This document shows, in pieces, positions 1 to 64,000 of a DNA stretch of 64,000 bases. The notes beneath the pieces are model-generated. The model did not search any database. It had not been told where the DNA came from and was given only the letters and a program-made list of their open reading frames with translations. Source of the DNA: Flavobacterium limnosediminis JC2902 (GTDB lineage: Bacteria > Bacteroidota > Bacteroidia > Flavobacteriales > Flavobacteriaceae); the NCBI RefSeq assembly GCF_000498535.1, contig NZ_AVGG01000019.1:186001-250000 (forward strand). Direction: 5' to 3'. A program made the position numbers and the translations under genes. Position 1 is the first letter of the stretch. Every line of letters starts with the position of its first letter.

Positions 1-58
1 ATGTTGGTTTCCGTTGTGTAAAAGATCGTAAAACCAAATAAATAAGATTCTACTAATA

Positions 59-1186
59 ATGTCCAAACTACCTAACATCTCTACAAGTATTTTTTCAGTA
101 ATGTCACAATTGGCGAACCAATACGGAGCCATTAATTTATCACAGGGATTCCCGAATTTTCCGGTAGACGAACAACTGCTGCAAATTTCAGAACGTTTAT
201 TAAGGGAGAATATACACCAGTACACACCCATGGCGGGTTTGCCGTCTTTACTGGAAAAAATCGCCAAACTGACACTGCTGCATTATCAGCGAAAGATAAA
301 CAGCATCACTGAAATAGTGGTAACTGCGGGTGCGACTCAGGGAATTTATACCGCTATTAACACGTTTGTGAACAAAGGTGAAGAAGTGATTATACTGGAT
401 CCGAGTTATGACAGCTATGAACCATCGGTACTTATGGCTGGTGGCGTTCCGGTTCGGATTTCACTAAACGATGATTATTCGCCCGACTTTAACCGAATCG
501 AAGCCGCACTATCGACCAAAACCAAAATGATCATCGTCAATAATCCACATAACCCAACAGGAAGAATCTGGACCGATGCCGAATTTGAAGCGTTTGAACT
601 GCTGCTGGAAAAACATCCGCAGGTATTGATATTGGGTGATGAAGTTTACGAATACATTTCGTTTTCACATCCGCATATTTCCTTTCATACACGTCCGAAA
701 TTGATTGACCGAACCATTATCGCTTCATCTTTCGGGAAATCACTACATGTAACCGGCTGGAAAGTAGGCTATTTGATTGCCCCTGAAAAATTAATGACCG
801 AAATTAAAAACGTACATCAGTTTTTGGTTTTCAGCGTGAACAGCCTTTCACAACATGTTATTTCCGATTATTTGGATGTGGTTGATTTTAACGCGATTTC
901 CAAAATGTATCTTCAAAAAAGGGATTTGTTCCGACAACTGATTAAAGACAGCCGGTTCGAATTATTGCCTTGCGACGGCACCTATTTTCAGTTGATGAGT
1001 TATCGAAATATAAGTACTCATAACGATGTCGATTTTTCACGGGAATTAGTTACAAAACACGGTGTGGCTGCCATTCCGCTTTCGGTTTTTTATAAGGACG
1101 GAACCGACAATAAGGTACTTCGTTTTTGCTTTGCCAAGACCGATAAAACGCTTATAGCCGCGGCGGAGAAGCTGAACCGGATATAG
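59..1186 (+). CDS. PLP-dependent aminotransferase, methionine aminotransferase (YbdL) type
   Basis: This is a fold-type I, class I/II pyridoxal-phosphate aminotransferase of 375 residues, the usual length. The N-terminal motif INLSQGFPNFP and the later NNPHNPTGR are typical of the kynurenine/methionine aminotransferase group, and the PLP-binding lysine lies in ASSFGKSLHVTGWK at about residue 227. By family knowledge the likely reaction is transamination of methionine or aromatic amino acids with 2-oxo acids in the cytoplasm, for example in methionine salvage. The exact substrate cannot be read from sequence. It is followed on the same strand, after 67 bases containing a promoter-like box, by an SRPBCC gene, so co-transcription is uncertain. 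The class is clear; the methionine assignment is by resemblance. Confidence 0.85.
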   Translation: MSKLPNISTSIFSVMSQLANQYGAINLSQGFPNFPVDEQLLQISERLLRENIHQYTPMAGLPSLLEKIAKLTLLHYQRKINSITEIVVTAGATQGIYTAINTFVNKGEEVIILDPSYDSYEPSVLMAGGVPVRISLNDDYSPDFNRIEAALSTKTKMIIVNNPHNPTGRIWTDAEFEAFELLLEKHPQVLILGDEVYEYISFSHPHISFHTRPKLIDRTIIASSFGKSLHVTGWKVGYLIAPEKLMTEIKNVHQFLVFSVNSLSQHVISDYLDVVDFNAISKMYLQKRDLFRQLIKDSRFELLPCDGTYFQLMSYRNISTHNDVDFSRELVTKHGVAAIPLSVFYKDGTDNKVLRFCFAKTDKTLIAAAEKLNRI

Positions 1187-1223
1187 AATTAATAAAAAAT
1201 AACAATTTGTATTATTTTTTTTC

Positions 1224-1231
1224 TATCTTTA
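1224..1231 (+). promoter_or_regulatory. Possible -7 box for the SRPBCC gene
   Basis: TATCTTTA differs from the Bacteroidota -7 consensus TAnnTTTG only in the last base and lies 22 bases before the ATG. No clear -33 box is seen at the expected spacing. Confidence 0.35.
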
Positions 1232-1253
1232 AGAATGTCAAATTCTTATAAGT

Positions 1254-1763
1254 ATGTCGCATCACAATCTGTATATTGATAACAAGCTTATCATTTCAAG
1301 AGATTTTAAGGCCCCTATACATTTAGTTTTCAAGGCCTGGTCGGAAGCCGAACGTTTCGAGCAATGGTGGGGACCAACCGGTTTTTCCACAGGCGTTACC
1401 GATTTTGATTTTCGTCCCGGAGGTCTTTGCCATTACTATATAGAATCTCCCGATGCAACAAAAATGTGGGGCCGATTCATTTACAAGGAAATCCTTCCCG
1501 ATAAAAAAATCGAATTTCTAAATTGCTTTTCCAATGAGGATAAGGGTGTAATTCGTGCTCCTTTCAGCGAAACTTGGCCTTTGGAAATGTTCAATATCCT
1601 CACGCTTGAGGAACTGAACGGGATAACAACCATTACGCTAATCGTAGCGCCTTACAATGCCTCAGATGCGGAAGTAAAAACCTTTGGCGAAAACCATGCC
1701 AACATGGAACTCGGATTCAAAGGCACTTTTGACCGTCTGGAAGACTATCTCCTCAAAAACTGA
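1254..1763 (+). CDS. SRPBCC (AHSA1/START-like) domain protein
   Basis: A 169-residue protein made of a single Activator-of-Hsp90 homologue 1-like START fold. Recognisable signatures are an N-terminal ISRDFKAPIHLVFKAW strand and helix, EQWWGP at about residues 36-41, the DFRPGG turn, and a C-terminal helix following NMELGFKGTFDRLEDYL. Such proteins hold a hydrophobic cavity; small stand-alone members are mostly of unknown ligand and are often annotated as ATPase or polyketide-cyclase-like. No signal peptide or membrane segment is seen, so it is probably cytoplasmic. It sits between an aminotransferase and a reductase with promoter-like boxes on both sides and may be transcribed alone. Family call is firm; function is unknown. 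Confidence 0.82.
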   Translation: MSHHNLYIDNKLIISRDFKAPIHLVFKAWSEAERFEQWWGPTGFSTGVTDFDFRPGGLCHYYIESPDATKMWGRFIYKEILPDKKIEFLNCFSNEDKGVIRAPFSETWPLEMFNILTLEELNGITTITLIVAPYNASDAEVKTFGENHANMELGFKGTFDRLEDYLLKN

Positions 1764-1771
1764 TTTATTAT

Positions 1772-1802
1772 TATGCATGCATAGTAAATTTATTTATCTT
1801 TA
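1772..1802 (+). promoter_or_regulatory. Possible promoter with a 12-bp palindrome, upstream of the SDR gene
   Basis: A perfect palindrome TATGCATGCATA (1772-1783) lies 11 bases before a -7-like box TATCTTTA (1795-1802), which is 21 bases before the ATG. The palindrome would overlap the -33 region, a position typical of a repressor operator. No regulator gene is adjacent, so the operator role is inference. Confidence 0.35.
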
Positions 1803-1823
1803 CGATTCTAAAAAAACAACCTT

Positions 1824-2705
1824 ATGAACTTTTCAGCAAAAATGCTACGCGATAACGCACTGGAAGACAAAGTAATTGTAGTAACCGGTGGCGGAAGCGG
1901 CTTGGGAAAAGCAATGACGAAATACTTTATGGAACTGGGTGCGAAAGTCGCCATTACTTCCCGTGATTTGGAAAAACTACAAACCACAGCCAAAGAATTA
2001 GAATCGGAAACCGGAGGAAAATGCCTTGCCGTTCAATGCGACGTGCGTCATTATGATCAGGTAGAGGCTATGTTGGCCGAAGTTTTAAAAGCTTATGGTA
2101 AAGTCGACGTATTATTAAACAACGCAGCCGGAAACTTCATCTCTCCAACCGAACGATTATCTGCCAATGCCTGGGATACGATTATTGATATTGTACTGAA
2201 AGGCTCCAAAAACTGTACACTGGCTTTCGGAAAACACTGGATAGCAGAAAAACAAACCAACACCAACGTTCTAAACATCGTTACAACTTATGCCTGGACA
2301 GGCTCTGCATATGTGGTACCAAGTGCTACAGCCAAAGCCGGAGTTCTAGCCATGACCCGAAGTTTAGCAGTGGAATGGGCAAAATACGGCATTCGGATGA
2401 ATGCCATTGCTCCCGGACCTTTCCCTACCAAAGGTGCATGGGACCGTTTGTTGCCGGGTGACCTGAAAGAGAAATTCGACTTATCCAAAAAAGTACCACT
2501 AAAACGTGTGGGCGACCATCAGGAATTGGCGAATTTAGCCGCATATTTGGTTTCCGATTTCTCCGCATACATTAACGGTGAAGTTGTTACTATTGATGGT
2601 GGCGAATGGTTGCAGGGAGCAGGCCAATTCAACTTATTGGAACAGGTTCCTTCAGAATTGTGGGACATGCTGGAGATGATGATTAAGTCGAAAGGAAGTA
2701 AATAG
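1824..2705 (+). CDS. SDR oxidoreductase, 2,4-dienoyl-CoA reductase type
   Basis: A short-chain dehydrogenase of 293 residues. The Rossmann motif VTGGGSGLGKAM is at about residues 20-31 and the NNAAGNF motif follows near residue 92. It resembles the peroxisomal/mitochondrial DECR group rather than the classical SDRs: the usual YxxxK is replaced by SATAKAG, and the active tyrosine is expected in TTYAWTGS about 15 residues earlier, as in DECR enzymes. The PGPFPTKGAWDRL segment and DGGEW tail also fit that group. The likely reaction is NADPH-dependent reduction of 2,4-dienoyl-CoA during unsaturated fatty acid oxidation. The next 797 bases downstream carry no gene. Fold certain, substrate probable. 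Confidence 0.82.
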   Translation: MNFSAKMLRDNALEDKVIVVTGGGSGLGKAMTKYFMELGAKVAITSRDLEKLQTTAKELESETGGKCLAVQCDVRHYDQVEAMLAEVLKAYGKVDVLLNNAAGNFISPTERLSANAWDTIIDIVLKGSKNCTLAFGKHWIAEKQTNTNVLNIVTTYAWTGSAYVVPSATAKAGVLAMTRSLAVEWAKYGIRMNAIAPGPFPTKGAWDRLLPGDLKEKFDLSKKVPLKRVGDHQELANLAAYLVSDFSAYINGEVVTIDGGEWLQGAGQFNLLEQVPSELWDMLEMMIKSKGSK

Positions 2706-2840
2706 TATTCAGTCGCAGTTTTCAGTCGCAGTCGTGGTTTGCAGATTTAAAAAAGTCACGGTTTACAGTCGCGGTTTGCAGATTGAAAAAAGAATAACAG
2801 TTAGCTTGAAGAAATTTGGGCTAACTTTTTTGTTGTCCTT

Positions 2841-2973
2841 ATTAATGCTAATCAAGGGTTGAATCTGTAACTTTTCGATTCTTAACGCAGACCTGACAGG
2901 TTTTTAAAAACCTGTCAGGTCTTGCATGAAGGATATCAGTGTTTTATTTCAACCCTTGATTCGCATTATTAAT
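2841..2973. repeat. Middle inverted repeat around a 34-bp palindrome
   Basis: The left arm (2841-2864) contains AATCAAGGGTTGAA and the right arm (2948-2973) contains TTCAACCCTTGATT. The arms are complementary over 14 uninterrupted bases, with partial pairing beyond. They enclose about 83 bases with the perfect palindrome at the centre. Confidence 0.7.
2889..2922. repeat. Perfect 34-bp palindrome
   Basis: Two 17-base arms (2889-2905 and 2906-2922) are exact reverse complements with no loop, built around GACCTGACAGG. As DNA it could form a cruciform; as RNA it would be a strong hairpin from either strand. It is too far from SDR (183 bases) and lacks a clean trailing T-run to be called an ordinary terminator. 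Confidence 0.85.
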
Positions 2974-3128
2974 TTAAAAATACCCTTTCCCTAAACCCGA
3001 ATAAAGCTTTTTAATCAAATAAACCTTTACCTCTCTGGCGCGAGGGCGACCGGAAAATGAACAATGTCTTCTCTCTACCTACCGCTTTTTCCCCAGGACT
3101 TTCAAAAGGTTCTAAAGTTGGCTACCTA

Positions 3129-3206
3129 CCCCTGATGGGAGCGACATCCTTTTGTGGATCTCGTTTTTTTAACGAGAGGAACAAAAGATATAGCGTACAG
3201 CAGGAA
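3129..3206 (+). ncRNA. Flavo-1-like structured intergenic RNA
   Basis: From 3129 the sequence reads CCCCTGATGGGAGCGACATCC, a long hairpin, then GATATAGCG...CAGCAGGA. The hairpin pairs TTTTGT (3150-3155) with ACAAAA (3181-3186) and CTCGTT (3160-3165) with AACGAG (3171-3176) around a T-rich loop; an outer CCTG/CAGG pair (3131-3134 with 3201-3204) can close it. I recall this arrangement as the Flavo-1 RNA motif of Flavobacteria, whose function is unknown. The assignment is from memory and was not searched. The plus strand is inferred from the recalled consensus orientation. A 71-codon ORF crosses the same bases but looks fortuitous. Confidence 0.5.
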
Positions 3207-3502
3207 TTGCCATTCCAAATAAATCCCGAACGATTCGGTTCAAAACAACTTAAATCGGCATTAAAACTATAACTACAAACTGCGACTGCAAACTTCAACT
3301 TTTTAAAATCTACAGACTGTGACTGAAAACTGCGACTGTGACTGCGACTATGACTGTGACTTTTCTAAATCTGCAAACCGCGACTGTGACTGCAAACTCC
3401 TACTGCGCCTGCGAAAGCAAACTTTCAGAGATTGTTAACAAATAACATTTTCATAAACCATAATAAATTGTATTTTTACGCTTCAAAATTTGTAAAGAAA
3501 AA

Positions 3503-4270
3503 ATGGGTAAAATCATTGCTATAGCCAATCAAAAAGGTGGCGTTGGAAAAACTACGACTTCAGTTAATTTAGCGGCTTCCTTAGGCGTTTTAGAAAAAAA
3601 AGTACTGCTAATTGACGCTGATCCTCAGGCAAATGCCTCATCCGGATTAGGAATTGACGTAGAAGGTGTCGAAATCGGAACCTACCAGATTCTGGAACAC
3701 AGCAATACACCCGCAGAAGCAACCATCAGTTGTTCGGCTCCGAATGTTTCGGTGATTCCGGCGCATATTGATCTGGTAGCTATCGAAATTGAACTGGTAG
3801 ACAAAGAAAACCGCGAGTACATGCTGAAACAGGCATTGGAAAGCGTAAAAGACAAATACGATTACATCATTATCGACTGCGCACCATCGTTAGGTTTACT
3901 GACTTTGAATGCATTGACAGCAGCAGATTCGGTTGTGATTCCGATTCAGTGTGAATATTTCGCTTTGGAAGGTCTTGGTAAATTACTGAACACCATCAAA
4001 AGCGTGCAAAAAATTCACAATCCGGAACTGGACATCGAAGGTTTGCTGCTAACGATGTACGATTCGCGTTTGCGCTTGTCGAATCAGGTTGTGGAAGAAG
4101 TACAGAAACACTTCAACAACATGGTTTTTGATACCATCATCCAAAGAAATATCAAGCTGAGTGAGGCACCAAGTTTTGGCGAAAGCATCATCAATTATGA
4201 CGCAACCAGCAAAGGTGCTACCAATTATTTAAGCTTGGCAGAAGAAATTATCAAGAAAAACAGCAACTAG
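3503..4270 (+). CDS. parA: ParA/Soj chromosome-partitioning ATPase
   Basis: A 255-residue Walker-type ATPase of the ParA/Soj/MinD superfamily. The deviant P-loop QKGGVGKTTTSVN lies at about residues 9-21, followed by the switch LLIDADPQANASSG and the Walker B IIIDCAPSLG near residue 122. By family knowledge it dimerises on ATP, binds the nucleoid non-specifically, and is stimulated by ParB on parS to move sister origins apart. parB follows after 6 bases. A promoter-like TATTTTTA lies at 3470-3477. No parS site was found in this window. Confidence 0.95.
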   Translation: MGKIIAIANQKGGVGKTTTSVNLAASLGVLEKKVLLIDADPQANASSGLGIDVEGVEIGTYQILEHSNTPAEATISCSAPNVSVIPAHIDLVAIEIELVDKENREYMLKQALESVKDKYDYIIIDCAPSLGLLTLNALTAADSVVIPIQCEYFALEGLGKLLNTIKSVQKIHNPELDIEGLLLTMYDSRLRLSNQVVEEVQKHFNNMVFDTIIQRNIKLSEAPSFGESIINYDATSKGATNYLSLAEEIIKKNSN

Positions 4271-4276
4271 TATTTT

Positions 4277-5176
4277 ATGACAAAAGCGGTAAAAAAACAG
4301 GCATTAGGAAGAGGATTATCGGCGTTATTAAAAGATCCGGAAAACGATATTCAATCGGTTGAGGATAAAAATGCAGACAAAGTTGTCGGAAATATTATTG
4401 AGCTTGAAATTGAAGCGATTGAAATCAATCCGTTTCAGCCCAGAACCAATTTCAATGAAGAATCGCTTCAGGAATTGGCTTCTTCCATTCGTGAATTAGG
4501 TGTAATTCAGCCAATTACAGTTAGAAAAACCGATTTCAACAAATACCAGTTAATTTCCGGGGAGCGCCGTTTGCGTGCATCCAAATTAATCGGATTAACA
4601 ACGGTTCCTGCTTATATTCGTTTGGCAAACGATAACGATTCACTTGTTATGGCTTTGGTGGAAAACATCCAGCGTCATGACCTAGATCCGATTGAAATTG
4701 CCTTGTCTTACCAGAGATTAATTGACGAAATTCAATTAACACAGGAACAAATGAGTGACCGCGTGGGAAAAAAACGTTCCACCATCGCCAACTATTTGCG
4801 TTTGTTAAAATTAGACCCGATTATCCAGACCGGTATTCGCGACGGATTCATCTCCATGGGACACGGTCGTGCGATTATCAATGTGGAAGACCACGATATC
4901 CAAACCGATATCTATCAGAAAATCGTTAGCCAAAATCTTTCTGTTCGTGAAACGGAAGCTTTGGTGAAAGCTTATCATGAAAGTTTAAAACCTACTCCGG
5001 CAAAGGCTCCGAAAGGAAATTCTTTTGAGGTGGATGCTGATAAGAAAAGAACAATTACTGATTTCTTCGGAACAAAAGTAGATGTAAAAGTGGCTGGAAA
5101 CGGTAAAGGAAAAATCACGATTCCGTTTCATTCGGAGGAAGATTTCAACAGAATTTTAAAACTAATTAACGGATAG
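4277..5176 (+). CDS. parB: ParB/Spo0J centromere-binding protein
   Basis: A 299-residue ParB-family CTPase and DNA-binding protein. The N-terminus has the conserved GLGRGL-like patch (ALGRGLSALL). The ParB/Srx domain follows with NPFQPR near residue 56 and the CTP-binding GERRLRASKLIG near residue 97, then the ENIQRHDLDPIE box, a helix-turn-helix around residues 150-180, and a C-terminal dimerisation segment. It loads at parS, spreads as a clamp and stimulates ParA. It is the second gene of the operon; its stop codon shares one base with the GTG start of the next gene, so translational coupling is likely. Confidence 0.95.
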   Translation: MTKAVKKQALGRGLSALLKDPENDIQSVEDKNADKVVGNIIELEIEAIEINPFQPRTNFNEESLQELASSIRELGVIQPITVRKTDFNKYQLISGERRLRASKLIGLTTVPAYIRLANDNDSLVMALVENIQRHDLDPIEIALSYQRLIDEIQLTQEQMSDRVGKKRSTIANYLRLLKLDPIIQTGIRDGFISMGHGRAIINVEDHDIQTDIYQKIVSQNLSVRETEALVKAYHESLKPTPAKAPKGNSFEVDADKKRTITDFFGTKVDVKVAGNGKGKITIPFHSEEDFNRILKLING

Positions 5177-5748
5177 TGAATAGGTTACTACTCATATTCT
5201 TTTTCACGCTGTTCTTTACATCGCAAACGGTAGTTTCCCAAACGGAAGCGCCGTTACTGATTTCCAAAGACTCCGTTAAATCGGATAAAATCGATGTCCT
5301 GGCTCCTTCCAAAGCTGCTTTTTATTCGGCGTTGGTTCCGGGATTGGGACAGGTTTACAATAAAAAATACTGGAAAGTCCCGATAATTTATGTTGGATTG
5401 GGAACCAGCATTTATTTCTACTTTGACAATAATAAAAAATACCACCAATTCCGGGACGAATACAAAGACCGACTGAACGGTACTTCCCATTATCAGGATG
5501 ATGATCCTTATTACGGTCCTTTGGACAATAACCGTTTGATTGAAGGTCAGAAATTCTACCGTCGTAACAGGGATTTATCGGCCTTTATCACCATCGGAAT
5601 TTATATCCTAAATATTGTGGATGCCAATGTTGATGCACACCTGATGCAATTCAACGTAAACGAAAATCTTACGGTTCGTCCGGACATCTATCAAAACGAA
5701 ATCAATTACAAACACAATGTCGGTCTGACATTAAATTATAATTTCTAA
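5176..5748 (+). CDS. DUF5683 exported/membrane protein
   Basis: A 190-residue protein of the DUF5683 family, found in Bacteroidota beside parB and dapB. It begins with GTG overlapping the parB stop. Residues 1-21 form a signal peptide ending near TVVSQ. The family core AAFYSALVPGLGQVYNKKYWKVP (about residues 47-69) is followed by a hydrophobic segment (IIYVGLGTSIYFYF), a charged loop rich in Asp/Tyr, and a second hydrophobic segment (FITIGIYILNIVDA). The function is unknown. Conserved linkage to segregation and cell-wall genes suggests an envelope role, but that is inference. No enzymatic motif is visible. Confidence 0.8.
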   Translation: MNRLLLIFFFTLFFTSQTVVSQTEAPLLISKDSVKSDKIDVLAPSKAAFYSALVPGLGQVYNKKYWKVPIIYVGLGTSIYFYFDNNKKYHQFRDEYKDRLNGTSHYQDDDPYYGPLDNNRLIEGQKFYRRNRDLSAFITIGIYILNIVDANVDAHLMQFNVNENLTVRPDIYQNEINYKHNVGLTLNYNF

Positions 5749-5758
5749 TCCGAATATT

Positions 5759-6475
5759 ATGAAAATTGCACTTTTAGGCTACGGAAGAATGGGTAAGGTA
5801 ATCGAAGGGATTGCTTTGGAAAGAGGTCACGAAATCGTATTGCGAAAAGACCATGGTGATACTTACGAAGGATTGGAAAATGCGGATGTTGCCATCGATT
5901 TCAGTGTTCCTTCTGCAGCTGTCGGTAACATTTCCGAATGTTTTGCTACTAATGTACCGGTTGTATCCGGAACCACAGGTTGGTTGGATCAGTATGACGA
6001 AATGGTTGCCCTTTGTAAGGAAAAAAACGGAGCTTTTATATACGGTTCCAATTTCAGTTTAGGGGTAAACATTTTCTTCGAACTGAACAATTATCTTGCA
6101 AAAATGATGGCAAACCTGGAGCAGTACAACGTTTCCATGGAAGAAATCCACCATACGCAGAAACTGGATGCACCAAGCGGAACAGCGATTACTTTGGCCG
6201 AGGGAATTATTAAAAATTCAGATTATTCCTCATGGACATTGGAAAAACCAAATGCCGATCAAATCCATATCGATGCCAAACGTATCGAAAACATACCGGG
6301 AACTCACAGTGTTTTTTATGACTCTGCTGTCGATCAGATTGAAATAAAACATACGGCACATAGCCGAGAAGGTTTTGCATTAGGAGCTGTAGTAGCTGCC
6401 GAGTGGATTCAGAATAAAAAAGGCGTTTTCACTATGAAAGACGTTTTAAACATAGGCGATTCGGCGATTCGTTAA
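5759..6475 (+). CDS. dapB: 4-hydroxy-tetrahydrodipicolinate reductase
   Basis: DapB reduces 4-hydroxy-tetrahydrodipicolinate with NAD(P)H in the lysine and meso-diaminopimelate pathway, which also feeds peptidoglycan. The Rossmann motif LLGYGRMGK is at the extreme N-terminus, SGTTGW near residue 80, and the catalytic signature EEIHHTQKLDAPSGTA at about residues 128-143. At 238 residues it is shorter than the roughly 270-residue enterobacterial enzyme, as is usual in Bacteroidota. It follows the DUF5683 gene by 10 bases and lies 73 bases ahead of lepB, within the same apparent operon. Confidence 0.94.
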   Translation: MKIALLGYGRMGKVIEGIALERGHEIVLRKDHGDTYEGLENADVAIDFSVPSAAVGNISECFATNVPVVSGTTGWLDQYDEMVALCKEKNGAFIYGSNFSLGVNIFFELNNYLAKMMANLEQYNVSMEEIHHTQKLDAPSGTAITLAEGIIKNSDYSSWTLEKPNADQIHIDAKRIENIPGTHSVFYDSAVDQIEIKHTAHSREGFALGAVVAAEWIQNKKGVFTMKDVLNIGDSAIR

Positions 6476-6548
6476 TTCGATTATCCGATTATCCGAATAG
6501 TGAATTTAAACAAATTACCAGATAAACAAATAACCAAATAAACACATT

Positions 6549-8093
6549 ATGACACTAATTCAATGGTTTATCTTCTTCCTGATTATACAGGTGGTACATT
6601 TTTTAGGAACATGGAAGTTATACGAAAAAGCGGGCAGAAAAAGATGGGAAGCCGCTATCCCCGTTTACAATTCTATTGTTCTGATGAAAATCATTGATCG
6701 TCCTACCTGGTGGACTGTTTTGTTATTTGTACCTATCGTAAACCTGATTATGTTTCCGGTCCTTTGGGTGGAAACTCTCAGAGCATTTGGAAAAAAATCT
6801 GAAATAGACACTGCTTTGGCTGTGTTAACTCTTGGTTTCTACATTTATTACATCAACTATACTCAGGATGTGACTTATATTCCGAGTAAAAATGCCGTAC
6901 AAAATGAAAACACGGTTAGTTCTTTGCTTTTTGCCATAGTCGTTGCAACATTAGTACACACTTATCTTATACAACCGTTTACCATTCCTTCTTCTTCATT
7001 GGAAAAATCACTTTTGATTGGTGATTTCCTATTTGTAAGTAAGTTTCATTACGGAGCGAGAACACCAATGACTGCTGTTGCTGCTCCCATGGTACACGAC
7101 TCCATACCGGTGGCAGGTGTCAAATCCTATTCGAAATGGCCACAATTACCGTATTTCCGCTTCCCGGGTGCTCAAAAAATTCAACGTAACGACATTGTTG
7201 TTTTTAACTGGCCGGCAGATACCGTGTATAAGTTTTTCGATCGTTCCGGAAGACGAGCAGACAAACCAATTGACAAAAAATCGAACTATGTAAAACGTTG
7301 CGTAGGAACACCGGGAGATAATTTATCCATTAAGGACGGAGTCATTTTCATTGACGGAAAAGAATTGGTGCTTCCGGAAAGATCAAAGGTTCAGTATTCC
7401 TATAAAGTTGCCATTGACGGAAAAACACCAATCAATTTTGAATACCTTCTAAAAGAATTAAACATAACTGATCCTGTCGGTCAGATTGCATCAGACACAA
7501 TTATATTCAGCGCCCTGACATCAGAAAGTGCCGCACGATTAAAAAACACACCGGGAATTACTTCCGTAACAAGAACTATCGACAAAAGTGCAGACAAAAG
7601 AATCTTCCCGCATACACAAGCGTGGAGTCAGGATAATTTAGGACCTGTTTACATACCGGAACAAGGTAAAACCGTCACTTTAAACAAAGAAAGCCTGCCT
7701 TTTTATAAGCGATTAATTACCGATTACGAAGGCAATGATCTGAAAGTAAACGGCGATGAAATACGCATCAATGGAAAAGTAACAAACTCGTACACCTTCA
7801 AACAGGATTATTACTGGATGATGGGAGACAACCGCCACAACTCGGAAGATTCGAGATACTGGGGCTTTGTTCCTGCAGACCACGTCGTTGGAAAACCGGT
7901 TTTCATCTGGATGAGTTTAGATCAAAATATCCCTTGGGGCAAAGCGATTGACAAAGTCCGTTGGGAGCGCTTGTTTACCACTGTGGGTGGAGACGGACAA
8001 CCTGTTTCTTATTTCAAATATTTTGTATTAGCACTTTTAGGCTACTTCGGATATAGCTTTTACAAAAAAAGACAGGCGAAGAAAAAAGCATAA
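6549..8093 (+). CDS. lepB: Signal peptidase I with N-terminal DUF5684-like membrane domain
   Basis: A long (514-residue) type I signal peptidase that removes signal peptides outside the inner membrane. Residues 1-110 form a separate multi-helix region resembling DUF5684 (KAGRKRWEAAIPVYN, WWTVLLFVPIVNLIMF). The peptidase then begins with a membrane helix (about 122-141) and the catalytic box IPSSSLEKSL. Its serine is S150; the usual Met after Ser is Leu. The general-base lysine is in NYVKRCVGTPGD (K249), and box E MMGDNRHNSEDSRYWG is near residue 425. An insertion of about 130 residues separates the lysine box from box E. A C-terminal helix ends in a basic tail. The bases before it (6476-6548) are a short degenerate GATTATCC spacer. 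Confidence 0.92.
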   Translation: MTLIQWFIFFLIIQVVHFLGTWKLYEKAGRKRWEAAIPVYNSIVLMKIIDRPTWWTVLLFVPIVNLIMFPVLWVETLRAFGKKSEIDTALAVLTLGFYIYYINYTQDVTYIPSKNAVQNENTVSSLLFAIVVATLVHTYLIQPFTIPSSSLEKSLLIGDFLFVSKFHYGARTPMTAVAAPMVHDSIPVAGVKSYSKWPQLPYFRFPGAQKIQRNDIVVFNWPADTVYKFFDRSGRRADKPIDKKSNYVKRCVGTPGDNLSIKDGVIFIDGKELVLPERSKVQYSYKVAIDGKTPINFEYLLKELNITDPVGQIASDTIIFSALTSESAARLKNTPGITSVTRTIDKSADKRIFPHTQAWSQDNLGPVYIPEQGKTVTLNKESLPFYKRLITDYEGNDLKVNGDEIRINGKVTNSYTFKQDYYWMMGDNRHNSEDSRYWGFVPADHVVGKPVFIWMSLDQNIPWGKAIDKVRWERLFTTVGGDGQPVSYFKYFVLALLGYFGYSFYKKRQAKKKA

Positions 8094-8165
8094 ATCAAAA
8101 TGATTATAGTTTGCAGCAGATTTTTAACACTGTTGCAAACTATAACCAAATCCACAAATAACCAA

Positions 8166-8777
8166 ATGAACATCCTGTTACATCCTTCCTACTTCCCGTC
8201 CATCAGTCATTTTGTGGCGATGGCAAAAGCAGACACGATTACCTTTGAAATGGAAGACAACTTCCAGAAACAAACCAATCGCAACCGGATGTATATTTAT
8301 TCTCCAAACGGGATTCAGATGCTGAACATTCCTGTAAAACACAGCACTGAGCCCCATCAGAAGTTTAAGGATGTTCGTATTGAAAACGATTTCGACTGGC
8401 GTAAAAACCATTTTAAATCATTAGAAGCGGCTTATCGTACCTCGCCTTTCTTTGAGTATTTTGAAGATGATATCCGCCGGATATTCGAAAAGAAACACGA
8501 GTTCATAATGGATTTGAATTTCCAGACCATAGAAATAGTTACCGAATGTCTGGGGGCAAAATTTAACTTCGAAAAAACTACTGAATATTTTCACGACGCC
8601 AACGGTCTAACCGATTACCGTTCATTGGTCAACGGAAAGAAAGATCTTTCTGTTTTCGAACCGTACACTCAGGTTTTTGATGACAAACACGGGTTTTTAA
8701 ACAACCTGAGCATTTTGGACCTGTTGTTTAACGAAGGGCGTTATGCAGTGGAGTACCTGAAAAGCCAAAACCTGTAA
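8166..8777 (+). CDS. WbqC-like family protein
   Basis: A 203-residue member of the WbqC family, whose members sit in polysaccharide or segregation operons and are thought to be linked to sugar or surface-glycan modification; the biochemical activity is unproven. Recognisable features are an N-terminal LLHPSYFPSISHFVAM, a YIYSPNGIQMLNIPVKH strand and the paired ISLN-like HFKSLEAAYRTSPFFEYF. I placed the start at the ATG at 8166 rather than 8100. The shorter form begins at the family's usual MNILLHPSYFP, and the 22 extra codons read through a spacer-like repeat (TTTGCAGCAG...GTTGCAAAC). The stop TAA abuts the stop of the convergent gene with no gap. Confidence 0.8.
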   Translation: MNILLHPSYFPSISHFVAMAKADTITFEMEDNFQKQTNRNRMYIYSPNGIQMLNIPVKHSTEPHQKFKDVRIENDFDWRKNHFKSLEAAYRTSPFFEYFEDDIRRIFEKKHEFIMDLNFQTIEIVTECLGAKFNFEKTTEYFHDANGLTDYRSLVNGKKDLSVFEPYTQVFDDKHGFLNNLSILDLLFNEGRYAVEYLKSQNL

Positions 8778-9815
8778 TTACTCCTCGGGCTTAAGTAAAA
8801 GTCGTGTGGTGATTGGAAAGTGATCGGAATTGACGATATTGTCAAAACTCTTAAAATTTTTCACTTCAAAGTCTTTGTCTACCAAAATATAATCGATACG
8901 GGCCGGGTAAAATTCGTAGTCGTACGTTTTTCCGAAACCTTCACCGGCTTCTTCAAACGCATCTTTCATATTCCCTTTAATATTACGGTACACATAAGAA
9001 AACGCACTGTTGTTCATATCACCGCAGATAATTTTCGGATAACTGCAATCGGTTGTATGTTCCTTAATTAACTCCGACTGCACTTGTTGCTCTGCAAACG
9101 CTTCGCTCATACGACGAAAAATTTTCTTTGACTTCGCTTCGTCAATTTTTTCATGAATATCCGGACTGATTTTTGTCGACTGCAGATGAATACTGTACAC
9201 GCGAATGGTATCTCGACGCATCTTAATATCCGCAAAAATCACATTGTTATCCGAATCCGGAAAATCAATTTCTCCTTTTTCAATTATCGGAAACTTGGAA
9301 AAAATGGCCTGACCGGTGCGAACGTTATCACCCTGCATCAAAATATATTTGTATTTATACGCACTTAAATTAACTTTCACCGAAGTGGTATATTCCTGGA
9401 TGCACAACACATCCGGATCCTGAGAAGCAACGAAATCAACAATATCCTCGGGAATACTCTGTTTACTCATCCATTCAAAAACATTGAAAAGACGTACGTT
9501 GTAACTCATGACCGTAAAATCATTATCCTCGACAATGAGGTCTTTCCCTGAAAACTTGTAAAATTTATTGAAAAAAGTAATACCAACTAACAAAACAATC
9601 ACCGAAAGGAAAGCCTGTCTCTTTAACTGAAGCAGCCAATAACATGCGAATACAATATTAAGTATCAGCATCAATGGCAATACCAATGTTAAAACCGATA
9701 GAAACGGAAACATCTTTGGGGCTAAAAAAGGCAACAGATAGGCTACAAACGTCAGTATCGTGAGAACGATATTGAAAAAAAACGCTGTTTTATTTATCCA
9801 CGATAAGTTTTTCAT
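8778..9815 (-). CDS. Endonuclease/exonuclease/phosphatase family protein with N-terminal membrane helices
   Basis: A 345-residue protein with about three N-terminal transmembrane helices (residues 8-90) followed by an EEP-fold domain. The EEP signatures are DVLCIQEY near residue 137, a Mg-binding IICGDMNNSAFSYVYR near residue 263, and the terminal SDHFPITTRL. Family members include DNases, sphingomyelinases and inositol phosphatases; the substrate here cannot be told. The domain probably faces the periplasm or cytoplasm next to the membrane. It is the last gene of a minus-strand run mutL, rhomboid, rhomboid, EEP, an arrangement I recall from other flavobacteria. The stop codon touches that of the WbqC gene. 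Confidence 0.82.
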   Translation of the reverse strand: MKNLSWINKTAFFFNIVLTILTFVAYLLPFLAPKMFPFLSVLTLVLPLMLILNIVFACYWLLQLKRQAFLSVIVLLVGITFFNKFYKFSGKDLIVEDNDFTVMSYNVRLFNVFEWMSKQSIPEDIVDFVASQDPDVLCIQEYTTSVKVNLSAYKYKYILMQGDNVRTGQAIFSKFPIIEKGEIDFPDSDNNVIFADIKMRRDTIRVYSIHLQSTKISPDIHEKIDEAKSKKIFRRMSEAFAEQQVQSELIKEHTTDCSYPKIICGDMNNSAFSYVYRNIKGNMKDAFEEAGEGFGKTYDYEFYPARIDYILVDKDFEVKNFKSFDNIVNSDHFPITTRLLLKPEE

Positions 9816-9880
9816 TTATTAACAGACTGCCACCGGCAATTACGAAAGACCATTACTGACTACTGATTACTGAACATCGA

Positions 9881-10744
9881 CTATTGCTTCCCGACTTTGA
9901 ACAAAAACTCTTTCTCTTCTTTGGTCAGACTGTCATAGCCCGATTTACCGATTTTATCCAATATCTCATCAATTCTCTTTTGGGTAGCGTCTTTTCCTGC
10001 AACGGATCCGGTCGCAGCGGGTTGTGAATTCACGTTTTTGTGAACTTTTCTAAACGGAGTAACTTTTCTTGGGGTAAACAAAGAAACAAAATAATCGATA
10101 ACATTCGATACTATTTTACTTAAATCGGTTCCCTGCTGCAATGTTTTAATATATAGGAATCCGAACAATGATCCGCCTATATGAGCCAAATGCCCGCCTG
10201 TATTGCTCATCGGAATCTGAATTAAATCCAAAGCAAATAAAACCACCGCAATGTGCCACAATTTCACATTACCGATTAACAACAATCTGATTTCCGACAA
10301 GGGCGTATAAGTCGCAGAAGCTATAAGTACAGCCATGATTGCTCCCGAAGCGCCTACTAAAATTGTATCATTTTGAAGAAATAAATCGGTCAGCACGAAA
10401 ACCAATCCTGCAAAAATGGCTCCCAAAAGGTACAGACCAAAAAATTGTTTTTGCGTGAAATAGGTCAGAAACAAACGGCTGGTAAAATTCAGCACAATCA
10501 TATTAAACAATAAATGCCAGAAATCCGCATGCAAAAATGCATAAGTAATGAATGTCCAGGGTTTAAGCAATGCTACAGTAAGCGTTGAGGGCAAACAAAG
10601 CCAAGTCTTAAGAACTTCAAACAAAGACGGGAAAAACGATTGTATGACAAAAAACGGCAATGCGATTCCCACATTCCAGAAAATGAGTTTCTGGGTGATA
10701 TCCCCTGTTTTGTACTGTAATTTAAAATCGTCTAATATATTCAT
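9881..10744 (-). CDS. Rhomboid intramembrane serine protease (with C-terminal cytoplasmic tail)
   Basis: A 287-residue rhomboid-family protease that cleaves membrane proteins within the bilayer. Six or so hydrophobic segments are visible. HLLFNMIVLNF matches the conserved HxxxN loop region, GASGAIMAVL (near residue 132) carries the catalytic serine, and GGHLAHIGGSLFGF (near residue 184) carries the catalytic histidine. After the last helix a tail of about 80 residues is rich in Lys/Thr and ends in a small helical module (RIDEILDKIGKSGYDSL) resembling DUF6576. A second rhomboid gene lies 64 bases upstream. The short gap carries GAATTTAGAAATTAGAATTTAGA-type spacer repeats. Confidence 0.9.
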   Translation of the reverse strand: MNILDDFKLQYKTGDITQKLIFWNVGIALPFFVIQSFFPSLFEVLKTWLCLPSTLTVALLKPWTFITYAFLHADFWHLLFNMIVLNFTSRLFLTYFTQKQFFGLYLLGAIFAGLVFVLTDLFLQNDTILVGASGAIMAVLIASATYTPLSEIRLLLIGNVKLWHIAVVLFALDLIQIPMSNTGGHLAHIGGSLFGFLYIKTLQQGTDLSKIVSNVIDYFVSLFTPRKVTPFRKVHKNVNSQPAATGSVAGKDATQKRIDEILDKIGKSGYDSLTKEEKEFLFKVGKQ

Positions 10745-10808
10745 TTTGAATTTAGAAATTAGAATTTAGAAACTTCTGTAAACTGAACATTGATTACCGA
10801 ATACTGAT

Positions 10809-11555
10809 TTAATTCCACCTGTTATTGTTAAACTGGTTTTTCTTCCAGTACGACATCATGATAAAACCTATAATTGCTCCTCCAATATGAGCGAAATGGG
10901 CAACTCCTGTTCCGCCTCCGAAAATTGAATTCCCTTTAAGCCCTAAAAACAAATCCAACAGTAATAATCCCGGAACAAAATATTTTGCTTTTATCGGAAC
11001 CGGCACAAAGATAAGTGCCAGACCGGCATCCGGAAACATGAAGGCGAAAGCTACCAAAAGTCCGTAAATCGCCCCGGAAGCACCAACAACAGGAACAATA
11101 TAACTTTGCAGAAATTCAGTAAAATTACTGGCTCCGATAGTTTCTTCCCAGCGTGTATCAAATTTCCCTTCGGCTAAAATCCTAAGAATCTCTTCTTTTT
11201 GGAATCCGTTTTCCATCAGCAAATTCAGACCTTCGTGAAAATTATAATAGTTTACCGCAGTATGCAGCAAAGCAGAACCCAATCCGCAGGAAATATAAAA
11301 AAACAAAAACTTTTTCCCTCCCCAAAAATGCTCCAAAGCACTTCCGAAAGAATACAATGCAAACATATTAAAGAAAATGTGCATCAGTCCTCCATGCATA
11401 AACATGTGGGTAATTGGCTGCCAAACTTTAAAATTCGGGCTCTCGAAGTAGAAAAGCGACAAAAAATCAACAGTTGCGGGCACTAACAAAGAACCCACAA
11501 AAAAGAGAATATTAATTATGATTAACTGCTTAACAGTTTCGGTTATGTTCATCAT
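10809..11555 (-). CDS. Rhomboid intramembrane serine protease
   Basis: A 248-residue rhomboid protease, shorter than its downstream neighbour and lacking the cytoplasmic tail. Key motifs are GGLMHIFFNMFALYSFG (conserved HxxxN), VVGASGAIYGLLVAF (serine, near residue 139) and VAHFAHIGGAIIGF (histidine, near residue 219). The ATG overlaps the mutL stop within ATGATGA, so translation is probably coupled. Two consecutive Met codons are possible starts. Two rhomboids in tandem suggest distinct substrates or a duplicated function; sequence similarity is limited to the catalytic core, so the duplication is not recent. Confidence 0.9.
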   Translation of the reverse strand: MMNITETVKQLIIINILFFVGSLLVPATVDFLSLFYFESPNFKVWQPITHMFMHGGLMHIFFNMFALYSFGSALEHFWGGKKFLFFYISCGLGSALLHTAVNYYNFHEGLNLLMENGFQKEEILRILAEGKFDTRWEETIGASNFTEFLQSYIVPVVGASGAIYGLLVAFAFMFPDAGLALIFVPVPIKAKYFVPGLLLLDLFLGLKGNSIFGGGTGVAHFAHIGGAIIGFIMMSYWKKNQFNNNRWN

Positions 11556-13444
11556 AAGGCAAAACGTTTGTCTAAATCTTCCACACCCATGGTAATGAAA
11601 GTCGGTTTGTTAAAAGGCGAAACATTGGGATCTTTACAGGCAAATAACGAATTTACGATACTTTCCTGTTCTTTCTCCGTCAGATAGGCTCCGGTTTTCA
11701 CCGAAAGGCTTCGCGACATCGATTTGGCAATGCGGTCACTCTGACTGAAACTGCTTTCCGGAAGCTCCCCCTGCAAATCGTGAATCAGTTCTTCCAAAAG
11801 AAGGCCGACTTCACTTTCCGCAACATTAACAGGCAGACCCGAAATAACAAGAATTTCCGTGGTCATCGCATCAAAAACAAAACCTGTATTTTCCAACGAC
11901 GGACGCAATTCTTTGATCATTGCCATTTCCGATTGGGAAAAATGCAGTTCCAAAGGAAACAACAACTGTTGGCTCGCCGCCTGATGCATGGTTATGTTCG
12001 TCAGGAACTGTTCGTACAGAATGCGCTGGTGCGCCCGCTCCTGATACAAAATCATCATTCCGGATTTAATCGGACTGACGATGTATTTTTTCTGAATCTG
12101 ATAGGTTCGGTTTCCGGCTGTTTCCACTTCATTCTCACCAAAAAGTGAACCGGTCACTTCTTCGCTTTCGAATTGGATTTCGCTTACATCGATTTCTTCT
12201 GTCGCAGTTTTTAATCCGACATACAGACTTTCCCAACTTGCATTGCTTTCCTGCTTCTTATATCCGGAGTTAAAACTTGAGCCAAAAGAATGTGAACCTC
12301 CCGAAGACGAGGAAAACGCTCTCGAAGGCTTTTCGTCGGCAAAGGGATTAAAATTCGCATCCACCTGAATTAAAGGCGTCTGACTTTCTTTTTCCTTATA
12401 TTCGTAGGGTATGTCCAGCGAAGCATCCCGTTCGAAATCCAAAACCGGTGCCACATTAAACTGCCCCAGACTGTGTTTGATCGAAGATCGTAAAATAGCA
12501 TACATGGCCTGATCGTCGTCAAACTTGATTTCGGTTTTGGTCGGATGAATATTGATATCTATGGTATGCGGAGGCACATCGAGGTATAAGAAATAACTCG
12601 GCTGGCTTCCGTCTTTCAGTAAACCTTCATAGGCTGCCATAATCGCATGATGCAAATACGGACTTTTTATAAACCGATCGTTAACGAAGAAAAACTGCTC
12701 GCCACGATTCTTTTTGGCAAATTCTGGTTTTCCGACAAATCCCTGAATTCCCATTATTTCCGTACTTTCCGTTACCGGAACCAATTTTTCGTTGGTCTTG
12801 CCGCCAAAAACATTCACAATACGCTGACGCAGATTGGATTGTGGCAAGTTAAACATCTCGCTTCCGTTATGAAAAAGCATGAAATGAATATTGGGATGCG
12901 CCAAAGCTACTCGCTCAAAATCATCCACAATATGGCGAAATTCGACTGTATCGGATTTTAAGAAATTGCGTCGTGCCGGTATATTGAAAAATAAATTTTT
13001 AACCGAAAAAGAAGTTCCTCTGGGCAAAACCGCTACATCCTGAGAAACAAATTTACTTCCCTCAATAACAATGTGCGTGCCCAACTCTTCCTGATCCTGT
13101 TTGGTTTTCATCTCCACATGAGCAATCGCCGCAATGGAAGCCAATGCTTCTCCGCGAAACCCTTTGGTGTGCAGTGAAAACAAATCTTCGGCCTGGCGGA
13201 TTTTGGAAGTTGCATGGCGCTCAAAACACAAACGTGCGTCGGTAACCGACATTCCTTTTCCGTTGTCAATTACCTGAATCAGGGTTTTCCCGGCATCTTT
13301 TACGATAAGTTTGATTTCGGTGGCCCCTGCATCGACCGCATTTTCGACCAATTCTTTTACCACGGAAGCAGGTCGCTGAACGACTTCTCCTGCGGCAATC
13401 TGGTTCGCAACGTGATCGGGTAGTAATTGAATTATGCTTGACAT
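11552..13444 (-). CDS. mutL: DNA mismatch repair protein MutL
   Basis: A 630-residue MutL that couples MutS mismatch recognition to strand removal. The GHKL ATPase is intact: VVKELVENAVDAGAT, DNGKGM, HATSKI, GFRGEALASIA. A Ser/Gly-rich linker (about residues 355-400) leads to the C-terminal dimerisation domain. There the endonuclease motif DQHA(x)2E(x)4E is changed to YQERAHQRILYE (about 468-480), and the usual CPHGRP near the C-terminus is SPFNKP, so metal-dependent nicking is doubtful. I start at the ATG at 13444 rather than the in-frame TTG one codon earlier. A TAAATTTG box at 13496-13503 may be the promoter. Confidence 0.93.
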   Translation of the reverse strand: MSSIIQLLPDHVANQIAAGEVVQRPASVVKELVENAVDAGATEIKLIVKDAGKTLIQVIDNGKGMSVTDARLCFERHATSKIRQAEDLFSLHTKGFRGEALASIAAIAHVEMKTKQDQEELGTHIVIEGSKFVSQDVAVLPRGTSFSVKNLFFNIPARRNFLKSDTVEFRHIVDDFERVALAHPNIHFMLFHNGSEMFNLPQSNLRQRIVNVFGGKTNEKLVPVTESTEIMGIQGFVGKPEFAKKNRGEQFFFVNDRFIKSPYLHHAIMAAYEGLLKDGSQPSYFLYLDVPPHTIDINIHPTKTEIKFDDDQAMYAILRSSIKHSLGQFNVAPVLDFERDASLDIPYEYKEKESQTPLIQVDANFNPFADEKPSRAFSSSSGGSHSFGSSFNSGYKKQESNASWESLYVGLKTATEEIDVSEIQFESEEVTGSLFGENEVETAGNRTYQIQKKYIVSPIKSGMMILYQERAHQRILYEQFLTNITMHQAASQQLLFPLELHFSQSEMAMIKELRPSLENTGFVFDAMTTEILVISGLPVNVAESEVGLLLEELIHDLQGELPESSFSQSDRIAKSMSRSLSVKTGAYLTEKEQESIVNSLFACKDPNVSPFNKPTFITMGVEDLDKRFAL

Positions 13445-13495
13445 CAACTGGTTATGAGTTATAAATTATGGGTTTTGAACAACCCTCATTGTTCA

Positions 13496-13503
13496 CAAAT
13501 TTA
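13496..13503 (-). promoter_or_regulatory. mutL: Possible -7 box for mutL
   Basis: Read on the minus strand this is TAAATTTG, an exact match to TAnnTTTG, 51 bases before the mutL ATG. No TTTG is present 19 bases further upstream. Confidence 0.4.
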
Positions 13504-13540
13504 AGGAAAAGGAATTTGTTATTCTACTTAATGGAATCAT

Positions 13541-13572
13541 AAAAAACAAAAAAACCTACTCTTTCGAATAGG
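13541..13572 (-). terminator. Rho-independent terminator after ribH
   Basis: On the minus strand the stem CCTATTC pairs with GAGTAGG around a GAAA tetraloop (7 pairs), followed by a T-run from 13554 down to 13541. It lies 80 bases after the ribH stop and before the mutL promoter. Confidence 0.8.
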
Positions 13573-13651
13573 CTTTCTTTTATCATTTTTTTAGTGTAAA
13601 TCTTTGACTTTTCACAAACAATCAAAGCCACTGATTACTAATCACTAACGG

Positions 13652-14164
13652 CTAATTATCACTTATTGTCTGCTGGCTCGTATTTCTACGCAAATCTGCC
13701 ATTTTGATTGCCGCAATGGCTGCTTCCGTACCTTTGTTTCCGTGAATTCCTCCACTTCGATCAATGGACTGCTGTTCGGTATTATCGGTTAACAGACAGA
13801 AAATTACCGGAACATCCGTTTGCACATTCAAATCTTTGATTCCCTGCGTCACACCTTCACATACGAATTCAAAATGCATCGTTTCCCCTTTGATTACGCA
13901 GCCGACCGTGATAACACAATCCACTTCCTGCGTAACAATCATTCGTTGCGCTCCATAAACCAGTTCAAAACTCCCCGGAACATTCCATCGGATGATATTT
14001 TCCGGTAAAGCACCACAATCTAAAAGCGCCGCTTCAGCTCCGGAATACAAACCTTCAGTGATTTTATCGTTCCATTCTGAAACAACAATCCCAAACCGAA
14101 AATCTTTCGCGTTTGGGATTGTGTTTTTATCGTAATTTGATAAATTTTTATTTGCTGTCGCCAT
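13652..14164 (-). CDS. ribH: 6,7-dimethyl-8-ribityllumazine synthase
   Basis: Lumazine synthase condenses 5-amino-6-ribitylamino-uracil with dihydroxybutanone phosphate in riboflavin synthesis and normally assembles as pentamers or 60-mers. The 170-residue length fits. Seen motifs are FGIVVSEWNDKITEGL, NVPGSFELVYGAQRM, VGCVIKGETMHFEFVCEGVTQG (with the catalytic His) and PVIFCLLTDNTEQQ followed by RSGG..GNKGTEAA. No FMN riboswitch is seen upstream. It follows the TPR membrane-protein gene by 83 bases, which include a small palindrome between direct repeats, and is followed by a good terminator. Confidence 0.95.
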   Translation of the reverse strand: MATANKNLSNYDKNTIPNAKDFRFGIVVSEWNDKITEGLYSGAEAALLDCGALPENIIRWNVPGSFELVYGAQRMIVTQEVDCVITVGCVIKGETMHFEFVCEGVTQGIKDLNVQTDVPVIFCLLTDNTEQQSIDRSGGIHGNKGTEAAIAAIKMADLRRNTSQQTISDN

Positions 14165-14171
14165 AATTTGA

Positions 14172-14212
14172 ATTAGAAGTTAGTCCCGATAGCTATCGGG
14201 ATTAGAAGTTAG
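14172..14212. repeat. 17-bp palindrome bracketed by 12-bp direct repeats
   Basis: ATTAGAAGTTAG occurs at 14172-14183 and again at 14201-14212. Between them is TCCCGATAGCTATCGGG (14184-14200). With the first base of the right repeat this forms the 18-bp perfect palindrome TCCCGATAGCTATCGGGA. The layout resembles an insertion with a target-site duplication, although the repeat unit is also part of a common AT-rich spacer. Confidence 0.75.
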
Positions 14213-14247
14213 AAAAAAGAAACTGAATTCTAAATTCTGCCTTCAAT

Positions 14248-15039
14248 TTACTCAACCATTGCAATCATTGCGTCAATAGAAGCACCTTCCTGGGAAGTTT
14301 CGTACTTTTCTTTAATCTGAGTAAAGAATTTCAACGCTTCTTCTTTTTTACCCATCTCCAAAGCCAATTGACCTGCTTTGTACAAATATCTTGGTGTGGT
14401 AAAATCATTCACATTAGCATCAGCTGCTTTCTGGTATTGGCTTAACGCATCTTCTTTCTGACCCAATTCAGAGAAAGCATCTCCGATAGCTCCGATAGCA
14501 ATCGCTTTTAAGAACATATCTTCCGATTTGAACTGCTCCAATTGCGTAACCGCTTCTTTGAATTTACCAGTATTTAAATATGCCATACCTGCATAATAAT
14601 GCGCAAGGTTAGCCGCTTTGGTACCAGAGTAGTTATCTGCAATTCCGATGAAACCTAATTTTCCTTCAGCACCTTTTAATGCAAGGTTATATAAAGAATC
14701 ATTAGCCGTCTGACCGTCTACTGCCTGTTGGAAATATTGTTGCGCCTGGAACATTTCGTTCGCTGCATCTTCTTCTTTCGGCTCTACAACAAATTTGTCA
14801 TAAACAAGATAAACTGCAGCTGCCAAACCAATCGCACCTACAACTCCGAAAATATATTTTTGATTTTTAGCAACCCAGTCCTCAAGTTTGTTAGCACTTT
14901 GATCCAAAGTATTGAATACCTCTGCCGTCGCGCTGTCTTCCTCTTTAATGTTGTCTAATACATCAACGTCAACTTGATTTTCAACCGCTTCGTCTTTTGG
15001 TTTTGGAGCTTTATACCCTCTTTTGTTATATGTTGCCAT
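14248..15039 (-). CDS. Tetratricopeptide-repeat membrane-anchored protein (YfgM/TolA-binding-like)
   Basis: A 263-residue protein with an acidic N-terminal tail (about 1-60), one transmembrane helix (IFGVVGAIGLAAAVYLVY, about residues 63-80), and a C-terminal periplasmic domain of TPR-like helices. The repeats show ANLAHYYAGMAYLNTGKFKEA, GDAFSELGQKEDALSQYQKA and YKAGQLALEMGKKEEALKFF. The architecture resembles YfgM-like proteins near the Sec machinery, but orthology is not shown. Such proteins act as scaffolds or chaperone partners. It heads a two-gene minus-strand unit with ribH and has a good -7 box at 15062-15069, divergent from recF. Confidence 0.75.
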   Translation of the reverse strand: MATYNKRGYKAPKPKDEAVENQVDVDVLDNIKEEDSATAEVFNTLDQSANKLEDWVAKNQKYIFGVVGAIGLAAAVYLVYDKFVVEPKEEDAANEMFQAQQYFQQAVDGQTANDSLYNLALKGAEGKLGFIGIADNYSGTKAANLAHYYAGMAYLNTGKFKEAVTQLEQFKSEDMFLKAIAIGAIGDAFSELGQKEDALSQYQKAADANVNDFTTPRYLYKAGQLALEMGKKEEALKFFTQIKEKYETSQEGASIDAMIAMVE

Positions 15040-15061
15040 CTATTTTTAATTTAATGAACGG

Positions 15062-15092
15062 CAAAAATAAAATTTTTATTCATATATGGAAA
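15062..15092 (-). promoter_or_regulatory. Promoter of the TPR gene
   Basis: On the minus strand TTTC (15089-15092), a 19-base spacer and TATTTTTG (15062-15069) match the Bacteroidota pattern TTTG-N19-TAnnTTTG with one mismatch in the -33 box. It is 23 bases upstream of the ATG. Confidence 0.6.
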
Positions 15093-15173
15093 TCCTTTTT
15101 GTCGATATTTTTCAATAATTTGCACCCACTTTAAAAAAATGATTTAATTTCTCTGAAATAATTCGGATTTCAC

Positions 15174-16253
15174 GTGTATCTAAAGCGACTTTCCCTTTTT
15201 AATTATAAGAATATTGCCGAAGCCACTTTTGACTTCGATGCAAAAATTAATTGTTTCGTGGGGAAAAACGGCATCGGAAAAACGAATGTTCTGGATGCCA
15301 TTTATCATTTGGCTTACGGAAAAAGCTATTTCAATCCGCTGGCTGTACAGAATATCCGTCACGGAGAAGAGTTTTTTGTGGTCGACGGCGTTTTCGAAAA
15401 AGACCAACGCGAGGAACAAATTGTGTGCAGCCTCAAAAAAGGTCAGAAAAAAATCCTGAAACGCAACAACAAACCTTACGAACGCCTTTCGGAGCATGTC
15501 GGTTTTATTCCGCTGGTGATTATTTCCCCTTCCGATCAGGATCTTATAATAGAAGGAAGCGAAACCCGCAGAAGGTTTATCGACAGTGTGATTTCGCAGC
15601 TCGACAGCGTTTATCTTCAGCAATTGATTCAGTATCAGAAAATCATCGCACAACGCAATGCTTTACTGAAATATTTCGCGGCAAATCAGACTTTCGAAAA
15701 CGACACACTTTCCATCTATAACGAACAATTAGACGGTTTAGGCACCTCGATTTTCGAGAAAAGAAAACAGTTTTTAGAGGATTTTATTCCGATTTTCAAT
15801 CAACATCATCAGGCGATAACCAACTCGGCAGAAACGGTTCAGGTTGTGTATCAGAGTCAACTTTCCGAAAAACCGTTATTAAAACTGTTTGAAGAAAATC
15901 TGGCAAAAGACCGAATTCTGCAATACACAAGCGTTGGCATCCATAAAGACGATTTGTCGTTTGAAATAGATACGTACCCGATAAAGAAATTCGGTTCCCA
16001 AGGTCAACAGAAATCATTTCTGATCGCACTGAAACTGGCGCAATTCGAATTCATAAAAAAACAGAGCGGCGTTTTGCCTATATTATTATTCGACGACATT
16101 TTCGATAAACTGGATGAAACCCGGGTTAGCAAAATCGTAGAAATGGTCAACAATGAGGCATTCGGACAGTTATTCATTTCCGACACCCATCCGGAACGTA
16201 CTGAAGACATAGTTAAATCGACACACCAATCTTATAAACTATTTAATTTGTAA
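15174..16253 (+). CDS. recF: DNA replication and repair protein RecF
   Basis: RecF is an SMC-like ATPase that with RecO and RecR loads RecA onto gapped DNA. This 359-residue protein has the Walker [22 protein letters not shown] near residue 30, the family motif [15 protein letters not shown] near residue 128, the ABC-type signature [19 protein letters not shown] near residue 271, and Walker [16 protein letters not shown] near residue 301. The start is a GTG: it gives the canonical [14 protein letters not shown]-terminus and no ATG is available. It is transcribed divergently from the TPR gene. The stop codon overlaps a promoter-like box for the next gene. Confidence 0.95.
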
Positions 16254-16258
16254 TTTTG
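16251..16258 (+). promoter_or_regulatory. -7 box overlapping the recF stop codon
   Basis: TAATTTTG exactly matches TAnnTTTG, begins with the recF TAA stop and lies 21 bases before the chosen ATG of the thioredoxin-fusion gene. No -33 TTTG is seen at 19 bases. Confidence 0.45.
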
Positions 16259-16279
16259 CATAATAAATACCACAGTAAA

Positions 16280-16981
16280 ATGAAAACACTAAAAATTTTA
16301 GGAATACTTACAATCGCTTTATTTATCAGCAACTGCAGCAAAGGTCAGAATATGGAGACTGTTTCTGTCAGTGATTTCGAGTCGAAATTAAAAGCTACGG
16401 AAAATGCGCAATTGCTCGATGTAAGAACAACCGGTGAATATACACAAGGCCATTTGGACAATGCCAAAAACATCGACTGGAACGGAGACTCCTTTGAAAC
16501 CGAAGTCCAAAAACTGGACAAATCAAAACCGGTTTTCGTTTACTGTTTAGTTGGTGGTAGAAGCAATAAAGCAGCAATAAAACTTACAAAAATGGGATTC
16601 AAAACCGTTTACAACATGGACGGCGGTTATATGAAATGGAGCGAAGCACATCCAAATACAGAAAAGAAAGCCGACTCCGGAATGAACAAAACCGATTATG
16701 AAAAACTGATCGCTTCGGATAAAGTGGTCGTAATCGATTTTTATGCAGAATGGTGCGGTCCTTGTAAAAAAATGGGGCCTTATCTGGCTAAAATGGAAAA
16801 AGAATACGAAGGCAAAGCCAAAATAGTTCGCGTGGATGCCGACAAAAACAAAGCTCTTTTTAACGGATTGGGCTATCAGGAACTTCCTGTAGTTATCGTT
16901 TTTAAAGACGGAAAAGAAGTTTGGAAGAAAAACGGATTTGTATCGGAAGCCGAATTAAAAGCGCAACTTCCAAAAAAATAA
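16280..16981 (+). CDS. Rhodanese-thioredoxin fusion lipoprotein
   Basis: A 233-residue two-domain protein. After a signal sequence with a plausible lipobox (FISNC, Cys19) comes a rhodanese domain (about residues 28-123) with LLDVRTTGEYTQGHL and active-site loop VYCLVGGRS (Cys89). A thioredoxin domain (about 137-233) follows, with AEWCGPCKKM (Cys159 and Cys162) and the cis-proline in YQELPVVIVF. Both active sites look intact. The likely place is the periplasmic face of the inner or outer membrane, with a role in sulfur transfer or thiol redox. I chose the ATG at 16280; an upstream in-frame TTG adds eight codons that overlap the promoter region. Confidence 0.85.
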   Translation: MKTLKILGILTIALFISNCSKGQNMETVSVSDFESKLKATENAQLLDVRTTGEYTQGHLDNAKNIDWNGDSFETEVQKLDKSKPVFVYCLVGGRSNKAAIKLTKMGFKTVYNMDGGYMKWSEAHPNTEKKADSGMNKTDYEKLIASDKVVVIDFYAEWCGPCKKMGPYLAKMEKEYEGKAKIVRVDADKNKALFNGLGYQELPVVIVFKDGKEVWKKNGFVSEAELKAQLPKK

Positions 16982-16991
16982 ACATTTCAGG

Positions 16992-17036
16992 CACAAATCA
17001 CACAAATTAGTACCAATTAATTTGTGTGAATTTGTG
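16992..17036. repeat. Intergenic long-armed inverted repeat (copy 1)
   Basis: CACAAATCACACAAATTA (16992-17009) pairs with TAATTTGTGTGAATTTGTG (17018-17036), with one bulged base and a short loop. Related elements occur at 38419, 60950 and 61261. It lies just after the thioredoxin-fusion stop and could also act as a transcript 3' end. Confidence 0.65.
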
Positions 17037-17118
17037 GAACTCGTGGCAAAAATAAAATTTCTCAAAAGCATAATAACACACATTTTGAGATCACTAATCA
17101 AACGCATAACATAAGTCA

Positions 17119-18132
17119 ATGCAGATAGAACACCATTTTTCACTAAAAAAATACAACACATTCGGCATCGAAGCCAAAGCAAAATCGTTTGTTGAAGTTA
17201 CCAATACAAATGAATTAGCGCAAATCCTGAAAGAAAACCAAAACGAAAAACTGTTCATTCTGGGTGGCGGAAGCAATATGCTCTTAACAAAGGACATAGA
17301 CGCTTTGGTGGTTCACATCAATCTGAAAGGCAAAAAAATCCTAAAAGAAGACGATGATTTTGTTTGGGTTCAGGGCAATGCCGGTGAAAACTGGCATGAA
17401 TTCGTATTATGGAATCTTGAACAGAATTTCGGCGGTATTGAAAACATGTCGTTGATTCCGGGAAATGTAGGCACTACTCCCATTCAGAATATTGGCGCGT
17501 ATGGAGCCGAAATTAAAGACACTTTTGTTTCCTGCGAAGCCATGCGAATTGATACTCAGGAAATTGAAATTTTCACCAATGCCGAGTGCAAATTCGGATA
17601 CAGAGAGAGTATTTTCAAAAACGAAGCGAAAAACCAGTATGTTATCACTTCTGTAGTTTTCAAACTGACCAAAAAAAACCATAAAATTAACACATCTTAT
17701 GGTGCCATTGATATGGAATTGGCCAAACACAACATTGCAAATCCTACCATTAAGGAAGTCAGCAATGCCGTGATTGCCATCCGCCAGAGCAAACTACCGG
17801 ACCCGAAAGAACTCGGCAACAGCGGCAGTTTCTTCAAAAACCCGATTGTACCCAAAGAAGTTTACGAAAAAGCACACGTCCAATTTCCGGACATGCCACA
17901 TTATACAGTTGGCGAAAACGAAGTTAAAGTCCCTGCGGGCTGGCTGATTGAACAGGCCGGTTTTAAAGGAAAACGTTTTGGCGATGCCGGCGTTCACACT
18001 TTACAAGCCTTAGTTTTAGTCAACTACGGAAACGCAACAGGTCAGGAAATTTTGAATGTTTCCAAAGACATCCAGAAAACGATTTTGGAGAAATACGGAA
18101 TTTCGATTGAAGCGGAAGTGAATATAATATAG
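17119..18132 (+). CDS. murB: UDP-N-acetylenolpyruvoylglucosamine reductase
   Basis: MurB is the FAD enzyme that makes UDP-N-acetylmuramate with NADPH, the second committed step of peptidoglycan synthesis. At 337 residues it has the FAD-binding LFILGGGSNMLLT (near residue 47), SLIPGNVGTTPIQNIGAYG (about 113-131), the catalytic serine loop GNSGSFFKNPIV near residue 234, and PAGWLIEQAGFKGKRFGDAGVH near residue 274. The long type I form seen in enterobacteria is matched. The gene stands alone between spacer regions, 137 bases after the previous gene. Confidence 0.95.
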   Translation: MQIEHHFSLKKYNTFGIEAKAKSFVEVTNTNELAQILKENQNEKLFILGGGSNMLLTKDIDALVVHINLKGKKILKEDDDFVWVQGNAGENWHEFVLWNLEQNFGGIENMSLIPGNVGTTPIQNIGAYGAEIKDTFVSCEAMRIDTQEIEIFTNAECKFGYRESIFKNEAKNQYVITSVVFKLTKKNHKINTSYGAIDMELAKHNIANPTIKEVSNAVIAIRQSKLPDPKELGNSGSFFKNPIVPKEVYEKAHVQFPDMPHYTVGENEVKVPAGWLIEQAGFKGKRFGDAGVHTLQALVLVNYGNATGQEILNVSKDIQKTILEKYGISIEAEVNII

Positions 18133-18312
18133 TCGCTAGTGGTTAGTATTCTGTCGCAATTTGCAGAAGGCAGAGGGCCGATTACAGAAAGCAGTAATTT
18201 TTTAATTTCACTTAAAGCACAACTTCTAACCCCAAACTTCTATTTTCTATTTTCTTTTCTCCATTTTCTATTTTCCTAACGACTAACAACTAATCACTAA
18301 TTACTTCTCCAA

Positions 18313-18930
18313 ATGTACATTCCGGAACTATACAAAAACGAAAACGCCGAAGAAATCAGAAACTTTTTAAAAAGCAACAGTTTCGGCATTCTGGTAAATC
18401 AAACCGAAGGAAAACTTTGGGGAACCCACATTCCGCTGGAACTGGAAACCAATACACAGGGCAAAGAAGTCTTGTTCGGACATGTTTCCAAAGAAAACCC
18501 ACAATGGAAAGCTTTCAAAAACAGCAATGACGTTTTGGCTATCTTTTCGGGTCCTCACAGCTATATTTCTTCTTCCTGGTACGATCACGAGAATGTCCCT
18601 ACGTGGAATTACATCGCGGTTCATGTGTATGGAAAAACGAGAATCATTGAAGGAGATGAAATGCTTTTCGCACTGAAAAAACTGGTCGACAAATACGAAG
18701 CCGCTTCCAAAAATCCGGTTAAAATTGAAAACCTGTCTGCTGAAACCATGAAACAAACAGAAGGATTCGTGGCTTTTGAAATTGAGATTACAGAAATACA
18801 GGCCGTTACAAAACTTTCTCAAAACCGCGATGATAAAAACCATTCCGCTATTATTTCGGAACTGGAAAAATGCCCTCATCAGAACGCACACGACATCGCC
18901 CGCGAAATGACAAAACAGCGAAAACAATAA
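18313..18930 (+). CDS. FMN-binding negative transcriptional regulator (PaiB family)
   Basis: A 205-residue protein of the PaiB / FMN-binding split-barrel family. Typical motifs are the N-terminal MYIPELYKNEN, FGILV near residue 24, WGTHIPLELE, the SGPHSYISSSWY loop (near residue 79) and VPTWNYIAVHVYGK near residue 96. Bacillus PaiB represses sporulation and protease genes, but most family members have no proven regulatory role and may be flavin- or haem-linked oxidoreductases. No helix-turn-helix is obvious. The 180 bases before it are spacer rich in ACTAATTAC-type units and hold no gene. Confidence 0.82.
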   Translation: MYIPELYKNENAEEIRNFLKSNSFGILVNQTEGKLWGTHIPLELETNTQGKEVLFGHVSKENPQWKAFKNSNDVLAIFSGPHSYISSSWYDHENVPTWNYIAVHVYGKTRIIEGDEMLFALKKLVDKYEAASKNPVKIENLSAETMKQTEGFVAFEIEITEIQAVTKLSQNRDDKNHSAIISELEKCPHQNAHDIAREMTKQRKQ

Positions 18931-19025
18931 ACCGTATCTGATAAAGAATATTCTGAATTCCGGCAACGGTAAAATATTCTTAAAAAACACTAAACACTAA
19001 TTACTGTTTACTGAACACTTTTTCC

Positions 19026-19033
19026 TAAATTTG
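19026..19033 (+). promoter_or_regulatory. -7 box for the glycosyltransferase-sigma pair
   Basis: TAAATTTG exactly matches TAnnTTTG and lies 32 bases before the ATG at 19066. No clear -33 box. Confidence 0.4.
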
Positions 19034-19065
19034 CAACTCAAATTTAACACCGATTCGGATTATCC

Positions 19066-20172
19066 ATGCTGCTAATTTTACTTTACGTTTTCATCGGAAT
19101 CATTGCCATTCAACTTTTTTATTACCTGATTATTTTTGGAAAATTTGCGTTTGCCAAAGCCCAAAAAGTCACTCCGAAGCGCATTCCGGTTTCGGTAATT
19201 GTCTGTGCAAAAAATGAAGAGGAAAATGTTAAAAAGTTCATCCCGCTTTTAGCCGAACAGAATTATCCCGATTACGAAATCGTCTTAATTGACGATGCCT
19301 CCAGCGACGACACTCTGGAAATTTTTGAAGCCTTCGAGCGACAATATTCCAATGTAAAGCTGGTTAAAGTACAAAACAACGAAGCGTTTTGGGGGAACAA
19401 GAAATTCGCATTAACATTGGGAATCAAAGCCGCTTCCAAAGAATATTTACTGTTCACGGATGCTGATTGTTATCCCACTTCCAAAGACTGGATTTTGAAC
19501 ATGAGCGCACAATTCACCATGCATAAAACCATTGTTTTGGGATATGGTGCTTATGAAAAAATTAAAGGTTCCTTCCTTAACAAAATCATCCGTTTTGAAA
19601 CCATGCTTACCGCGACCCAATATTTTTCATGGGCAAAAATGGGAAAACCGTACATGGGTGTCGGACGAAATTTAGCCTACAAACGCGAAGAATTTTTCAG
19701 AGTAAATGGTTTTATCGACCATATGAATGTGCGTTCCGGAGACGATGATCTGTTTATCAATCAGGCTGCTAAAGGGAGTAACACAACCGTTTGTTTCACT
19801 CCGGACAGTTTTACACTATCCGAACCGAAACAAACCTGGAAAGAGTGGTTCCGTCAAAAACGCCGCCATGTTTCGACTGCTAAACTATATAAGGGTTTCG
19901 ACAAATTCCAACTGACATTATACTATTTCAGTCAATTAACCTTTCTGATCTTAGCCGTACTGTTACTTGCTTTTCAGTTCCAATGGATGATTGTGGGGGG
20001 ATTGGTTGTTTTCAGATATATTTTCGCCTGGATTACTTTAGGCTATGCTGCCGGAAAATTCAAAGAGAAAGACGTGATGTACTGGTTTCCGGTAATCGAA
20101 ATTATCCTTATCTTCACACAGCTAAACGTTTTCATAACTAATTTAGTTTCAAAACCTAACCATTGGAAATAA
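19066..20172 (+). CDS. Membrane-anchored family 2 glycosyltransferase
   Basis: A 368-residue GT-A fold glycosyltransferase. One transmembrane helix (residues 1-22) precedes the catalytic domain, with VSVIVCAKNEEENV, the nucleotide-sugar site LIDDASSDDT near residue 78, LLFTDADCYPTS (DxD) near residue 128 and a processive-type QKRRHVSTAKLYKG near residue 263 following the GDDDLFINQ acidic motif. Two or three C-terminal helices (about 285-365) complete a cellulose/hyaluronan-synthase-like layout. The sugar and acceptor are unknown; a surface polysaccharide or glycolipid is likely. Its 3' end overlaps the sigma-factor gene by 10 bases. Confidence 0.85.
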   Translation: MLLILLYVFIGIIAIQLFYYLIIFGKFAFAKAQKVTPKRIPVSVIVCAKNEEENVKKFIPLLAEQNYPDYEIVLIDDASSDDTLEIFEAFERQYSNVKLVKVQNNEAFWGNKKFALTLGIKAASKEYLLFTDADCYPTSKDWILNMSAQFTMHKTIVLGYGAYEKIKGSFLNKIIRFETMLTATQYFSWAKMGKPYMGVGRNLAYKREEFFRVNGFIDHMNVRSGDDDLFINQAAKGSNTTVCFTPDSFTLSEPKQTWKEWFRQKRRHVSTAKLYKGFDKFQLTLYYFSQLTFLILAVLLLAFQFQWMIVGGLVVFRYIFAWITLGYAAGKFKEKDVMYWFPVIEIILIFTQLNVFITNLVSKPNHWK

Positions 20173-20729
20173 CAACTGAAATCATACGAAATACTATTGA
20201 AAAGGCTAAAACGGGCGACCAGGTAGCCTTTACTTTTTTATTGGATTTTTACTGGAATGAGGTATACGGATTCATGCTGAAACGCACCGAAAACGAAACC
20301 GACACCGAAGACATCACCATCGAAACCTTTGCAAAAGCTTTTGACAAAATCGCCACGTACAATCCGGAATTCGGGTTTAACACCTGGCTGATTGCCATTG
20401 CTAAGAATGTTCATATTGACATGCTTCGCAAGAAAAAATCGTCTTTATTTGTCGACTTTAATAACGAAGAAGACAGTCAGGCCTATGATATAGCCGACAC
20501 GACTCCCAGCGTGGAAGACGAAATCATTAAGGAGCAAAACCTCGCCCGCTTACTTTTGTTCATAAAAGAACTGAAACCGGCATACCAGGAAGTGATACAA
20601 TTGCGTTATTTTCAGGAAATGAGTTATCAGGAAATCGCCGAAGAACTGAACGAACCTCTGAATAACGTAAAAATAAAACTTTTGCGCGCTAAGAAACTTT
20701 TGGCTGAAATTATTCAGCAAAAACGCTGA
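20163..20729 (+). CDS. ECF-family RNA polymerase sigma factor
   Basis: A 188-residue sigma-70 family factor with only regions 2 and 4. Region 2 covers about residues 22-92 (WNEVYGFMLKRTENETDTEDITIETFAKAF and FNTWLIAIAKNVHIDMLRKKK). Region 4 covers about 125-180 (LKPAYQEVIQLRYFQEMSYQEIAEELNEPLNNVK). The likely start is TTG at 20163 inside the end of the glycosyltransferase gene; the only later Met codons fall within region 2. No anti-sigma gene follows. A TonB-family gene lies 167 bases downstream, preceded by an inverted repeat. Its regulon is unknown; stress or envelope control would be usual. Confidence 0.88.
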   Translation: MEITTEIIRNTIEKAKTGDQVAFTFLLDFYWNEVYGFMLKRTENETDTEDITIETFAKAFDKIATYNPEFGFNTWLIAIAKNVHIDMLRKKKSSLFVDFNNEEDSQAYDIADTTPSVEDEIIKEQNLARLLLFIKELKPAYQEVIQLRYFQEMSYQEIAEELNEPLNNVKIKLLRAKKLLAEIIQQKR

Positions 20730-20829
20730 TTCACTGACTTAAATTCAGCAAAACCACTATCAACAAACATTGCATCAAACACAAGTGTTAATAAAAAAAT
20801 ATTTTTGTATTTTTTTTAACACTTTAAAT

Positions 20830-20845
20830 ACTATGACTGCATAGT
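20830..20845. promoter_or_regulatory. Inverted repeat upstream of the TonB-family gene
   Basis: ACTATG (20830-20835) and CATAGT (20840-20845) are perfect inverted half-sites four bases apart, 51 bases before the ATG. It could be an operator; nothing else supports it. Confidence 0.3.
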
Positions 20846-20896
20846 TTTCGTTATTAAATAAAACAAACCATTTATTTAACCTCAAAACTATTTAGT

Positions 20897-21727
20897 ATGT
20901 CTAAAATCAACATTTACGAAACCGGTTGGCTAAACATGGTTTTCGAAGGACGAAACAAAGCCTACGGCGCTTATCAGCTAAGAACTGAAAATCCAAAAAC
21001 AACGGTAAAAGCTTTTTTCTCTGCCTTATTACTATTGGGTGGCGCGGCAGCAATCCCGGCAATAATAGGTTATCTGCAACCGGAAAAAGAGACCGCAGAA
21101 GTCATCTCGTGCCCAATCGACGAGGAAATCATACTAGTAGATGCGGATGCTTTTAAAAAAGAAGAACCGAAAAAAGAGGACTTCGGGCCTTCAGTTTCAA
21201 AACCGTTAACGGATGAAAAAGTAATCAAATATGTTAACATGGTTCCAACCGAAAAAGAAAAGGCAACCGAAGAGGTTACCAGAAACGAAGATTTAGAGAA
21301 AGGAAAAATCGGCTCTGCAAACCAGGAAGGAACAGAAACCAACAGCAACACCTCTGTTCCTCCCCCTGTTGTAAATACTGGTGGCAGCGGAAATGCTAAT
21401 TCAAACGCACCAGAAATTGCGGCCACACTTGAATTTCAACCGCAATATCCCGGAGGAATAGGTGCATTTTTAAATGCAGTCGGCAAAAAATTCAACGCTC
21501 CGGAAGTGGATGAAAACATTAAAACACTTCAGGTGATGGTTTATTTCGTAATCGAAAAAGACGGAACGTTGTCAAACATCAAGGTAACCAGAGATCCGGG
21601 CTATAATCTTGGGAAAGAAGCCGCAAGAGTATTAAAAAGCATGAACACAAAATGGTCACCGGGTTACAAAAACGGACAGCCGGTACGAACCGCTTACAAC
21701 CTACCTATTACGGTGAACATTCAGTAA
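20897..21727 (+). CDS. TonB-family energy transducer
   Basis: A 276-residue protein with the Bacteroidota TonB layout. The N-terminus has the family motif NMVFEGRNKAYGAYQLR (about residues 13-29), one transmembrane helix near residues 38-56, and a long acidic/Pro-rich periplasmic linker (about 65-165). The C-terminal TonB domain has PQYPGGIGAFLNAVGKKF, VYFVIEKDGTLSNIKV and a terminal YNLPITVNIQ strand. TonB proteins pass proton-motive force from ExbB/ExbD to outer-membrane receptors; no exbBD is nearby. Its transcript ends at a UUCG hairpin immediately after the stop. Confidence 0.88.
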   Translation: MSKINIYETGWLNMVFEGRNKAYGAYQLRTENPKTTVKAFFSALLLLGGAAAIPAIIGYLQPEKETAEVISCPIDEEIILVDADAFKKEEPKKEDFGPSVSKPLTDEKVIKYVNMVPTEKEKATEEVTRNEDLEKGKIGSANQEGTETNSNTSVPPPVVNTGGSGNANSNAPEIAATLEFQPQYPGGIGAFLNAVGKKFNAPEVDENIKTLQVMVYFVIEKDGTLSNIKVTRDPGYNLGKEAARVLKSMNTKWSPGYKNGQPVRTAYNLPITVNIQ

Positions 21728-21756
21728 AAAAGCAAAACTTCGGTTTTGCTTTTTTA
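21726..21756. terminator. Bidirectional UUCG-loop terminator
   Basis: GCAAAAC (21732-21738) pairs with GTTTTGC (21743-21749) around TTCG, with an A-run before and a T-run after. It serves the TonB-family gene on the plus strand and nhaA on the minus strand. Confidence 0.88.
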
Positions 21757-21757
21757 T

Positions 21758-22918
21758 TTACAATTCATCCTCAACAACTTCAACATCCTTAAGTGTTTTA
21801 CTGAGAAAAACATAGCCGATAATTCCGGCCACCAAAGACGAAATCATGATCGCAATTTTGGAAATCGTAATATCCTCCGGTTGTGATTTAAACGCTAAAA
21901 GTGTAATAAATATCGACATGGTAAAACCAATGCCGGCCATAAAACCCGTTGCAAAAATATGTTTCCATTTCAAGCCTCTCGGCAATTTACAAAGACCGAA
22001 AGTTACCACCAGAAAACAAAACAACAAAATACCAAGAGGTTTTCCGACAACCAGACCCAAGAAAACACCAATGCTGTTCTCGTGTTTCAATCCTTCCATC
22101 CAATCATCCCCAATCAGAATCGCGGTATTGGCCAAAGCAAAAACAGGTAGGATAAAAAACGCCACCGGCTTGTGAAGGAAATGCTGCATTTTAGATGAAA
22201 TCGTTTTCTCACTTCCGTCTCCAAATGGAATTACGAATGCCAACAGAACGCCTGAAATGGTCGCATGAATTCCCGAGTTCAACATAAAATACCACATCCC
22301 TATTCCACCAATAACATAAGGAATCCAACTGCTCACTTTCATTCGGTTAAAAATAAACAATACGCCCATGATTGCCAGAGCAATACCCAAATTAAACAAC
22401 GAAAGGTTGTCGGTATAAAAAAGTGCGATGACTAAAATTGCACCCAAATCGTCTATAACCGCCAAAGCAGTTAAAAAAACTTTTAAAGAAGTAGGCACCC
22501 GACTTCCCAACAAAGACAAGACACCCAAAGCAAAGGCTATATCGGTTGCCATCGGGATCCCGGCACCGGATTGGGTTGGTGTCCCGTGGTTAAACATCAG
22601 GTAAATTCCGGCCGGAACCAACATCCCTCCTACCGCAGCAACTATAGGAAATAGTGCGTTTTTGATATTTGACAATTCACCAATATAAACTTCACGCTCC
22701 AGTTCCAATCCAATCAGTAAAAAGAAAATAGTCATGAGTCCGTCGTTAATCCAATGTTCCAGTGAATGTTCACCAATCGGAAAATACCAAATTCCTTCAT
22801 AACTCTCCCGGAACGCCGAATTAGCAAGAAACAATGACAAGGCGGTACAAATTATCAAAACAATCCCGGAAGATTTTTCACTTTCAAAAAAATCAGTAAA
22901 CAGCTTGGAAGTTTTCAT
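21758..22918 (-). CDS. nhaA: Na+/H+ antiporter NhaA
   Basis: NhaA exports sodium in exchange for protons across the inner membrane and supports pH and salt balance. The 386-residue protein has about twelve hydrophobic segments. Diagnostic motifs are EHWINDGLMTIFFLLIGLELERE (about residues 49-71), PMATDIAFALGVLSLLG with the ion-binding ATD, and the paired AVIDDLGAILVIALFY (near residue 153) corresponding to the conserved DD of E. coli NhaA. Length matches the family. It is monocistronic, with lipA divergent upstream. A LysR-type NhaR regulator is not present. Confidence 0.95.
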   Translation of the reverse strand: MKTSKLFTDFFESEKSSGIVLIICTALSLFLANSAFRESYEGIWYFPIGEHSLEHWINDGLMTIFFLLIGLELEREVYIGELSNIKNALFPIVAAVGGMLVPAGIYLMFNHGTPTQSGAGIPMATDIAFALGVLSLLGSRVPTSLKVFLTALAVIDDLGAILVIALFYTDNLSLFNLGIALAIMGVLFIFNRMKVSSWIPYVIGGIGMWYFMLNSGIHATISGVLLAFVIPFGDGSEKTISSKMQHFLHKPVAFFILPVFALANTAILIGDDWMEGLKHENSIGVFLGLVVGKPLGILLFCFLVVTFGLCKLPRGLKWKHIFATGFMAGIGFTMSIFITLLAFKSQPEDITISKIAIMISSLVAGIIGYVFLSKTLKDVEVVEDEL

Positions 22919-23048
22919 TCTATTTTGGCTTTTAAATACGTTTTTGCTAAAATAACACTTTTTATCCGGATGGGAAAAGCGGCAGAAGCCATTATCATAT
23001 ACCCTATTAAAAATGCGTTAAACCAATCGTCAGATTAACAACAATGCT

Positions 23049-23056
23049 TATCTTTG
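23049..23056 (+). promoter_or_regulatory. lipA: -7 box for lipA
   Basis: TATCTTTG is an exact match to TAnnTTTG, 19 bases before the lipA ATG. No TTTG is present at the -33 position. Confidence 0.5.
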
Positions 23057-23075
23057 CACCAAATCTGATGAGACT

Positions 23076-23948
23076 ATGAACACGGTTTTAGAATCCAACA
23101 TACTTCCGACAGGAAAACCAAAATGGTTACGCGTAAAACTGCCTACCGGTAAGAAATACACAGAATTACGAGGATTGGTTGACAAATATAAACTGAATAC
23201 CATCTGTACTTCGGGGAGTTGTCCTAATATGGGTGAATGCTGGGGAGACGGAACTGCTACCTTTATGATTCTTGGGAATGTCTGTACGCGTTCATGTGGC
23301 TTTTGCGGTGTAAAAACCGGAAGACCGGAAACAGTGGATTGGGATGAACCTGAAAAAGTGGCCCGTTCCATCAAAATCATGAACATTAAACACGCGGTAG
23401 TAACCAGTGTTGATCGTGACGATATTAAAGATATGGGTTCCATCATTTGGGCGGAAACGGTAAAAGCCATCCGAAGAATGAATCCGGAAACCACTCTGGA
23501 AACCCTGATACCCGATTTTCAAGGTGTGGAAAGAAACATCGACCGAATCGTGGAAGTGAGTCCGGAGGTAGTCTCCCACAATATGGAAACCGTTCGCCGT
23601 TTAACCCGCGAGGTGCGCATCCAGGCTAAATACGACAGAAGTTTGGCGGTTTTAAAATATCTGAAAGATCAGGGTATCCGCAGAACCAAATCCGGCATCA
23701 TGCTTGGTCTTGGAGAAACCGAAGAAGAAGTGATTCAGACCCTGCACGATTTACGTGATGCCAATGTGGATATCGTAACCATCGGTCAGTATTTACAACC
23801 CAGCAAAAAACATTTGCCGGTTAAGGAATTCATCACACCGGAACAATTTGCAAAATACGAGCAGATCGGAAAAGAATTAGGTTTCCGTCATGTGGAAAGC
23901 GGTGCTTTGGTTCGTTCTTCATACCACGCTCAAAAACATATTCTTTAG
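23076..23948 (+). CDS. lipA: Lipoyl synthase
   Basis: LipA is a radical-SAM enzyme that inserts two sulfurs into protein-bound octanoate to make lipoate for pyruvate and 2-oxoglutarate dehydrogenases and glycine cleavage. Both clusters are visible: the auxiliary cluster cysteines in [14 protein letters not shown] (about residues 42-55) and the radical-SAM [10 protein letters not shown] (about 70-79, CxxxCxxC). The C-terminal RSSY, which supplies the serine ligand of the auxiliary cluster, is present near residue 281. Length 290 is usual. gap follows after 31 bases. Confidence 0.96.
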
Positions 23949-23979
23949 AATTACGAATTAAAAATTACAAATTACGAAT

Positions 23980-24978
23980 TTGAAAACACGAATTGCCATC
24001 AATGGTTTTGGAAGAATCGGAAGAAATCTATTCCGATTGCTTTTAAATCACCCCACGATTGAAGTGGTTGCCATTAATGACATTGCCGATATAAAAACGA
24101 TGGCGCATTTACTGAAATACGATAGTATTCACGGAGTGTTGCCCCATACCGTCACTTCCGACGAAACTTCAATCCTTGTAAACGGAAAATCTTTTTTATT
24201 TCACAGTGAAAAGGAAATCTCAAACCTTAACTGGAAGGATTCCGACATTGACTTTGTAGTTGAAGCCACAGGAAAATACAAGACTTACGAAGACATCAGC
24301 AAACACATTGCTGCGGGTGCAAAAAAAGTAATTCTCTCTGCTCCTTCGGAAACCGACGCCATAAAAACAGTTGTTTTAGGCGTAAACGAACACATTTTGG
24401 ACGGAACAGAATTAATTGTTTCCAATGCAAGCTGCACCACTAATAACGCAGCGCCAATGATTAAAGTTATCGAGGAACTATGCGGCATCGAACAGGCTTA
24501 CATCACAACGGTTCATTCCTATACAACCGATCAGAGTTTGCACGACCAGCCTCATAAAGATTTGCGAAGAGCCCGTGGCGCCTCACAATCCATCGTACCT
24601 ACCACCACCGGAGCAGCTAAAGCCATTACAAAAATCTTTCCTCATCTGGAAGGCAAAATGGGCGGATGCGGCATCAGGGTTCCGGTACCGGACGGTTCTT
24701 TAACCGACATCACCTTCAATGTAAAAAGAGAAGTTTCCATAGCCGAAATTAACAATGCTTTTAAAAAAGCTTCTGAAAACGAGCTCAAAAACATCCTTGA
24801 TTACACTGAAGACCCTATTGTTTCAGTGGATATTTTAGGCAATACCAATTCCTGCCTCTTCGACGCTCAGCTCACATCCGTGATTGATAAAATGGTGAAA
24901 GTTGTCGGATGGTACGACAATGAGATTGGCTATTCTTCTCGAATAATTGACCTTATCGGTTTTTTATCTAAGAAATAA
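23980..24978 (+). CDS. gap: Glyceraldehyde-3-phosphate dehydrogenase, type I
   Basis: GAPDH oxidises glyceraldehyde-3-phosphate to 1,3-bisphosphoglycerate in glycolysis, or the reverse. This 332-residue protein shows the NAD site IAINGFGRIGRNLFR, the catalytic cysteine loop SNASCTTNNAAPM (about residues 146-158), the phosphate-binding TTTGAAKA and the C-terminal WYDNEIGYSSR. The start is TTG: it yields the exact family N-terminus and no ATG precedes the Rossmann strand. Position 33 or so (NDIADIKTMAHLLKYDS) fits NAD-type enzymes. The sensor kinase gene starts soon after, probably from its own promoter. Confidence 0.95.
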   Translation: MKTRIAINGFGRIGRNLFRLLLNHPTIEVVAINDIADIKTMAHLLKYDSIHGVLPHTVTSDETSILVNGKSFLFHSEKEISNLNWKDSDIDFVVEATGKYKTYEDISKHIAAGAKKVILSAPSETDAIKTVVLGVNEHILDGTELIVSNASCTTNNAAPMIKVIEELCGIEQAYITTVHSYTTDQSLHDQPHKDLRRARGASQSIVPTTTGAAKAITKIFPHLEGKMGGCGIRVPVPDGSLTDITFNVKREVSIAEINNAFKKASENELKNILDYTEDPIVSVDILGNTNSCLFDAQLTSVIDKMVKVVGWYDNEIGYSSRIIDLIGFLSKK

Positions 24979-24983
24979 TTTCC

Positions 24984-24991
24984 TATATTTA
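24984..24991 (+). promoter_or_regulatory. -7-like box in front of the hybrid kinase
   Basis: TATATTTA is one base off TAnnTTTG. It overlaps the first possible ATG (24991), which argues that the second ATG (25012) is the real start of the kinase gene. Confidence 0.35.
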
Positions 24992-25011
24992 TGCGAATTT
25001 CAAGCATAATC

Positions 25012-27207
25012 ATGAAGCATCTATACGTTTTACTCTTCTTATTATCAGCAAAAATCAGTTGTTTTTCGCAAGAGAAAAATGAGACCGTTACCGTTGACAG
25101 TGTTTCATATTACCTGGAAGTTTCCAATTTCCACAAAAGCAGTTTCGATTACGATAAAGCGCTCACGTATGCCCGAAAAGCAAAACAGTATGCCACTAAA
25201 AAGAAACTTCAGAAAGAATTGGCAGACAGCCATCTTAGCATTGGCAGTATCTACGGCGAATTGGACAGACAGGACGAAGCTATCGAAAATTATATCCGAA
25301 GCATAACCATCTATAACAATTTAACCCCGTCATCAAACAGTGCATTCTGCTACTACAGTCTGGGACAAAGTTATCTGAAAAAAAACAATTTAAATCTTGC
25401 GGAAAACTATCTGAACAAGTCGATGGCAGAATATAAAACTGTAAATATTCCGGAAGCTCTCGATTTAATTGAACTTCAAAAAGGTATCGTCCAAAAAAGA
25501 AAAGGAAATACTGAAGGCGCTTTAAAAAAATTCAGATCAATCGCAACTAAAAACGATATCGAAACTCTTCCCGAAACCAAGGCAGAAGCCTATTTTGAAT
25601 TAGCGGAAATCGAAGCAGAAAAAGACCCACAATCTGCCATTGCAAATCTGGAAAAAGCATACACGATTTCCATTGAAGGCTATAATACAAACCAGAAACT
25701 ACGCATACTAAGACGATTAAGCGAGATGTTTGAAACCACTAAAAACATCAGCAAATCTCACTTCTATTTAAAAAAGTTTATCGTCATCCGCGATTCCATT
25801 TTTAATATCCGGACAAAAACAGCCAATGTACCCGCTTACGAAAGATACATCGCAACGGAGCAATTAAAAACCATTGACAAAACAAATCGCGAGAACAAAG
25901 CACAGGAAAAATCGATTAAATTCTCAAAGTTAATCAGTATCCTGAGTATTGCTTTAATCTCCATTTTATCCCTTTTGAGTCTTTCGCTTTACAAAAACAA
26001 TATTATCCGAACAAAAACAAATCAGCTCCTGAAAGACAAAAATCAGGAACTTGAGACCGAGAAAGAAAGAGCGGAAAAAGCGTCGAAGGCCCGTGCTGAA
26101 TTCCTTTCCACGGTAAGCCACGAATTGCGAACCCCATTGAACGCCATCAACGGTATTACGCATATATTAATTGAAGACAACCCGAAACCCAGTCAGATGA
26201 ATTACCTGAATTCACTGAAATTTTCAGGAAATTATCTTTTAACCTTCATCAACGACATACTTGAAATCAATCGTGTGGAATCTGACGTGGTTGAAGTGGA
26301 AAGTATCGACTTTGATTTAAGGGATCTGCTTGAAAATATCGTAGGGTCTTTCTCTGAAATCGCCAATAAAAACAAAACGGTTTACCATCTCGAAATTGAC
26401 GAAAAAATACCGTCCACTTTAATCGGTGATCCGACAAAATTATCACAGATTTTAATCAATCTGATCAACAACGCCATTAAGTTTACAACAAACGGAAATG
26501 TTTGGGTTTCAGCGGTGGTTAAAAAGGAAAAAGCAAATTCTGTCAGGATTCATTTTGAAGTACGCGATACCGGAATCGGAATTCCCAAAGAACGTATTGA
26601 CACAATTTTCGACAGCTTCACACAAGGTTCCGTGGAAATCAACCGAAAATACGGCGGCACCGGCCTTGGACTTGCAATCGTTAAAAGATTAGTAACCTTA
26701 TTGGGCGGCAAAATAAAACTGGACAGCGAAGAAGGCAAAGGTTCCCGATTCCATTTTGAGATAGCACTCCGCATAAGCGAGAAGAAAATAGACAAAAAAA
26801 TCGCTCCTGTTTATGATAACAAATGGCTGGAAGACAAAAAAATCCTTTTGGTTGAAGACAATAAAATCAATCAGATGATCACACAAAAGATGCTGGAAAG
26901 AAAGAAAATGCATTGCCATATCATCGAAAACGGAGAGGACGCAGTCGAACACATGCGTCAGAACACCTACGATTTGGTTTTGATGGACGTTCATCTTCCC
27001 GGCATTAACGGAACAATAGCGACGGAACTGATCCGAAAATTCAACCAGGACACACCTATAGTTGCTCTTACAGCTATTTCATTGGATGAAAACAAGGAAA
27101 TGCTACTCTCTTTCGGAATGAATGATGTGATCACAAAACCGTTTGATCCCGAGAAATTCTATGAGGTTATCGCAACCACCATCCATCAAAATATCAATAC
27201 TGAATAA
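25012..27207 (+). CDS. TPR-containing hybrid sensor histidine kinase
   Basis: A 731-residue (from this start) two-component protein. A signal peptide (MKHLYVLLFLLSAKISCFS) is followed by periplasmic TPR-like repeats (about residues 25-290), a transmembrane helix near residue 310, a short coiled coil, HisKA with FLSTVSHELRTPLNAI (phospho-His), and HATPase with LINLINNAIKFT, DTGIGIPKERID and GGTGLGLAIV. A receiver domain ends the protein, with LLVEDNKINQ, phospho-Asp in LVLMDVHLPGI and the LTA..K pattern (VALTAIS, ITKPFDPEKF). No separate response regulator or DNA-binding output is nearby. The 3' end overlaps the convergent purine phosphorylase gene by 14 bases. Confidence 0.9.
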   Translation: MKHLYVLLFLLSAKISCFSQEKNETVTVDSVSYYLEVSNFHKSSFDYDKALTYARKAKQYATKKKLQKELADSHLSIGSIYGELDRQDEAIENYIRSITIYNNLTPSSNSAFCYYSLGQSYLKKNNLNLAENYLNKSMAEYKTVNIPEALDLIELQKGIVQKRKGNTEGALKKFRSIATKNDIETLPETKAEAYFELAEIEAEKDPQSAIANLEKAYTISIEGYNTNQKLRILRRLSEMFETTKNISKSHFYLKKFIVIRDSIFNIRTKTANVPAYERYIATEQLKTIDKTNRENKAQEKSIKFSKLISILSIALISILSLLSLSLYKNNIIRTKTNQLLKDKNQELETEKERAEKASKARAEFLSTVSHELRTPLNAINGITHILIEDNPKPSQMNYLNSLKFSGNYLLTFINDILEINRVESDVVEVESIDFDLRDLLENIVGSFSEIANKNKTVYHLEIDEKIPSTLIGDPTKLSQILINLINNAIKFTTNGNVWVSAVVKKEKANSVRIHFEVRDTGIGIPKERIDTIFDSFTQGSVEINRKYGGTGLGLAIVKRLVTLLGGKIKLDSEEGKGSRFHFEIALRISEKKIDKKIAPVYDNKWLEDKKILLVEDNKINQMITQKMLERKKMHCHIIENGEDAVEHMRQNTYDLVLMDVHLPGINGTIATELIRKFNQDTPIVALTAISLDENKEMLLSFGMNDVITKPFDPEKFYEVIATTIHQNINTE

Positions 27208-28006
27208 TCAGGTTTTTAATTAGGGTTCTGACTTTGGGCTCTGCTTCTTTGGCGGCTTCCAGAACTTCAGTATGCGTGATTGTCCCGATACTCTCTTCGT
27301 CACCCATATCGGTAATCACCGAAACACCGAATGTTTCCAGTTCCATATGACGAGCTACGATAACTTCCGGAACCGTTGACATCCCGACACAGTCACAGCC
27401 CAAGGCTTTTACCATTCTGTATTCGGCCAGAGTTTCAAATGTTGGCCCTTGCAATCCGAGATAAACCCCTTCCTGCAAAACAATATTTAATGACTGCGCT
27501 ATTTCTTTTGCCTTAACAATCATTCTCCTGCTGTACGGCTCGCTCATGTTTACGAAACGGGGCCCAAAACGCTCGTCATTTTTCCCGCGAAGCGGATGTT
27601 CCGGCATCATGTTCACGTGATCCTTTATAACAACAATGGATCCAACCTTATAATTCGGATTTACCCCTCCGGAAGCATTCGACACAATGAGTTTTTCAAT
27701 CCCTAAAAATTTCATCACACGAACGGGAAACGTTACCTGCTTCATATCATATCCTTCATAAAAATGAAAACGACCCTGCATGGCAACCACCTTTTTTCCT
27801 TCGATGGTTCCGAAAACCAAAGCGCCTTTATGCCCTTCCACAGTGGAAACAGGGAAATTCGGGATTTCCTCATAAGGTAAAGTATACTCAATTTCCATAT
27901 CGGAAGTAAATCCACCCAAACCCGAGCCTAAAATAACACCATATTCCGGTGTAAAACCCGTTGCTGCTTTTATGAAACTAACGGTTTCCTGTACTTGTTC
28001 CCACAT
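27194..28006 (-). CDS. Purine-nucleoside phosphorylase (trimeric, PNP-I)
   Basis: This 270-residue protein is a trimeric-type purine nucleoside phosphorylase that splits inosine/guanosine with phosphate. Family motifs are YGVILGSGLGGF near residue 23, the phosphate/ribose site MQGRFHFYEGY near residue 75, VSNASGGVNPNYKVGSIVVIKDHVN (about 112-136), and the base-binding GPTFETLAEYRM near residue 190, followed by GMSTVPEVIVARH. The C-terminal MGDEES region holds an Asp where inosine/guanosine enzymes carry Asn, so the base preference is uncertain. lpxK lies upstream on the same strand and its 3' end overlaps by 29 bases. Confidence 0.93.
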   Translation of the reverse strand: MWEQVQETVSFIKAATGFTPEYGVILGSGLGGFTSDMEIEYTLPYEEIPNFPVSTVEGHKGALVFGTIEGKKVVAMQGRFHFYEGYDMKQVTFPVRVMKFLGIEKLIVSNASGGVNPNYKVGSIVVIKDHVNMMPEHPLRGKNDERFGPRFVNMSEPYSRRMIVKAKEIAQSLNIVLQEGVYLGLQGPTFETLAEYRMVKALGCDCVGMSTVPEVIVARHMELETFGVSVITDMGDEESIGTITHTEVLEAAKEAEPKVRTLIKNLIIQY

Positions 28007-29003
28007 AATTCAAAATTATTTTATCAAAAACGGCACTGTCATTCAGAAACGAACTTTTTATAGGCAAATAAAACAACTGCTCCTTTGGCAATTTCCCTTT
28101 CAAACGGACAAAATCCTTTTCGGTTGTAATGATGATGTTGTTTTTTGCTTTTGTTTTAATCGCTTCGATATCCCGTTGTGTAAAGTCGTGATGGTCCGGA
28201 AAAACCAAAGTTTCGGTTTTTGCATCCTGCAGATACTCAAAAAAAGGTTCAGGTTTTGCAATTCCGGCCAGAAGCAATTTATCGGCTCCCGCTAATTCTT
28301 CCATCAGGAGTTGCTTCTCTTCCGAATAAACACAACCGTCATATTCAATACAGGTAAAAAACACCTGCTGGTGCTTCGCTGGTTTCAGTCGGAATTTAAT
28401 TGCATCCTGTTGCTTCGCGGATAACTGCGGCGGACATTTAGTAACCACGATAACATCGGCACGATCAGCCCCACTCCTGCTTTCCCTTAGATTTCCGGCA
28501 GGTAGTATCAAATCATCACAATACAAATCATTATAAGCCGTCAGCAGGATGTAAAAACCCGCTTTTACCTTCCGGTGCTGAAAAGCGTCGTCCAGTAAAA
28601 TAACCTCCGGCGCATTGTCTTGTGAAAGCAACTGCGTTATTCCATTTATCCTGTTCGCGTCTACTGCCACCTGAATAGATGGGAATTTCTGATAAAACTG
28701 ATACGGTTCATCACCCAGAATCCCGGCATCGGAAGTCGCATCGGCCAAAACAAAACCTTCCGATTTTCGTTTGTAACCACGGCTTAGCGTCGAAATTTTA
28801 TGGTTTTCAGACAATAATCGGATTAAATACTCAATCTGGGGTGTTTTACCTGTTCCGCCAACACTCAAATTACCAACAGCAATAACCGGCAGATCAAACG
28901 CAACCGATTTCAGAATTCCTTTATCAAACAAAATATTGCGAACGGAAGTTACAAAGCCATACAAAACAGCAAACGGAAAGAGTATTTTACGAAGAAAATT
29001 CAT
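27978..29003 (-). CDS. lpxK: Tetraacyldisaccharide 4'-kinase
   Basis: LpxK phosphorylates the 4' position of the lipid A disaccharide at the inner membrane. The protein has an N-terminal membrane-associated helix (KILFPFAVLYGFVTSV), the P-loop VGNLSVGGTGKTPQIEYL (about residues 43-60), LSRGYKRKSEGF, GDEPYQF and DDAFQHRKV (DD-H motif). I start at the ATG at 29003, giving 341 residues. The longer frame to 29144 adds 47 codons that read through a degenerate ATCTAAGAAAGTC tandem repeat and have no family counterpart. Translation with the purine phosphorylase gene downstream is overlapped. Confidence 0.93.
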   Translation of the reverse strand: MNFLRKILFPFAVLYGFVTSVRNILFDKGILKSVAFDLPVIAVGNLSVGGTGKTPQIEYLIRLLSENHKISTLSRGYKRKSEGFVLADATSDAGILGDEPYQFYQKFPSIQVAVDANRINGITQLLSQDNAPEVILLDDAFQHRKVKAGFYILLTAYNDLYCDDLILPAGNLRESRSGADRADVIVVTKCPPQLSAKQQDAIKFRLKPAKHQQVFFTCIEYDGCVYSEEKQLLMEELAGADKLLLAGIAKPEPFFEYLQDAKTETLVFPDHHDFTQRDIEAIKTKAKNNIIITTEKDFVRLKGKLPKEQLFYLPIKSSFLNDSAVFDKIILNYVGTSTGNR

Positions 29004-29098
29004 AATACGAATGTAGCTATTTTTTAGCTTTTTGAGAAAAGTTCTTACTAAATTCGTTACTTTGTAATGGTGATGTGGATTTGTGGATTTGGTTATTT

Positions 29099-29193
29099 GA
29101 TATCTAAACAATCTAAGAAAGTCTAACCATCTAAGAAAATCCAAAAATCTAAGAAGTCTAAAAATCTAAGAAAGTCCAACAATCTAACAATCA
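29099..29193. repeat. Degenerate AATCTAAGAAAGTC tandem repeat
   Basis: About five or six imperfect copies of a 14-17 base unit (AATCTAAGAAAGTCTAACC, then variants) fill the gap between lpxK and the Nif3-like gene and run up to the latter's ATG at 29197. The copies differ by small substitutions and indels. Confidence 0.7.
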
Positions 29194-29196
29194 AAT

Positions 29197-30312
29197 ATGC
29201 AGATAAAAGAAATCCTTTCCGTTTTAGAAGAAATGGCGCCTTTGGCTTATGCCGAAGATTTTGACAATGTCGGCCTATTGGTTGGCGATGCTAATACCGA
29301 AGCCACCGGTGTTTTGGTTTGTCACGATGCCCTGGAATCGGTTATTGACGAAGCCGTTTCAAAGAAATGCAATCTGATCGTTTGCTTCCATCCTATTTTA
29401 TTTTCGGGACTGAAGAAAATCACCGGGAAAAATTATGTGGAGCGCGCTGTCATCAAAGCGATTAAAAACGACATTGCCATTTATGCCGTTCACACCGCAC
29501 TGGACAACCATAAACAAGGTGTCAACAAAATTTTTTGCAATGCCTTGGGCTTAATCAACACCAAAATCCTGATTCCGAAACAAAATTTCATTCAGAAACT
29601 GGTCACCTATACCATCCCAGAAAACGTAGAAGAACTGCGCAATGCGTTGTTTGATGCCGGAGCGGGGAAAATAGGTAATTATGAAGACTGTAGTTTCAAT
29701 TCGAAAGGCATCGGAACCTACATGGGCAACGAAGAAAGCAATCCCGAAATTGGCGAGCGCTTCGAATTTGTGGAAAATGAAGAGATTAAAATTGAAGTTA
29801 TTTTTGAAAAACATTTACAGTCAAAAATTCTGAAAGCTCTTTTTACGACTCATGTTTACGAAGAAGTTGCCTATGAAATTTATGATTTACAAAACGCGCA
29901 TCAGAATATCGGATTGGGTATGATTGGCGAATTACCTCAAGAGATGAATGAGACCGATTTTCTCAAATTCGTAAAAGAAAAAATAGATTGCGGTGGCATT
30001 CGTCACAGTCAGTTTTTAAATAAATCAATAAAAAAAGTGGCTGTTTTAGGTGGTTCAGGAAGTTTTGCCATAAAAAACGCCATTGCTTCCGGAGCCGATG
30101 CTTTTCTTACGGCCGATTTAAAATACCATCAGTTTTATGAAGCCGAAAATAAACTATTATTAGCCGATATCGGACATTTTGAAAGTGAAAGGTTTACAAA
30201 AAACCATATAGTTGACTATCTTACGAAAAAAATTAGTAATTTTGCACCTTCGTCGCCTTTTGGCGGGATCATTTTATCGCAAGAAAATACAAATCCAGTT
30301 AAGTACTTTTAA
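29197..30312 (+). CDS. Nif3-like dinuclear metal centre hexameric protein
   Basis: A 371-residue NIF3/YbgI/YqfO-family protein. The metal-binding motifs are split across the chain as expected: AYAEDFDNVGLLVGD near residue 18, CFHPILFSGLKKITG near residue 68, YAVHTALDNHKQGVN near residue 98, and DIGHFESERFTKNHIV near residue 325. Residues of about 125-235 form the extra PII/CutA-like domain of the long YqfO type. Homologues are toroidal hexamers with two metals per subunit. The activity is unsettled; GTP cyclohydrolase claims are now doubted. The gene immediately downstream (3-base gap) encodes a coiled-coil protein, a neighbour recalled from many genomes. Confidence 0.9.
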   Translation: MQIKEILSVLEEMAPLAYAEDFDNVGLLVGDANTEATGVLVCHDALESVIDEAVSKKCNLIVCFHPILFSGLKKITGKNYVERAVIKAIKNDIAIYAVHTALDNHKQGVNKIFCNALGLINTKILIPKQNFIQKLVTYTIPENVEELRNALFDAGAGKIGNYEDCSFNSKGIGTYMGNEESNPEIGERFEFVENEEIKIEVIFEKHLQSKILKALFTTHVYEEVAYEIYDLQNAHQNIGLGMIGELPQEMNETDFLKFVKEKIDCGGIRHSQFLNKSIKKVAVLGGSGSFAIKNAIASGADAFLTADLKYHQFYEAENKLLLADIGHFESERFTKNHIVDYLTKKISNFAPSSPFGGIILSQENTNPVKYF

Positions 30313-30315
30313 AAT

Positions 30316-31095
30316 ATGGCAAACATCAAAGAACTAAGTGTAGAAGAAAAATTAAGAGCTCTTTATGATTTACAGCTAATCGATTCAAGAATCGATGAAA
30401 TCAGAAATGTTAGAGGTGAACTACCTTTAGAAGTGGAAGATTTAGAAGATGAAGTAGCAGGATTAAGCACTCGTTTAGATAAATTAAAAGGTGATTTAGA
30501 TACTATCGAAGAGCAAATCAAAGAAAAGAAAAATGCTATCGAAGGTCATAAAGAATCGATCAAAAAATATTCGAACCAACAAAAAGAAGTTCGTAACAAC
30601 AGAGAATTCAACGCTTTAACAAAAGAAGTTGAGTTTCAGGAACTGGAAATTCAATTAGCTGAGAAGCACATTAAAGAAATGAAAGCTTCCATCGAGCACA
30701 AAAAAGTGGTTTTAGGTGAAACTAAAGAAAAATTAGACGCGAAACAAAACCATTTAAAGCACAAAAAAGCAGAATTAAGCGCTATCATGTCAGAAACTGA
30801 AAAAGAAGAAAACTTCTTATCAGGTAAGTCAGATGAGTTCCGCGGACAAATCGAAGAGCGTTTATTAGGTGCTTACGACAGAATCCGTACAAGCGTTAGA
30901 AACGGCTTAGCAGTTGTATCTATAGAGCGTGGTGCTTCTGCAGGATCGTTTTTTACGATTCCGCCGCAAACGCAAATGGAAATTGCTTCCAGAAAGAAAA
31001 TCATCACCGATGAGCACAGTGGAAGAATTTTAGTAGACAGCGCTTTGGCTGACGAAGAAAAAGACAAAATTCAGCAATTATTTGCTAAATTATAA
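30316..31095 (+). CDS. Coiled-coil protein of the C4-type zinc-ribbon (DUF164) family, cysteines lost
   Basis: A 259-residue protein with a long coiled coil (about residues 30-180, heptads with SIKKYSNQQKEVRNNREFNAL) and a C-terminal zinc-ribbon-shaped domain. The family normally has two CxxC pairs at the positions filled here by GASAGSF and TDEHSGR; no cysteine remains, while the surrounding PPQTQMEI and GRILVD are conserved. So the fold may be kept but zinc binding is not expected. The family is linked to Nif3-like genes and to RNA or nucleotide functions only by context. A terminator follows the stop codon directly. Confidence 0.85.
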   Translation: MANIKELSVEEKLRALYDLQLIDSRIDEIRNVRGELPLEVEDLEDEVAGLSTRLDKLKGDLDTIEEQIKEKKNAIEGHKESIKKYSNQQKEVRNNREFNALTKEVEFQELEIQLAEKHIKEMKASIEHKKVVLGETKEKLDAKQNHLKHKKAELSAIMSETEKEENFLSGKSDEFRGQIEERLLGAYDRIRTSVRNGLAVVSIERGASAGSFFTIPPQTQMEIASRKKIITDEHSGRILVDSALADEEKDKIQQLFAKL

Positions 31096-31102
31096 GTAAC
31101 TT

Positions 31103-31129
31103 AAAGCTTCCAAACGGAAGCTTTTTTTT
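31103..31129 (+). terminator. Terminator hairpin abutting the next ATG
   Basis: AAAGCTTCC pairs with GGAAGCTTT around AAAC, and a T-run ends at 31129. The next gene's ATG is at 31130. Confidence 0.88.
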
Positions 31130-31984
31130 ATGGAACTCATCAACAAAATAGCATATTTCACTTTAACAAAATCCATCGGGTTATACATTAACCTGGTGAG
31201 TTATATTTTTCCGAAAAAAGCAGCCCGGTTAGCATACAAATTCTTCACGCAGCCTCGGGAGGGTAAATTACTCCCAAATGCCATTCCTGATATTTTGAAA
31301 GAAGCCGAACAGGAAGTACTCTTTCACGAGGAAAACAGTATTCAAACTTATACATGGAAAGGCAACGAAACCAAAATTTTACTGGTTCACGGATGGGAAA
31401 GCAATGCTTCACGATGGGAACAGTTTATCAATTACTTCCGGAAATCGAAAAGCACGATCATTGCATTGGACGGCCCGGGTCAGGGACTTTCGAGCGGAGT
31501 TGAGTTTAACATTCCGCAATACGCAAAACATGTTAATGCATTGGTGGAAAGATTCCAGCCACAATTTATCATCGGACATTCGATGGGAGGTGCTGCCTGC
31601 TTGTATTATCAATTCAAATACAACAATCCCATTTTAGAGAAAATGGTCATTTTAGGAGCTCCGAGCGAGTTTGAAATTCTATTGAACAATTACAAAAGAA
31701 CCATCAGTCTCAATGAAAAAACCTTTCAGTTGCTGACCGAGAAGTTTACGGAACGCTTCAAAATTTCTCCTTCTGAATTTTCGGGAAAAAAATTCGCCTC
31801 AACTTTCAACCTAAAAGGATTGATAGCACACGATATTGATGACGATGTGGTTGCTTTTAACGAAGGGAAAGAAATTGCCAAAGCATGGAAATCGGCTAAA
31901 TTCATTGAAACTAAAGGATTGGGACACAGTTTACACGACGAAAATTTGTATCAGAAAATCAACAATTTCCTGTTTGAGGAATAG
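31130..31984 (+). CDS. Alpha/beta-fold hydrolase
   Basis: A 284-residue serine hydrolase of the alpha/beta fold. The oxyanion motif LLVHGWESNASRW is near residue 85, IALDGPGQGLSSG near residue 114, the nucleophile elbow IIGHSMGGAAC near residue 146 (Ser in GHSMG), and the catalytic His in GLGHSLHDE near residue 263. An N-terminal hydrophobic stretch (FTLTKSIGLYINLVSYIFP) could associate with the membrane. The substrate is unknown. The start codon directly follows the T-run of a terminator; no later Met is available before the core, so the start is probably right. The 3' end faces the T9SS protease gene with a 2-base gap. Confidence 0.85.
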   Translation: MELINKIAYFTLTKSIGLYINLVSYIFPKKAARLAYKFFTQPREGKLLPNAIPDILKEAEQEVLFHEENSIQTYTWKGNETKILLVHGWESNASRWEQFINYFRKSKSTIIALDGPGQGLSSGVEFNIPQYAKHVNALVERFQPQFIIGHSMGGAACLYYQFKYNNPILEKMVILGAPSEFEILLNNYKRTISLNEKTFQLLTEKFTERFKISPSEFSGKKFASTFNLKGLIAHDIDDDVVAFNEGKEIAKAWKSAKFIETKGLGHSLHDENLYQKINNFLFEE

Positions 31985-31986
31985 TA

Positions 31987-33651
31987 TCAGCGCTTAATGA
32001 TTTTTTGGGTATGGGTTCTTTTTCCGCTGGTTACCTTCACAAAATAGATCCCCTGAGAAAGTTTTTCAGCAGAATACTCGTTATATCCCGACACCACTGT
32101 TTGTTCCATAACTTTTTGCCCTAAAGCCGTATACACTTCTAACCTGGAATTGGCATCAACCGATTGCGGAATTATAACCTTCAAATGATCAGACACCGGA
32201 TTGGGAAATACCGTAAAAGCCACATCTTCATTTTCGGACACACTCAAATTCTGATTGATTTGCAAAATGGCAGCCTGCATGTTAGGTAGCGGTCCTATAT
32301 TTCCTGCGACTCCTGTTCCTTGCGGAATCCCGGTAGTCTGCAATAATTGGCGCATCGCTGTCGGACTCATATAATTTCCGGTAAGACTGTGATAATAAGA
32401 CTGCAGCACAACCACACAGGAAGCCACTATCGGTGTGGCCGAACTCGTTCCTGAAAAATTGGTGTAACCCTGATTAAAATCACCTCCAATCATCACCAAA
32501 TTACCTGTTCCGCACGCGCGAACGTTAACACCCCACCCCTGAACATCCACACGGGAACCATAGGTACTGTACGACAATCGGTTGTGCAAAAGGTTATCAG
32601 AACCGGCACCGACTATAATAGCCCCCGAGTTTCCTCTTGCCATATAAGATGCATAATAAGCCGAATCAAGATTCTGATTTCCGTTAGCGGCCGCTTCCAC
32701 AATAAGAATTCCAGCATCGGTAGCGGCTTTGGTCAGATCCCAAATCGGATTATCAAATTCGGCCGGAACATAATTATTGCTTTGGCCGTATGCCTGCATC
32801 TCATAAACAATCACATCACCCCCTGGCTGAGAATTGGCAATAGCCTGAGTAACTGCATTTACCCTGTTATATCCGCTTTGTTGCCATTCGGGAAACAATA
32901 TCATCTCCGTCGCACCATAAGCCATTCCGGAAATTCCGTACGCTCCCTTATCCGCATACATGATCCCGAAAACTGATGTTCCGTGTTCTGTGTACGAAGG
33001 TGTGGCACTGGTGGAAATGTTCATTCCTGTGGCAATAAAAGCATTTTTATCTACTAATTCTTCGTGATTTTTATTAAACCCATACTCGACATCACGAATC
33101 CGGATTCCGGTTCCGATCTGACCTAATCCCCAGGCATAACGCATGTTCACTCCCGGATTGGCATCCAGATATGTCTGATTCGCTTCATAGTCTGGTGTTA
33201 CCGGAGCAATATCATTAGGAGGCGGAATCGGCTGTAAAGGCATTAAACTGCAATAAATAACCTCATCAAGTTCCTCAAGACGCGTTGCCAACTCAAATAA
33301 TCGCTCATTGGAAGGATTGTCCGCTACAATCTTAAGAATATTCCGCAATCGCAAAACCGACTTCCCATCGTGACCGTTTTGTAAAGCCGATTTATAAAGC
33401 AGTTCTGTTTTTTCATCAGAAATGGCAATTCCTTTCTGAAAACGAATACCGAATTCGTCTGCCAGTCGCTCAATCCCATCAATTTGCAAAAGTACTTTCA
33501 GATAATCTTCATCCTCAAGCACAACGGATTCGGAAAAAGAGACATAAAGCTCGTGCTGATGGGTATCGGGAGCCAGATGAAATTCGCCTTTTCTGTTTTG
33601 AGCAAAAAGGGACATGCTGAAAAATATAAGCAGGAGTAGTGTTTTTTTCAA
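31987..33651 (-). CDS. Secreted S8 (subtilisin-like) peptidase with T9SS type A sorting domain
   Basis: A 554-residue secreted subtilase. A signal peptide (MKKTLLLLIFFSMSLFAQ) is followed by a propeptide region, then the triad: Asp in RIRDVEYGFNKNHEEL, His in TEHGTSVFGIMYA, and Ser in FSGTSSATPIVAS. The last 75 or so residues are a Por-type C-terminal sorting domain (FPNPVSDHLKV, LEVYTALGQKV, LSQGIYFVKV), which sends cargo through the type IX secretion system. I start at TTG 33651, since it gives a clean signal peptide. The longer frame begins at another TTG (33675), which overlaps the TATCTTTG promoter box and so cannot be translated from that transcript. Confidence 0.88.
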   Translation of the reverse strand: MKKTLLLLIFFSMSLFAQNRKGEFHLAPDTHQHELYVSFSESVVLEDEDYLKVLLQIDGIERLADEFGIRFQKGIAISDEKTELLYKSALQNGHDGKSVLRLRNILKIVADNPSNERLFELATRLEELDEVIYCSLMPLQPIPPPNDIAPVTPDYEANQTYLDANPGVNMRYAWGLGQIGTGIRIRDVEYGFNKNHEELVDKNAFIATGMNISTSATPSYTEHGTSVFGIMYADKGAYGISGMAYGATEMILFPEWQQSGYNRVNAVTQAIANSQPGGDVIVYEMQAYGQSNNYVPAEFDNPIWDLTKAATDAGILIVEAAANGNQNLDSAYYASYMARGNSGAIIVGAGSDNLLHNRLSYSTYGSRVDVQGWGVNVRACGTGNLVMIGGDFNQGYTNFSGTSSATPIVASCVVVLQSYYHSLTGNYMSPTAMRQLLQTTGIPQGTGVAGNIGPLPNMQAAILQINQNLSVSENEDVAFTVFPNPVSDHLKVIIPQSVDANSRLEVYTALGQKVMEQTVVSGYNEYSAEKLSQGIYFVKVTSGKRTHTQKIIKR

Positions 33652-33672
33652 TCTGATAGTAAATTTGAATTT

Positions 33673-33680
33673 CAAAGATA
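33673..33680 (-). promoter_or_regulatory. -7 box for the S8 peptidase
   Basis: On the minus strand this reads TATCTTTG, an exact TAnnTTTG, 21 bases before the TTG start chosen at 33651. It decides the start because it overlaps the longer ORF's first codon. Confidence 0.5.
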
Positions 33681-33732
33681 TAAAAAAGATAATCCATTAT
33701 AATTCAAAGAATGCTAGTATTTAAATAAGTGT

Positions 33733-33740
33733 TATTTTTG
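33733..33740 (+). promoter_or_regulatory. rluF: -7 box for rluF, close to its ATG
   Basis: TATTTTTG is an exact TAnnTTTG ending four bases before the ATG (33745), so the transcript would start at or next to the start codon. No -33 TTTG is seen. Confidence 0.4.
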
Positions 33741-33744
33741 CAGC

Positions 33745-34566
33745 ATGGAAGAAAACAAAACACGTATCAACAAATTCCTTTCGGAAACTGGTTATTGCTC
33801 CAGAAGAGAAGCCGACAAACTACTGGAAGAAGGGCGCATTACCATCAATGGAACCGTTCCGGAAATGGGAACAAAAGTGTCGCCTGAGGACGAAATCCGC
33901 GTAGACGGAAAACTGATCCGTGAAAAAACTTCCAAACCGGTTTATTTGGCGTTCAACAAACCCGTGGGCATTGAATGTACCACTAATCAAAGCGTAAAAA
34001 ACAATATTGTTGATTATATCAATTACCCTAAACGTATTTTCCCAATCGGACGATTGGACAAAGCCAGTGAAGGGTTAATTTTCATGACCGATGACGGCGA
34101 TATCGTGAACAAAATCCTCCGGGCACGTAACAACCACGAAAAAGAATACGTAGTAACGGTAAACAAACCTATAGTTGATCGATTTATTCAACGCATGGGA
34201 AATGGTGTTCCGATCCTGGATACCGTTACCAAAAAATGTAAAGTGGAACAAATCAGCAAGTTTGTATTCCGTATTGTACTGACACAAGGATTGAACAGAC
34301 AAATCCGTCGTATGTGTGAATATTTAGGCTATGAGGTAACTTCTCTGAAACGCACCCGAATCATTAACATTTCTCTGGATGTGCCAATAGGTCGTTACCG
34401 TGAATTGAGCGATGCCGAGATTCTGGAACTGAACCAGCTCATCGAACCTTCCAGCAAAACAGAAGAAGCAAGTTTACCGAAGGTTGAAACCAAAAGACCG
34501 GTGCAACGCGAGGTCAGAAAGAAGTACCCTCCAAGAAACAACAACCGGAATTCGAACAGAGAGTAA
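33745..34566 (+). CDS. rluF: 23S rRNA pseudouridine synthase, RluF type
   Basis: A 273-residue RsuA/RluF-family pseudouridine synthase. An S4 RNA-binding domain (residues 6-60: INKFLSETGYCSRREADKLLEEG) precedes the catalytic domain, with IGRLDKASEGLIFMTDDGD near residue 97 (active-site Asp after RL) and LNRQIRRMCEYLGYEV near residue 182. The KNNIVDYINYPKRIFPIG segment fits RluF, which in E. coli modifies position 2604 of 23S rRNA. A basic low-complexity tail (about 238-273, rich in Lys, Arg, Asn) is common in Bacteroidota members. The transcript ends at the hairpin at 34621. Confidence 0.88.
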   Translation: MEENKTRINKFLSETGYCSRREADKLLEEGRITINGTVPEMGTKVSPEDEIRVDGKLIREKTSKPVYLAFNKPVGIECTTNQSVKNNIVDYINYPKRIFPIGRLDKASEGLIFMTDDGDIVNKILRARNNHEKEYVVTVNKPIVDRFIQRMGNGVPILDTVTKKCKVEQISKFVFRIVLTQGLNRQIRRMCEYLGYEVTSLKRTRIINISLDVPIGRYRELSDAEILELNQLIEPSSKTEEASLPKVETKRPVQREVRKKYPPRNNNRNSNRE

Positions 34567-34620
34567 ATTCTCATCAATAAATTGTTCTGTAATTTAAGGG
34601 ACACAAAAAACAATTACTGA

Positions 34621-34652
34621 AAAGGTTATGACTATGCTCATAACCTTTTTTC
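34621..34652 (+). terminator. Terminator after rluF
   Basis: AAAGGTTATGA (34621-34631) pairs with TCATAACCTTT (34638-34648), 11 perfect pairs around CTATGC, and the stem runs into a T-run. Confidence 0.85.
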
Positions 34653-35038
34653 TTTATTCTCAAAACTTATCTTATTACTCAGAACTTTTTTAGATATAAT
34701 ATTTTCTGACAAAATAAACAACCAGCAATAACACTGCTTAATCCTGGAGTCAATTCCCCATATTTTAAAAAATAAAACTGTAAAATCCTGATTTCCTGCA
34801 AAAAAAATACATGACTGAAAGAAATAACTTTCATTGATATGCGACGCTACAAAGAAGCTTATTGCGCTTTTCACAAAAAAATAACAAAAAAAAATCAGAT
34901 TTCAAAAATACCGATAAAATAATAATAACACCGGTTATTCATTTTGTGAAAAAAAGTTAACATATTTTCAAATATTAGAAATTTTAACAAAATACATGCA
35001 ATTGACACTGATATGTGTCCGTATAGTTTATAAAAAAT
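34653..35038. other. AT-rich gene-free stretch before the XRE gene
   Basis: Between the rluF terminator and the small regulator gene the sequence is markedly richer in A and T than the neighbours. Two minus-strand frames of 75-78 codons cross it but show no family feature and look fortuitous. No repeat, tRNA or RNA fold was recognised. Confidence 0.5.
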
Positions 35039-35272
35039 ATGCAATTTTATAACATGATAGAAAATGAGCAACAGGAAATTGTAAAAACGATAGGTGAAAA
35101 AATTAGAGAAAAGCGATTGCAACTGAACCTATCACAGGAAAGTGTATCAAATGAGGCCGCTATTCCCAGAAATCAGGTTGGCAGGATTGAACGTGGCGAA
35201 ATCAATACTTCCATTACTACTCTTGGCAAAATTTGTAAGGTCTTAAAAATTGAACTCAGAGAATTATTTTAG
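35039..35272 (+). CDS. Small XRE-family helix-turn-helix regulator
   Basis: A 77-residue single-domain DNA-binding protein of the XRE/Cro-C1 type. The helix-turn-helix spans about residues 27-60 (LNLSQESVSNEAAIPRNQVGRIERG), followed by the family's INTSITTLGKICKVLKI helices. There is no sensor or peptidase domain. Starts at 35039 and 35054 (MIENE) are both possible; the second removes five residues outside the domain. It lies alone in an AT-rich pocket between rluF and a GNAT gene with no toxin, phage or secretion gene nearby, so its targets are unknown. A terminator stands 142 bases downstream. Confidence 0.85.
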   Translation: MQFYNMIENEQQEIVKTIGEKIREKRLQLNLSQESVSNEAAIPRNQVGRIERGEINTSITTLGKICKVLKIELRELF

Positions 35273-35413
35273 CAAAAAAACTATTTATCAGCATCAATAC
35301 AGCTGAAACACACCGGCAAATCTTTTCACCAAAACCGGCGCTAAAAATGTGGTCGGTTTAATAACATAAGTATATAAGTGATCAAAAATGTAATAAAAAC
35401 ATAAACTGCAGAC

Positions 35414-35446
35414 AAAAAAACCAAGACTTTCATCTTGGTTTTTTTA
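35414..35446. terminator. Bidirectional terminator between XRE and GNAT genes
   Basis: CCAAGA (35421-35426) pairs with TCTTGG (35433-35438), extended by A-run/T-run pairing on both sides. It serves two convergent transcripts. Confidence 0.85.
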
Positions 35447-35447
35447 T

Positions 35448-35939
35448 TTATAAAGGTTTTTCCATAACAAAATCTTCCATGAGATACCCCCTACCGATTT
35501 CGATATCTTCTTCATGTACAATTACAAAACCCAGGCGTTTATAGAATTCCTGAGCACTGTTATAACGGTTCACGTTCAGAAACAAATGCGAATTTCCGTC
35601 ATTTAAAGCTGCTTTTTCCACTTCCGATAAAAGCAGTTTCCCTAATCCTTTACCCTGAGTTTCCGGCAATACATAAATTTTGTGTAACTTGGTTTTTCCG
35701 GTGTTGTTGCAATTTATCTCGTATGATGCAAAACCATAATAAACATCATTTTCTTCCGCTAATAAAAAAACATGCCCCTTCTCCATTTGCTCTTCCAAAG
35801 CGGGAATGGCATAAAAATTCTCCAGCATATAATCCAACTGTGCCTCAGAGAGAATTTCCTCATAGGCTTCCGGCCAGATCTTATAAGCTAAATCCCTGAC
35901 AATGTGAAGTTGGTCTTTATCCGCGTGAAGTACCTGCAT
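35448..35939 (-). CDS. GNAT-family N-acetyltransferase
   Basis: A 163-residue GCN5-related acetyltransferase that moves an acetyl group from acetyl-CoA to an amine. The acetyl-CoA pyrophosphate loop is seen as LPETQGKGLGKLLLSEVE (about residues 91-108), preceded by the KLHKIYV strand and followed by LNVNRYNSAQEFYKRLGFVIV. The acceptor is unknown. The ATG directly follows the folD stop codon, so it is probably the last gene of a folD-GNAT unit. Confidence 0.88.
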   Translation of the reverse strand: MQVLHADKDQLHIVRDLAYKIWPEAYEEILSEAQLDYMLENFYAIPALEEQMEKGHVFLLAEENDVYYGFASYEINCNNTGKTKLHKIYVLPETQGKGLGKLLLSEVEKAALNDGNSHLFLNVNRYNSAQEFYKRLGFVIVHEEDIEIGRGYLMEDFVMEKPL

Positions 35940-36821
35940 TTATTTTGCCATTTTTTGTTCTCTGGCCAATAAGGTATTTTTCATCAGCATTGCGATGGTC
36001 ATCGGTCCTACCCCACCAGGAACAGGCGTGATGAACGATGCTTTTTTGCTTACATTTTCAAAATCAACGTCACCGGTGATTACATAACCTTTCGGATTGG
36101 TTTCATCAGCTACACGCGTAATTCCCACATCGATTACCACTACATCGTCTTTTACCATTTCGGCTTTCAGATAATTTGGCACCCCTAAAGCGGTAATGAT
36201 AATATCGGCCTGAGATGTAATTTGCGTAATATTTTTAGTGTGACTGTGCGTTAGAGTAACCGTTGAATTTCCAGGGAATCCTTTACGGCCCATCAAAATA
36301 CTCATCGGACGGCCTACAATATGGCTTCTCCCAATAACAACAGTGTGTTTTCCGGCAGTATCCACATTATAACGCTCCAACAATTCTAAAATTCCGAATG
36401 GTGTTGCAGGAATGAACGTACTCATATCCAACGCCATTTTACCGAAATTCTCAGGGTGAAAACCATCTACATCTTTACTTGGACAAACAGCCATAAGCAC
36501 TTTCTGCTCATCAATCTGATCCGGCAACGGTAACTGAACGATAAATCCATCGATATTGTCATCCTCATTCAGTTCCTTGATTTTTCTAAGCAATTCGGTT
36601 TCCGAAGTAGTGCTCGGCATTTTAACCAATGTCGATTCAAAGCCAACACGCTCACACGCCTTCACTTTACTCCCAACATACGTTAAACTTGCACCGTCAT
36701 TACCCACGATGATAGCCGCCAAATGAGGCACTTTCTCACCTTTGTCTTTCATTTTCTGAACTTCGGCAGCAATTTCTACCTTAATATCTTCTGCAGTCTT
36801 TTTTCCGTCTAGTAGTTGCAT
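35940..36821 (-). CDS. folD: Bifunctional methylene-THF dehydrogenase / cyclohydrolase
   Basis: FolD interconverts 5,10-methylene-, methenyl- and 10-formyl-tetrahydrofolate, giving one-carbon units for purines and initiator tRNA. The 293-residue length fits. Motifs: YVGSKVKACERVGF with the catalytic lysine near residue 56, VQLPLPDQIDEQKVL near residue 100, the dinucleotide site GRSHIVGRPMSILM near residue 168, and the C-terminal TPVPGGVGPMTIAMLMKNTL. It lies 58 bases from ffh on the same strand, with an intervening hairpin that would terminate ffh transcripts. Confidence 0.96.
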   Translation of the reverse strand: MQLLDGKKTAEDIKVEIAAEVQKMKDKGEKVPHLAAIIVGNDGASLTYVGSKVKACERVGFESTLVKMPSTTSETELLRKIKELNEDDNIDGFIVQLPLPDQIDEQKVLMAVCPSKDVDGFHPENFGKMALDMSTFIPATPFGILELLERYNVDTAGKHTVVIGRSHIVGRPMSILMGRKGFPGNSTVTLTHSHTKNITQITSQADIIITALGVPNYLKAEMVKDDVVVIDVGITRVADETNPKGYVITGDVDFENVSKKASFITPVPGGVGPMTIAMLMKNTLLAREQKMAK

Positions 36822-36843
36822 TTTATATCTGTTGTATTAGTAT

Positions 36844-36876
36844 TAAAAAAAGAAGACGCGATTACTCACGTCTTTA
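36844..36876 (-). terminator. Terminator after ffh
   Basis: On the minus strand AAGACG pairs with CGTCTT around a 10-base loop, followed by a T-run (36851-36844). It lies just after the ffh stop, upstream of folD. Confidence 0.65.
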
Positions 36877-36879
36877 TAT

Positions 36880-38220
36880 TTAAGGCCTCATTCCTTTCAT
36901 TCCGCCCATCATTCGCATTAGGTTTTTACCTCCTGCTCCCTGCATCATCTTCATCATTTTGCTCATCTGGTCAAACTGTTTCAACAATTGATTAACCTGC
37001 TGAATATCGGTTCCGGAACCTTTGGCAATTCTTGTTTTACGTTTTGCATCCAAAAGTGCCGGTTTGGTTCTTTCTGCCGGTGTCATCGAATGAATAATCG
37101 CTTCAATATGTTTGAAAGCATCGTCTTCAATTTCAACATCTTTCAACGCTTTTCCGGCACCAGGTATCATCCCTACAAGGTCTTTCATGTTACCCATTTT
37201 TTTCACCTGTTGGATTTGCGTTAAGAAATCGTCGAAACCGAATTCGTTTTTCGCAATTTTCTTCTGTAATTTACGCGCCTCTTCCTCGTCGTATTGCTCC
37301 TGAGCTCTTTCCACTAAGGAAACAACGTCCCCCATTCCGAGAATACGTTCTGCCATACGTGCAGGGTAGAAAACGTCAATCGCTTCCATTTTCTCTCCTG
37401 TACCGATGAACTTAATCGGTTTATCTACCACAGATTTGATTGAAATCGCAGCTCCACCACGGGTATCACCGTCTAATTTCGTTAATACAACTCCGTCAAA
37501 ATTTAATCGATCATTAAATGCTTTTGCGGTATTCACGGCATCCTGACCTGTCATGGAATCCACTACGAATAAGGTTTCCTGAGGTTGAATCGCTTTGTGA
37601 ACGTTTGCAATTTCGGTCATCATCTCCTCGTCTACTGCCAAACGACCGGCTGTATCGACAATTACGACATTGTAACCGTTTGCTTTTGCATGTTTGATTG
37701 CATTTTCAGCAATGGAAACCGCGTTTTTATTTTCGGGTTCTGAATATACTTCAACACCAATCTGATCTCCAACTACATGCAACTGATTGATAGCGGCCGG
37801 ACGGTAAATATCACAGGCCACCAAAAGCGGTTTTTTCCCTTTTTTGGTTTTAAGGAAATTCGCCAACTTCCCGGAGAAAGTGGTTTTACCCGAACCTTGC
37901 AAACCGGACATCAAAATCACAGAAGGATTCCCCGATAAGTTAACTCCGGCCACATCACCACCCATCAATTCGGTCAACTCGTCTTTTACAAGTTTCACCA
38001 TCAACTGACCCGGCTGTAACGTCGTTAATACGTCCTGACCAATGGCTTTGTCTTTTACACGTGAGGTAAAATCTTTGGCAATCTTAAAGTTAACGTCGGC
38101 ATCAAGTAAAGCACGCCGTACTTCTTTCAAAGTATCCGCAACGTTCACTTCGGTAATTTTTCCGTGCCCTTTTAATATATGGAAGGCTTTGTCGAGTTTA
38201 TCGCTTAAATTATCAAACAT
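36880..38220 (-). CDS. ffh: Signal recognition particle protein Ffh
   Basis: Ffh is the SRP54 GTPase that with 4.5S RNA targets nascent membrane proteins to FtsY and the Sec translocon. The 446-residue protein has an N-terminal helical bundle, the G domain with P-loop MSGLQGSGKTTFSGKLA near residue 106, VDTAGRLAVDEEMM near residue 188, LTKLDGDTRGGAAISI near residue 245 and GTGEKMEAIDVF near residue 272. The Met-rich M domain (about 325-446) ends in MSKMMKMMQGAGGKNLMRMMGG. A nearly ideal Bacteroidota promoter precedes it. No 4.5S RNA gene is seen in the window. Confidence 0.97.
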   Translation of the reverse strand: MFDNLSDKLDKAFHILKGHGKITEVNVADTLKEVRRALLDADVNFKIAKDFTSRVKDKAIGQDVLTTLQPGQLMVKLVKDELTELMGGDVAGVNLSGNPSVILMSGLQGSGKTTFSGKLANFLKTKKGKKPLLVACDIYRPAAINQLHVVGDQIGVEVYSEPENKNAVSIAENAIKHAKANGYNVVIVDTAGRLAVDEEMMTEIANVHKAIQPQETLFVVDSMTGQDAVNTAKAFNDRLNFDGVVLTKLDGDTRGGAAISIKSVVDKPIKFIGTGEKMEAIDVFYPARMAERILGMGDVVSLVERAQEQYDEEEARKLQKKIAKNEFGFDDFLTQIQQVKKMGNMKDLVGMIPGAGKALKDVEIEDDAFKHIEAIIHSMTPAERTKPALLDAKRKTRIAKGSGTDIQQVNQLLKQFDQMSKMMKMMQGAGGKNLMRMMGGMKGMRP

Positions 38221-38243
38221 GATAGTTTTTGTTTAATGAGGTG

Positions 38244-38274
38244 CAAAGATAATATAAAGTCACAAAGTCGCAAA
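38244..38274 (-). promoter_or_regulatory. ffh: Consensus Bacteroidota promoter of ffh
   Basis: On the minus strand TTTG (38271-38274), exactly 19 bases and then TATCTTTG (38244-38251) match the primary sigma consensus TTTG-N19-TAnnTTTG without a mismatch. The -7 box ends 23 bases before the ATG. Confidence 0.8.
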
Positions 38275-38418
38275 GTGACAGAGGTGCAAAGTTTTAACTT
38301 TGAGGTAATAAAAAACCAATCAGAAGCTTTTCGTTTGGACACAAACACAAATCTGAAACGCCAATGGCTCTAATTAAATAGGTTTCCATTTCTTTAAATT
38401 TCAATGTATGAAGTAATC

Positions 38419-38478
38419 AAACACAGATTTCACAGATTCACACAAATTAATCTGTGAAAATCTGTGAAATCTGTGTTT
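38419..38478. repeat. Intergenic long-armed inverted repeat (copy 2)
   Basis: Twenty-base arms at 38419-38438 and 38459-38478 are exact reverse complements, built from CACAGATTT / AAATCTGTG units. The loop also folds on itself (CACAAATTAATCTGTG). It lies between the ffh promoter and the end of the lipoprotein gene, in a 307-base gap without genes. Confidence 0.85.
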
Positions 38479-38527
38479 TAAACAACCTTTAAAATGACAT
38501 CCCAACAATCATCAAAGAGGAACGATT

Positions 38528-38995
38528 TTAATTCTTCTCAAAAGTCAGGAAATCGGTTCCGCCTCCGCCCCCGCTAACATCTGTTAGGCGTATCTTAGTG
38601 GCCGTATTCTCCAATACTTCCCAGTCGTCTGTTAACTCTTCGAAGTCTGGCGGAGCAGTAAAACCTACATTAAAATGAACATCTTCCGGACTATCGTCGC
38701 TGCTGTTACTGTCGGTTACCGACCAAGTTCCTGTATACGTATTAGCCCCATTAGTCGCCGTTAACACATTACCGGATCCGAATGTAAAATTGTAGCCGGT
38801 AAAATGCGAGGTTTCATCCGTATCGGTATCGTAGAAATAAGTAATTCGCCAGGTTCCTGATGAAACCGCATTTTTTATATCCTGAATGGTCTGGCTATTG
38901 TTTGATGACGAATTGCTGCTGTCATCATCACTCGAACAACCAAAACCAACCATAAGCAGAACAACTGCTATCGAAAGCTGCATTATTTTTTTCAT
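38528..38995 (-). CDS. Hypothetical lipoprotein, lipocalin-like
   Basis: A 155-residue exported lipoprotein: the signal peptide ends in LMVGFGCSSDDDSS, with the lipid Cys at about residue 20 and an Asp/Ser/Asn-rich linker typical of Bacteroidota surface lipoproteins. The rest is beta-rich (SSGTWRITYFYDTDTDE, YNFTFGSGNVLTATNGA, YTGTWSVTDSNSSDD, KIRLTDVSGG) and resembles small lipocalin-like domains. No catalytic residues are evident. It is convergent in position with nothing and lies downstream of the DUF2892 operon, whose terminator separates the two. Function unknown. Confidence 0.7.
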   Translation of the reverse strand: MKKIMQLSIAVVLLMVGFGCSSDDDSSNSSSNNSQTIQDIKNAVSSGTWRITYFYDTDTDETSHFTGYNFTFGSGNVLTATNGANTYTGTWSVTDSNSSDDSPEDVHFNVGFTAPPDFEELTDDWEVLENTATKIRLTDVSGGGGGTDFLTFEKN

Positions 38996-39052
38996 GATGT
39001 TGATTTTTAATTACTTGCATAAATATACTGCTTTTTCCAAAAAGACAGCACA

Positions 39053-39076
39053 TAAAAAAACCGCCTTTCGACGGTT
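39053..39076 (-). terminator. Terminator of the efflux operon
   Basis: On the minus strand AACCGTC pairs with GGCGGTT (one G-T pair) around a GAAA tetraloop, followed by seven T. It lies 11 bases after the DUF2892 stop. Confidence 0.8.
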
Positions 39077-39086
39077 ATTTTCTGAT

Positions 39087-39275
39087 TTAATCCTGAATTT
39101 TAAAAACTTTGCGGAGAATATCTTCCATCAGACACCATTGAGTGAACGACGACTGAAGGAGATTCAATGCTACAAATCCTGTGAACCACAACCAATTCTG
39201 ATTGATATAAACAGCCAACAACACACTGATAAGTATAAATGTCCCTGCTATGGCTCTGATAATTCTGTTTATCAT
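39087..39275 (-). CDS. DUF2892 (YgaP-type) inner-membrane protein
   Basis: A 62-residue protein with two hydrophobic helices: IIRAIAGTFILISVLLAVYI (about residues 4-23) and WLWFTGFVALNLLQSSFTQW (about 28-47), then WCLMEDILRKVFKI. The turn WCLMEDILRK matches the YgaP transmembrane domain (DUF2892), where a Cys-Pro often follows; here only one Cys is present. In other bacteria the domain is attached to rhodaneses or found alone near redox and metal genes. It is the last gene of the efflux operon, 2 bases after the PII-like gene. Function unknown. Confidence 0.75.
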   Translation of the reverse strand: MINRIIRAIAGTFILISVLLAVYINQNWLWFTGFVALNLLQSSFTQWCLMEDILRKVFKIQD

Positions 39276-39277
39276 AA

Positions 39278-39583
39278 TTATATAATTTTATCTAAGTTAA
39301 CTACTACGGCATGAATCGCATTTTTGGTGGGCTGCTCCTCATTGAACGAACCGGCATGTTGAAGAAACCCTTCAACTTTTGATTCTTCGGTAAAAACATG
39401 AAACAGGACCGATTCACATTCGCTTTTATCATTGGCAAACCAATTATCTTTTACGGACAGACCGGAACAATCTTTAAATCCGTTAACTTCCTGATAGGTA
39501 TAACTGTGGATTTCAGCTTCCTTCAAAAACAATTTGATGTTGTCTTCAAAAGCCTTTACGGCGGTTATCATCATCATTTTCAT
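39278..39583 (-). CDS. Small PII/DUF3240-like protein in an RND operon
   Basis: A 101-residue protein that I do not firmly recognise. Its predicted pattern is strand (MMMITAVKAF), helix (EDNIKLFLKEAEI), strand (HSYTYQEVNGFKD), a loop with WFANDKSECESVL, strand (FHVFTEE), helix (KVEGFLQHAGSF) and strand (AIHAVVVNLDKI). That is a beta-alpha-beta repeat like PII, CutA and DUF3240 proteins. DUF3240 genes lie next to metal RND pumps in Proteobacteria, and this gene lies next to an RND gene. It has Cys39 and Cys56. A role in sensing metal or tuning the pump is inference. Several Met codons near the start leave it uncertain by a few residues. Confidence 0.6.
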   Translation of the reverse strand: MKMMMITAVKAFEDNIKLFLKEAEIHSYTYQEVNGFKDCSGLSVKDNWFANDKSECESVLFHVFTEESKVEGFLQHAGSFNEEQPTKNAIHAVVVNLDKII

Positions 39584-39679
39584 ATATGTATAATTTATTT
39601 TTCAGTGGTCATATATGTTATCGCTTTATTTTCGTAGGTGTATGCTTGCGCAAACTTCTTGTTAATGGCGATTTCATCG

Positions 39680-42600
39680 TTATTCGTATTTGTGTTTTTC
39701 AGTTATGTAATAAATCAGCGGCACTACAATCAGTGTTAATAATGTGGATACGATAGCACCTGCCACCAGTGAAATCGCCAACCCTTGGAAAATCGGGTCA
39801 AACAAGATGATGGAAGCTCCGATTACCACAGCACCTGTCGTCAGTAAAATGGGTGTGGTTCTTACCGCTCCGGCTTCAATGATAGCCTGCTTTAACGGCG
39901 CACCTTCCTTGAGTCGGATTTCGATAAAATCGATGAGCAACACCGAGTTCCGCACCATAACTCCCGCCAAAGCAATCATTCCGATAAAGGATGTTGCGGT
40001 GAAGAAAGCACCTAACAACCAGTGGCCCAATACAATTCCGATTAACGATAACGGAATGGCCATCATCATGACAATCGGCGTTTTGAAATTCTGGAACCAG
40101 CCCACAATCAGCATGTAAATCACTATAATCACGATTAAAAATGCCGCTCCCAAATCACGGAAGACTTCCAAAGTAATCTGCCATTCACCATCCCATTTCA
40201 CGGTGAAATCGCTTTCATCCGAAGGTTGTTCCATGTACAGTTCGTTCACTTTATAGCCTTTCGGCAACTTCATTTGCTGCAATTTCTCATTCATCCCCAA
40301 AATCGCATACACCGGACTTTCCAATACACCCGCCATATCAGCAGTTACATACACCACACGTTTTTGGTCTTTACGGTAAATCGTTTTTTTCAGTGTTTCG
40401 TTTTTTACTTTTACCAGATCGCTCACCGGAATCATAGTCCCTTGCGCCGATTTGATTTTAATGTTCTGAATATCCTGCAGACTCGTTTTCTCCTTATCAT
40501 CCAAAGCCAATACGATTCCGATATTGTCGTTCGAGTTTTCATCATACAATCGGGAAACCGGATATTCTTTCATGATTGTGGTTAACGTGGCTACCACCTG
40601 CTGAGGCGCTACACCGTACAACATGGCTTTTTCTTTGTCGACTTCCAATTTGTATTCGGTTTGATTGTCTTCGGTCATCCAATCCACATCAACGATATCC
40701 GAAGTCGTTTCCAGTATGGTTTTTACCTGATTCGCCACTTCAATCTGCTCCTCATAATTCGGTCCGTAAATCTCGGCTACCAAAGTCGACAATACCGGTG
40801 GTCCCGGCGGCACTTCAATCACTTTCACATTAGCGCCGTATTTTTTGGCAATCTTCTGAATTTCCGGACGCACTGCTTTCGCGATGTCGTGACTCTGTTC
40901 GCTTCGGTCTTCCTTGTGCAGTAAATTCACCTGAATATCGGCCATATTGCTTCCGCCACGCATGTCGTAATGACGCACCAAACCATTGAAGGTAATGGGC
41001 GCAGAGGTTCCCACATAATTCTGGTAACTCACCACTTCCGGACGTTGGGAAAGGTATTGCGCAATTTCTTTTGTAACCGCCGCAGTGCGCTCCAGCGTAG
41101 TTCCTTCCGGCATATCGATTACCACCTGAAATTCGTTTTTGTTATCAAAAGGCAGCATTTTTACAGCTACCGATTTGGTAAAGAACATCAACACCGAACC
41201 CAATAACAGGACAATCGTAATTCCGAACATAATCAAACGCTTTTTGGAACTTTCCAAAAACGGACGCTCAATTTTATTGTAGATTTTATAAATCCAACTC
41301 GTTTCCAAACCTTGCTCCTCTTTGTGTTTTTGCTCATCTTTTTCCTGAAGCAAATGATACCCCAAATAAGGCGTCACCGTTAAGGCTACGAACAAGGACA
41401 AAATCATCGCAATGGAAGCACCAATAGGCATCGGACTCATATACGGCCCCATCATTCCCGATACGAAAGCCATCGGTAAAATAGCCGCAATAACCGTAAA
41501 TGTTGCCAGAATAGTAGGGTTTCCGACTTCATTGATCGCATAAATCGCGGCCTGCTTGAACGGGAGTCGCTTCATTTTAAAGTGACGGTGCATGTTTTCG
41601 GCGATGATAATACTGTCATCCACCACAATTCCCACCACGAACACCAGGGCAAAAAGGGTGATTCGGTTTAGCGTGTAGCCTAATAAATAATAACTGAAAA
41701 GTGTCAGCGCAAACGTTAACGGTACGGAGAAGAAAACCACCAGTCCGCCGCGCCATCCCATGGCAAACATTACCAGAAGCGTTACGGCAATAATAGCTAC
41801 ACCCAAGTGCAACAACAACTCGCCTACTTTATGCGACGCGGTTTCTCCGTAGTTACGGGTCACTTCCACATGAACGTCACTTGGAATCAATGTTTTCTTT
41901 AATGCTTCTACTTTGGTGATGATTTTCTCAGAGATTTTCATCGCATCGGCACCTTTCACTTTGGCTACCGAAATCGTTACCGCGGGATATTCTGAAGTAT
42001 TTTTCGCTCGCGCCTCATTTCCGGTTCCGTATCCGAAAGACACATAACTTTTTGGCGATGAGGGTCCGTCCTGAACGGCTGCCACCTGTTTTAAATACAC
42101 CGGCATGTTTTTGTTTACACCTACAACCAGATTCTCCACATCTTCATCCGACGTTAAAAAATTCCCTGTAGTCAACAAATACTCCTGGTCTTTGCTTACA
42201 AAACTTCCGGATTGTGATTGTTGGTTGTTGGCCTGAATCATCTGTACTACCGAAAGGGCATCGATTCCGTTTTCAGCTAACTTATCTTTGTCCAAAACCA
42301 CTTTCAGTTCGCGGTTTCTTCCTCCGATTTTATTGGTAATGGCTACGTCCTTTACTTTTTCGATTTCATTGGTCAACTCACCGGCAATCTGGCGTAACTC
42401 GTAGTCATCGTATTTTTCACTCCACAACGTCAGTCCCAACATCGGAACATCGTCTATGGAACGGGTTTTCACCATCGGTTGCATCACGCCCTGAGGCATG
42501 TTCATAGCATTTTTATTCAATTCGTCGTACAATTTCACATACGAACGTTCGATGTCTTCGCCCACATAAAACTGAACAATCAACATCGCCTGACCGTTCA

Positions 42601-42868
42601 TGGCCATACTGTGTACGTGCTCTACCCCTTTGATATTGGAAATCACTTTCTCCAGAGGTTTTACCACACGGCTTTCCACTTCGGCAGGGCTTGCTCCCGG
42701 ATAACCCACCATTACGTCGGCCATCGGAACATTAATTTGCGGTTCTTCTTCCCTCGGAATTAAGAACGAGCTGTATACGCCTATCATCATCAAAGCCACC
42801 ATCAACAAAATGGTTAATTTCGAGTTGATAAAGAAATTGGCTATTTTTCCTGAAATACCTTCTTGCAT
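39680..42868 (-). CDS. RND efflux pump, inner-membrane permease
   Basis: A 1062-residue trimeric RND transporter of the AcrB/HAE-like group. The N-terminal helix is at about residues 13-33; the porter motif GYPGASPAEVESRVVKPLE follows near residue 54. TM4 has VVGIVVDDSIIIAENMHRH with the double Asp of proton-driven HAE pumps (CusA/CzcA-type heavy-metal pumps usually keep a single Asp there). The second half repeats the fold, ending in ALAGVMVRNSVLLIDF and TTGAVVIGASIILFDP. So drug-type export is favoured by this motif, while the neighbours hint at metals. It pumps from the periplasm/inner membrane through the adaptor and TolC protein encoded upstream. Confidence 0.93.
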   Translation of the reverse strand: MQEGISGKIANFFINSKLTILLMVALMMIGVYSSFLIPREEEPQINVPMADVMVGYPGASPAEVESRVVKPLEKVISNIKGVEHVHSMAMNGQAMLIVQFYVGEDIERSYVKLYDELNKNAMNMPQGVMQPMVKTRSIDDVPMLGLTLWSEKYDDYELRQIAGELTNEIEKVKDVAITNKIGGRNRELKVVLDKDKLAENGIDALSVVQMIQANNQQSQSGSFVSKDQEYLLTTGNFLTSDEDVENLVVGVNKNMPVYLKQVAAVQDGPSSPKSYVSFGYGTGNEARAKNTSEYPAVTISVAKVKGADAMKISEKIITKVEALKKTLIPSDVHVEVTRNYGETASHKVGELLLHLGVAIIAVTLLVMFAMGWRGGLVVFFSVPLTFALTLFSYYLLGYTLNRITLFALVFVVGIVVDDSIIIAENMHRHFKMKRLPFKQAAIYAINEVGNPTILATFTVIAAILPMAFVSGMMGPYMSPMPIGASIAMILSLFVALTVTPYLGYHLLQEKDEQKHKEEQGLETSWIYKIYNKIERPFLESSKKRLIMFGITIVLLLGSVLMFFTKSVAVKMLPFDNKNEFQVVIDMPEGTTLERTAAVTKEIAQYLSQRPEVVSYQNYVGTSAPITFNGLVRHYDMRGGSNMADIQVNLLHKEDRSEQSHDIAKAVRPEIQKIAKKYGANVKVIEVPPGPPVLSTLVAEIYGPNYEEQIEVANQVKTILETTSDIVDVDWMTEDNQTEYKLEVDKEKAMLYGVAPQQVVATLTTIMKEYPVSRLYDENSNDNIGIVLALDDKEKTSLQDIQNIKIKSAQGTMIPVSDLVKVKNETLKKTIYRKDQKRVVYVTADMAGVLESPVYAILGMNEKLQQMKLPKGYKVNELYMEQPSDESDFTVKWDGEWQITLEVFRDLGAAFLIVIIVIYMLIVGWFQNFKTPIVMMMAIPLSLIGIVLGHWLLGAFFTATSFIGMIALAGVMVRNSVLLIDFIEIRLKEGAPLKQAIIEAGAVRTTPILLTTGAVVIGASIILFDPIFQGLAISLVAGAIVSTLLTLIVVPLIYYITEKHKYE

Positions 42869-42914
42869 AATTTCTTTTGTTTAAAGTTTACAGTTAACGG
42901 TTAACGGTTTACAG

Positions 42915-44000
42915 TTACTGAACACTGATTTTCGCGCCATTAACCAATTTCCCTTCGGCTTCAATCACATAACTTTCGGAAGCGTTTAAGCCTGAAAGCA
43001 CTTCCACTTGATTTCCGAACGATTTACCGGTTTTAATCCAACGCAATAACGCAGTGTTATTGGATCCGACCACATAAATTCCGGTTAACTGACCTTGTTT
43101 CACCAAAGCGCTTTCGGGTACTAAAACCACATCGCTTTCGTTTGTTTTAATCGTTTTTTCAACAGGAAAATGTATGTTGACAAACATTCCGGATAAGGTA
43201 GCCGCATCAGTTTTATCTAAATTCACTTTCACTAAATATTGTCCGCCTGTGTTTTTGGCTGATAAACTGATTTCCGACACATTCCCGGTCAGTTCTTTGT
43301 TTGAGGATTTCACCAGTACTTTCACCGGCATTCCGTTTTTGATGGAAGTGATGTCCGATTCAGAAACCATCGCGGTTACCTGAAGACGTCCCGAACCTTC
43401 GATGCTCACCAGCGGCATACCCGGATTCGCCATATCGCCTTCTTTCACAAATGTATTGGTCACAACACCCGAAAAAGGAGCGGTTATGTTCGAATAGGAA
43501 AACTGGGCCAGTACTTCATTTCGCATTTGTCTTGCGGCTTCCAGTCCGGCTTTTGCCATTTCGTAACGCGCGGTCATATCGTCCAGTTCTTTTTGCGACG
43601 CACTTTGCTGACTGTACAGGTTTACGAAACGATCATAATCTTTCTTCGCATTTTTATAAGCGGCTTCTGCCTGAATAATGGATGCGTCCACCTGTGCTTT
43701 TCTTGCCTGTAAATCGGTACTGCTCACTGCTACCAGAAGTTGTCCGGCTTTTACATTCTGACCAACTTTTACGTTTACTTTTGTCACATACCCCATCATT
43801 CGGGTACTTAAGTTGGCACTGTTTTCGGCTTCAATTTTTCCGCTTGCGGTTACAAACGGGCTTCCCGAATCACCGGAAGGCGTGCTCACTTTTACGGAAA
43901 CTGTCGGTTGAACAACTGCTTCCTGTTTTTTATCTCCGGAACAATTCGCCAAAAAAACAGCGGTTCCGATTATCATTAAAGATTTACTGATTCTATTCAT
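42915..44000 (-). CDS. RND periplasmic adaptor (membrane-fusion) lipoprotein
   Basis: A 361-residue membrane-fusion protein that bridges the RND pump and the TolC channel. The lipobox FLANCSGD places the lipid Cys near residue 20. Then come the first beta strand, the biotinyl/lipoyl-like hairpin (MGYVTKVNVKVGQNVKAGQLLVAV), an alpha-hairpin rich in Ala/Lys (about 95-145), the second lipoyl half (FSYSNITAPFSGVVTNTFVKEGD) and a beta-barrel domain with ALVKQGQLTGIYVV. It follows the TolC gene by 10 bases and precedes the permease gene by 46. Confidence 0.93.
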   Translation of the reverse strand: MNRISKSLMIIGTAVFLANCSGDKKQEAVVQPTVSVKVSTPSGDSGSPFVTASGKIEAENSANLSTRMMGYVTKVNVKVGQNVKAGQLLVAVSSTDLQARKAQVDASIIQAEAAYKNAKKDYDRFVNLYSQQSASQKELDDMTARYEMAKAGLEAARQMRNEVLAQFSYSNITAPFSGVVTNTFVKEGDMANPGMPLVSIEGSGRLQVTAMVSESDITSIKNGMPVKVLVKSSNKELTGNVSEISLSAKNTGGQYLVKVNLDKTDAATLSGMFVNIHFPVEKTIKTNESDVVLVPESALVKQGQLTGIYVVGSNNTALLRWIKTGKSFGNQVEVLSGLNASESYVIEAEGKLVNGAKISVQ

Positions 44001-44010
44001 GGTAGTTGAT

Positions 44011-45324
44011 TTATTGTGTTAGAAATTGTTGGTATTGTTGTGTGAAATTGTATTCGAAAACCGCTTGCAGATACTCCAGTTCTTTTTGGGCCACTTGGGT
44101 TTCCGATAACAAAACATCGGTCGTTTTTTCAAGTCCTTGCGTGAATCGGTTTTTACGGATTCTTTGCGCTTCCTGCGATTGTTCGAACGCTAATCGGGAA
44201 AGGTTTACTTTATTTTCAGCGTCCAGCAACTGACGGTTGGTTTTGTTCAGTTCCAACTGACTTTGCGCTTTGTACTGTTTCACATCCAATTCGGATTTCT
44301 GGAAATCGGCTTTTACCTTTTGAGATTTTCCGATGGTTTTATAACCGTCAAACAACGACCAGGAAAGCTGTGCTCCCAGTACATAACCGCTGGCTCCCAT
44401 TCCGAAAAGTTGCGTATCATACAATTCATACGAACCAAACGCATTCAGACGCGGAAGAAAACTCATTTTTCCGGATTGCATCATTTTGCGATAGGCTTCA
44501 CTGGATTTGTTCATCGCCTGAAGGTCTTTACGGTTATCGGACAATGTCGCCGTTAATGAAGTCACCGCAATAGCATTTTCCAGTGCTTCCGTTGGCAGAT
44601 ATACTTTTCCGGTCATCTCTTCCTGAAGCAGAAACGCTAAATAATCGGAGGCATTCTGCACATTGCTTTTTGCGTATTGCAGTTGATTTTTCACATCGTT
44701 TACACGTACCTGAACAGACAATACATCGGTTTTTTGCAGATACCCCTGTTTGAAATTATTTTCTACATATTTCAGTGTCGCTTCGGAAGTTGTATTGGCT
44801 TTTTCCAGCACTTTTACTGCTTTGTACGCCAACTGCAATTGCATAAACGCTTTGTTCAGTTCCAGCTGAAGGTATTCTTTGGAGCGTTCGGTTTGCAACT
44901 GATAAGCTTCCATTTTGGCTTTGGCTGCCTGCCTTCCGTAGATTCCGTCGACATTGATTAAAGGCTGTACTACTTCAATTTTAGTTGCATAATTTTGAGT
45001 CACTTCCGGATTATTCAGCAACGTCGGGTTAAAATCGGATGCCGTTAAAATTTCCTGATTCAGTTTCGAACCGAAAGCCATTAACGGATTTGTAGTGGTT
45101 AATACAGTGTGCGAAGCCGAAATACTCGGTAAAAAGAGGGAATTCGATTGGCGGTAATCGGCCTGAGCGGATTTGAATTCCTGATTGGAAATTTTCAATT
45201 GGAGGTTGTTCTCGGAGGCTTTCTGCCACAAATCGTTTTTGGAAATTCGGAGTGTATCCTGAGCCATCATCGCTTGTGAGACAGCGAAAATTCCCAATAA
45301 TGACAGTTTGATTTTATTTTTCAT
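44011..45324 (-). CDS. TolC-family outer-membrane efflux protein
   Basis: A 437-residue outer-membrane channel of the TolC family. A signal peptide (about 1-21, ending AMMAQ) is followed by two repeats of long helices: LQLKISNQEFKSAQADYRQSN, then beta strands, then the second half QSQLELNKTNRQLLDAENKV. The terminal segment ending in ATDVLLSETQVAQKELEYLQ-like helices is typical. It is the first gene of the tolC-adaptor-permease-PII-DUF2892 unit. A TACATTTG promoter box lies 28 bases before the ATG, and the small Cys-rich gene upstream has its own terminator. Confidence 0.93.
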   Translation of the reverse strand: MKNKIKLSLLGIFAVSQAMMAQDTLRISKNDLWQKASENNLQLKISNQEFKSAQADYRQSNSLFLPSISASHTVLTTTNPLMAFGSKLNQEILTASDFNPTLLNNPEVTQNYATKIEVVQPLINVDGIYGRQAAKAKMEAYQLQTERSKEYLQLELNKAFMQLQLAYKAVKVLEKANTTSEATLKYVENNFKQGYLQKTDVLSVQVRVNDVKNQLQYAKSNVQNASDYLAFLLQEEMTGKVYLPTEALENAIAVTSLTATLSDNRKDLQAMNKSSEAYRKMMQSGKMSFLPRLNAFGSYELYDTQLFGMGASGYVLGAQLSWSLFDGYKTIGKSQKVKADFQKSELDVKQYKAQSQLELNKTNRQLLDAENKVNLSRLAFEQSQEAQRIRKNRFTQGLEKTTDVLLSETQVAQKELEYLQAVFEYNFTQQYQQFLTQ

Positions 45325-45351
45325 AACATTTACTTATTCCTGATTATGGAG

Positions 45352-45359
45352 CAAATGTA
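45352..45359 (-). promoter_or_regulatory. -7 box of the efflux operon
   Basis: On the minus strand TACATTTG is an exact TAnnTTTG, 28 bases before the TolC ATG. It lies downstream of the terminator of the Cys-rich gene, which argues for a separate transcript. No clear -33 box. Confidence 0.5.
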
Positions 45360-45408
45360 TGACGGGAAAAAAGTGTAGTCAGTAACAAGTGTTACATACA
45401 CCATAAAA

Positions 45409-45435
45409 CAAAAAACGCCTCGATTTCTCGGGGCG
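45409..45435 (-). terminator. Terminator of the 64-residue Cys-rich gene
   Basis: On the minus strand CGCCCCGA pairs with TCGAGGCG (one mismatch) around GAAA, followed by six T. Confidence 0.8.
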
Positions 45436-45457
45436 TCTAACTGATAATCTTAAAGAA

Positions 45458-45652
45458 TTATGCTTTCTTAGCAGCACAACAAGCTTTTTTCTCACCTGAA
45501 GCACATGCTTTCTTCTCTTCTTTAGAGCAAGCTTCTTTTTTTGTTGTAGTTGCTTCTTTTTTAGCTGGACCAGCTTGTTTTTTCTCTTGAGCAGTTACGT
45601 TCATTGATACTGTAAATAATGCTACTGCTAAAATTGCTACGATATTTTTCAT
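45458..45652 (-). CDS. Small exported Lys/Ala/Cys-rich protein
   Basis: A 64-residue protein with a signal peptide (residues 1-21, AILAVALFTVSMNVTAQ) and a mature part almost wholly of Lys, Ala, Glu, Thr, Gly and Cys. Cysteines are at 42, 50, 58 and 59 (KEACSKEE, KKACAS, KKACCAAKK). The mature part has no predicted fold. Four Cys with positive charge suggest metal or redox binding in the periplasm, like small copper/zinc-binding proteins, but no family is recognised. A separate terminator and a gap from the neighbour show it is its own transcript. Start is certain because it begins a signal peptide. Confidence 0.75.
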   Translation of the reverse strand: MKNIVAILAVALFTVSMNVTAQEKKQAGPAKKEATTTKKEACSKEEKKACASGEKKACCAAKKA

Positions 45653-45714
45653 AATGTTTTATTTTAAAATTTATTTGTTTGTTTTTTTATTTGAATTTGA
45701 TTGATGTTTCTGAA

Positions 45715-46050
45715 TTAAGAAGTCATTTCCGGCGGATGCCAGAATGTATTGTAATATTTGGGTATAAACGTTTTTTCGTAAATTAAATTTTCCTGCTTTT
45801 CAACTTCAAAAGTTACCGGAATAGAAAGGTTCTGAATCTGTTGCACAATAAACTGTCCCGCCGAAAAATTGATATTCAGCACACATTTTTCTTTCTGACA
45901 GCCATCCTGCATTTCATCGCCCCGGCAACAGCCGCTTTTTTCGACCACAGCCATGCAACTGTCTGAAACATGCGACTTTACAACACGAACTGTCTGCGCT
46001 CCTGTCAGAAGCACAAAGTAGCATGTTAGTATTGCTGTAAATAATTTCAT
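45715..46050 (-). CDS. Small exported Cys-rich protein (possibly HYC_CC_PP-like)
   Basis: A 111-residue secreted protein. A signal peptide ends near residue 19; the mature part has H27, C32, the pair C41-C42 (KSGCCRGDE), C51 (DGCQKEKC) and C56, with WHPPEM near the C-terminus. The order His-Cys, Cys-Cys, Pro-Pro recalls the small Bacteroidota family annotated HYC_CC_PP, but this is by memory and not tested. The cysteine spacing suits binding of a soft metal ion. A TATATTTG box ends five bases before the ATG, so the message would be nearly leaderless. It lies upstream of the 64-residue Cys-rich gene (62-base gap). Confidence 0.6.
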   Translation of the reverse strand: MKLFTAILTCYFVLLTGAQTVRVVKSHVSDSCMAVVEKSGCCRGDEMQDGCQKEKCVLNINFSAGQFIVQQIQNLSIPVTFEVEKQENLIYEKTFIPKYYNTFWHPPEMTS

Positions 46051-46055
46051 CGGTT

Positions 46056-46063
46056 CAAATATA
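46056..46063 (-). promoter_or_regulatory. -7 box of the 111-residue Cys-rich gene
   Basis: On the minus strand TATATTTG is an exact TAnnTTTG, ending five bases before the ATG. TTTC lies 18 bases upstream of it (46082-46085). Confidence 0.5.
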
Positions 46064-46115
46064 GAAATAAATTTGAATCATGAAAGTTTTTGAATACTTA
46101 TTATTTTCTTAAAAT

Positions 46116-47801
46116 TTAAAACTGGAAATAAATAAAGGGCTGCGGACCAGCAGATGCCGTGGCATAAACCAACCAATACACCAATCCTAAAAGTACGGCT
46201 TTCAGAATAACCGGCAGGGCTTTGAAAACGTTTTGCATTTGCTCTACCCATTTTTCAGGAAGGTAATGCCAAGCAAATCCAATCGCCATAAGCAGGAATA
46301 CATTTTTATAACCTTGCGCTACAATTTTCCACTGTTCCCAATCGAAAGTAACTTTTCCGATGTTGTTTATCAGTTCCAACGCTATTGTAAAATCTTTGGC
46401 GCGGAAGAAAATCCAACAAAACGTTACAAAATGAAAGGTAATCAGGACCGAAATCACCAGCCAGACATAGCCCAAAAACGATTGTTTTCCGTCTTTTCGG
46501 GAAGGGAAAAATTCCAGAATAATTTTATGAACCGCTAATCCCATTCCGTGCAAAGCGCCCCAAATAATGAAACGCAAACTCGCACCGTGCCATAATCCGC
46601 CCAATAACATCGTGGTCATCAGGTTGACATTGGTAAACATGGTACGCTCTTTTTCTTTCGACAATAAAAAGGTCAATGCAAAAAGGGAGGTCGCAGAAAC
46701 GGCTACTATCAACGGAATATTGCTTGTGGGCGCATACGTGATTCCCCATAAAATCAATCCGAAGAAAAACAAAGCAGGAAACAAGAATCCGGCAAAAGTT
46801 CCGTAACGGTTACCACCTACTGAAATATATAAAAAGTCTTTTAACCAGGTTGACAATGAAATATGCCATCTTCTCCAGAATTCGGTTATCGAAGCCGATT
46901 GATATGGTGTTCTGAAGTTCGTCGGCAATTTAAATCCAAGCAATAAGGCAACTCCGATAGCCATATCCGAATAACCCGAGAAATCGCAATAAATCTGAAT
47001 CGCATAGCCGTATGACGCCATCAGATTCTCAAAAGCCGTATAAGCGGAAGGCGCATCAAAAACACGATCCACAAAGTTGATGGAAATATAATCGGAGATG
47101 ACCGTTTTCTTAATCAATCCGCCAATAATCAATAAAAAGGCGCGGTTAATATCGTCTTTGGTAACGTTTAATTTCTGATAAATCTGCGGCAGGAAATCTT
47201 TCGCACGCACGATCGGACCGGCCACTAACTGCGGGAAGAACGACACGAAAAACAGGTAATCCACGTAGTTTTTTGTCGGTTCAATCTCCTTGCGGTAAAT
47301 CTCAATGATATAACTTATCGACTGAAACGTATAGAACGAAATCCCGACAGGAAGAATGATTTTCTGAAATTCGAAATGACCGTCTGTAGCCAGATTATAG
47401 GTGTCAATCACAAAATTTGTATACTTGAAATAACCCAAAAAACCCAAATTCAGAACCACACTGAACGCCAGACACAATTTCTTATTCAGTACGCTTTGGG
47501 TACGATGCACCAGATTTCCGAGATTATAATCGACTATAGAAGAACCCAATAACAACAAAAAGAAAATCCCACTCGACTTGTAATAAAAAAATAAGGAAAA
47601 CAAAATCACGTATACCAATCGTGGGTAAAACGTATTTTTAAGTGCGATGTAAATACTGTAAAAAACCAAAAACAGTCCTAAAAAAAGACCGGTATTGAAC
47701 AAAATAGGTTCTTTCGGATTGTAAACAAACCAATTCTGAACCGTTTCTGCGTTAATGGATGTAAAAAGTGAGGCAATATTTTGGGTAAACCAATCCTGCA
47801 T
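46116..47801 (-). CDS. MBOAT-family membrane-bound O-acyltransferase (AlgI/PatA-like)
   Basis: A 561-residue polytopic protein of the MBOAT superfamily, with about ten or more transmembrane segments. The conserved acyltransferase core is visible as IILPVGISFYTFQSISYIIEIYR (near residue 148), YCDFSGYSDMAIGVALLLGFKLP (near residue 272), TEFWRRWHISLSTWLKDFLYI (near residue 307) and LLGGLWHGASLRFIIWGALHG with the catalytic His (near residue 400). AlgI/PatA proteins pass acetyl groups across the inner membrane to alginate, peptidoglycan or other glycans, with a partner SGNH enzyme completing transfer; two SGNH genes lie directly upstream. The acceptor is not known. Confidence 0.88.
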   Translation of the reverse strand: MQDWFTQNIASLFTSINAETVQNWFVYNPKEPILFNTGLFLGLFLVFYSIYIALKNTFYPRLVYVILFSLFFYYKSSGIFFLLLLGSSIVDYNLGNLVHRTQSVLNKKLCLAFSVVLNLGFLGYFKYTNFVIDTYNLATDGHFEFQKIILPVGISFYTFQSISYIIEIYRKEIEPTKNYVDYLFFVSFFPQLVAGPIVRAKDFLPQIYQKLNVTKDDINRAFLLIIGGLIKKTVISDYISINFVDRVFDAPSAYTAFENLMASYGYAIQIYCDFSGYSDMAIGVALLLGFKLPTNFRTPYQSASITEFWRRWHISLSTWLKDFLYISVGGNRYGTFAGFLFPALFFFGLILWGITYAPTSNIPLIVAVSATSLFALTFLLSKEKERTMFTNVNLMTTMLLGGLWHGASLRFIIWGALHGMGLAVHKIILEFFPSRKDGKQSFLGYVWLVISVLITFHFVTFCWIFFRAKDFTIALELINNIGKVTFDWEQWKIVAQGYKNVFLLMAIGFAWHYLPEKWVEQMQNVFKALPVILKAVLLGLVYWLVYATASAGPQPFIYFQF

Positions 47802-47802
47802 A

Positions 47803-49224
47803 TTATTTCTTCTTTATTGCTTTAAAATTCTCGTAAGCGTCCAACAGTGCCTGACTGAAAAGCGCTCCCTGTTTTTCATACCCCGTCTTTGTGTAATGTA
47901 CCTTATCCCCCGACATCAAGCCCTGACGGTAATTTCGGTTCACCCCATACATGCCGCCCATAATGGCAAACAAATCCCATGAAGCGTGATTTACCGTTGC
48001 GGCCTGCGTATTGACAGCACGTGCGTAATCATCGGCAAAACGGTTCAGCGAACGACGGTACAGTAGTGAGGGTGGTGTGGACATCACCAAAATTTCCGCA
48101 TTCGGATTCTTAACTTTGATATTGGCGATGAAGGTATTCAGCTGGCTCATATAATCCTGAACCGGCATTTTATCGAAAGTCTCGTTAGTTCCCAAAGAAA
48201 CGATTATCAGATCCGCTTCCAAGGCGGGAACCTGATTGAAAAATTGCGGATATTTGTTGTAATCGGAGGCTTTGGCGCCGTTTACACCAATGGCGCTGTA
48301 GGTGATCCCGGGCGTATTATTTTCAAAAACCAATCCATTTAAGGCAAAATTCGAAGCACTTTTGTTCGGAATCAGGTAAATCTTATCCATCAGCGTTTCC
48401 GAATAAAAAGAATGCGAATTGGTATCTTCAGTCAGCGGAAGCGGAATAAACTCGGAACGTTTAACGCTTTTTTTCTGCATTTCGTTCGTTGGGATTTTCA
48501 GCGTTTTTCCGGCACGGATTTTATCTGATTTCAGCCCGTTAGCTTTTTTTAACTGCGATACGGAAACATTGTATTTGTCGGCTATGATGGAAATTGCTTC
48601 CCCGTCTTTGATTTTGTGCACGATTTTCTTGGGCACATTCGACTCCAATGCTATCGTTTTCGAACTCGTGGCCACGTCAAACATTGAAGCATTATCAGGC
48701 GTGACTATTTTCAGGGTGTTAAACTGATAATTGTTGTCCCTAACATTAACTTCTATTGCAAACCCTTTGCTTCTGGTCGACAAAGAAATACCGCTAAGAC
48801 CAACCGGACTGTTGCTTTTTTCTTTCGTTATTTTATGCGTATTCCAATCGGCATTGGAAGAATATTTCATGAAATAATTGCCGTTGGTTCTTGCTAAATT
48901 GTGCGGAAAGGAAAATCCCAAACCACCGTTTCCGAATTTATCCTGAAGATTTTTTCGGATAACCCCCGTAAACAAATCGGCCTGAATATGGGAATCCCCG
49001 ATATGAACCACGCGCACTTTACCGGTTTTGGCGGTTTCCAGCACATATAACTTCTCGAAAAACTTTTCTAAGGCTTTGGTGTTGGAAATGGCATTTTCGC
49101 CGTAGCTCACTTTTTCCTCCATTCCCAGCGTATCGACTTCTACCAGGGTAGAATCGACCACCTGAGCTGTAAGTGTTGCCGAAAACAGCAGTCCGAAGAA
49201 GACTATGAAAAGTTTATTCCACAT
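47803..49224 (-). CDS. SGNH-fold esterase with inserted LysM domain
   Basis: A 473-residue exported protein. After the signal peptide (1-20) the SGNH core starts with RVVHIGDSHIQAD (nucleophile Ser78). A beta-rich insertion follows, and within it a LysM domain at about residues 201-245 (HKIKDGEAISIIADKYNVSVSQL, GKTLKIP). The core then resumes with AIGVNGA (near 311), VSLGTNET (Asn347) and the Asp/His box GDKVHYTKTGY (Asp440, His443). LysM binds peptidoglycan or chitin. Acetyl or acyl transfer to, or removal from, a wall-linked glycan is a reasonable inference with the adjacent MBOAT gene (1-base gap). Confidence 0.85.
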   Translation of the reverse strand: MWNKLFIVFFGLLFSATLTAQVVDSTLVEVDTLGMEEKVSYGENAISNTKALEKFFEKLYVLETAKTGKVRVVHIGDSHIQADLFTGVIRKNLQDKFGNGGLGFSFPHNLARTNGNYFMKYSSNADWNTHKITKEKSNSPVGLSGISLSTRSKGFAIEVNVRDNNYQFNTLKIVTPDNASMFDVATSSKTIALESNVPKKIVHKIKDGEAISIIADKYNVSVSQLKKANGLKSDKIRAGKTLKIPTNEMQKKSVKRSEFIPLPLTEDTNSHSFYSETLMDKIYLIPNKSASNFALNGLVFENNTPGITYSAIGVNGAKASDYNKYPQFFNQVPALEADLIIVSLGTNETFDKMPVQDYMSQLNTFIANIKVKNPNAEILVMSTPPSLLYRRSLNRFADDYARAVNTQAATVNHASWDLFAIMGGMYGVNRNYRQGLMSGDKVHYTKTGYEKQGALFSQALLDAYENFKAIKKK

Positions 49225-50665
49225 GAACGCTGTCGGTTTTAATGCTTACGCTGTCAATTTTCACTACAGGTTTTGCTTGTTTTCTGTTGGCACGCAAACG
49301 TTTGAATTGCTCATAACCACTATAAACCTGATCGTAAATCATGCCTGAAATTTTCTTGGCACCGCGGTAATTAAAATGCGTGTAATCTTTATTGGCGGCA
49401 GCCGGAACTTCTTCCACCCATTTCACAATAGCCCCGTCGCCTCCCATCAGTGTGTACAAATTCACGTAACCGGCTTGTGCCTGAATGGCGTATTTTTTCT
49501 GCGCTTTTGTCAACGGAACCACAGCCGAATCCGTTTTCATTTCCATATCGTATTTCGTCGCCTTATCCGCAGTGGAAACAACCAAAATCGCAACACCCGG
49601 GAAACATTCTTTCAAATGATCCACTACTCTTTTCATGCGTTTTTCGTACCAGGTGTAATTTAACGAACCGTAATTCAACACGTTGGTTCCGTAATGAAGA
49701 ACAATCAAATCATATCCCAGTTTTTCATGAAACTGACGCATTACTTGGGCATTGAAGGTAGAAATCGGTAAGCCTGAATTCCCCCTGTTCGAGAAATTAT
49801 CCACATGCACCCCTTTTCCGTCGTCGAAATTCATCCCATAAACCGGAATGGAATCGGCATTAATGAAATCCAGTTTTAAACTTTTTGTTGTGTTTCCGAC
49901 AACCAGCGTATTCACCAGTTTATTTGGCGAAAGCTTCTTGTAAATGGTATCATTACCCACTTTAAAGGCAACTTTCCCACTTTTATTATTTGATTTCCCG
50001 TAGAAAAGAGTCGGATTGTATAATTCGGATAAATGCTGAAGTTTACTGGCTTTGTATTTTACCCACTCGACATTCGCAGTATCATTCGCAAAAAACACAT
50101 GACCGTTCACCCCGAAAGGACTGCGCGGTTTTTTAACGTTCAGATAGGATTGGGTTTTCCAGTTACCTGAAAATTCGTGTTTGATGGAATTACGTGAAGC
50201 CGCCGATTCCGAAGTGATGTTCACGAAACCTACGCCCTGACCTCCGAACTTGTTCTGAAAATTCGATCGAAAATCCTGAACAATCATATCACCGTCGGTC
50301 ATGGAATCACCGAAATACGCTATACGGACATTTCCTTCGTGTTTGGTTTCTAATTGAAACAGCTTTTCGTAAAACTGAACCAAATGCTGAAATCCTTTGT
50401 AATCCTCGTATTTCTCATCCGGAAACGTGATGCCGTCTACTGCGGTAAAAGAAATCGGCTGATTGGAAAGCGTGTCGCCATCCGTTGCATTTTTATCCTC
50501 TTCCAAAGCTTCCAAAAGCAAACTGTCAATTACCACATTTTTGGAATCGACCGTACTTTCCGAAAAAAGTTTCTTTGGTAAAACCGATTTAAAAACAAGG
50601 AATGCCGCTATGGAAACAGCAAAAATTGTAAACGATTGAACAAAGTATGATTTATTTTGATTCAT
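49214..50665 (-). CDS. SGNH-fold esterase, paralogue without LysM
   Basis: A 483-residue protein with an N-terminal membrane helix (about residues 10-28) acting as signal anchor. It shares the layout of its downstream neighbour: AYFGDSMTDGDMIVQD (Ser121), the NKFGGQGVGFVNI segment matching NKFGNGGLGFSF in the neighbour, a long beta-rich insertion with PRSPFGVNG, then HYGTNV (Asn328) and DYTHFNYRGA (Asp427, His430). There is no LysM. The end overlaps the next gene by 11 bases, implying coupled translation. Together the three genes form an acyl-transfer unit, with this protein a candidate partner or regulator of the other. Confidence 0.85.
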   Translation of the reverse strand: MNQNKSYFVQSFTIFAVSIAAFLVFKSVLPKKLFSESTVDSKNVVIDSLLLEALEEDKNATDGDTLSNQPISFTAVDGITFPDEKYEDYKGFQHLVQFYEKLFQLETKHEGNVRIAYFGDSMTDGDMIVQDFRSNFQNKFGGQGVGFVNITSESAASRNSIKHEFSGNWKTQSYLNVKKPRSPFGVNGHVFFANDTANVEWVKYKASKLQHLSELYNPTLFYGKSNNKSGKVAFKVGNDTIYKKLSPNKLVNTLVVGNTTKSLKLDFINADSIPVYGMNFDDGKGVHVDNFSNRGNSGLPISTFNAQVMRQFHEKLGYDLIVLHYGTNVLNYGSLNYTWYEKRMKRVVDHLKECFPGVAILVVSTADKATKYDMEMKTDSAVVPLTKAQKKYAIQAQAGYVNLYTLMGGDGAIVKWVEEVPAAANKDYTHFNYRGAKKISGMIYDQVYSGYEQFKRLRANRKQAKPVVKIDSVSIKTDSVHVE

Positions 50666-50777
50666 TTTATATTTATGAGTGAAAAGTCAAAAGGGATAAG
50701 GGAATAGTCAAAAACTTGTCCGTGGTAATTCTCTTCTCCCTTTTCCCTTTTCTCTTTTCCCTAGTCACTTTTATTTT

Positions 50778-52553
50778 TTACATTCTCTCCGGCACATTGA
50801 TTCCCAACAAAGCAAATGCCGATTTAATCACTTCACCCACTTTTTTAGATAATTGTACTCGGAAGATTTTCTTCGCCTGGTCTTCTTCACCTAAAATGGA
50901 AACAGCCTGATAAAACGAATTGTATTCTCTCACCAAATCATAACTGTAATTCGCAATTAACGCCGGACTGTGGTTTTTCGCCGCATCCTGAATTACGATT
51001 GGGAATTCCTCAATTTGTTTCAGTAGTTCTTTTTCTTTTTCGTGGATTTCCACTGTCACGTTGGTATTCAGATCGAAATCGGCTTTTCTTAAGATCGATT
51101 GAATACGCGCATAAGTATACTGTATGAAAGGCCCTGTGTTACCAGCAAAATCAACCGACTCTTCCGGATTGAACATCATTCCTTTTCTTGGATCTACCTT
51201 AAGCATGTAATATTTTAAGGCACCTAATCCGATCGTCTTGTACAATTCGGCTTTTTCTTCTTCAGTATAACCTTCCAATTTTCCTAATTCTTCGGATATT
51301 TCTCGTGAGGTTACTACCATTTCTTCGATCAAATCATCGGCATCTACAACGGTTCCTTCACGGGATTTCATTTTCCCGGACGGCAATTCCACCATTCCAT
51401 AAGACAGGTGATACAAACTTTCTGCCCAGTCAAACCCTAATTTTTTCAGAATTAAGAACAGTACTTTAAAGTGATAATCCTGTTCGTTACCAACCGTATA
51501 CACCATTCCGCCCACATCCGGATTGTCTTTCACACGCTGAATCGCGGTTCCGATATCCTGTGTCATGTAAACGGCTGTACCGTCAGAACGTAATACGATT
51601 TTTCTATCTAAACCATCCTCGGTTAAATCAATCCAAACCGAACCGTCCGGATCTTTTTCGAAAATACCTTTTTCCAATCCGAACTGCACCACTTCTTTTC
51701 CTAATAAATAGGTATTGCTTTCATAATAGTACGAATCGAAATCCACACCTAGATCTTTATAGGTCACGGCAAAACCGTCGTACACCCATTGGTTCATGGT
51801 TTTCCAAAGTGAAACCACTTCCGGTTTTCCTGCTTCCCAGTCCAAAAGCATCTGCTGTGCTTCCAGAATCATCGGAGCCTGTTTTTTCGCTTCTTCTTCC
51901 GATTTACCTTCTGCCATTAGCGCAGTAATTTCGCCTTTATAAGCTTTATCGAATTCCACATAGTATTTCCCGACCAATTTATCGCCTTTCAAACCCGATG
52001 TTTGTGGTGTTTCTCCGTTTCCGAATTTCTGCCAGGCCAACATAGACTTACAAATGTGGATTCCACGGTCGTTGATAATTTGTGTTTTGTATACTTTCTT
52101 ACCCGAAGCTTTGATGATTTCGGCTACGGAAGATCCCAAAAGAATGTTTCTTACGTGACCCAAATGCAGTGGTTTGTTCGTATTTGGTGATGCAAACTCC
52201 ACCATAACCGCTTTGGCATCCTCTTTCGGAGTCACAAAACCGTAGTTTGATATATTTTTTATCTGATTGAAAAAATTCAGGTAATACGTGTCGGCAATCA
52301 CGATGTTTAAAAATCCGGAAACCACGTTAAAACGGGCTACTTCCGACACATTTTGTACCAGATAATCACCTATTTTGTTTCCCAATTCCACCGGATTGCT
52401 TTTCACCAGCTTTAACAGCGGAAAAATTACCACGGTTATGTCGCCTTCAAACTCCCTGCGGGTCGCCTGAAATTCCACTTTTTCGAGTGTCACATCAAAT
52501 ATGTCCTGAACCGCTTTCTGGATTTTTTCCGTAAGAATTTGTTGAAGCATCAT
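50778..52553 (-). CDS. argS: Arginyl-tRNA synthetase
   Basis: ArgS charges tRNA-Arg with arginine. The 591-residue class I synthetase shows the N-terminal Add1 domain, the HIGH motif as VEFASPNTNKPLHLGHVRN near residue 121 with LHLGH, YMTQDIGTAI near residue 331, the SGKMKSREGTVVDADDL region (the KMSKS-like loop, about 393-409), and the C-terminal anticodon-binding helices with FIQYTYARIQSI near residue 491. Two ATG codons open the frame; the second is equally likely. A -7 box lies at 52576. Confidence 0.96.
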   Translation of the reverse strand: MMLQQILTEKIQKAVQDIFDVTLEKVEFQATRREFEGDITVVIFPLLKLVKSNPVELGNKIGDYLVQNVSEVARFNVVSGFLNIVIADTYYLNFFNQIKNISNYGFVTPKEDAKAVMVEFASPNTNKPLHLGHVRNILLGSSVAEIIKASGKKVYKTQIINDRGIHICKSMLAWQKFGNGETPQTSGLKGDKLVGKYYVEFDKAYKGEITALMAEGKSEEEAKKQAPMILEAQQMLLDWEAGKPEVVSLWKTMNQWVYDGFAVTYKDLGVDFDSYYYESNTYLLGKEVVQFGLEKGIFEKDPDGSVWIDLTEDGLDRKIVLRSDGTAVYMTQDIGTAIQRVKDNPDVGGMVYTVGNEQDYHFKVLFLILKKLGFDWAESLYHLSYGMVELPSGKMKSREGTVVDADDLIEEMVVTSREISEELGKLEGYTEEEKAELYKTIGLGALKYYMLKVDPRKGMMFNPEESVDFAGNTGPFIQYTYARIQSILRKADFDLNTNVTVEIHEKEKELLKQIEEFPIVIQDAAKNHSPALIANYSYDLVREYNSFYQAVSILGEEDQAKKIFRVQLSKKVGEVIKSAFALLGINVPERM

Positions 52554-52575
52554 AATCTTTGAATTTTTAAGGGTG

Positions 52576-52605
52576 CAAAGATACGTTTAATTGCAGAATT
52601 TGAAA
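52576..52605 (-). promoter_or_regulatory. argS: Possible promoter of argS
   Basis: On the minus strand TATCTTTG (52576-52583) is exact; TTTC (52602-52605) stands 18 bases upstream, one base and one mismatch off the ideal. It is 22 bases before the first ATG. Confidence 0.5.
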
Positions 52606-52857
52606 ATTTGAATTTCACAAATTTCAACGTTGAAATCCAACACTTTACCGATTAATATTTACAATTCTGTATTTTTTTCAGAAATAGGTGTAACAAAATA
52701 ACACTTTCCGAGTCTATTACTCGTAATCTGCGGAAGCACATCGGCAGTAGTAAAACACATTTCAATGACCAATAATAATCAAATAATCATCAATTAATCA
52801 TCAATCAACCGAGGCGCAGCCGTACCGTTTGGAGCGCAGCGGAAAAAAATCAAAAGC
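52606..52857. other. Gene-free gap before the TonB-dependent receptor
   Basis: The argS promoter occupies the left end. The remainder is AT-rich with direct AATAATCAT / ATCAATTAATCATCAATCA units (about 52770-52806) and a GC-rich block GGCGCAGCCG...GGAGCGCAGCGG (about 52810-52842) just before the receptor ATG. No gene, tRNA or convincing RNA structure was seen. Confidence 0.5.
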
Positions 52858-55350
52858 ATGAAACTCAAATTACTTATAATTTGCTTCCTAAGCGTTATCA
52901 GCACAACATTTGCACAAGCACCTTCCGCTGCCATTGGAAGCGTTTCGGGAAAAATAATCGACAAAGCCACTAAAGAACCGATTGGTTATGCATCGGTTTC
53001 GGTAAAAGAAGGCGAAAAAGTAATAACCGGAGCCATCACTCAGGAAAGCGGAAACTTCAACATTCCGAATCTGGAATTAAAAAGTTATACTTTAGAAGTG
53101 CAATTCATTGGCTATAAAACCCTTACAAAAGCATTCACATTAACAAACGCTGACAAGTCGATAAATTTCGGCACTATCGCTATCGAAGCCGAAGCTACGC
53201 AGCTGGAAGGCGTAAATATTGTAGCCGAGCGGTCCAACATCGTACAGAAAATCGACCGAAAAGTCGTGAATGTTGGGAAAGACTTAATCGCCTCGGGAAC
53301 AACGGCTTCCGAAATAATGAACAACATCCCGACGGTCAGCATCGACCCTCAAACTAAAGAATTGAGTCTTAGAGGCAACACCAATGTTCGTGTTTTGATT
53401 GACGGAAAACCATCAAACATAGAAGCTTCCCAGTTATTGCAACAGATTCCGTCTTCCTCCATCAAACAAATCGAATTGATTACCAGTCCTTCCGCAAAAT
53501 ACAATCCGGAGGGGATGAGCGGTATCATTAATATCATTCTGCACAAAAACTCTAACGACGGTTTTAACGGTTCCATTAATGCCGGAGTTACTTTTGGTGA
53601 AACACCGAAAACCAATACGGCATTAAACCTGAATTACAGAGTCGGAAAAGTGAATTTCTACTCGAATTACGGGTATAATCACGGTATCAATGCGAATCAC
53701 GGTTGGGTAAACAGTGCCAATCCGGGACAGGAAAATTTACAGAATTTCGAATTCAGAAATCTGGGCAATTCCCATGTTTTAAAATTGGGTATGGACTATT
53801 ACATCAACGATAAAAATACGTTGTCCTTTTACACCAATCAGAATATCGCTCATACCGATGGATACGGACAAACGACGGTAAATTATTTCGACGCAGCCAA
53901 TAACGACACGTATCAGCATTTCGACAACGAAAACGAAAACAAAACCCACACTTACGATTTGGCCTTCAAACACGATTTTGCCAAAAAAGGGGAAAACATA
54001 GAGTTCCAGGCCAACTATTCGAAAACCAAAAACAACGAGGATACCGATTACGACAATACTGAAACCATAACCAATGGTCCTTTATTCAAAGAATCAACAG
54101 CATTAAACCTGATTGATGGCGTTACGGATTATGCCCAGTTTAATATTGACTACGTTAACCCGATATCGGAATCACTGAAATTGGAATTGGGCGCGGAAAG
54201 CCGAATTCAAACAACTGAAAGCGATTTCGTTTCTACGGAAGACGGAAATGAATACATTACACCATATACGTTCTCCAAAGATTCTAACTACGATTTTACA
54301 TTCGACAGAAACATTCATGCGGTCTATTCCAATTTCAGCAAACAATGGAATGCCAAATGGAGTTCGCAAATCGGACTAAGAGTGGAATATTATGAAATCA
54401 ATGGTGATTTCCACCGAATTGACAACAGTTTCCAATCGAATCTGGTTCCCCAAACTTCAACAGAAACTCAGGACGATACCGTAACCGATGATATTTTCAC
54501 CGTATATCCATCTGCGTTTGTAAATTATATGGTCGACGAAAAAAACTCGTTTAACTTTAACTATTCCAGACGTGTGGACCGCCCGAGTATCGGACAGTTA
54601 AGCCCAATCAGGGAATGGACTACACCATTGATGGAATCAAAAGGAAACCCAACACTGGAACCGCAATTCACCAACTCTATTGAAGTAAATTACACCCGAA
54701 ACACCAAAATGGGTTCGATTACTTCCGGAGTATTTTACAGAAGAATCAATAATGAGATTTCCCGTGTGGTTTATAACGACCCAAACAATATCGACAGAAA
54801 AATTCTTTCTTACGACAATTTCGACGACAACAATGCATACGGAGTAGAAGCTTCGGCTAACCTGAAATTCACAAAATGGTGGGCTGCCAATGTAAGTGCC
54901 GATGCGTATTTTAAAACGGTTAAGGGTACCGTTCAAAACGCAATTACAAGTGAACTGGAAAACGCAGAGGCTGATGTGACTACTTTCAATGCCCGTATGA
55001 ACAACACGTTCACAGCTACGAAAGATCTTCGTTTCCAATTGTTCGGAATGTACAGAGGGGAAGATTTAAGTTTACAATTTAAACGTGAAGCCATGTACAA
55101 AGCCGATCTTGGTCTGACTTACAATGTAATGAAAGGAAAAGGAACGTTCACTGCACGCTACAACGATATTTTCGACACCATGCATTTTGCTTTCGACGGA
55201 AACATCCCTTACAGACAATACGGTGCGTTCTACTGGGAAAACCAAACGTTCTACTTTGGATTCAACTATATGTTTGGAGGCGGAAAAAACAGAGCCTTAC
55301 AACGCAAACAACGTGATGCCAACGAAACTCAGGGCGGCGGAATGTTCTAA
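52858..55350 (+). CDS. TonB-dependent outer-membrane receptor with CarboxypepD-like domain
   Basis: An 830-residue outer-membrane protein. The signal peptide ends at FAQA (about residue 20); a carboxypeptidase-regulatory-like domain (about 27-105: GKIIDKATKEPIGYASVSVKEG) is followed by the plug with SIDPQTKELSLRGNTNVRVLIDGKPSNI near residue 160 and SPSAKYNPEGMSGIINIIL near residue 205. The beta-barrel then runs to the end, with repeated aromatic-rich strands and FYFGFNYMFGGGK near the C-terminus. These receptors import large ligands using TonB energy. No SusD partner or substrate enzyme is adjacent, so the ligand is unknown. The terminator at 55391 is shared with the convergent gene. Confidence 0.9.
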   Translation: MKLKLLIICFLSVISTTFAQAPSAAIGSVSGKIIDKATKEPIGYASVSVKEGEKVITGAITQESGNFNIPNLELKSYTLEVQFIGYKTLTKAFTLTNADKSINFGTIAIEAEATQLEGVNIVAERSNIVQKIDRKVVNVGKDLIASGTTASEIMNNIPTVSIDPQTKELSLRGNTNVRVLIDGKPSNIEASQLLQQIPSSSIKQIELITSPSAKYNPEGMSGIINIILHKNSNDGFNGSINAGVTFGETPKTNTALNLNYRVGKVNFYSNYGYNHGINANHGWVNSANPGQENLQNFEFRNLGNSHVLKLGMDYYINDKNTLSFYTNQNIAHTDGYGQTTVNYFDAANNDTYQHFDNENENKTHTYDLAFKHDFAKKGENIEFQANYSKTKNNEDTDYDNTETITNGPLFKESTALNLIDGVTDYAQFNIDYVNPISESLKLELGAESRIQTTESDFVSTEDGNEYITPYTFSKDSNYDFTFDRNIHAVYSNFSKQWNAKWSSQIGLRVEYYEINGDFHRIDNSFQSNLVPQTSTETQDDTVTDDIFTVYPSAFVNYMVDEKNSFNFNYSRRVDRPSIGQLSPIREWTTPLMESKGNPTLEPQFTNSIEVNYTRNTKMGSITSGVFYRRINNEISRVVYNDPNNIDRKILSYDNFDDNNAYGVEASANLKFTKWWAANVSADAYFKTVKGTVQNAITSELENAEADVTTFNARMNNTFTATKDLRFQLFGMYRGEDLSLQFKREAMYKADLGLTYNVMKGKGTFTARYNDIFDTMHFAFDGNIPYRQYGAFYWENQTFYFGFNYMFGGGKNRALQRKQRDANETQGGGMF

Positions 55351-55390
55351 AAATGAGTTTTTTTTAGTTTTTCAATTTTATATTACCCCA

Positions 55391-55425
55391 AAAAAAAACC
55401 GGAGAATGTCAACTCCGGTTTTTTT
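55391..55425. terminator. Bidirectional terminator
   Basis: AACCGGAG (55397-55404) pairs with CTCCGGTT (55413-55420) around an 8-base loop, flanked by A- and T-runs. It separates the convergent receptor and hydroxylase-family genes. Confidence 0.85.
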
Positions 55426-55430
55426 AATTG

Positions 55431-56096
55431 TTATTTATCAAATTTCAGGGCATCTGCTTTTTCTTTGTCCTCTTTGTGCTTGCGCAGATCAAAAGTGGTT
55501 CCGAAAATCTTATCCCAAAAAGTATTACTGACTCCATATCCCAAATGCTCATTTCTGTAATGATGCATCTGATGGTTGCGCCATAAAGGTCGCATAAATT
55601 CAAATGGCGGTTCAATGGCATGAATAGCATAATGCATGGAAGCATAAAGCAGATAACCGAACATGAATCCAGGAAAAAAAGCCCAATTGTAATCCCACAA
55701 AAGAAGATAATGCAATCCGAATAAAACGGAAGACAGAATCAGACTCGGAACCGGCGGCATAAACAAACGAGTCTTGTCCTTTGGATACTCATGATGATTG
55801 CCGTGCATTACATAGGCCACTTTTTTCATTCGGATATTCTCGCTTACCATGTGAAACAAATAGCGGTGTGCTAAATATTCAAAAAAAGTCCAATACAGCA
55901 TTCCGCCTACAAAAAGTCCGCATATCAGCAAACCCGACAAACCGTAAACCGTGTTGGCTCTGAAAATCAGATAAGCCAATATCGGAATATACATACTCCA
56001 TATCAGTATAGGATTGCCCTTGGTGAGCATCTCCAGGTATTTATTCTCAAATAATCTTGCCTGACCTTCGTTGAATACAACTGCTCTTTTTGCCAT
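55431..56096 (-). CDS. Sterol desaturase / fatty acid hydroxylase family membrane protein
   Basis: A 221-residue integral membrane di-iron protein. The histidine-box pattern is present: HRYLFH near residue 77, HGNHHEY near residue 97, HYAIH near residue 160, and HQMHHYRNEHLGYGVSN near residue 179, followed by WDKIFGTTF. Hydrophobic stretches at about residues 28-68 and 109-150 suit two pairs of membrane helices. The size and motifs match the fatty acid hydroxylase group (also carotenoid hydroxylases). The substrate is unknown. It is encoded alone, with fabH upstream in the same direction after a 91-base gap. Confidence 0.85.
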   Translation of the reverse strand: MAKRAVVFNEGQARLFENKYLEMLTKGNPILIWSMYIPILAYLIFRANTVYGLSGLLICGLFVGGMLYWTFFEYLAHRYLFHMVSENIRMKKVAYVMHGNHHEYPKDKTRLFMPPVPSLILSSVLFGLHYLLLWDYNWAFFPGFMFGYLLYASMHYAIHAIEPPFEFMRPLWRNHQMHHYRNEHLGYGVSNTFWDKIFGTTFDLRKHKEDKEKADALKFDK

Positions 56097-56187
56097 TTGT
56101 CTTATTATTTATGATTAACCTCTTAAAGTTATAAATAAATTTCAAAAAAGAACAAACAAAAATCACTGATTTAACACAAAAGTAAAA

Positions 56188-57198
56188 TTACCATCGAATA
56201 ATAACACTTCCCCACGTAAACCCACTTCCGAAGGCAGCCAGAACAACCAAATCGCCTTCTTTAATCTTTCCTTTTTCCCAGGCTTCAGTTAAAGCGATCG
56301 GAATGGATGCAGCCGTCGTGTTACCGTATTTCTGAATGTTATTATAAACCTGATCGTCCGTTAATTTGAATTTCTGCTGAATAAACTGTGAAATTCTCAG
56401 ATTGGCTTGGTGCGGAATCAGCATATTGATATCCGAAACCTGCAGATTGTTCGTCTCTAAACCTTCGTTAATCACTTCACTGAAACGAACCACAGCATTC
56501 TTGAATACGAATTGTCCGTTCATATACGGATAGTAACTTTCATCGTTCGGATCGTTGTCGGCGATAATATCGGTTACCCATCGTTTTCCCATACCCGGAG
56601 CCTGCAATGCCAATTCTTCGGCGTGTTGTCCCTCCGAATGCAGATGCGTCGATAAAATTCCTTTTCCTTCCTCTTCCGTACGGCTCAAAACCGCTGCTCC
56701 GGCTCCGTCTCCGAAAATTACCGATACCCCGCGACCTCTTGTGGTCATGTCTAATCCTGTGGAATGTACTTCAGAGCCGATTACCAGAATATTTTTATAC
56801 ATTCCGGTTTTGATGAACTGATCGGCCACCGAAACCGCATACACAAACCCGGAACACTGATTTCTCACGTCAAGCGCGCCAACAGTTTTCAATCCCAAAT
56901 CACGTTGCACCAAAACTCCTGGACCCGGAAAATAGTAATCCGGACTTAAAGTCGCAAAAATTACAAAGTCAATATCTTCTTTGGAGACCCCGGAACGTTC
57001 AATCGCAATTTTAGCGGCCTTTACGCCCATCGAAGTCGTTGTATCTTCTCCTCTTATGATGTGACGACGCTCCTGAATTCCGGTACGCTCCTGAATCCAT
57101 TCATCGTTCGTATCCATTTTCTTGGACAAATCGTCGTTGGTAACTATATTATCGGGGACATAATAACCTAATCCCGAAATTTTTGAGTGGTATTTCAT
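56188..57198 (-). CDS. fabH: 3-oxoacyl-[ACP] synthase III
   Basis: FabH starts type II fatty acid synthesis by condensing acyl-CoA with malonyl-ACP. The 336-residue thiolase-fold protein has the catalytic triad: Cys in VRNQCSGFVYAVSVAD near residue 115, His in MLIPHQANLRI near residue 261, and Asn in YGNTTAASIPIALTEAW near residue 291. The FATLSPDYYFPGPG segment and GDGAGAAVLSR are typical. Flavobacteria usually carry more than one KAS III-like gene, so the primer preference (acetyl or branched acyl) is unknown. No other fab gene is nearby. Confidence 0.9.
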   Translation of the reverse strand: MKYHSKISGLGYYVPDNIVTNDDLSKKMDTNDEWIQERTGIQERRHIIRGEDTTTSMGVKAAKIAIERSGVSKEDIDFVIFATLSPDYYFPGPGVLVQRDLGLKTVGALDVRNQCSGFVYAVSVADQFIKTGMYKNILVIGSEVHSTGLDMTTRGRGVSVIFGDGAGAAVLSRTEEEGKGILSTHLHSEGQHAEELALQAPGMGKRWVTDIIADNDPNDESYYPYMNGQFVFKNAVVRFSEVINEGLETNNLQVSDINMLIPHQANLRISQFIQQKFKLTDDQVYNNIQKYGNTTAASIPIALTEAWEKGKIKEGDLVVLAAFGSGFTWGSVIIRW

Positions 57199-57387
57199 TA
57201 TACTTTTATTACAAATAGAGTTGTAAATTTAATCATAATTGAAACCGGAATGCGTATTCGGCTTCAATTTTTTCGATGTAAAGAGTATATACCTGACAAA
57301 TCCTTCATTTTTATTACTGTTTTTATCTTTTTTTCATCAGGTTATAGTACTTTAGTGGCTTTAAATTCATTAAACTAACCACTTTTT

Positions 57388-59805
57388 ATGAAACTGTTCT
57401 ATAAATCCGTATTTTTCTTATTGTTGAACACTCCGTTGTTCGCGCAGGAAAACCTCACCTATCAGAAGCCATCCAAGGAAATTTTAGCTTTGGCGGAATA
57501 CGAAAGAGCACCATCGGTAAACATGGACACCAAAAAAGAATGGATGCTGTTATCTTATCGCAATACCTACAAAAATCTGGACGATCTGAATCAGGAGGAA
57601 ATGCGATTGGGTGGTTTAAGAATCAATCCTACAACCAATATTTCCAGCACGGTTACTTATATCAGCAACCTGAAAGTGCGCCGCATAAAAGACAAGAATG
57701 AAATTCAGGTGACCGGACTTCCTGAAAACGCTAAAATCACCAATCTTTCCTGGTCACCGGACGAGAAGAAAATTGCGTTCACACACACCACAAATTCAGG
57801 AGTCGAACTTTGGATTCTGGATATTGCATCTGCGAAAGCGACCAAACTCACTTCCGACAATCTGAATGCCAACATGGGGGATCCGATAAACTGGTACCGC
57901 GACGGACAAAGTCTTTTGGTAAAAATGATGGCAGCCAATCGTCCGACTTTAATTGATATCAGAAAAGAACTGGCCACAGGACCAATAACTTCCAACAGCG
58001 AAGGAAAAGCATCGCAGAACCGAACCTTTCAGGACTTACTGAAAAACAAAACCGATGAAACCAATTTTGAAACATTGGTAACCTCAGAATTATACAAAAT
58101 CGATTTAAACGGAAAGGCCGAATTATTCAAAAAAGCCGATATGTATTCAGGGGAAAGTTTTTCTCCTGACGGCAATTACATAATGATTTCAACCATACAG
58201 AAGCCGTTTTCCTACACCGTCCCATTAAGCCGCTTTCCGCAGAAAACCGTAGTGTATGACAAATCCGGAAACGAAATCAAAGTGGTGAATGAGGTACCGC
58301 TGAACGAAATCATGCCCAAAGGTTTCATGGCCGTTCGTCAGGGAAAAAGAAACATGAGCTGGAGAAACGACACTCCGGCAACATTGTGTTATGCTGAGGC
58401 TTTAGACGGTGGTGATCCTGCCAATAAAGTGGATTTCAGGGATGAAGTTTTCCTGTGGAGCGCGCCGTTCACTTCGGCACCTGCTTCATTGGCAAAAACA
58501 CAGCAACGTTATTCAGGAATTACGTGGGGGAACGATAAAATTGCAGTGGTATACGACAGTTGGTACGACACCCGAAATACAAAAACCTATTTAATCAATC
58601 CGTTCAATCCGGCAGAAGCACCAAAGGTGATCTCCGACAGAAATTCGCAGGACATTTACTCCGACCCAGGAAAATTTGAAACCAAAAAGAATGTTTATGG
58701 CCGACAGGTTTTGGCTTTGGAAGGAGACACGGCGTACTTAATTGGAGACGGATTCACCAAAGACGGTCAGTTTCCGTTTATCGATGAATTCAATACCAAA
58801 ACGCTGAAGTCGAAACGTTTGTACCAATCGGCATTCAAAAATAAAAAAGAAGATATTAAATCGATTGAAGATTATAAAAAAGGATTGGTTTTGGTTCAGA
58901 TTCAGTCACCAACGGAATTCCCGAATTTCTACTTCCGTGATATCAAAGCGAAAGACAAAATCACACCGATAACAGCATTTAAGAATCCGTTCGAGAGTAT
59001 TAAAAACGTATACAAAGAAGTAATCAAATACAAACGTAAAGACGGTGTGGAATTAACAGGAACATTGTACCTTCCGGCTAATTATGACCGAAAAGCGAAA
59101 AAGGAAAAACTTCCGCTGTTGATCTGGGCTTACCCTACCGAATTTAAAGACAAGAATTCGGCCGGACAATCCAGCCAGAACCCGAACGAATTCACATTTC
59201 CTAACTATGGTTCTTTCGTTTATTGGGTAACCAAAGGCTATGCGGTGCTTGACGATGCTTCGTTCCCGATTATCGGAGAAGGAAAAACAGAACCTAACGA
59301 TACGTTCATCACACAATTAGTGGCCAACGGAGAAGCTGCCATTGACGCCGTGGATAATTTGGGATACATCAATCGTAAAAAAGTGGCTGTGGGCGGACAT
59401 TCCTATGGTGCTTTCATGACCGCCAATTTATTAACACATTCCAATTTATTTGCCTGCGGAATTGCCCGCAGCGGTGCATACAACCGAACTTTAACACCTT
59501 TCGGATTCCAAAGCGAGCAACGAAACTACTGGGAAGCATCAAGCATCTACAACGGAATGTCACCGTTTATGACCGCCGAAAAAATGAAAACACCGTTATT
59601 ATTAGTGCATGGTGAAGCCGATAACAATCCGGGTACTTTTACTTTACAGACAGAACGCTATTTCCAGGCACTGAAAGGATTGGGCGCACCAGCGAGAATG
59701 GTAATTTTACCAAAAGAATCACATGGTTATGCGGCTAAAGAAAATATTTTCCACCTGTTGTGGGAACAGGATCAGTTTTTGGAAAAATATTTGAAAACTA
59801 ATTAA
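57388..59805 (+). CDS. Secreted S9 prolyl-oligopeptidase family protein
   Basis: An 805-residue exported peptidase. The signal peptide (about 1-19, ending LFAQ) is followed by a beta-propeller domain (about 25-520) and the alpha/beta hydrolase domain. The nucleophile is in GGHSYGAFMTANLL near residue 671, the acid in VHGEADNNPGTF near residue 747, and the His in LPKESHGYAAKENI near residue 779. The family includes acylaminoacyl peptidases and dipeptidyl peptidases that trim peptides in the periplasm. No sorting domain is seen, so it probably stays in the periplasm or is exported without T9SS. A hairpin terminates it at 59831. Confidence 0.9.
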   Translation: MKLFYKSVFFLLLNTPLFAQENLTYQKPSKEILALAEYERAPSVNMDTKKEWMLLSYRNTYKNLDDLNQEEMRLGGLRINPTTNISSTVTYISNLKVRRIKDKNEIQVTGLPENAKITNLSWSPDEKKIAFTHTTNSGVELWILDIASAKATKLTSDNLNANMGDPINWYRDGQSLLVKMMAANRPTLIDIRKELATGPITSNSEGKASQNRTFQDLLKNKTDETNFETLVTSELYKIDLNGKAELFKKADMYSGESFSPDGNYIMISTIQKPFSYTVPLSRFPQKTVVYDKSGNEIKVVNEVPLNEIMPKGFMAVRQGKRNMSWRNDTPATLCYAEALDGGDPANKVDFRDEVFLWSAPFTSAPASLAKTQQRYSGITWGNDKIAVVYDSWYDTRNTKTYLINPFNPAEAPKVISDRNSQDIYSDPGKFETKKNVYGRQVLALEGDTAYLIGDGFTKDGQFPFIDEFNTKTLKSKRLYQSAFKNKKEDIKSIEDYKKGLVLVQIQSPTEFPNFYFRDIKAKDKITPITAFKNPFESIKNVYKEVIKYKRKDGVELTGTLYLPANYDRKAKKEKLPLLIWAYPTEFKDKNSAGQSSQNPNEFTFPNYGSFVYWVTKGYAVLDDASFPIIGEGKTEPNDTFITQLVANGEAAIDAVDNLGYINRKKVAVGGHSYGAFMTANLLTHSNLFACGIARSGAYNRTLTPFGFQSEQRNYWEASSIYNGMSPFMTAEKMKTPLLLVHGEADNNPGTFTLQTERYFQALKGLGAPARMVILPKESHGYAAKENIFHLLWEQDQFLEKYLKTN

Positions 59806-59830
59806 TAATCAAAGATACCATCTGAATTGG

Positions 59831-59886
59831 CTGTCATTCCGATTTCCTTATAAAACGAAACCGGAATGACAGTCTTTATTTTTTAA
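59831..59886. terminator. Terminator between S9 peptidase and ABC genes
   Basis: CTGTCATTCCG (59831-59841) pairs with CGGAATGACAG (59862-59872), 11 perfect pairs with an internal partially pairing loop, followed by TCTTTATTTTTT. It may act for both convergent genes. Confidence 0.78.
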
Positions 59887-59909
59887 AAGTAAATCCCGTT
59901 TTGCCTTGT

Positions 59910-60854
59910 TTAGCTGATCATTAAAGTAACCGAAGAATTAATTTCCAGTTCAGTATCGTGCTCGAAGAAAATCACCTTCCGGTCAAAAACCGCTTTAATC
60001 AGGTAATGACTTCCTTTAAAATAACATTGTCTTACGGTTACCTTCAAAAGACCGTTTTCCACCACCTTTAGCTGGTGCGGATACAGCAACACAGTTTCAT
60101 CAGCATCGTCTGTCTCTATAAGTTGTGAGAGTTGCAACTCATTAACCTCTCCAAAAAGAGAAGCCACATATTTGTTTATGGGGTTGTTATAAATTGTCGC
60201 AGAATTTCCTTTTTCAATCACTTTTCCGTTTCTCAAAACAATGGTTTCATCTGCAAAAGAAAGTGCATCAACACTGTCATGCGTAGCGATAATAACGGTA
60301 ATTCCCCTGGATTTCAGATAGGCGAATAAATTTCTTCGCAGGGCATTTTTTCTGAAATTATCAATATGACTGAAAGGCTCATCCAACAGCAAAACTTCCG
60401 GCTCTAAGGCCAAAACCCGGGCCAAAGCCACTCGTTGCTGCTGTCCGCCACTTAAATATTTCGCTTTCACATCGGCAAATTCGGCCATCTCCACGATTTC
60501 CAGCAGTTCCTGAATCCGATGTTTTTTTTCTTCAGGATAAAAATTGGACAGAAACTTACCCACATTTTCGGCAACCGTAATGTAAGGCATCAGATCAAAA
60601 TCCTGCGCCAGATATTTCATGAACGGCATTCCAGGCACCAAATTATATTTCGGCCCCAATACTTCCGCATCGTCCCAGAAAATATGACCTTCATCCAGAT
60701 CATACAAACCGTAAATCAGTTTCAGTAATGTACTTTTTCCGCACCCGCTTTCACCCAAAACCGCCACGTTTTTACCTTTGGGAATGGTAAAACCAATATT
60801 GTGAATAATTTTCTTTTCTGTATATCCGAAGGAAATAGTCTTAACCTGTAGCAT
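59910..60854 (-). CDS. ABC transporter ATP-binding protein
   Basis: A 314-residue ABC ATPase. Walker A is VLGESGCGKSTLLKL (about residues 33-47), the Q-loop YLAQDFD near residue 84, the signature YLSGGQQQRVALARVLAL near residue 133, Walker B VLLLDEPFSH near residue 155 and the switch His in IATHDS near residue 187. A C-terminal region (about 225-314) is beta-rich, resembling a TOBE-like regulatory domain as in importer ATPases for iron, sulfate or polyamines. No permease or binding-protein gene is adjacent in the window. The substrate is therefore unknown. A TAAATTTG box lies at 60874-60881. Confidence 0.88.
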   Translation of the reverse strand: MLQVKTISFGYTEKKIIHNIGFTIPKGKNVAVLGESGCGKSTLLKLIYGLYDLDEGHIFWDDAEVLGPKYNLVPGMPFMKYLAQDFDLMPYITVAENVGKFLSNFYPEEKKHRIQELLEIVEMAEFADVKAKYLSGGQQQRVALARVLALEPEVLLLDEPFSHIDNFRKNALRRNLFAYLKSRGITVIIATHDSVDALSFADETIVLRNGKVIEKGNSATIYNNPINKYVASLFGEVNELQLSQLIETDDADETVLLYPHQLKVVENGLLKVTVRQCYFKGSHYLIKAVFDRKVIFFEHDTELEINSSVTLMIS

Positions 60855-60873
60855 TGTTTGTCATTAGAGCCGG

Positions 60874-60881
60874 CAAATTTA
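60874..60881 (-). promoter_or_regulatory. -7 box of the ABC gene
   Basis: On the minus strand this is TAAATTTG, an exact TAnnTTTG, 19 bases before the ATG. No -33 TTTG at 19 bases. Confidence 0.45.
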
Positions 60882-60949
60882 ACGCCTATTAAACTATATT
60901 TGAATTTATTGACGGCATTTTTTCAACTAAATCACTCTTATATTTTTTT

Positions 60950-61007
60950 ACCACCGATTTAAGGATTAGCGCTGATTAATCTGTGTAATAGGTGTTATCC
61001 GTGGCTT
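60950..61007. repeat. Degenerate copy of the long-armed inverted repeat (copy 3)
   Basis: ACCACCGATTTAAGGATTAG and the partner ending ATCCGTGGCTTA can pair only partly, around a central GATTAATCTGTG; wording and size match the better copies at 16992, 38419 and 61261. Confidence 0.5.
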
Positions 61008-61172
61008 AAAATTTATAGAAACTCAAACCGCCAAGGCTGTACACGAAAACCTAAATGCAAAATAGTATCCTGAGTCATGCGAAATATACTAAGACCCTTA
61101 GTTTTAACCGTTTTTGAGGCCACTAGAACCCAATCCGCAAATCTGTCAACATAAAAAAATCCAGAACGAATT

Positions 61173-61345
61173 CTACTGTCTGGACACATCTCTAAAAAAT
61201 AGTGTACAGATGATGCAGATTGAAAAGATTTGCACTGATTTCATATTCTTATTAAAAAACTTAGCCACGAATTCACTAATTAGTTTGTACAAATTAGTGA
61301 ATTCGTGGCTAAAATTTTATTTAAATATTTGTGTCCAGACGGTAG
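61173..61345. repeat. Outer inverted repeat around copy 4 (nested)
   Basis: CTACTGTCTGGACAC (61173-61187) and GTGTCCAGACGGTAG (61331-61345) are reverse complements at 14 of 15 positions. They enclose the 21-bp-arm repeat below. The 531-base gap (60855-61385) holds no convincing gene. Confidence 0.65.
61261..61312. repeat. Intergenic long-armed inverted repeat (copy 4, 21-bp arms)
   Basis: Arms 61261-61281 and 61292-61312 are exact 21-base reverse complements, made of TTAGCCACGAATTCACTAATT and its partner, with a 10-base loop. It is the cleanest copy of the family in the window. Confidence 0.88.
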
Positions 61346-61385
61346 GAACGAATCGGGATTTTATGTGCTAAATAAGGAATACAAA

Positions 61386-62072
61386 TTAATTCCCCGCTTC
61401 TTTTTTAGCTTCCTGAATCATTTTTTCATTCGCCGTAATGGCAAATTCCACGCGTCGGTTCTGACTTTGTCCTTCTTTGGTATCGTTGGAAGCAATCGGC
61501 TGTTCCATACCCATACCCTTGGTAATAAATCTTCCCGGAGCCAAACCTTTTGAAATCAGATACTTTTTAACTTCTTCCGCTCTTCTTTCTGATAGCGCCA
61601 AATTATAGTCGGCTTTACCAACATTATCGGTAAACCCGTAAATATTGATATTGGTTTCGTTATATTCCTTAAAAACAGGGATTAACTTATCCAGATTAGC
61701 CTGCGCCTGAGGTGTAAGAGATGATTTATTGGTAGCAAAACGGATAGCGTCTTCTTTCAAAGTGATGTGAATGGCCTCTCCAACCCTTTCCACATCTGCA
61801 CTAGGCAGCGCTTCGTCTATGGCACGGGCCTGTTTGTCCATCTTATTACCGATAATCGCCCCGGTACCGCCTCCTACGGCAGCTCCAATGGCAGCACCCC
61901 AGGCAGCACTGTTTTTACCTCCCGCCAACGCGCCAATTCCGGCACCTAAAAGAGCACCTCCCACAGCACCATAAGCGGCACCTTTCTGAGTGTTACTGGC
62001 AGACTTACAGCCTGTAAATAAAGTACTGACAACAAGCAGCAAAGCCAATGCGTAAATTTTATATGTTTTCAT
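61386..62072 (-). CDS. OmpA-family lipoprotein with glycine-zipper region
   Basis: A 228-residue outer-membrane-linked lipoprotein. The lipobox is LFTGCKSAS (Cys near residue 22). A glycine-zipper membrane-like segment follows (about 31-75: AYGAVGGALLGAGIGALAGG and a similar second run). The OmpA C-terminal domain (about 105-220) has the peptidoglycan-binding pattern INIYGFTDNVGKADYNLALSERRAEEVKKYL and GMGMEQPIASN, ending QNRRVEFAI. Such proteins tie the outer membrane to the cell wall. A lipocalin-like lipoprotein gene lies immediately upstream (16-base gap), so the two are likely co-transcribed. Confidence 0.9.
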   Translation of the reverse strand: MKTYKIYALALLLVVSTLFTGCKSASNTQKGAAYGAVGGALLGAGIGALAGGKNSAAWGAAIGAAVGGGTGAIIGNKMDKQARAIDEALPSADVERVGEAIHITLKEDAIRFATNKSSLTPQAQANLDKLIPVFKEYNETNINIYGFTDNVGKADYNLALSERRAEEVKKYLISKGLAPGRFITKGMGMEQPIASNDTKEGQSQNRRVEFAITANEKMIQEAKKEAGN

Positions 62073-62088
62073 AATAATTGTTTTTTAA

Positions 62089-62595
62089 TTAAGATCTCTG
62101 GAAATAATAGGTCACATTTTTCTTTTGTCCGCCAACATCGATAACGTCCACCAACTCAAAAGTATTCTCCGTTGCATTCTGGAATTTCAGATAATATCCT
62201 TGTGTCTGGTTTTTGGCCTTTGTGCCTTCCCCAACAAACTTTATCCCGAATTGCCCCTCTTTGCTCACCTGCCATTTCATAGCCGAAGTAAAAGCAGGAC
62301 AACCTGACTGGTTTAAGGTAACGGTGCCGGTATTATTGTTTTGAACGAAGGTCCATGCACTGCCTTCAAAACACTTCGGATCGGCTACTCCAAAAGCATT
62401 CACCTTAAAATAACCGCTTCCCGGAAAGTCGGCACGCACAATTTTCCAGCTGCCGTTCAGATTTTTTTCAGATTTAGTATCCAGTTTAACAGCATTGGAC
62501 GCACTCGCCGTTGCAGGCTTGGCAGCAGCACTGCTCCCTGATTTACAACTGATTGCCAACGCTAAAAAACAAACCAAAAGACCTATTTTTTTCAT
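62089..62595 (-). CDS. Lipocalin-family lipoprotein
   Basis: A 168-residue exported lipoprotein with signal peptide and lipobox LAISCKSGS (Cys near residue 17). The mature part begins with a Ser/Ala-rich linker (residues 18-35), then a lipocalin-like beta barrel. Motifs: LNGSWKIVRADFPGSGYFKVNAFG near residue 47, CFEGSAWTFVQNNNTG, CPAFTSAMKWQVSKEGQFGIKF and YYFQRS at the end. Two cysteines (about 75 and 99) may form a disulfide. The ligand is unknown. It heads a two-gene unit with the OmpA-like gene. The start is fixed by the signal peptide. Confidence 0.82.
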   Translation of the reverse strand: MKKIGLLVCFLALAISCKSGSSAAAKPATASASNAVKLDTKSEKNLNGSWKIVRADFPGSGYFKVNAFGVADPKCFEGSAWTFVQNNNTGTVTLNQSGCPAFTSAMKWQVSKEGQFGIKFVGEGTKAKNQTQGYYLKFQNATENTFELVDVIDVGGQKKNVTYYFQRS

Positions 62596-62749
62596 ATTTC
62601 CTTGTTTTTATATTGCACCTAAAATTACAAAAAAAACTTAAAACAGAGTAATTTTCTTAAAATCTGTGAGTGTCATTTTGACATATACTTTGCAATGGTA
62701 TGTTATTTGTAAAATCAGACCCGGAAATAATTTAAAACATAACATATCT

Positions 62750-64000
62750 ATGACAACAGGAAAAATTAATGTATCGGTTGAAAACATCTTTCCGTTAATC
62801 AAAAAGTTTTTGTACAGCGACCACGAGATTTTTCTTCGCGAATTAGTTTCAAATGCTACGGACGCCACTTTAAAATTAAAGCATTTAACCAGTATCGGAG
62901 AGACTTCCGTAGAATATGGAAATCCAATTATTGAAGTTAAAATCGATAAGGAAGGTAAAAAACTACACATTATCGATCAGGGGCTTGGTATGACTGCCGA
63001 TGAAGTGGAAAAATACATCAATCAGGTGGCTTTTTCCGGAGCGGAAGAGTTTCTGGAGAAATACAAAGATTCCGCTAAAGACAGTGGCATCATCGGTCAT
63101 TTCGGTTTAGGGTTCTACTCGGCTTTTATGGTGGCTGAAAAAGTGGAAATCATAACAAAATCGTATAAAGACGAACCTGCTGCACACTGGATCTGCGACG
63201 GTAGTCCGGAATTCACATTAGAAACGGCAGATAAAACAACCAGAGGAACCGAAATCATCCTTCATATCGCAGAAGATTCACTGGAATTCCTGGAAGATTT
63301 CAAAATCCGTGAACTGTTAACCAAATACAACAAGTTCATGCCGGTGCCGATTAAATTCGGAACCCGAAAAGAGCAAAAAGCTTATGGTGTAGGCGAAGAA
63401 GAAAAAATGGAAGAGATTGAGGTGGAGAACATCATCAACAACCCTTCCCCGGCCTGGACGAAGCAACCTACTGAATTAACGGATGAAGACTATAAAAACT
63501 TCTACCGTGAGTTGTATCCGATGCAATTCGAAGAGCCTTTATTCAATATTCACCTTAATGTCGACTATCCATTTAACCTGACCGGAATTTTGTATTTTCC
63601 GAAAATGTCGGCCGATTTACAGATTCAGAAAGACAAAATCCAATTGTACCAGAATCAGGTATTTGTTACCGACAATGTAGAAGGTATCGTACCGGAATTC
63701 CTTACGATGTTAAAAGGAGTGATTGATTCTCCGGATATTCCGCTGAACGTATCCCGTTCGTACTTACAGGCTGACGGTGCCGTTAAGAAAATATCCAATT
63801 ACATCACCCGTAAGGTAGCCGACAAACTGAAATCTTTATTTACGGAAAACCGCGAAGATTTCGAGAAAAAATGGAACGATATCAAAATCGTTTTGGAATA
63901 CGGAATGTTATCGGAACCTAAATTCTACGAAAAAGCAGGTGCTTTCGTATTGTATCCTACGGTAAGTAAAAATTACTACACTTTAGACGAACTGAAAGAA
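62750..64000 (+). CDS. htpG: Molecular chaperone HtpG (Hsp90), 5' portion, cut by window end
   Basis: The reading frame opens at ATG 62750 and continues without a stop through the last base, giving 417 codons of a protein normally over 600 residues. The Hsp90 N-domain is clear: FPLIKKFLYSDHEIFLREL, NATDATLK, DQGLGMTADE, then GHFGLGFYSAFMVA near residue 122. The middle domain follows, with WTKQPTELTDEDYKNFYREL and NLTGILYFPK. HtpG refolds and stabilises client proteins. The upstream 154 bases show no clean promoter; ATACTTTG at 62686-62693 is close but not exact. Confidence 0.95.
   Translation, partial: MTTGKINVSVENIFPLIKKFLYSDHEIFLRELVSNATDATLKLKHLTSIGETSVEYGNPIIEVKIDKEGKKLHIIDQGLGMTADEVEKYINQVAFSGAEEFLEKYKDSAKDSGIIGHFGLGFYSAFMVAEKVEIITKSYKDEPAAHWICDGSPEFTLETADKTTRGTEIILHIAEDSLEFLEDFKIRELLTKYNKFMPVPIKFGTRKEQKAYGVGEEEKMEEIEVENIINNPSPAWTKQPTELTDEDYKNFYRELYPMQFEEPLFNIHLNVDYPFNLTGILYFPKMSADLQIQKDKIQLYQNQVFVTDNVEGIVPEFLTMLKGVIDSPDIPLNVSRSYLQADGAVKKISNYITRKVADKLKSLFTENREDFEKKWNDIKIVLEYGMLSEPKFYEKAGAFVLYPTVSKNYYTLDELKE

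Follow-up and report, generated by a model that had tools for sequence, protein, structure and literature searches.

What is the task of an RND efflux operon that also encodes a PII-like protein and a small DUF2892 membrane protein? The question is raised by a locus in the window analyzed here (the whole stretch of 64,000 nucleotides from Flavobacterium limnosediminis JC2902). The tolC-adaptor-RND operon with a 101-residue and a DUF2892 gene that the initial annotation had described was found complete, as a five-gene unit (tolC-adaptor-RND-PII101-DUF2892) on the minus strand at 45324-39087. The two Cys-rich exported proteins said to lie upstream on the same strand were likewise present, their signal-peptide-like N-termini being judged by eye. 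The features are as follows:

45715..46050, minus strand: Cys111, exported Cys-rich protein of 111 residues with 6 Cys; neighbor, not operon member
45458..45652, minus strand: Cys64, exported Lys/Cys-rich protein of 64 residues with 4 Cys; neighbor, not operon member
45413..45438, minus strand: terminator-like hairpin with U-run in the gap between Cys64 and the operon (-13.7 kcal/mol, z -3.81)
45382..45395, minus strand: operator-like palindrome GTAACACTTGTTAC, 57 bp ahead of the tolC start codon
45352..45359, minus strand: promoter-element match TACATTTG, TAnnTTTG-like, 22 bp past the palindrome
44011..45324, minus strand: TolC-type outer-membrane factor, first operon gene (PF02321 OEP, 134 bits)
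42915..44000, minus strand: periplasmic adaptor (membrane fusion protein; TIGR01730 RND_mfp, 209 bits, cut-off 94.9)
39680..42868, minus strand: RND permease of the H+/drug (HAE) type (PF00873, 539 bits; no cysteine)
39278..39583, minus strand: PII101, PII-fold protein of 101 residues, below cut-off in every curated PII-type family scanned
39087..39275, minus strand: DUF2892 / YgaP-like_TM protein of 62 residues (PF11127, 49.1 bits, cut-off 25.3)
39059..39076, minus strand: terminator-like hairpin 3' of the DUF2892 gene, at the operon end (-11.3 kcal/mol, z -3.71)

The hairpin with its U-run between Cys64 and tolC suggests that the genes for the Cys-rich proteins probably form a separate transcription unit. 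These proteins were considered as members of the conserved operon and rejected, as no phmmer match was obtained in 40 loci of the host's family and the hairpin lies between. Cys64 matched nothing in Pfam and came near no cut-off in NCBIfam; within the host's genus, it occurs in 38 and Cys111 in 12 of 101 genomes, own genome included. The related genome G589 has the gene order MBOAT-Cys64-lipoprotein-Ffh and lacks both the five-gene operon and, at this position, Cys111, which indicates that the operon was gained or lost as a unit while Cys64 remained. In the short loci examined, relatives of Cys64 and Cys111 adjoin sulfur genes in 12 of 23 genomes of the genus.

The expectation that the small gene would accompany the pump in other genomes was borne out by the gene-neighborhood search. 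The pump was present in 73 of 199 genomes of the host's family; pump and PII genes were found together in 68 genomes, the pump only in 5, the PII gene only in 1 and neither in 125 (Fisher p 5e-46, with genomes treated as independent though they are not). The 40 family loci were the best of 69 family matches after the window's own; 28 matches were omitted initially and two of these (G003 and G062) were added later. In these loci, the RND gene lay directly upstream of the PII gene in 40/40 (three times as a contig-cut piece), DUF2892 followed PII in 39/40, and tolC preceded the RND gene in 37/40, the remaining three being truncated by contig ends. The phylum sample comprised 40 hand-picked places in 39 of the 103 genomes with a phylum match. 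When loci were anchored on the pump instead, 67 of the 79 usable loci had PII beside it and 65 had DUF2892; Chlorobaculum, KSB1 and Calditrichota are represented among the loci with the cassette.

This arrangement bears on the target of the PII protein. PII101 might have no contact with the pump and control, for example, the YgaP-like protein, a sulfurtransferase or the regulator described below. Single PII proteins may have several targets, according to the available part of PMC10710835, and PII was not detected at 12 of the 79 pump loci, 8 of which retain DUF2892. As some pumps thus lack it, PII is regarded as an accessory component. Nevertheless, a target other than the pump is considered rather unlikely, since the PII gene directly follows the RND gene with a gap of only -25 to 225 bp in the 67 loci, and in a second RND clade, distinct from this one, a related PII gene also comes immediately after the permease gene at 6/6 loci, where DUF2892 was not detected.

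Structure prediction placed PII101 in the PII superfamily, as the initial annotation had anticipated. The single-chain AlphaFold2 model (pLDDT 84) adopts the beta-alpha-beta-beta-alpha-beta fold of this superfamily, VIA-align returned Z 10.3-11.6 against 3dfe, CPII, SbtB and GlnK, and Foldseek matched the model to PII proteins with E values down to 4.8e-6. The best ten VIA-align matches listed were all PII-type (Z 10.8-11.6, 75-88 residues aligned), and sequence identity to the fold matches listed was 11-21%. CutA was not among the VIA-align matches listed, which has no bearing on kinship with CutA. The other half of the proposed label PII/DUF3240-like was dropped: PII101 gave no match to DUF3240 (PF11582) up to E 1, and a genome-wide DUF3240 search was silent, as were its controls. 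At the sequence level, PII101 stays under the gathering cut-off of Pfam P-II (PF00543; 14.9 bits, cut-off 25) and under that of the NCBIfam family PG0541 (NF045581; 23.8 bits, cut-off 45), and 24 of 41 aligned family members match the PG0541 model at E <=0.01 (best E 2.4e-5), as do 9 of 35 in the broader family. Searching the family profile against PDB sequences yielded weak PII matches only (GlnK, E 0.39), and a narrower profile found no PII chain at E <=1. Canonical GlnB/GlnK proteins possess a glycine-rich nucleotide B-loop near residues 82-90; by eye, no Gly aligns there in PII101. Gly35 is invariant in the alignment and aligns with the Gly of the GlnK E-V-K-G-F motif.

The composition of PII101 and of the permease allowed us to weigh a role in metal efflux, in which PII101 would act like CutA or PII-NG as a metal sensor in the cytoplasm, the pump would export copper, zinc or cobalt and the Cys-rich proteins would serve as periplasmic metal buffers. 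The Cys-rich exported proteins do adjoin the operon, an ORF of the heavy-metal-associated type is close to some Cys64 relatives (by eye), and a PII-NG gene heads the cobalt-upregulated czcABC operon of Geobacter (available part of PMC7726332). However, metal sensing by PII101 is unsupported: Cys39 and Cys56 are not conserved, no Cys is kept in the 41-sequence alignment and the best-kept His, His91, is His in just 14/41 sequences. The permease reaches 262 bits on the heavy-metal RND model CusA/CzcA (TIGR00914), under the cut-off of 701, and keeps the HAE-type Asp pair. Together with the neighboring genes and regulators described below, these data render metal efflux very improbable.

The assignment of the permease to the drug/proton type held. 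It contains the motif VDDSIIIAEN with both Asp of the TM4 pair, and among 75 sequences (window included) D417 was found in 75, D418 in 70 and R973 in 75. Its nearest solved structure is 6vej chain A (263 bits), and other multidrug RNDs also match. Cysteine is absent from 75 of 81 permease orthologs, compared with 5 of 13 other RNDs, a depletion that is suggestive only. The DUF2892 protein passes the YgaP-like_TM model with no further Pfam domain, and its Cys48 is present in 128 of 129 sequences (1 gap). The structural matches and the HAE-type relay would also suit a general TriC-type multidrug pump that occurs by chance in sulfide islands and, when induced by sulfide, removes secondary toxins (quinones, membrane-damaging products), not sulfur species; the genomic context is relevant to this point.

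Sulfur genes are frequent neighbors. Persulfide-dioxygenase-like, SQR-like, YeeE, DUF6691, TauE or CsoR-type genes were detected in 38 of 80 loci and in 0 of 40 shifted controls (p 3.6e-9; as the loci share ancestry, p values that assume independence are too small). When the ten Chlorobiaceae-type loci and the weak MBL matches were set aside, the figures were 28/70 and 0/39, the latter carried over from the 80-locus comparison. Controls were hand-chosen shifts of target stretches on the same contigs. The 80 loci were drawn from 89 after a false match (L137), a PG0541-type locus (L136), a remnant (L130), contig fragments (L151, L153, L154) and stretches below 10 kb (L033, L039, L053) had been dropped; three named loci duplicate unnamed ones. 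The labels SQR-like and PDO-like denote similarity under curated equivalog cut-offs, and the Chlorobiaceae MBL protein resembles both glyoxalase II and sulfur dioxygenase, under the NCBIfam cut-offs of each. At 42 of 80 loci, none of the scanned sulfur genes lay within the stretch examined, and neither thioredoxin (8/80 vs 3/40 controls) nor UspA (9/80 vs 4/40) was enriched near the operon. The closest match to a representative within the window, a thioredoxin/rhodanese-type ORF at 16256-16981, is 22 kb away; the PDO gene of the host genome is on another contig. The scan covered twelve representatives, among which the CsoR type was the only metal-related one, and the neighbors enriched over controls were sulfur genes, which argues against metal efflux.

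A shared operator-like site links the operon to these genes. The palindrome GTAACN4GTTAC precedes tolC at 80 of 154 loci, where 0.12 would be expected, and at 78/151 once repeats are removed; it is missing from the other 73 distinct upstream regions. It was the top result of an unbiased 5-bp inverted-repeat search (78/154 loci; next best 13) and occurs once in the window, ahead of tolC. Target loci contained 139 sites in 2.80 Mb, compared with 1 in 0.73 Mb of controls. Of 143 distinct sites, 4 fall within ORFs (by the ORF rule of this analysis), and the genes starting beside them encode TolC (87), SQR-like proteins (10), PDO (9), cytochrome c (8), YeeE (4), TauE (3), CydA (3), Cys111 relatives (3 distinct places), thioredoxin (1) and Crp (1), with 36 unlabeled and 8 without a gene. 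These counts exclude repeats from 33 overlapping loci of the Cys-rich proteins that were included at first (149 to 143 sites, TolC 90 to 87, Cys111 5 to 3). At 78 of 135 distinct sites, TAnnTTTG, the consensus of the Bacteroidota promoter element, follows 22 bp past the palindrome (background 0.0005 per position). Both the operator common to sulfide-oxidation genes at a fixed promoter distance and the fact that 67 of 86 Chlorobiaceae-type genomes carry the PII gene suggest a sulfur-linked substrate, which leaves a general multidrug pump rather unlikely.

Genome-wide, the palindrome was no more frequent in the host genome than a reversed control pattern (9 vs 10), so that only the placement of sites is informative. 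Four of the nine are intergenic, one of them covering the final 4 bases of tauE. They lie ahead of the pump operon, of a gene for a Cys-motif Crp/Fnr regulator accompanied by TauE, of a persulfide dioxygenase gene and of a DUF2892-thioredoxin pair. One of the four is divergent, with a glutamate-dehydrogenase-like ORF (by eye) on its other side. The regulator at locus L156 has the cNMP-binding-type domain and Crp HTH of Crp/Fnr proteins (PF00027, PF13545, PF00325), and its homolog in the host genome is similar to Crp/Fnr proteins of known structure (best 3dv8, E 2.7e-17). Its presence in 160 of 199 family genomes, far more than the 73 with the pump, implies that it has other duties. At Chlorobiaceae-type loci, a CstR-like repressor gene precedes tolC in place of the palindrome. 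Sensors of the CstR type react with persulfides and lose DNA binding; they carry the Cys pair at CsoR spacing but lack the His ligand between them. At 10/10 Chlorobiaceae-type loci, the CsoR-type protein has this arrangement, with the second Cys at offset 29 and, in place of His at offset 25, Asn (9) or Ser (1), which further speaks against metal. Of the original suggestion of a metal- or thiol-responsive system, the thiol part is thus supported by operator, regulator and neighbors, and the metal part is not.

The locus is best read as a sulfide-stress efflux operon of pump, PII-fold protein and YgaP-like membrane protein, with a probability of roughly 0.6. Sequence comparison established that the cassette is conserved, that it often lies beside sulfide-detoxification genes and that about half of the loci have ahead of them a palindrome also found at such genes, at a fixed distance from a promoter element. 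Membership in a sulfide or reactive-sulfur regulon is very probable, the odds that PII acts on the pump itself are about even, and a sulfur species as exported substrate falls slightly short of that. A regulator of the Crp/Fnr type, marked by the conserved Cys motif DTCAMTxxCC, would sense reactive sulfur and, bound approximately 42 bp upstream of the transcription start, activate the operon; in Chlorobiaceae, the CstR-like repressor may take over its role. The pump would clear the periplasm or inner membrane of sulfide-derived species (polysulfide, zero-valent sulfur, persulfides or sulfide complexes) and release them outside the cell. PII proteins are homotrimers with ligand sites between the subunits, and they plug or lock transporters that are themselves trimeric. 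As RND permeases are trimers too, the pump may be switched by energy status at the protein level. A PII trimer could bind the RND trimer from the cytoplasmic side and gate it in response to the energy state of the cell or to another small ligand, in the manner of GlnK-AmtB and SbtB-SbtA.

The pairing of PII and RND suggests efflux control beyond transcription alone. The reading provides a testable function for a pump found in more than a third of the family genomes and names a candidate reactive-sulfur sensor together with its operator. We know of no exporter for the extracellular sulfur globules of green sulfur bacteria, for which the cassette is a candidate sulfur exporter. The most far-reaching version, a PII-gated pump (the first RND among PII-controlled transporters) that exports polysulfide or zero-valent sulfur, serves globule export under a CstR-like repressor in green sulfur bacteria and answers to a new Cys-motif Crp/Fnr sensor in Bacteroidota, is speculative and, as a whole, unlikely. 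The literature searched, with an aim that did not extend to the regulator and palindrome, contained no description of this PII-RND-DUF2892 operon, nor of its sulfur regulon.

Among the closest known systems is the PG0541 family: it is PII-related, lies directly 3' of a TolC-adaptor-RND operon (6/6 loci above cut-off) and its profile matches that of the PII101 family (hhalign 97.9%, E 5.7e-13). However, PII101 stays under its cut-off, its permeases belong to another clade (364-401 bits vs >1400 on the window-type profile) and the palindrome was absent from 11 loci examined (6 above the family cut-off). The PII-NG gene of Geobacter sulfurreducens GSU2134-2137 also shares an operon with an RND pump, but there the pump is CzcABC, the protein has a PF00543 domain and its gene comes first, whereas here PII follows an HAE-type RND and is under the PF00543 cut-off (available part of PMC7726332). 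In Azospira suillum PS, the RND and SQR genes of Dsui_3440-3443 are highly expressed under H2S oxidation, a precedent for the sulfide reading; deletion of the operon left the H2S oxidation rate unchanged, and metal sulfide export was suggested, which would favor a metal role (PMC5358917). Its likeness to the present operon is one of description, and no PII protein is named in the available part of that paper. CstR regulons likewise place a CsoR-like repressor beside sulfide-detoxification genes, as ahead of tolC in Chlorobiaceae-type loci, but the window's family has a Crp/Fnr-type site and RND pumps are not among the CstR targets described in the available part of PMC10318464. Although RND pumps are also not among the PII targets described in the available part of PMC10710835, the SbtB-SbtA and GlnK-AmtB pairs treated there join a trimeric PII-fold regulator to a trimeric membrane transporter, and SbtB and GlnK are among the best fold matches of PII101.

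The operon consists of five genes in one direction on the minus strand, encoding, as the initial annotation had named them, a TolC-type channel, an adaptor, an RND permease, a 101-residue protein and a DUF2892 protein. Two exported Cys-rich proteins had been placed upstream on the same strand, and their position stands, but their transcription unit is probably a separate one, since a hairpin with a U-run, stronger than the hairpin at the operon end, lies between their genes and tolC.

Features of the locus, in window coordinates
46050-45715, minus strand: Cys111, Cys-rich protein, upstream of the operon
45652-45458, minus strand: Cys64, Cys-rich protein, upstream of the operon
45395-45382, minus strand: palindrome GTAACN4GTTAC
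45359-45352, minus strand: TACATTTG, match to TAnnTTTG
45324-44011, minus strand: TolC-type channel
44000-42915, minus strand: adaptor
42868-39680, minus strand: RND permease
39583-39278, minus strand: PII101, 101 residues
39275-39087, minus strand: DUF2892/YgaP-like_TM protein, 62 residues
39076-39059, minus strand: terminator-like hairpin after the last operon gene

The system is real and strongly conserved. Among 199 genomes of the host family, PII101 relatives were detected in 69 and a permease orthologue in 73; both were present in 68, the permease only in 5 (G033, G053, G068, G076, G174), PII only in 1 (G048, with PII at a contig end) and neither in 125. In the fetched family loci the permease gene lies directly 5' of PII in 40/40 (3 contig-cut) and DUF2892 3' in 39/40. 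Across the phylum the PII101 profile matched 103 of 395 genomes, and the window-clade permease was directly upstream of PII in 37 of 40 fetched places, whereas of the other three L130 holds a permease remnant, L136 pairs a PG0541-like protein with a different RND, and L137 is a false match. A permease-anchored scan of named genomes, of which the best 80 loci were kept and 79 remained after one that ends at the permease, placed PII within 1 kb in 67/79 (gap -25 to 225 bp) and DUF2892 within 2 kb in 65/79; among these best loci are Flavobacterium, Lutibacter, Polaribacter, Dysgonomonas, Labilibaculum, Chlorobaculum thiosulfatiphilum and KSB1 and Calditrichota bins. PII was not found downstream of the permease in any of the five permease-only genomes, four of which keep DUF2892, so PII looks like an accessory. 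Six loci whose PG0541 proteins exceed the cut-off likewise have TolC-adaptor-RND genes immediately upstream of the PG0541 gene. Their RND scores 364-401 bits against the window-type profile and falls in a different clade, so at least two RND clades of the phylum have a PII-type gene attached. One locus of genome G589 (L188) keeps the gene neighbours of the window in the order MBOAT-Cys64-lipoprotein-Ffh and lacks the five-gene operon and Cys111, so the five genes were gained or lost together. Two PII copies with identical scores occur in G208, one next to a complete pump, the other preceded by an RND remnant of 60 residues (L130, L131). In G003 (L151:5811-6578, minus strand) the reading frame of a PII101 relative continues into roughly 150 further residues that appear acyltransferase-like by eye; a short RND piece lies upstream, and a second pump copy without PII is found on another contig (L152). 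As this genome is 80% complete, the fusion could be an assembly artefact.

PII101 scores under the P-II and PG0541 cut-offs, and its PII fold is evident from structure comparison. An AlphaFold2 model built from 41 sequences (pLDDT 84) matched PII structures in Foldseek with E as low as 4.8e-6, and VIA-align superposed it on 3dfe (Z 11.6, rmsd 2.2, 77 aligned), CPII 5ds7 (Z 11.2, rmsd 2.8, 82 aligned), SbtB 6wue (Z 11.1, rmsd 2.4, 75 aligned) and GlnK 2gnk (Z 10.3, rmsd 2.3, 83 aligned). Profile-profile comparison matched the family to PG0541-type proteins (97.9%, E 5.7e-13). The family profile also matched GlnK weakly (E 0.39) over the N-terminal part of PII101, pairing Gly35 with the Gly of E-V-K-G-F. 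Only M1, K2, G35, W48 and S58 are invariant among 35 phylum-wide sequences; in the 41-sequence alignment neither of its two cysteines is conserved, and the best-kept histidine, His91, is present in 14/41. The 62-residue protein is a YgaP-like_TM protein by Pfam match, with Gly11, Asn38 and Gln41 invariant in 129 sequences; Cys48 is conserved in 128 of them, the remaining one having a gap. The permease matches PF00873 (539 bits) and is HAE-like, scoring 262 on the CusA/CzcA model, for which 701 is required. Its nearest solved structures are mostly multidrug RNDs, the first being 6vej chain A ("probable RND transporter"), which we take to be TriC; D417 and R973 are conserved in all 75 aligned sequences and D418 in 70 of them. 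The permease (42868-39680) and 75 of 81 orthologues are free of Cys, compared with 5 of the 13 remaining RNDs encoded in fetched loci.

Of 154 loci, 80 carry GTAACN4GTTAC in the stretch from 250 bp before tolC to 30 bp into the gene, versus 0.12 predicted by letter shuffles, and 78/151 do once three repeated loci are removed. Unbiased enumeration of 5-bp inverted repeats ranked it top with 78 loci, the runner-up having 13, and its density was 139 sites per 2.80 Mb of target loci versus 1 per 0.73 Mb of controls. Only 4 of 143 distinct sites, Cys loci counted too, fall within ORFs. The operon shares the site with sulfide genes: genes starting beside the 143 sites encode TolC (87), SQR-like proteins (10), PDO (9), cytochrome c (8), YeeE (4), TauE (3), CydA (3), Cys111 (3), thioredoxin (1) and Crp (1), with an unlabelled neighbour ORF at 36 and no adjoining gene start at 8. 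The spacing from the palindrome to the start of TAnnTTTG, the Bacteroidota promoter element, which follows it, is fixed at most sites: of 135 distinct sites, 78 have exactly 22 bp and 86 deviate from 22 bp by no more than 1 bp (background 0.0005 per position). Class II activators are positioned about 42 bp upstream of the transcription start, and the palindrome centre is placed at about that distance; from this geometry we infer that the regulator binding the palindrome is probably an activator.

The own genome (3.47 Mb) has 9 exact palindromes versus 10 of the reversed control, 5/9 within ORFs and 4/9 intergenic. The intergenic sites precede this operon, a Crp/Fnr gene (DTCAMTLTCC) followed by TauE, the PDO gene and DUF2892-thioredoxin-DUF6132-like ORFs; the one before the PDO gene overlaps the end of tauE by 4 bases. 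The 22-bp spacing is found at two of the four, those of the operon and of the Crp/Fnr gene. The last of these groups (L329, C3:196449) opens with a second DUF2892-like gene, which the palindrome precedes, and continues with thioredoxin and DUF6132-like ORFs, all named by eye; it probably belongs to the same regulon. At L036, L048, L288 and L317 the palindrome stands before ORFs that by eye are peroxiredoxin-like and rhodanese-like, which would widen the regulon. Among 28 Crp-labelled ORFs in the loci, 20 carry the Cys motif (one a repeat, L248 being L104) and 18 of these share a locus with the palindrome, as do 4 of the 8 without a recognised motif. Relatives of the Cys-motif regulator occur in 160/199 family genomes and are far commoner than the pump.

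Neighbouring genes were clustered, representatives domain-scanned and the classes counted in 80 target loci versus 40 same-genome shifted regions. PDO-like MBL/rhodanese (23), SQR-like (16), YeeE (10), DUF6691 (10), TauE (9), CsoR-type (10), Crp/Fnr (10) and cytochrome bd (9) genes were each absent from the controls. At least one of six sulfur classes was detected in 38/80 loci versus 0/40 (p 3.6e-9), and in 28/70 versus 0/39 without ten Chlorobiaceae-type loci and weak MBL matches; in 42/80 target loci no sulfur-class gene was found. Thioredoxin (8 versus 3) and UspA (9 versus 4) are not enriched in these 80 loci over the 40 controls. SQR-like and PDO-like are our own labels, the SQR representative scoring 65.6 versus a curated cut-off of 525 and the PDO representative combining an MBL domain with two rhodanese stretches. 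Scanning the window with twelve representatives gave a single match, a thioredoxin/rhodanese-type ORF of 241 residues (16256-16981, plus strand), 22 kb away from the operon.

Cys64 and Cys111 gave no meaningful family match in Pfam or NCBIfam. Relatives occur in 38/101 (Cys64) and 12/101 (Cys111) genomes of the genus, own genome counted. Around the Cys-protein genes of 23 other genomes, loci of about 3 kb held a PDO, SQR-like or YeeE/DUF6691 gene in 12, a count without a size-matched control, and the palindrome lies upstream of Cys111-type genes at three distinct places. With sulfur genes and the palindrome nearby, these proteins look like sulfur-regulon neighbours rather than pump subunits.

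A second regulator type is found in family f18, read as Chlorobiaceae from the close resemblance, judged by eye, of its PII and regulator sequences to those at L323 and L324, two loci from named Chlorobiaceae. The PII gene is present in 67/86 f18 genomes. The gene order at the fetched loci is CsoR-type regulator, TolC, short adaptor ORF, RND, PII and MBL protein. The adaptor ORF before RND in the Chlorobiaceae-type loci (L125-L138, L323, L324) has 136-172 residues or was not detected, which suggests that the membrane fusion protein is truncated or divergent. CsoR has a His at offset 25, and CstR is recognised by a Cys pair without that His. A CsoR-type regulator was present in 10/11 fetched f18 places, the remnant L130 being left out, and all ten have a Cys and a second Cys at offset 29, with N (9) or S (1) at offset 25; CstR biology is as described in PMC10318464. 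That two unrelated regulators both point to reactive sulfur strengthens the sulfur reading. The thiol or sulfur half of the initial interpretation is well supported, and metal-responsive export is unlikely.

As to mechanism, we infer that the Cys-motif regulator would sense reactive sulfur and turn the operon on, that the pump would export a sulfide-derived or sulfide-provoked toxicant and that the PII trimer would gate the RND trimer. The PII targets described in the consulted passages of PMC10710835 include no RND pump. A supportive precedent is the SQR-RND operon of Azospira, which PMC5358917 describes as highly expressed under H2S oxidation; its deletion left the H2S oxidation rate unchanged, and the authors' own proposal is that metal sulfide is exported. 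Operons that join a PII-like gene to an RND pump are already known, and the present system is a variant of that arrangement.
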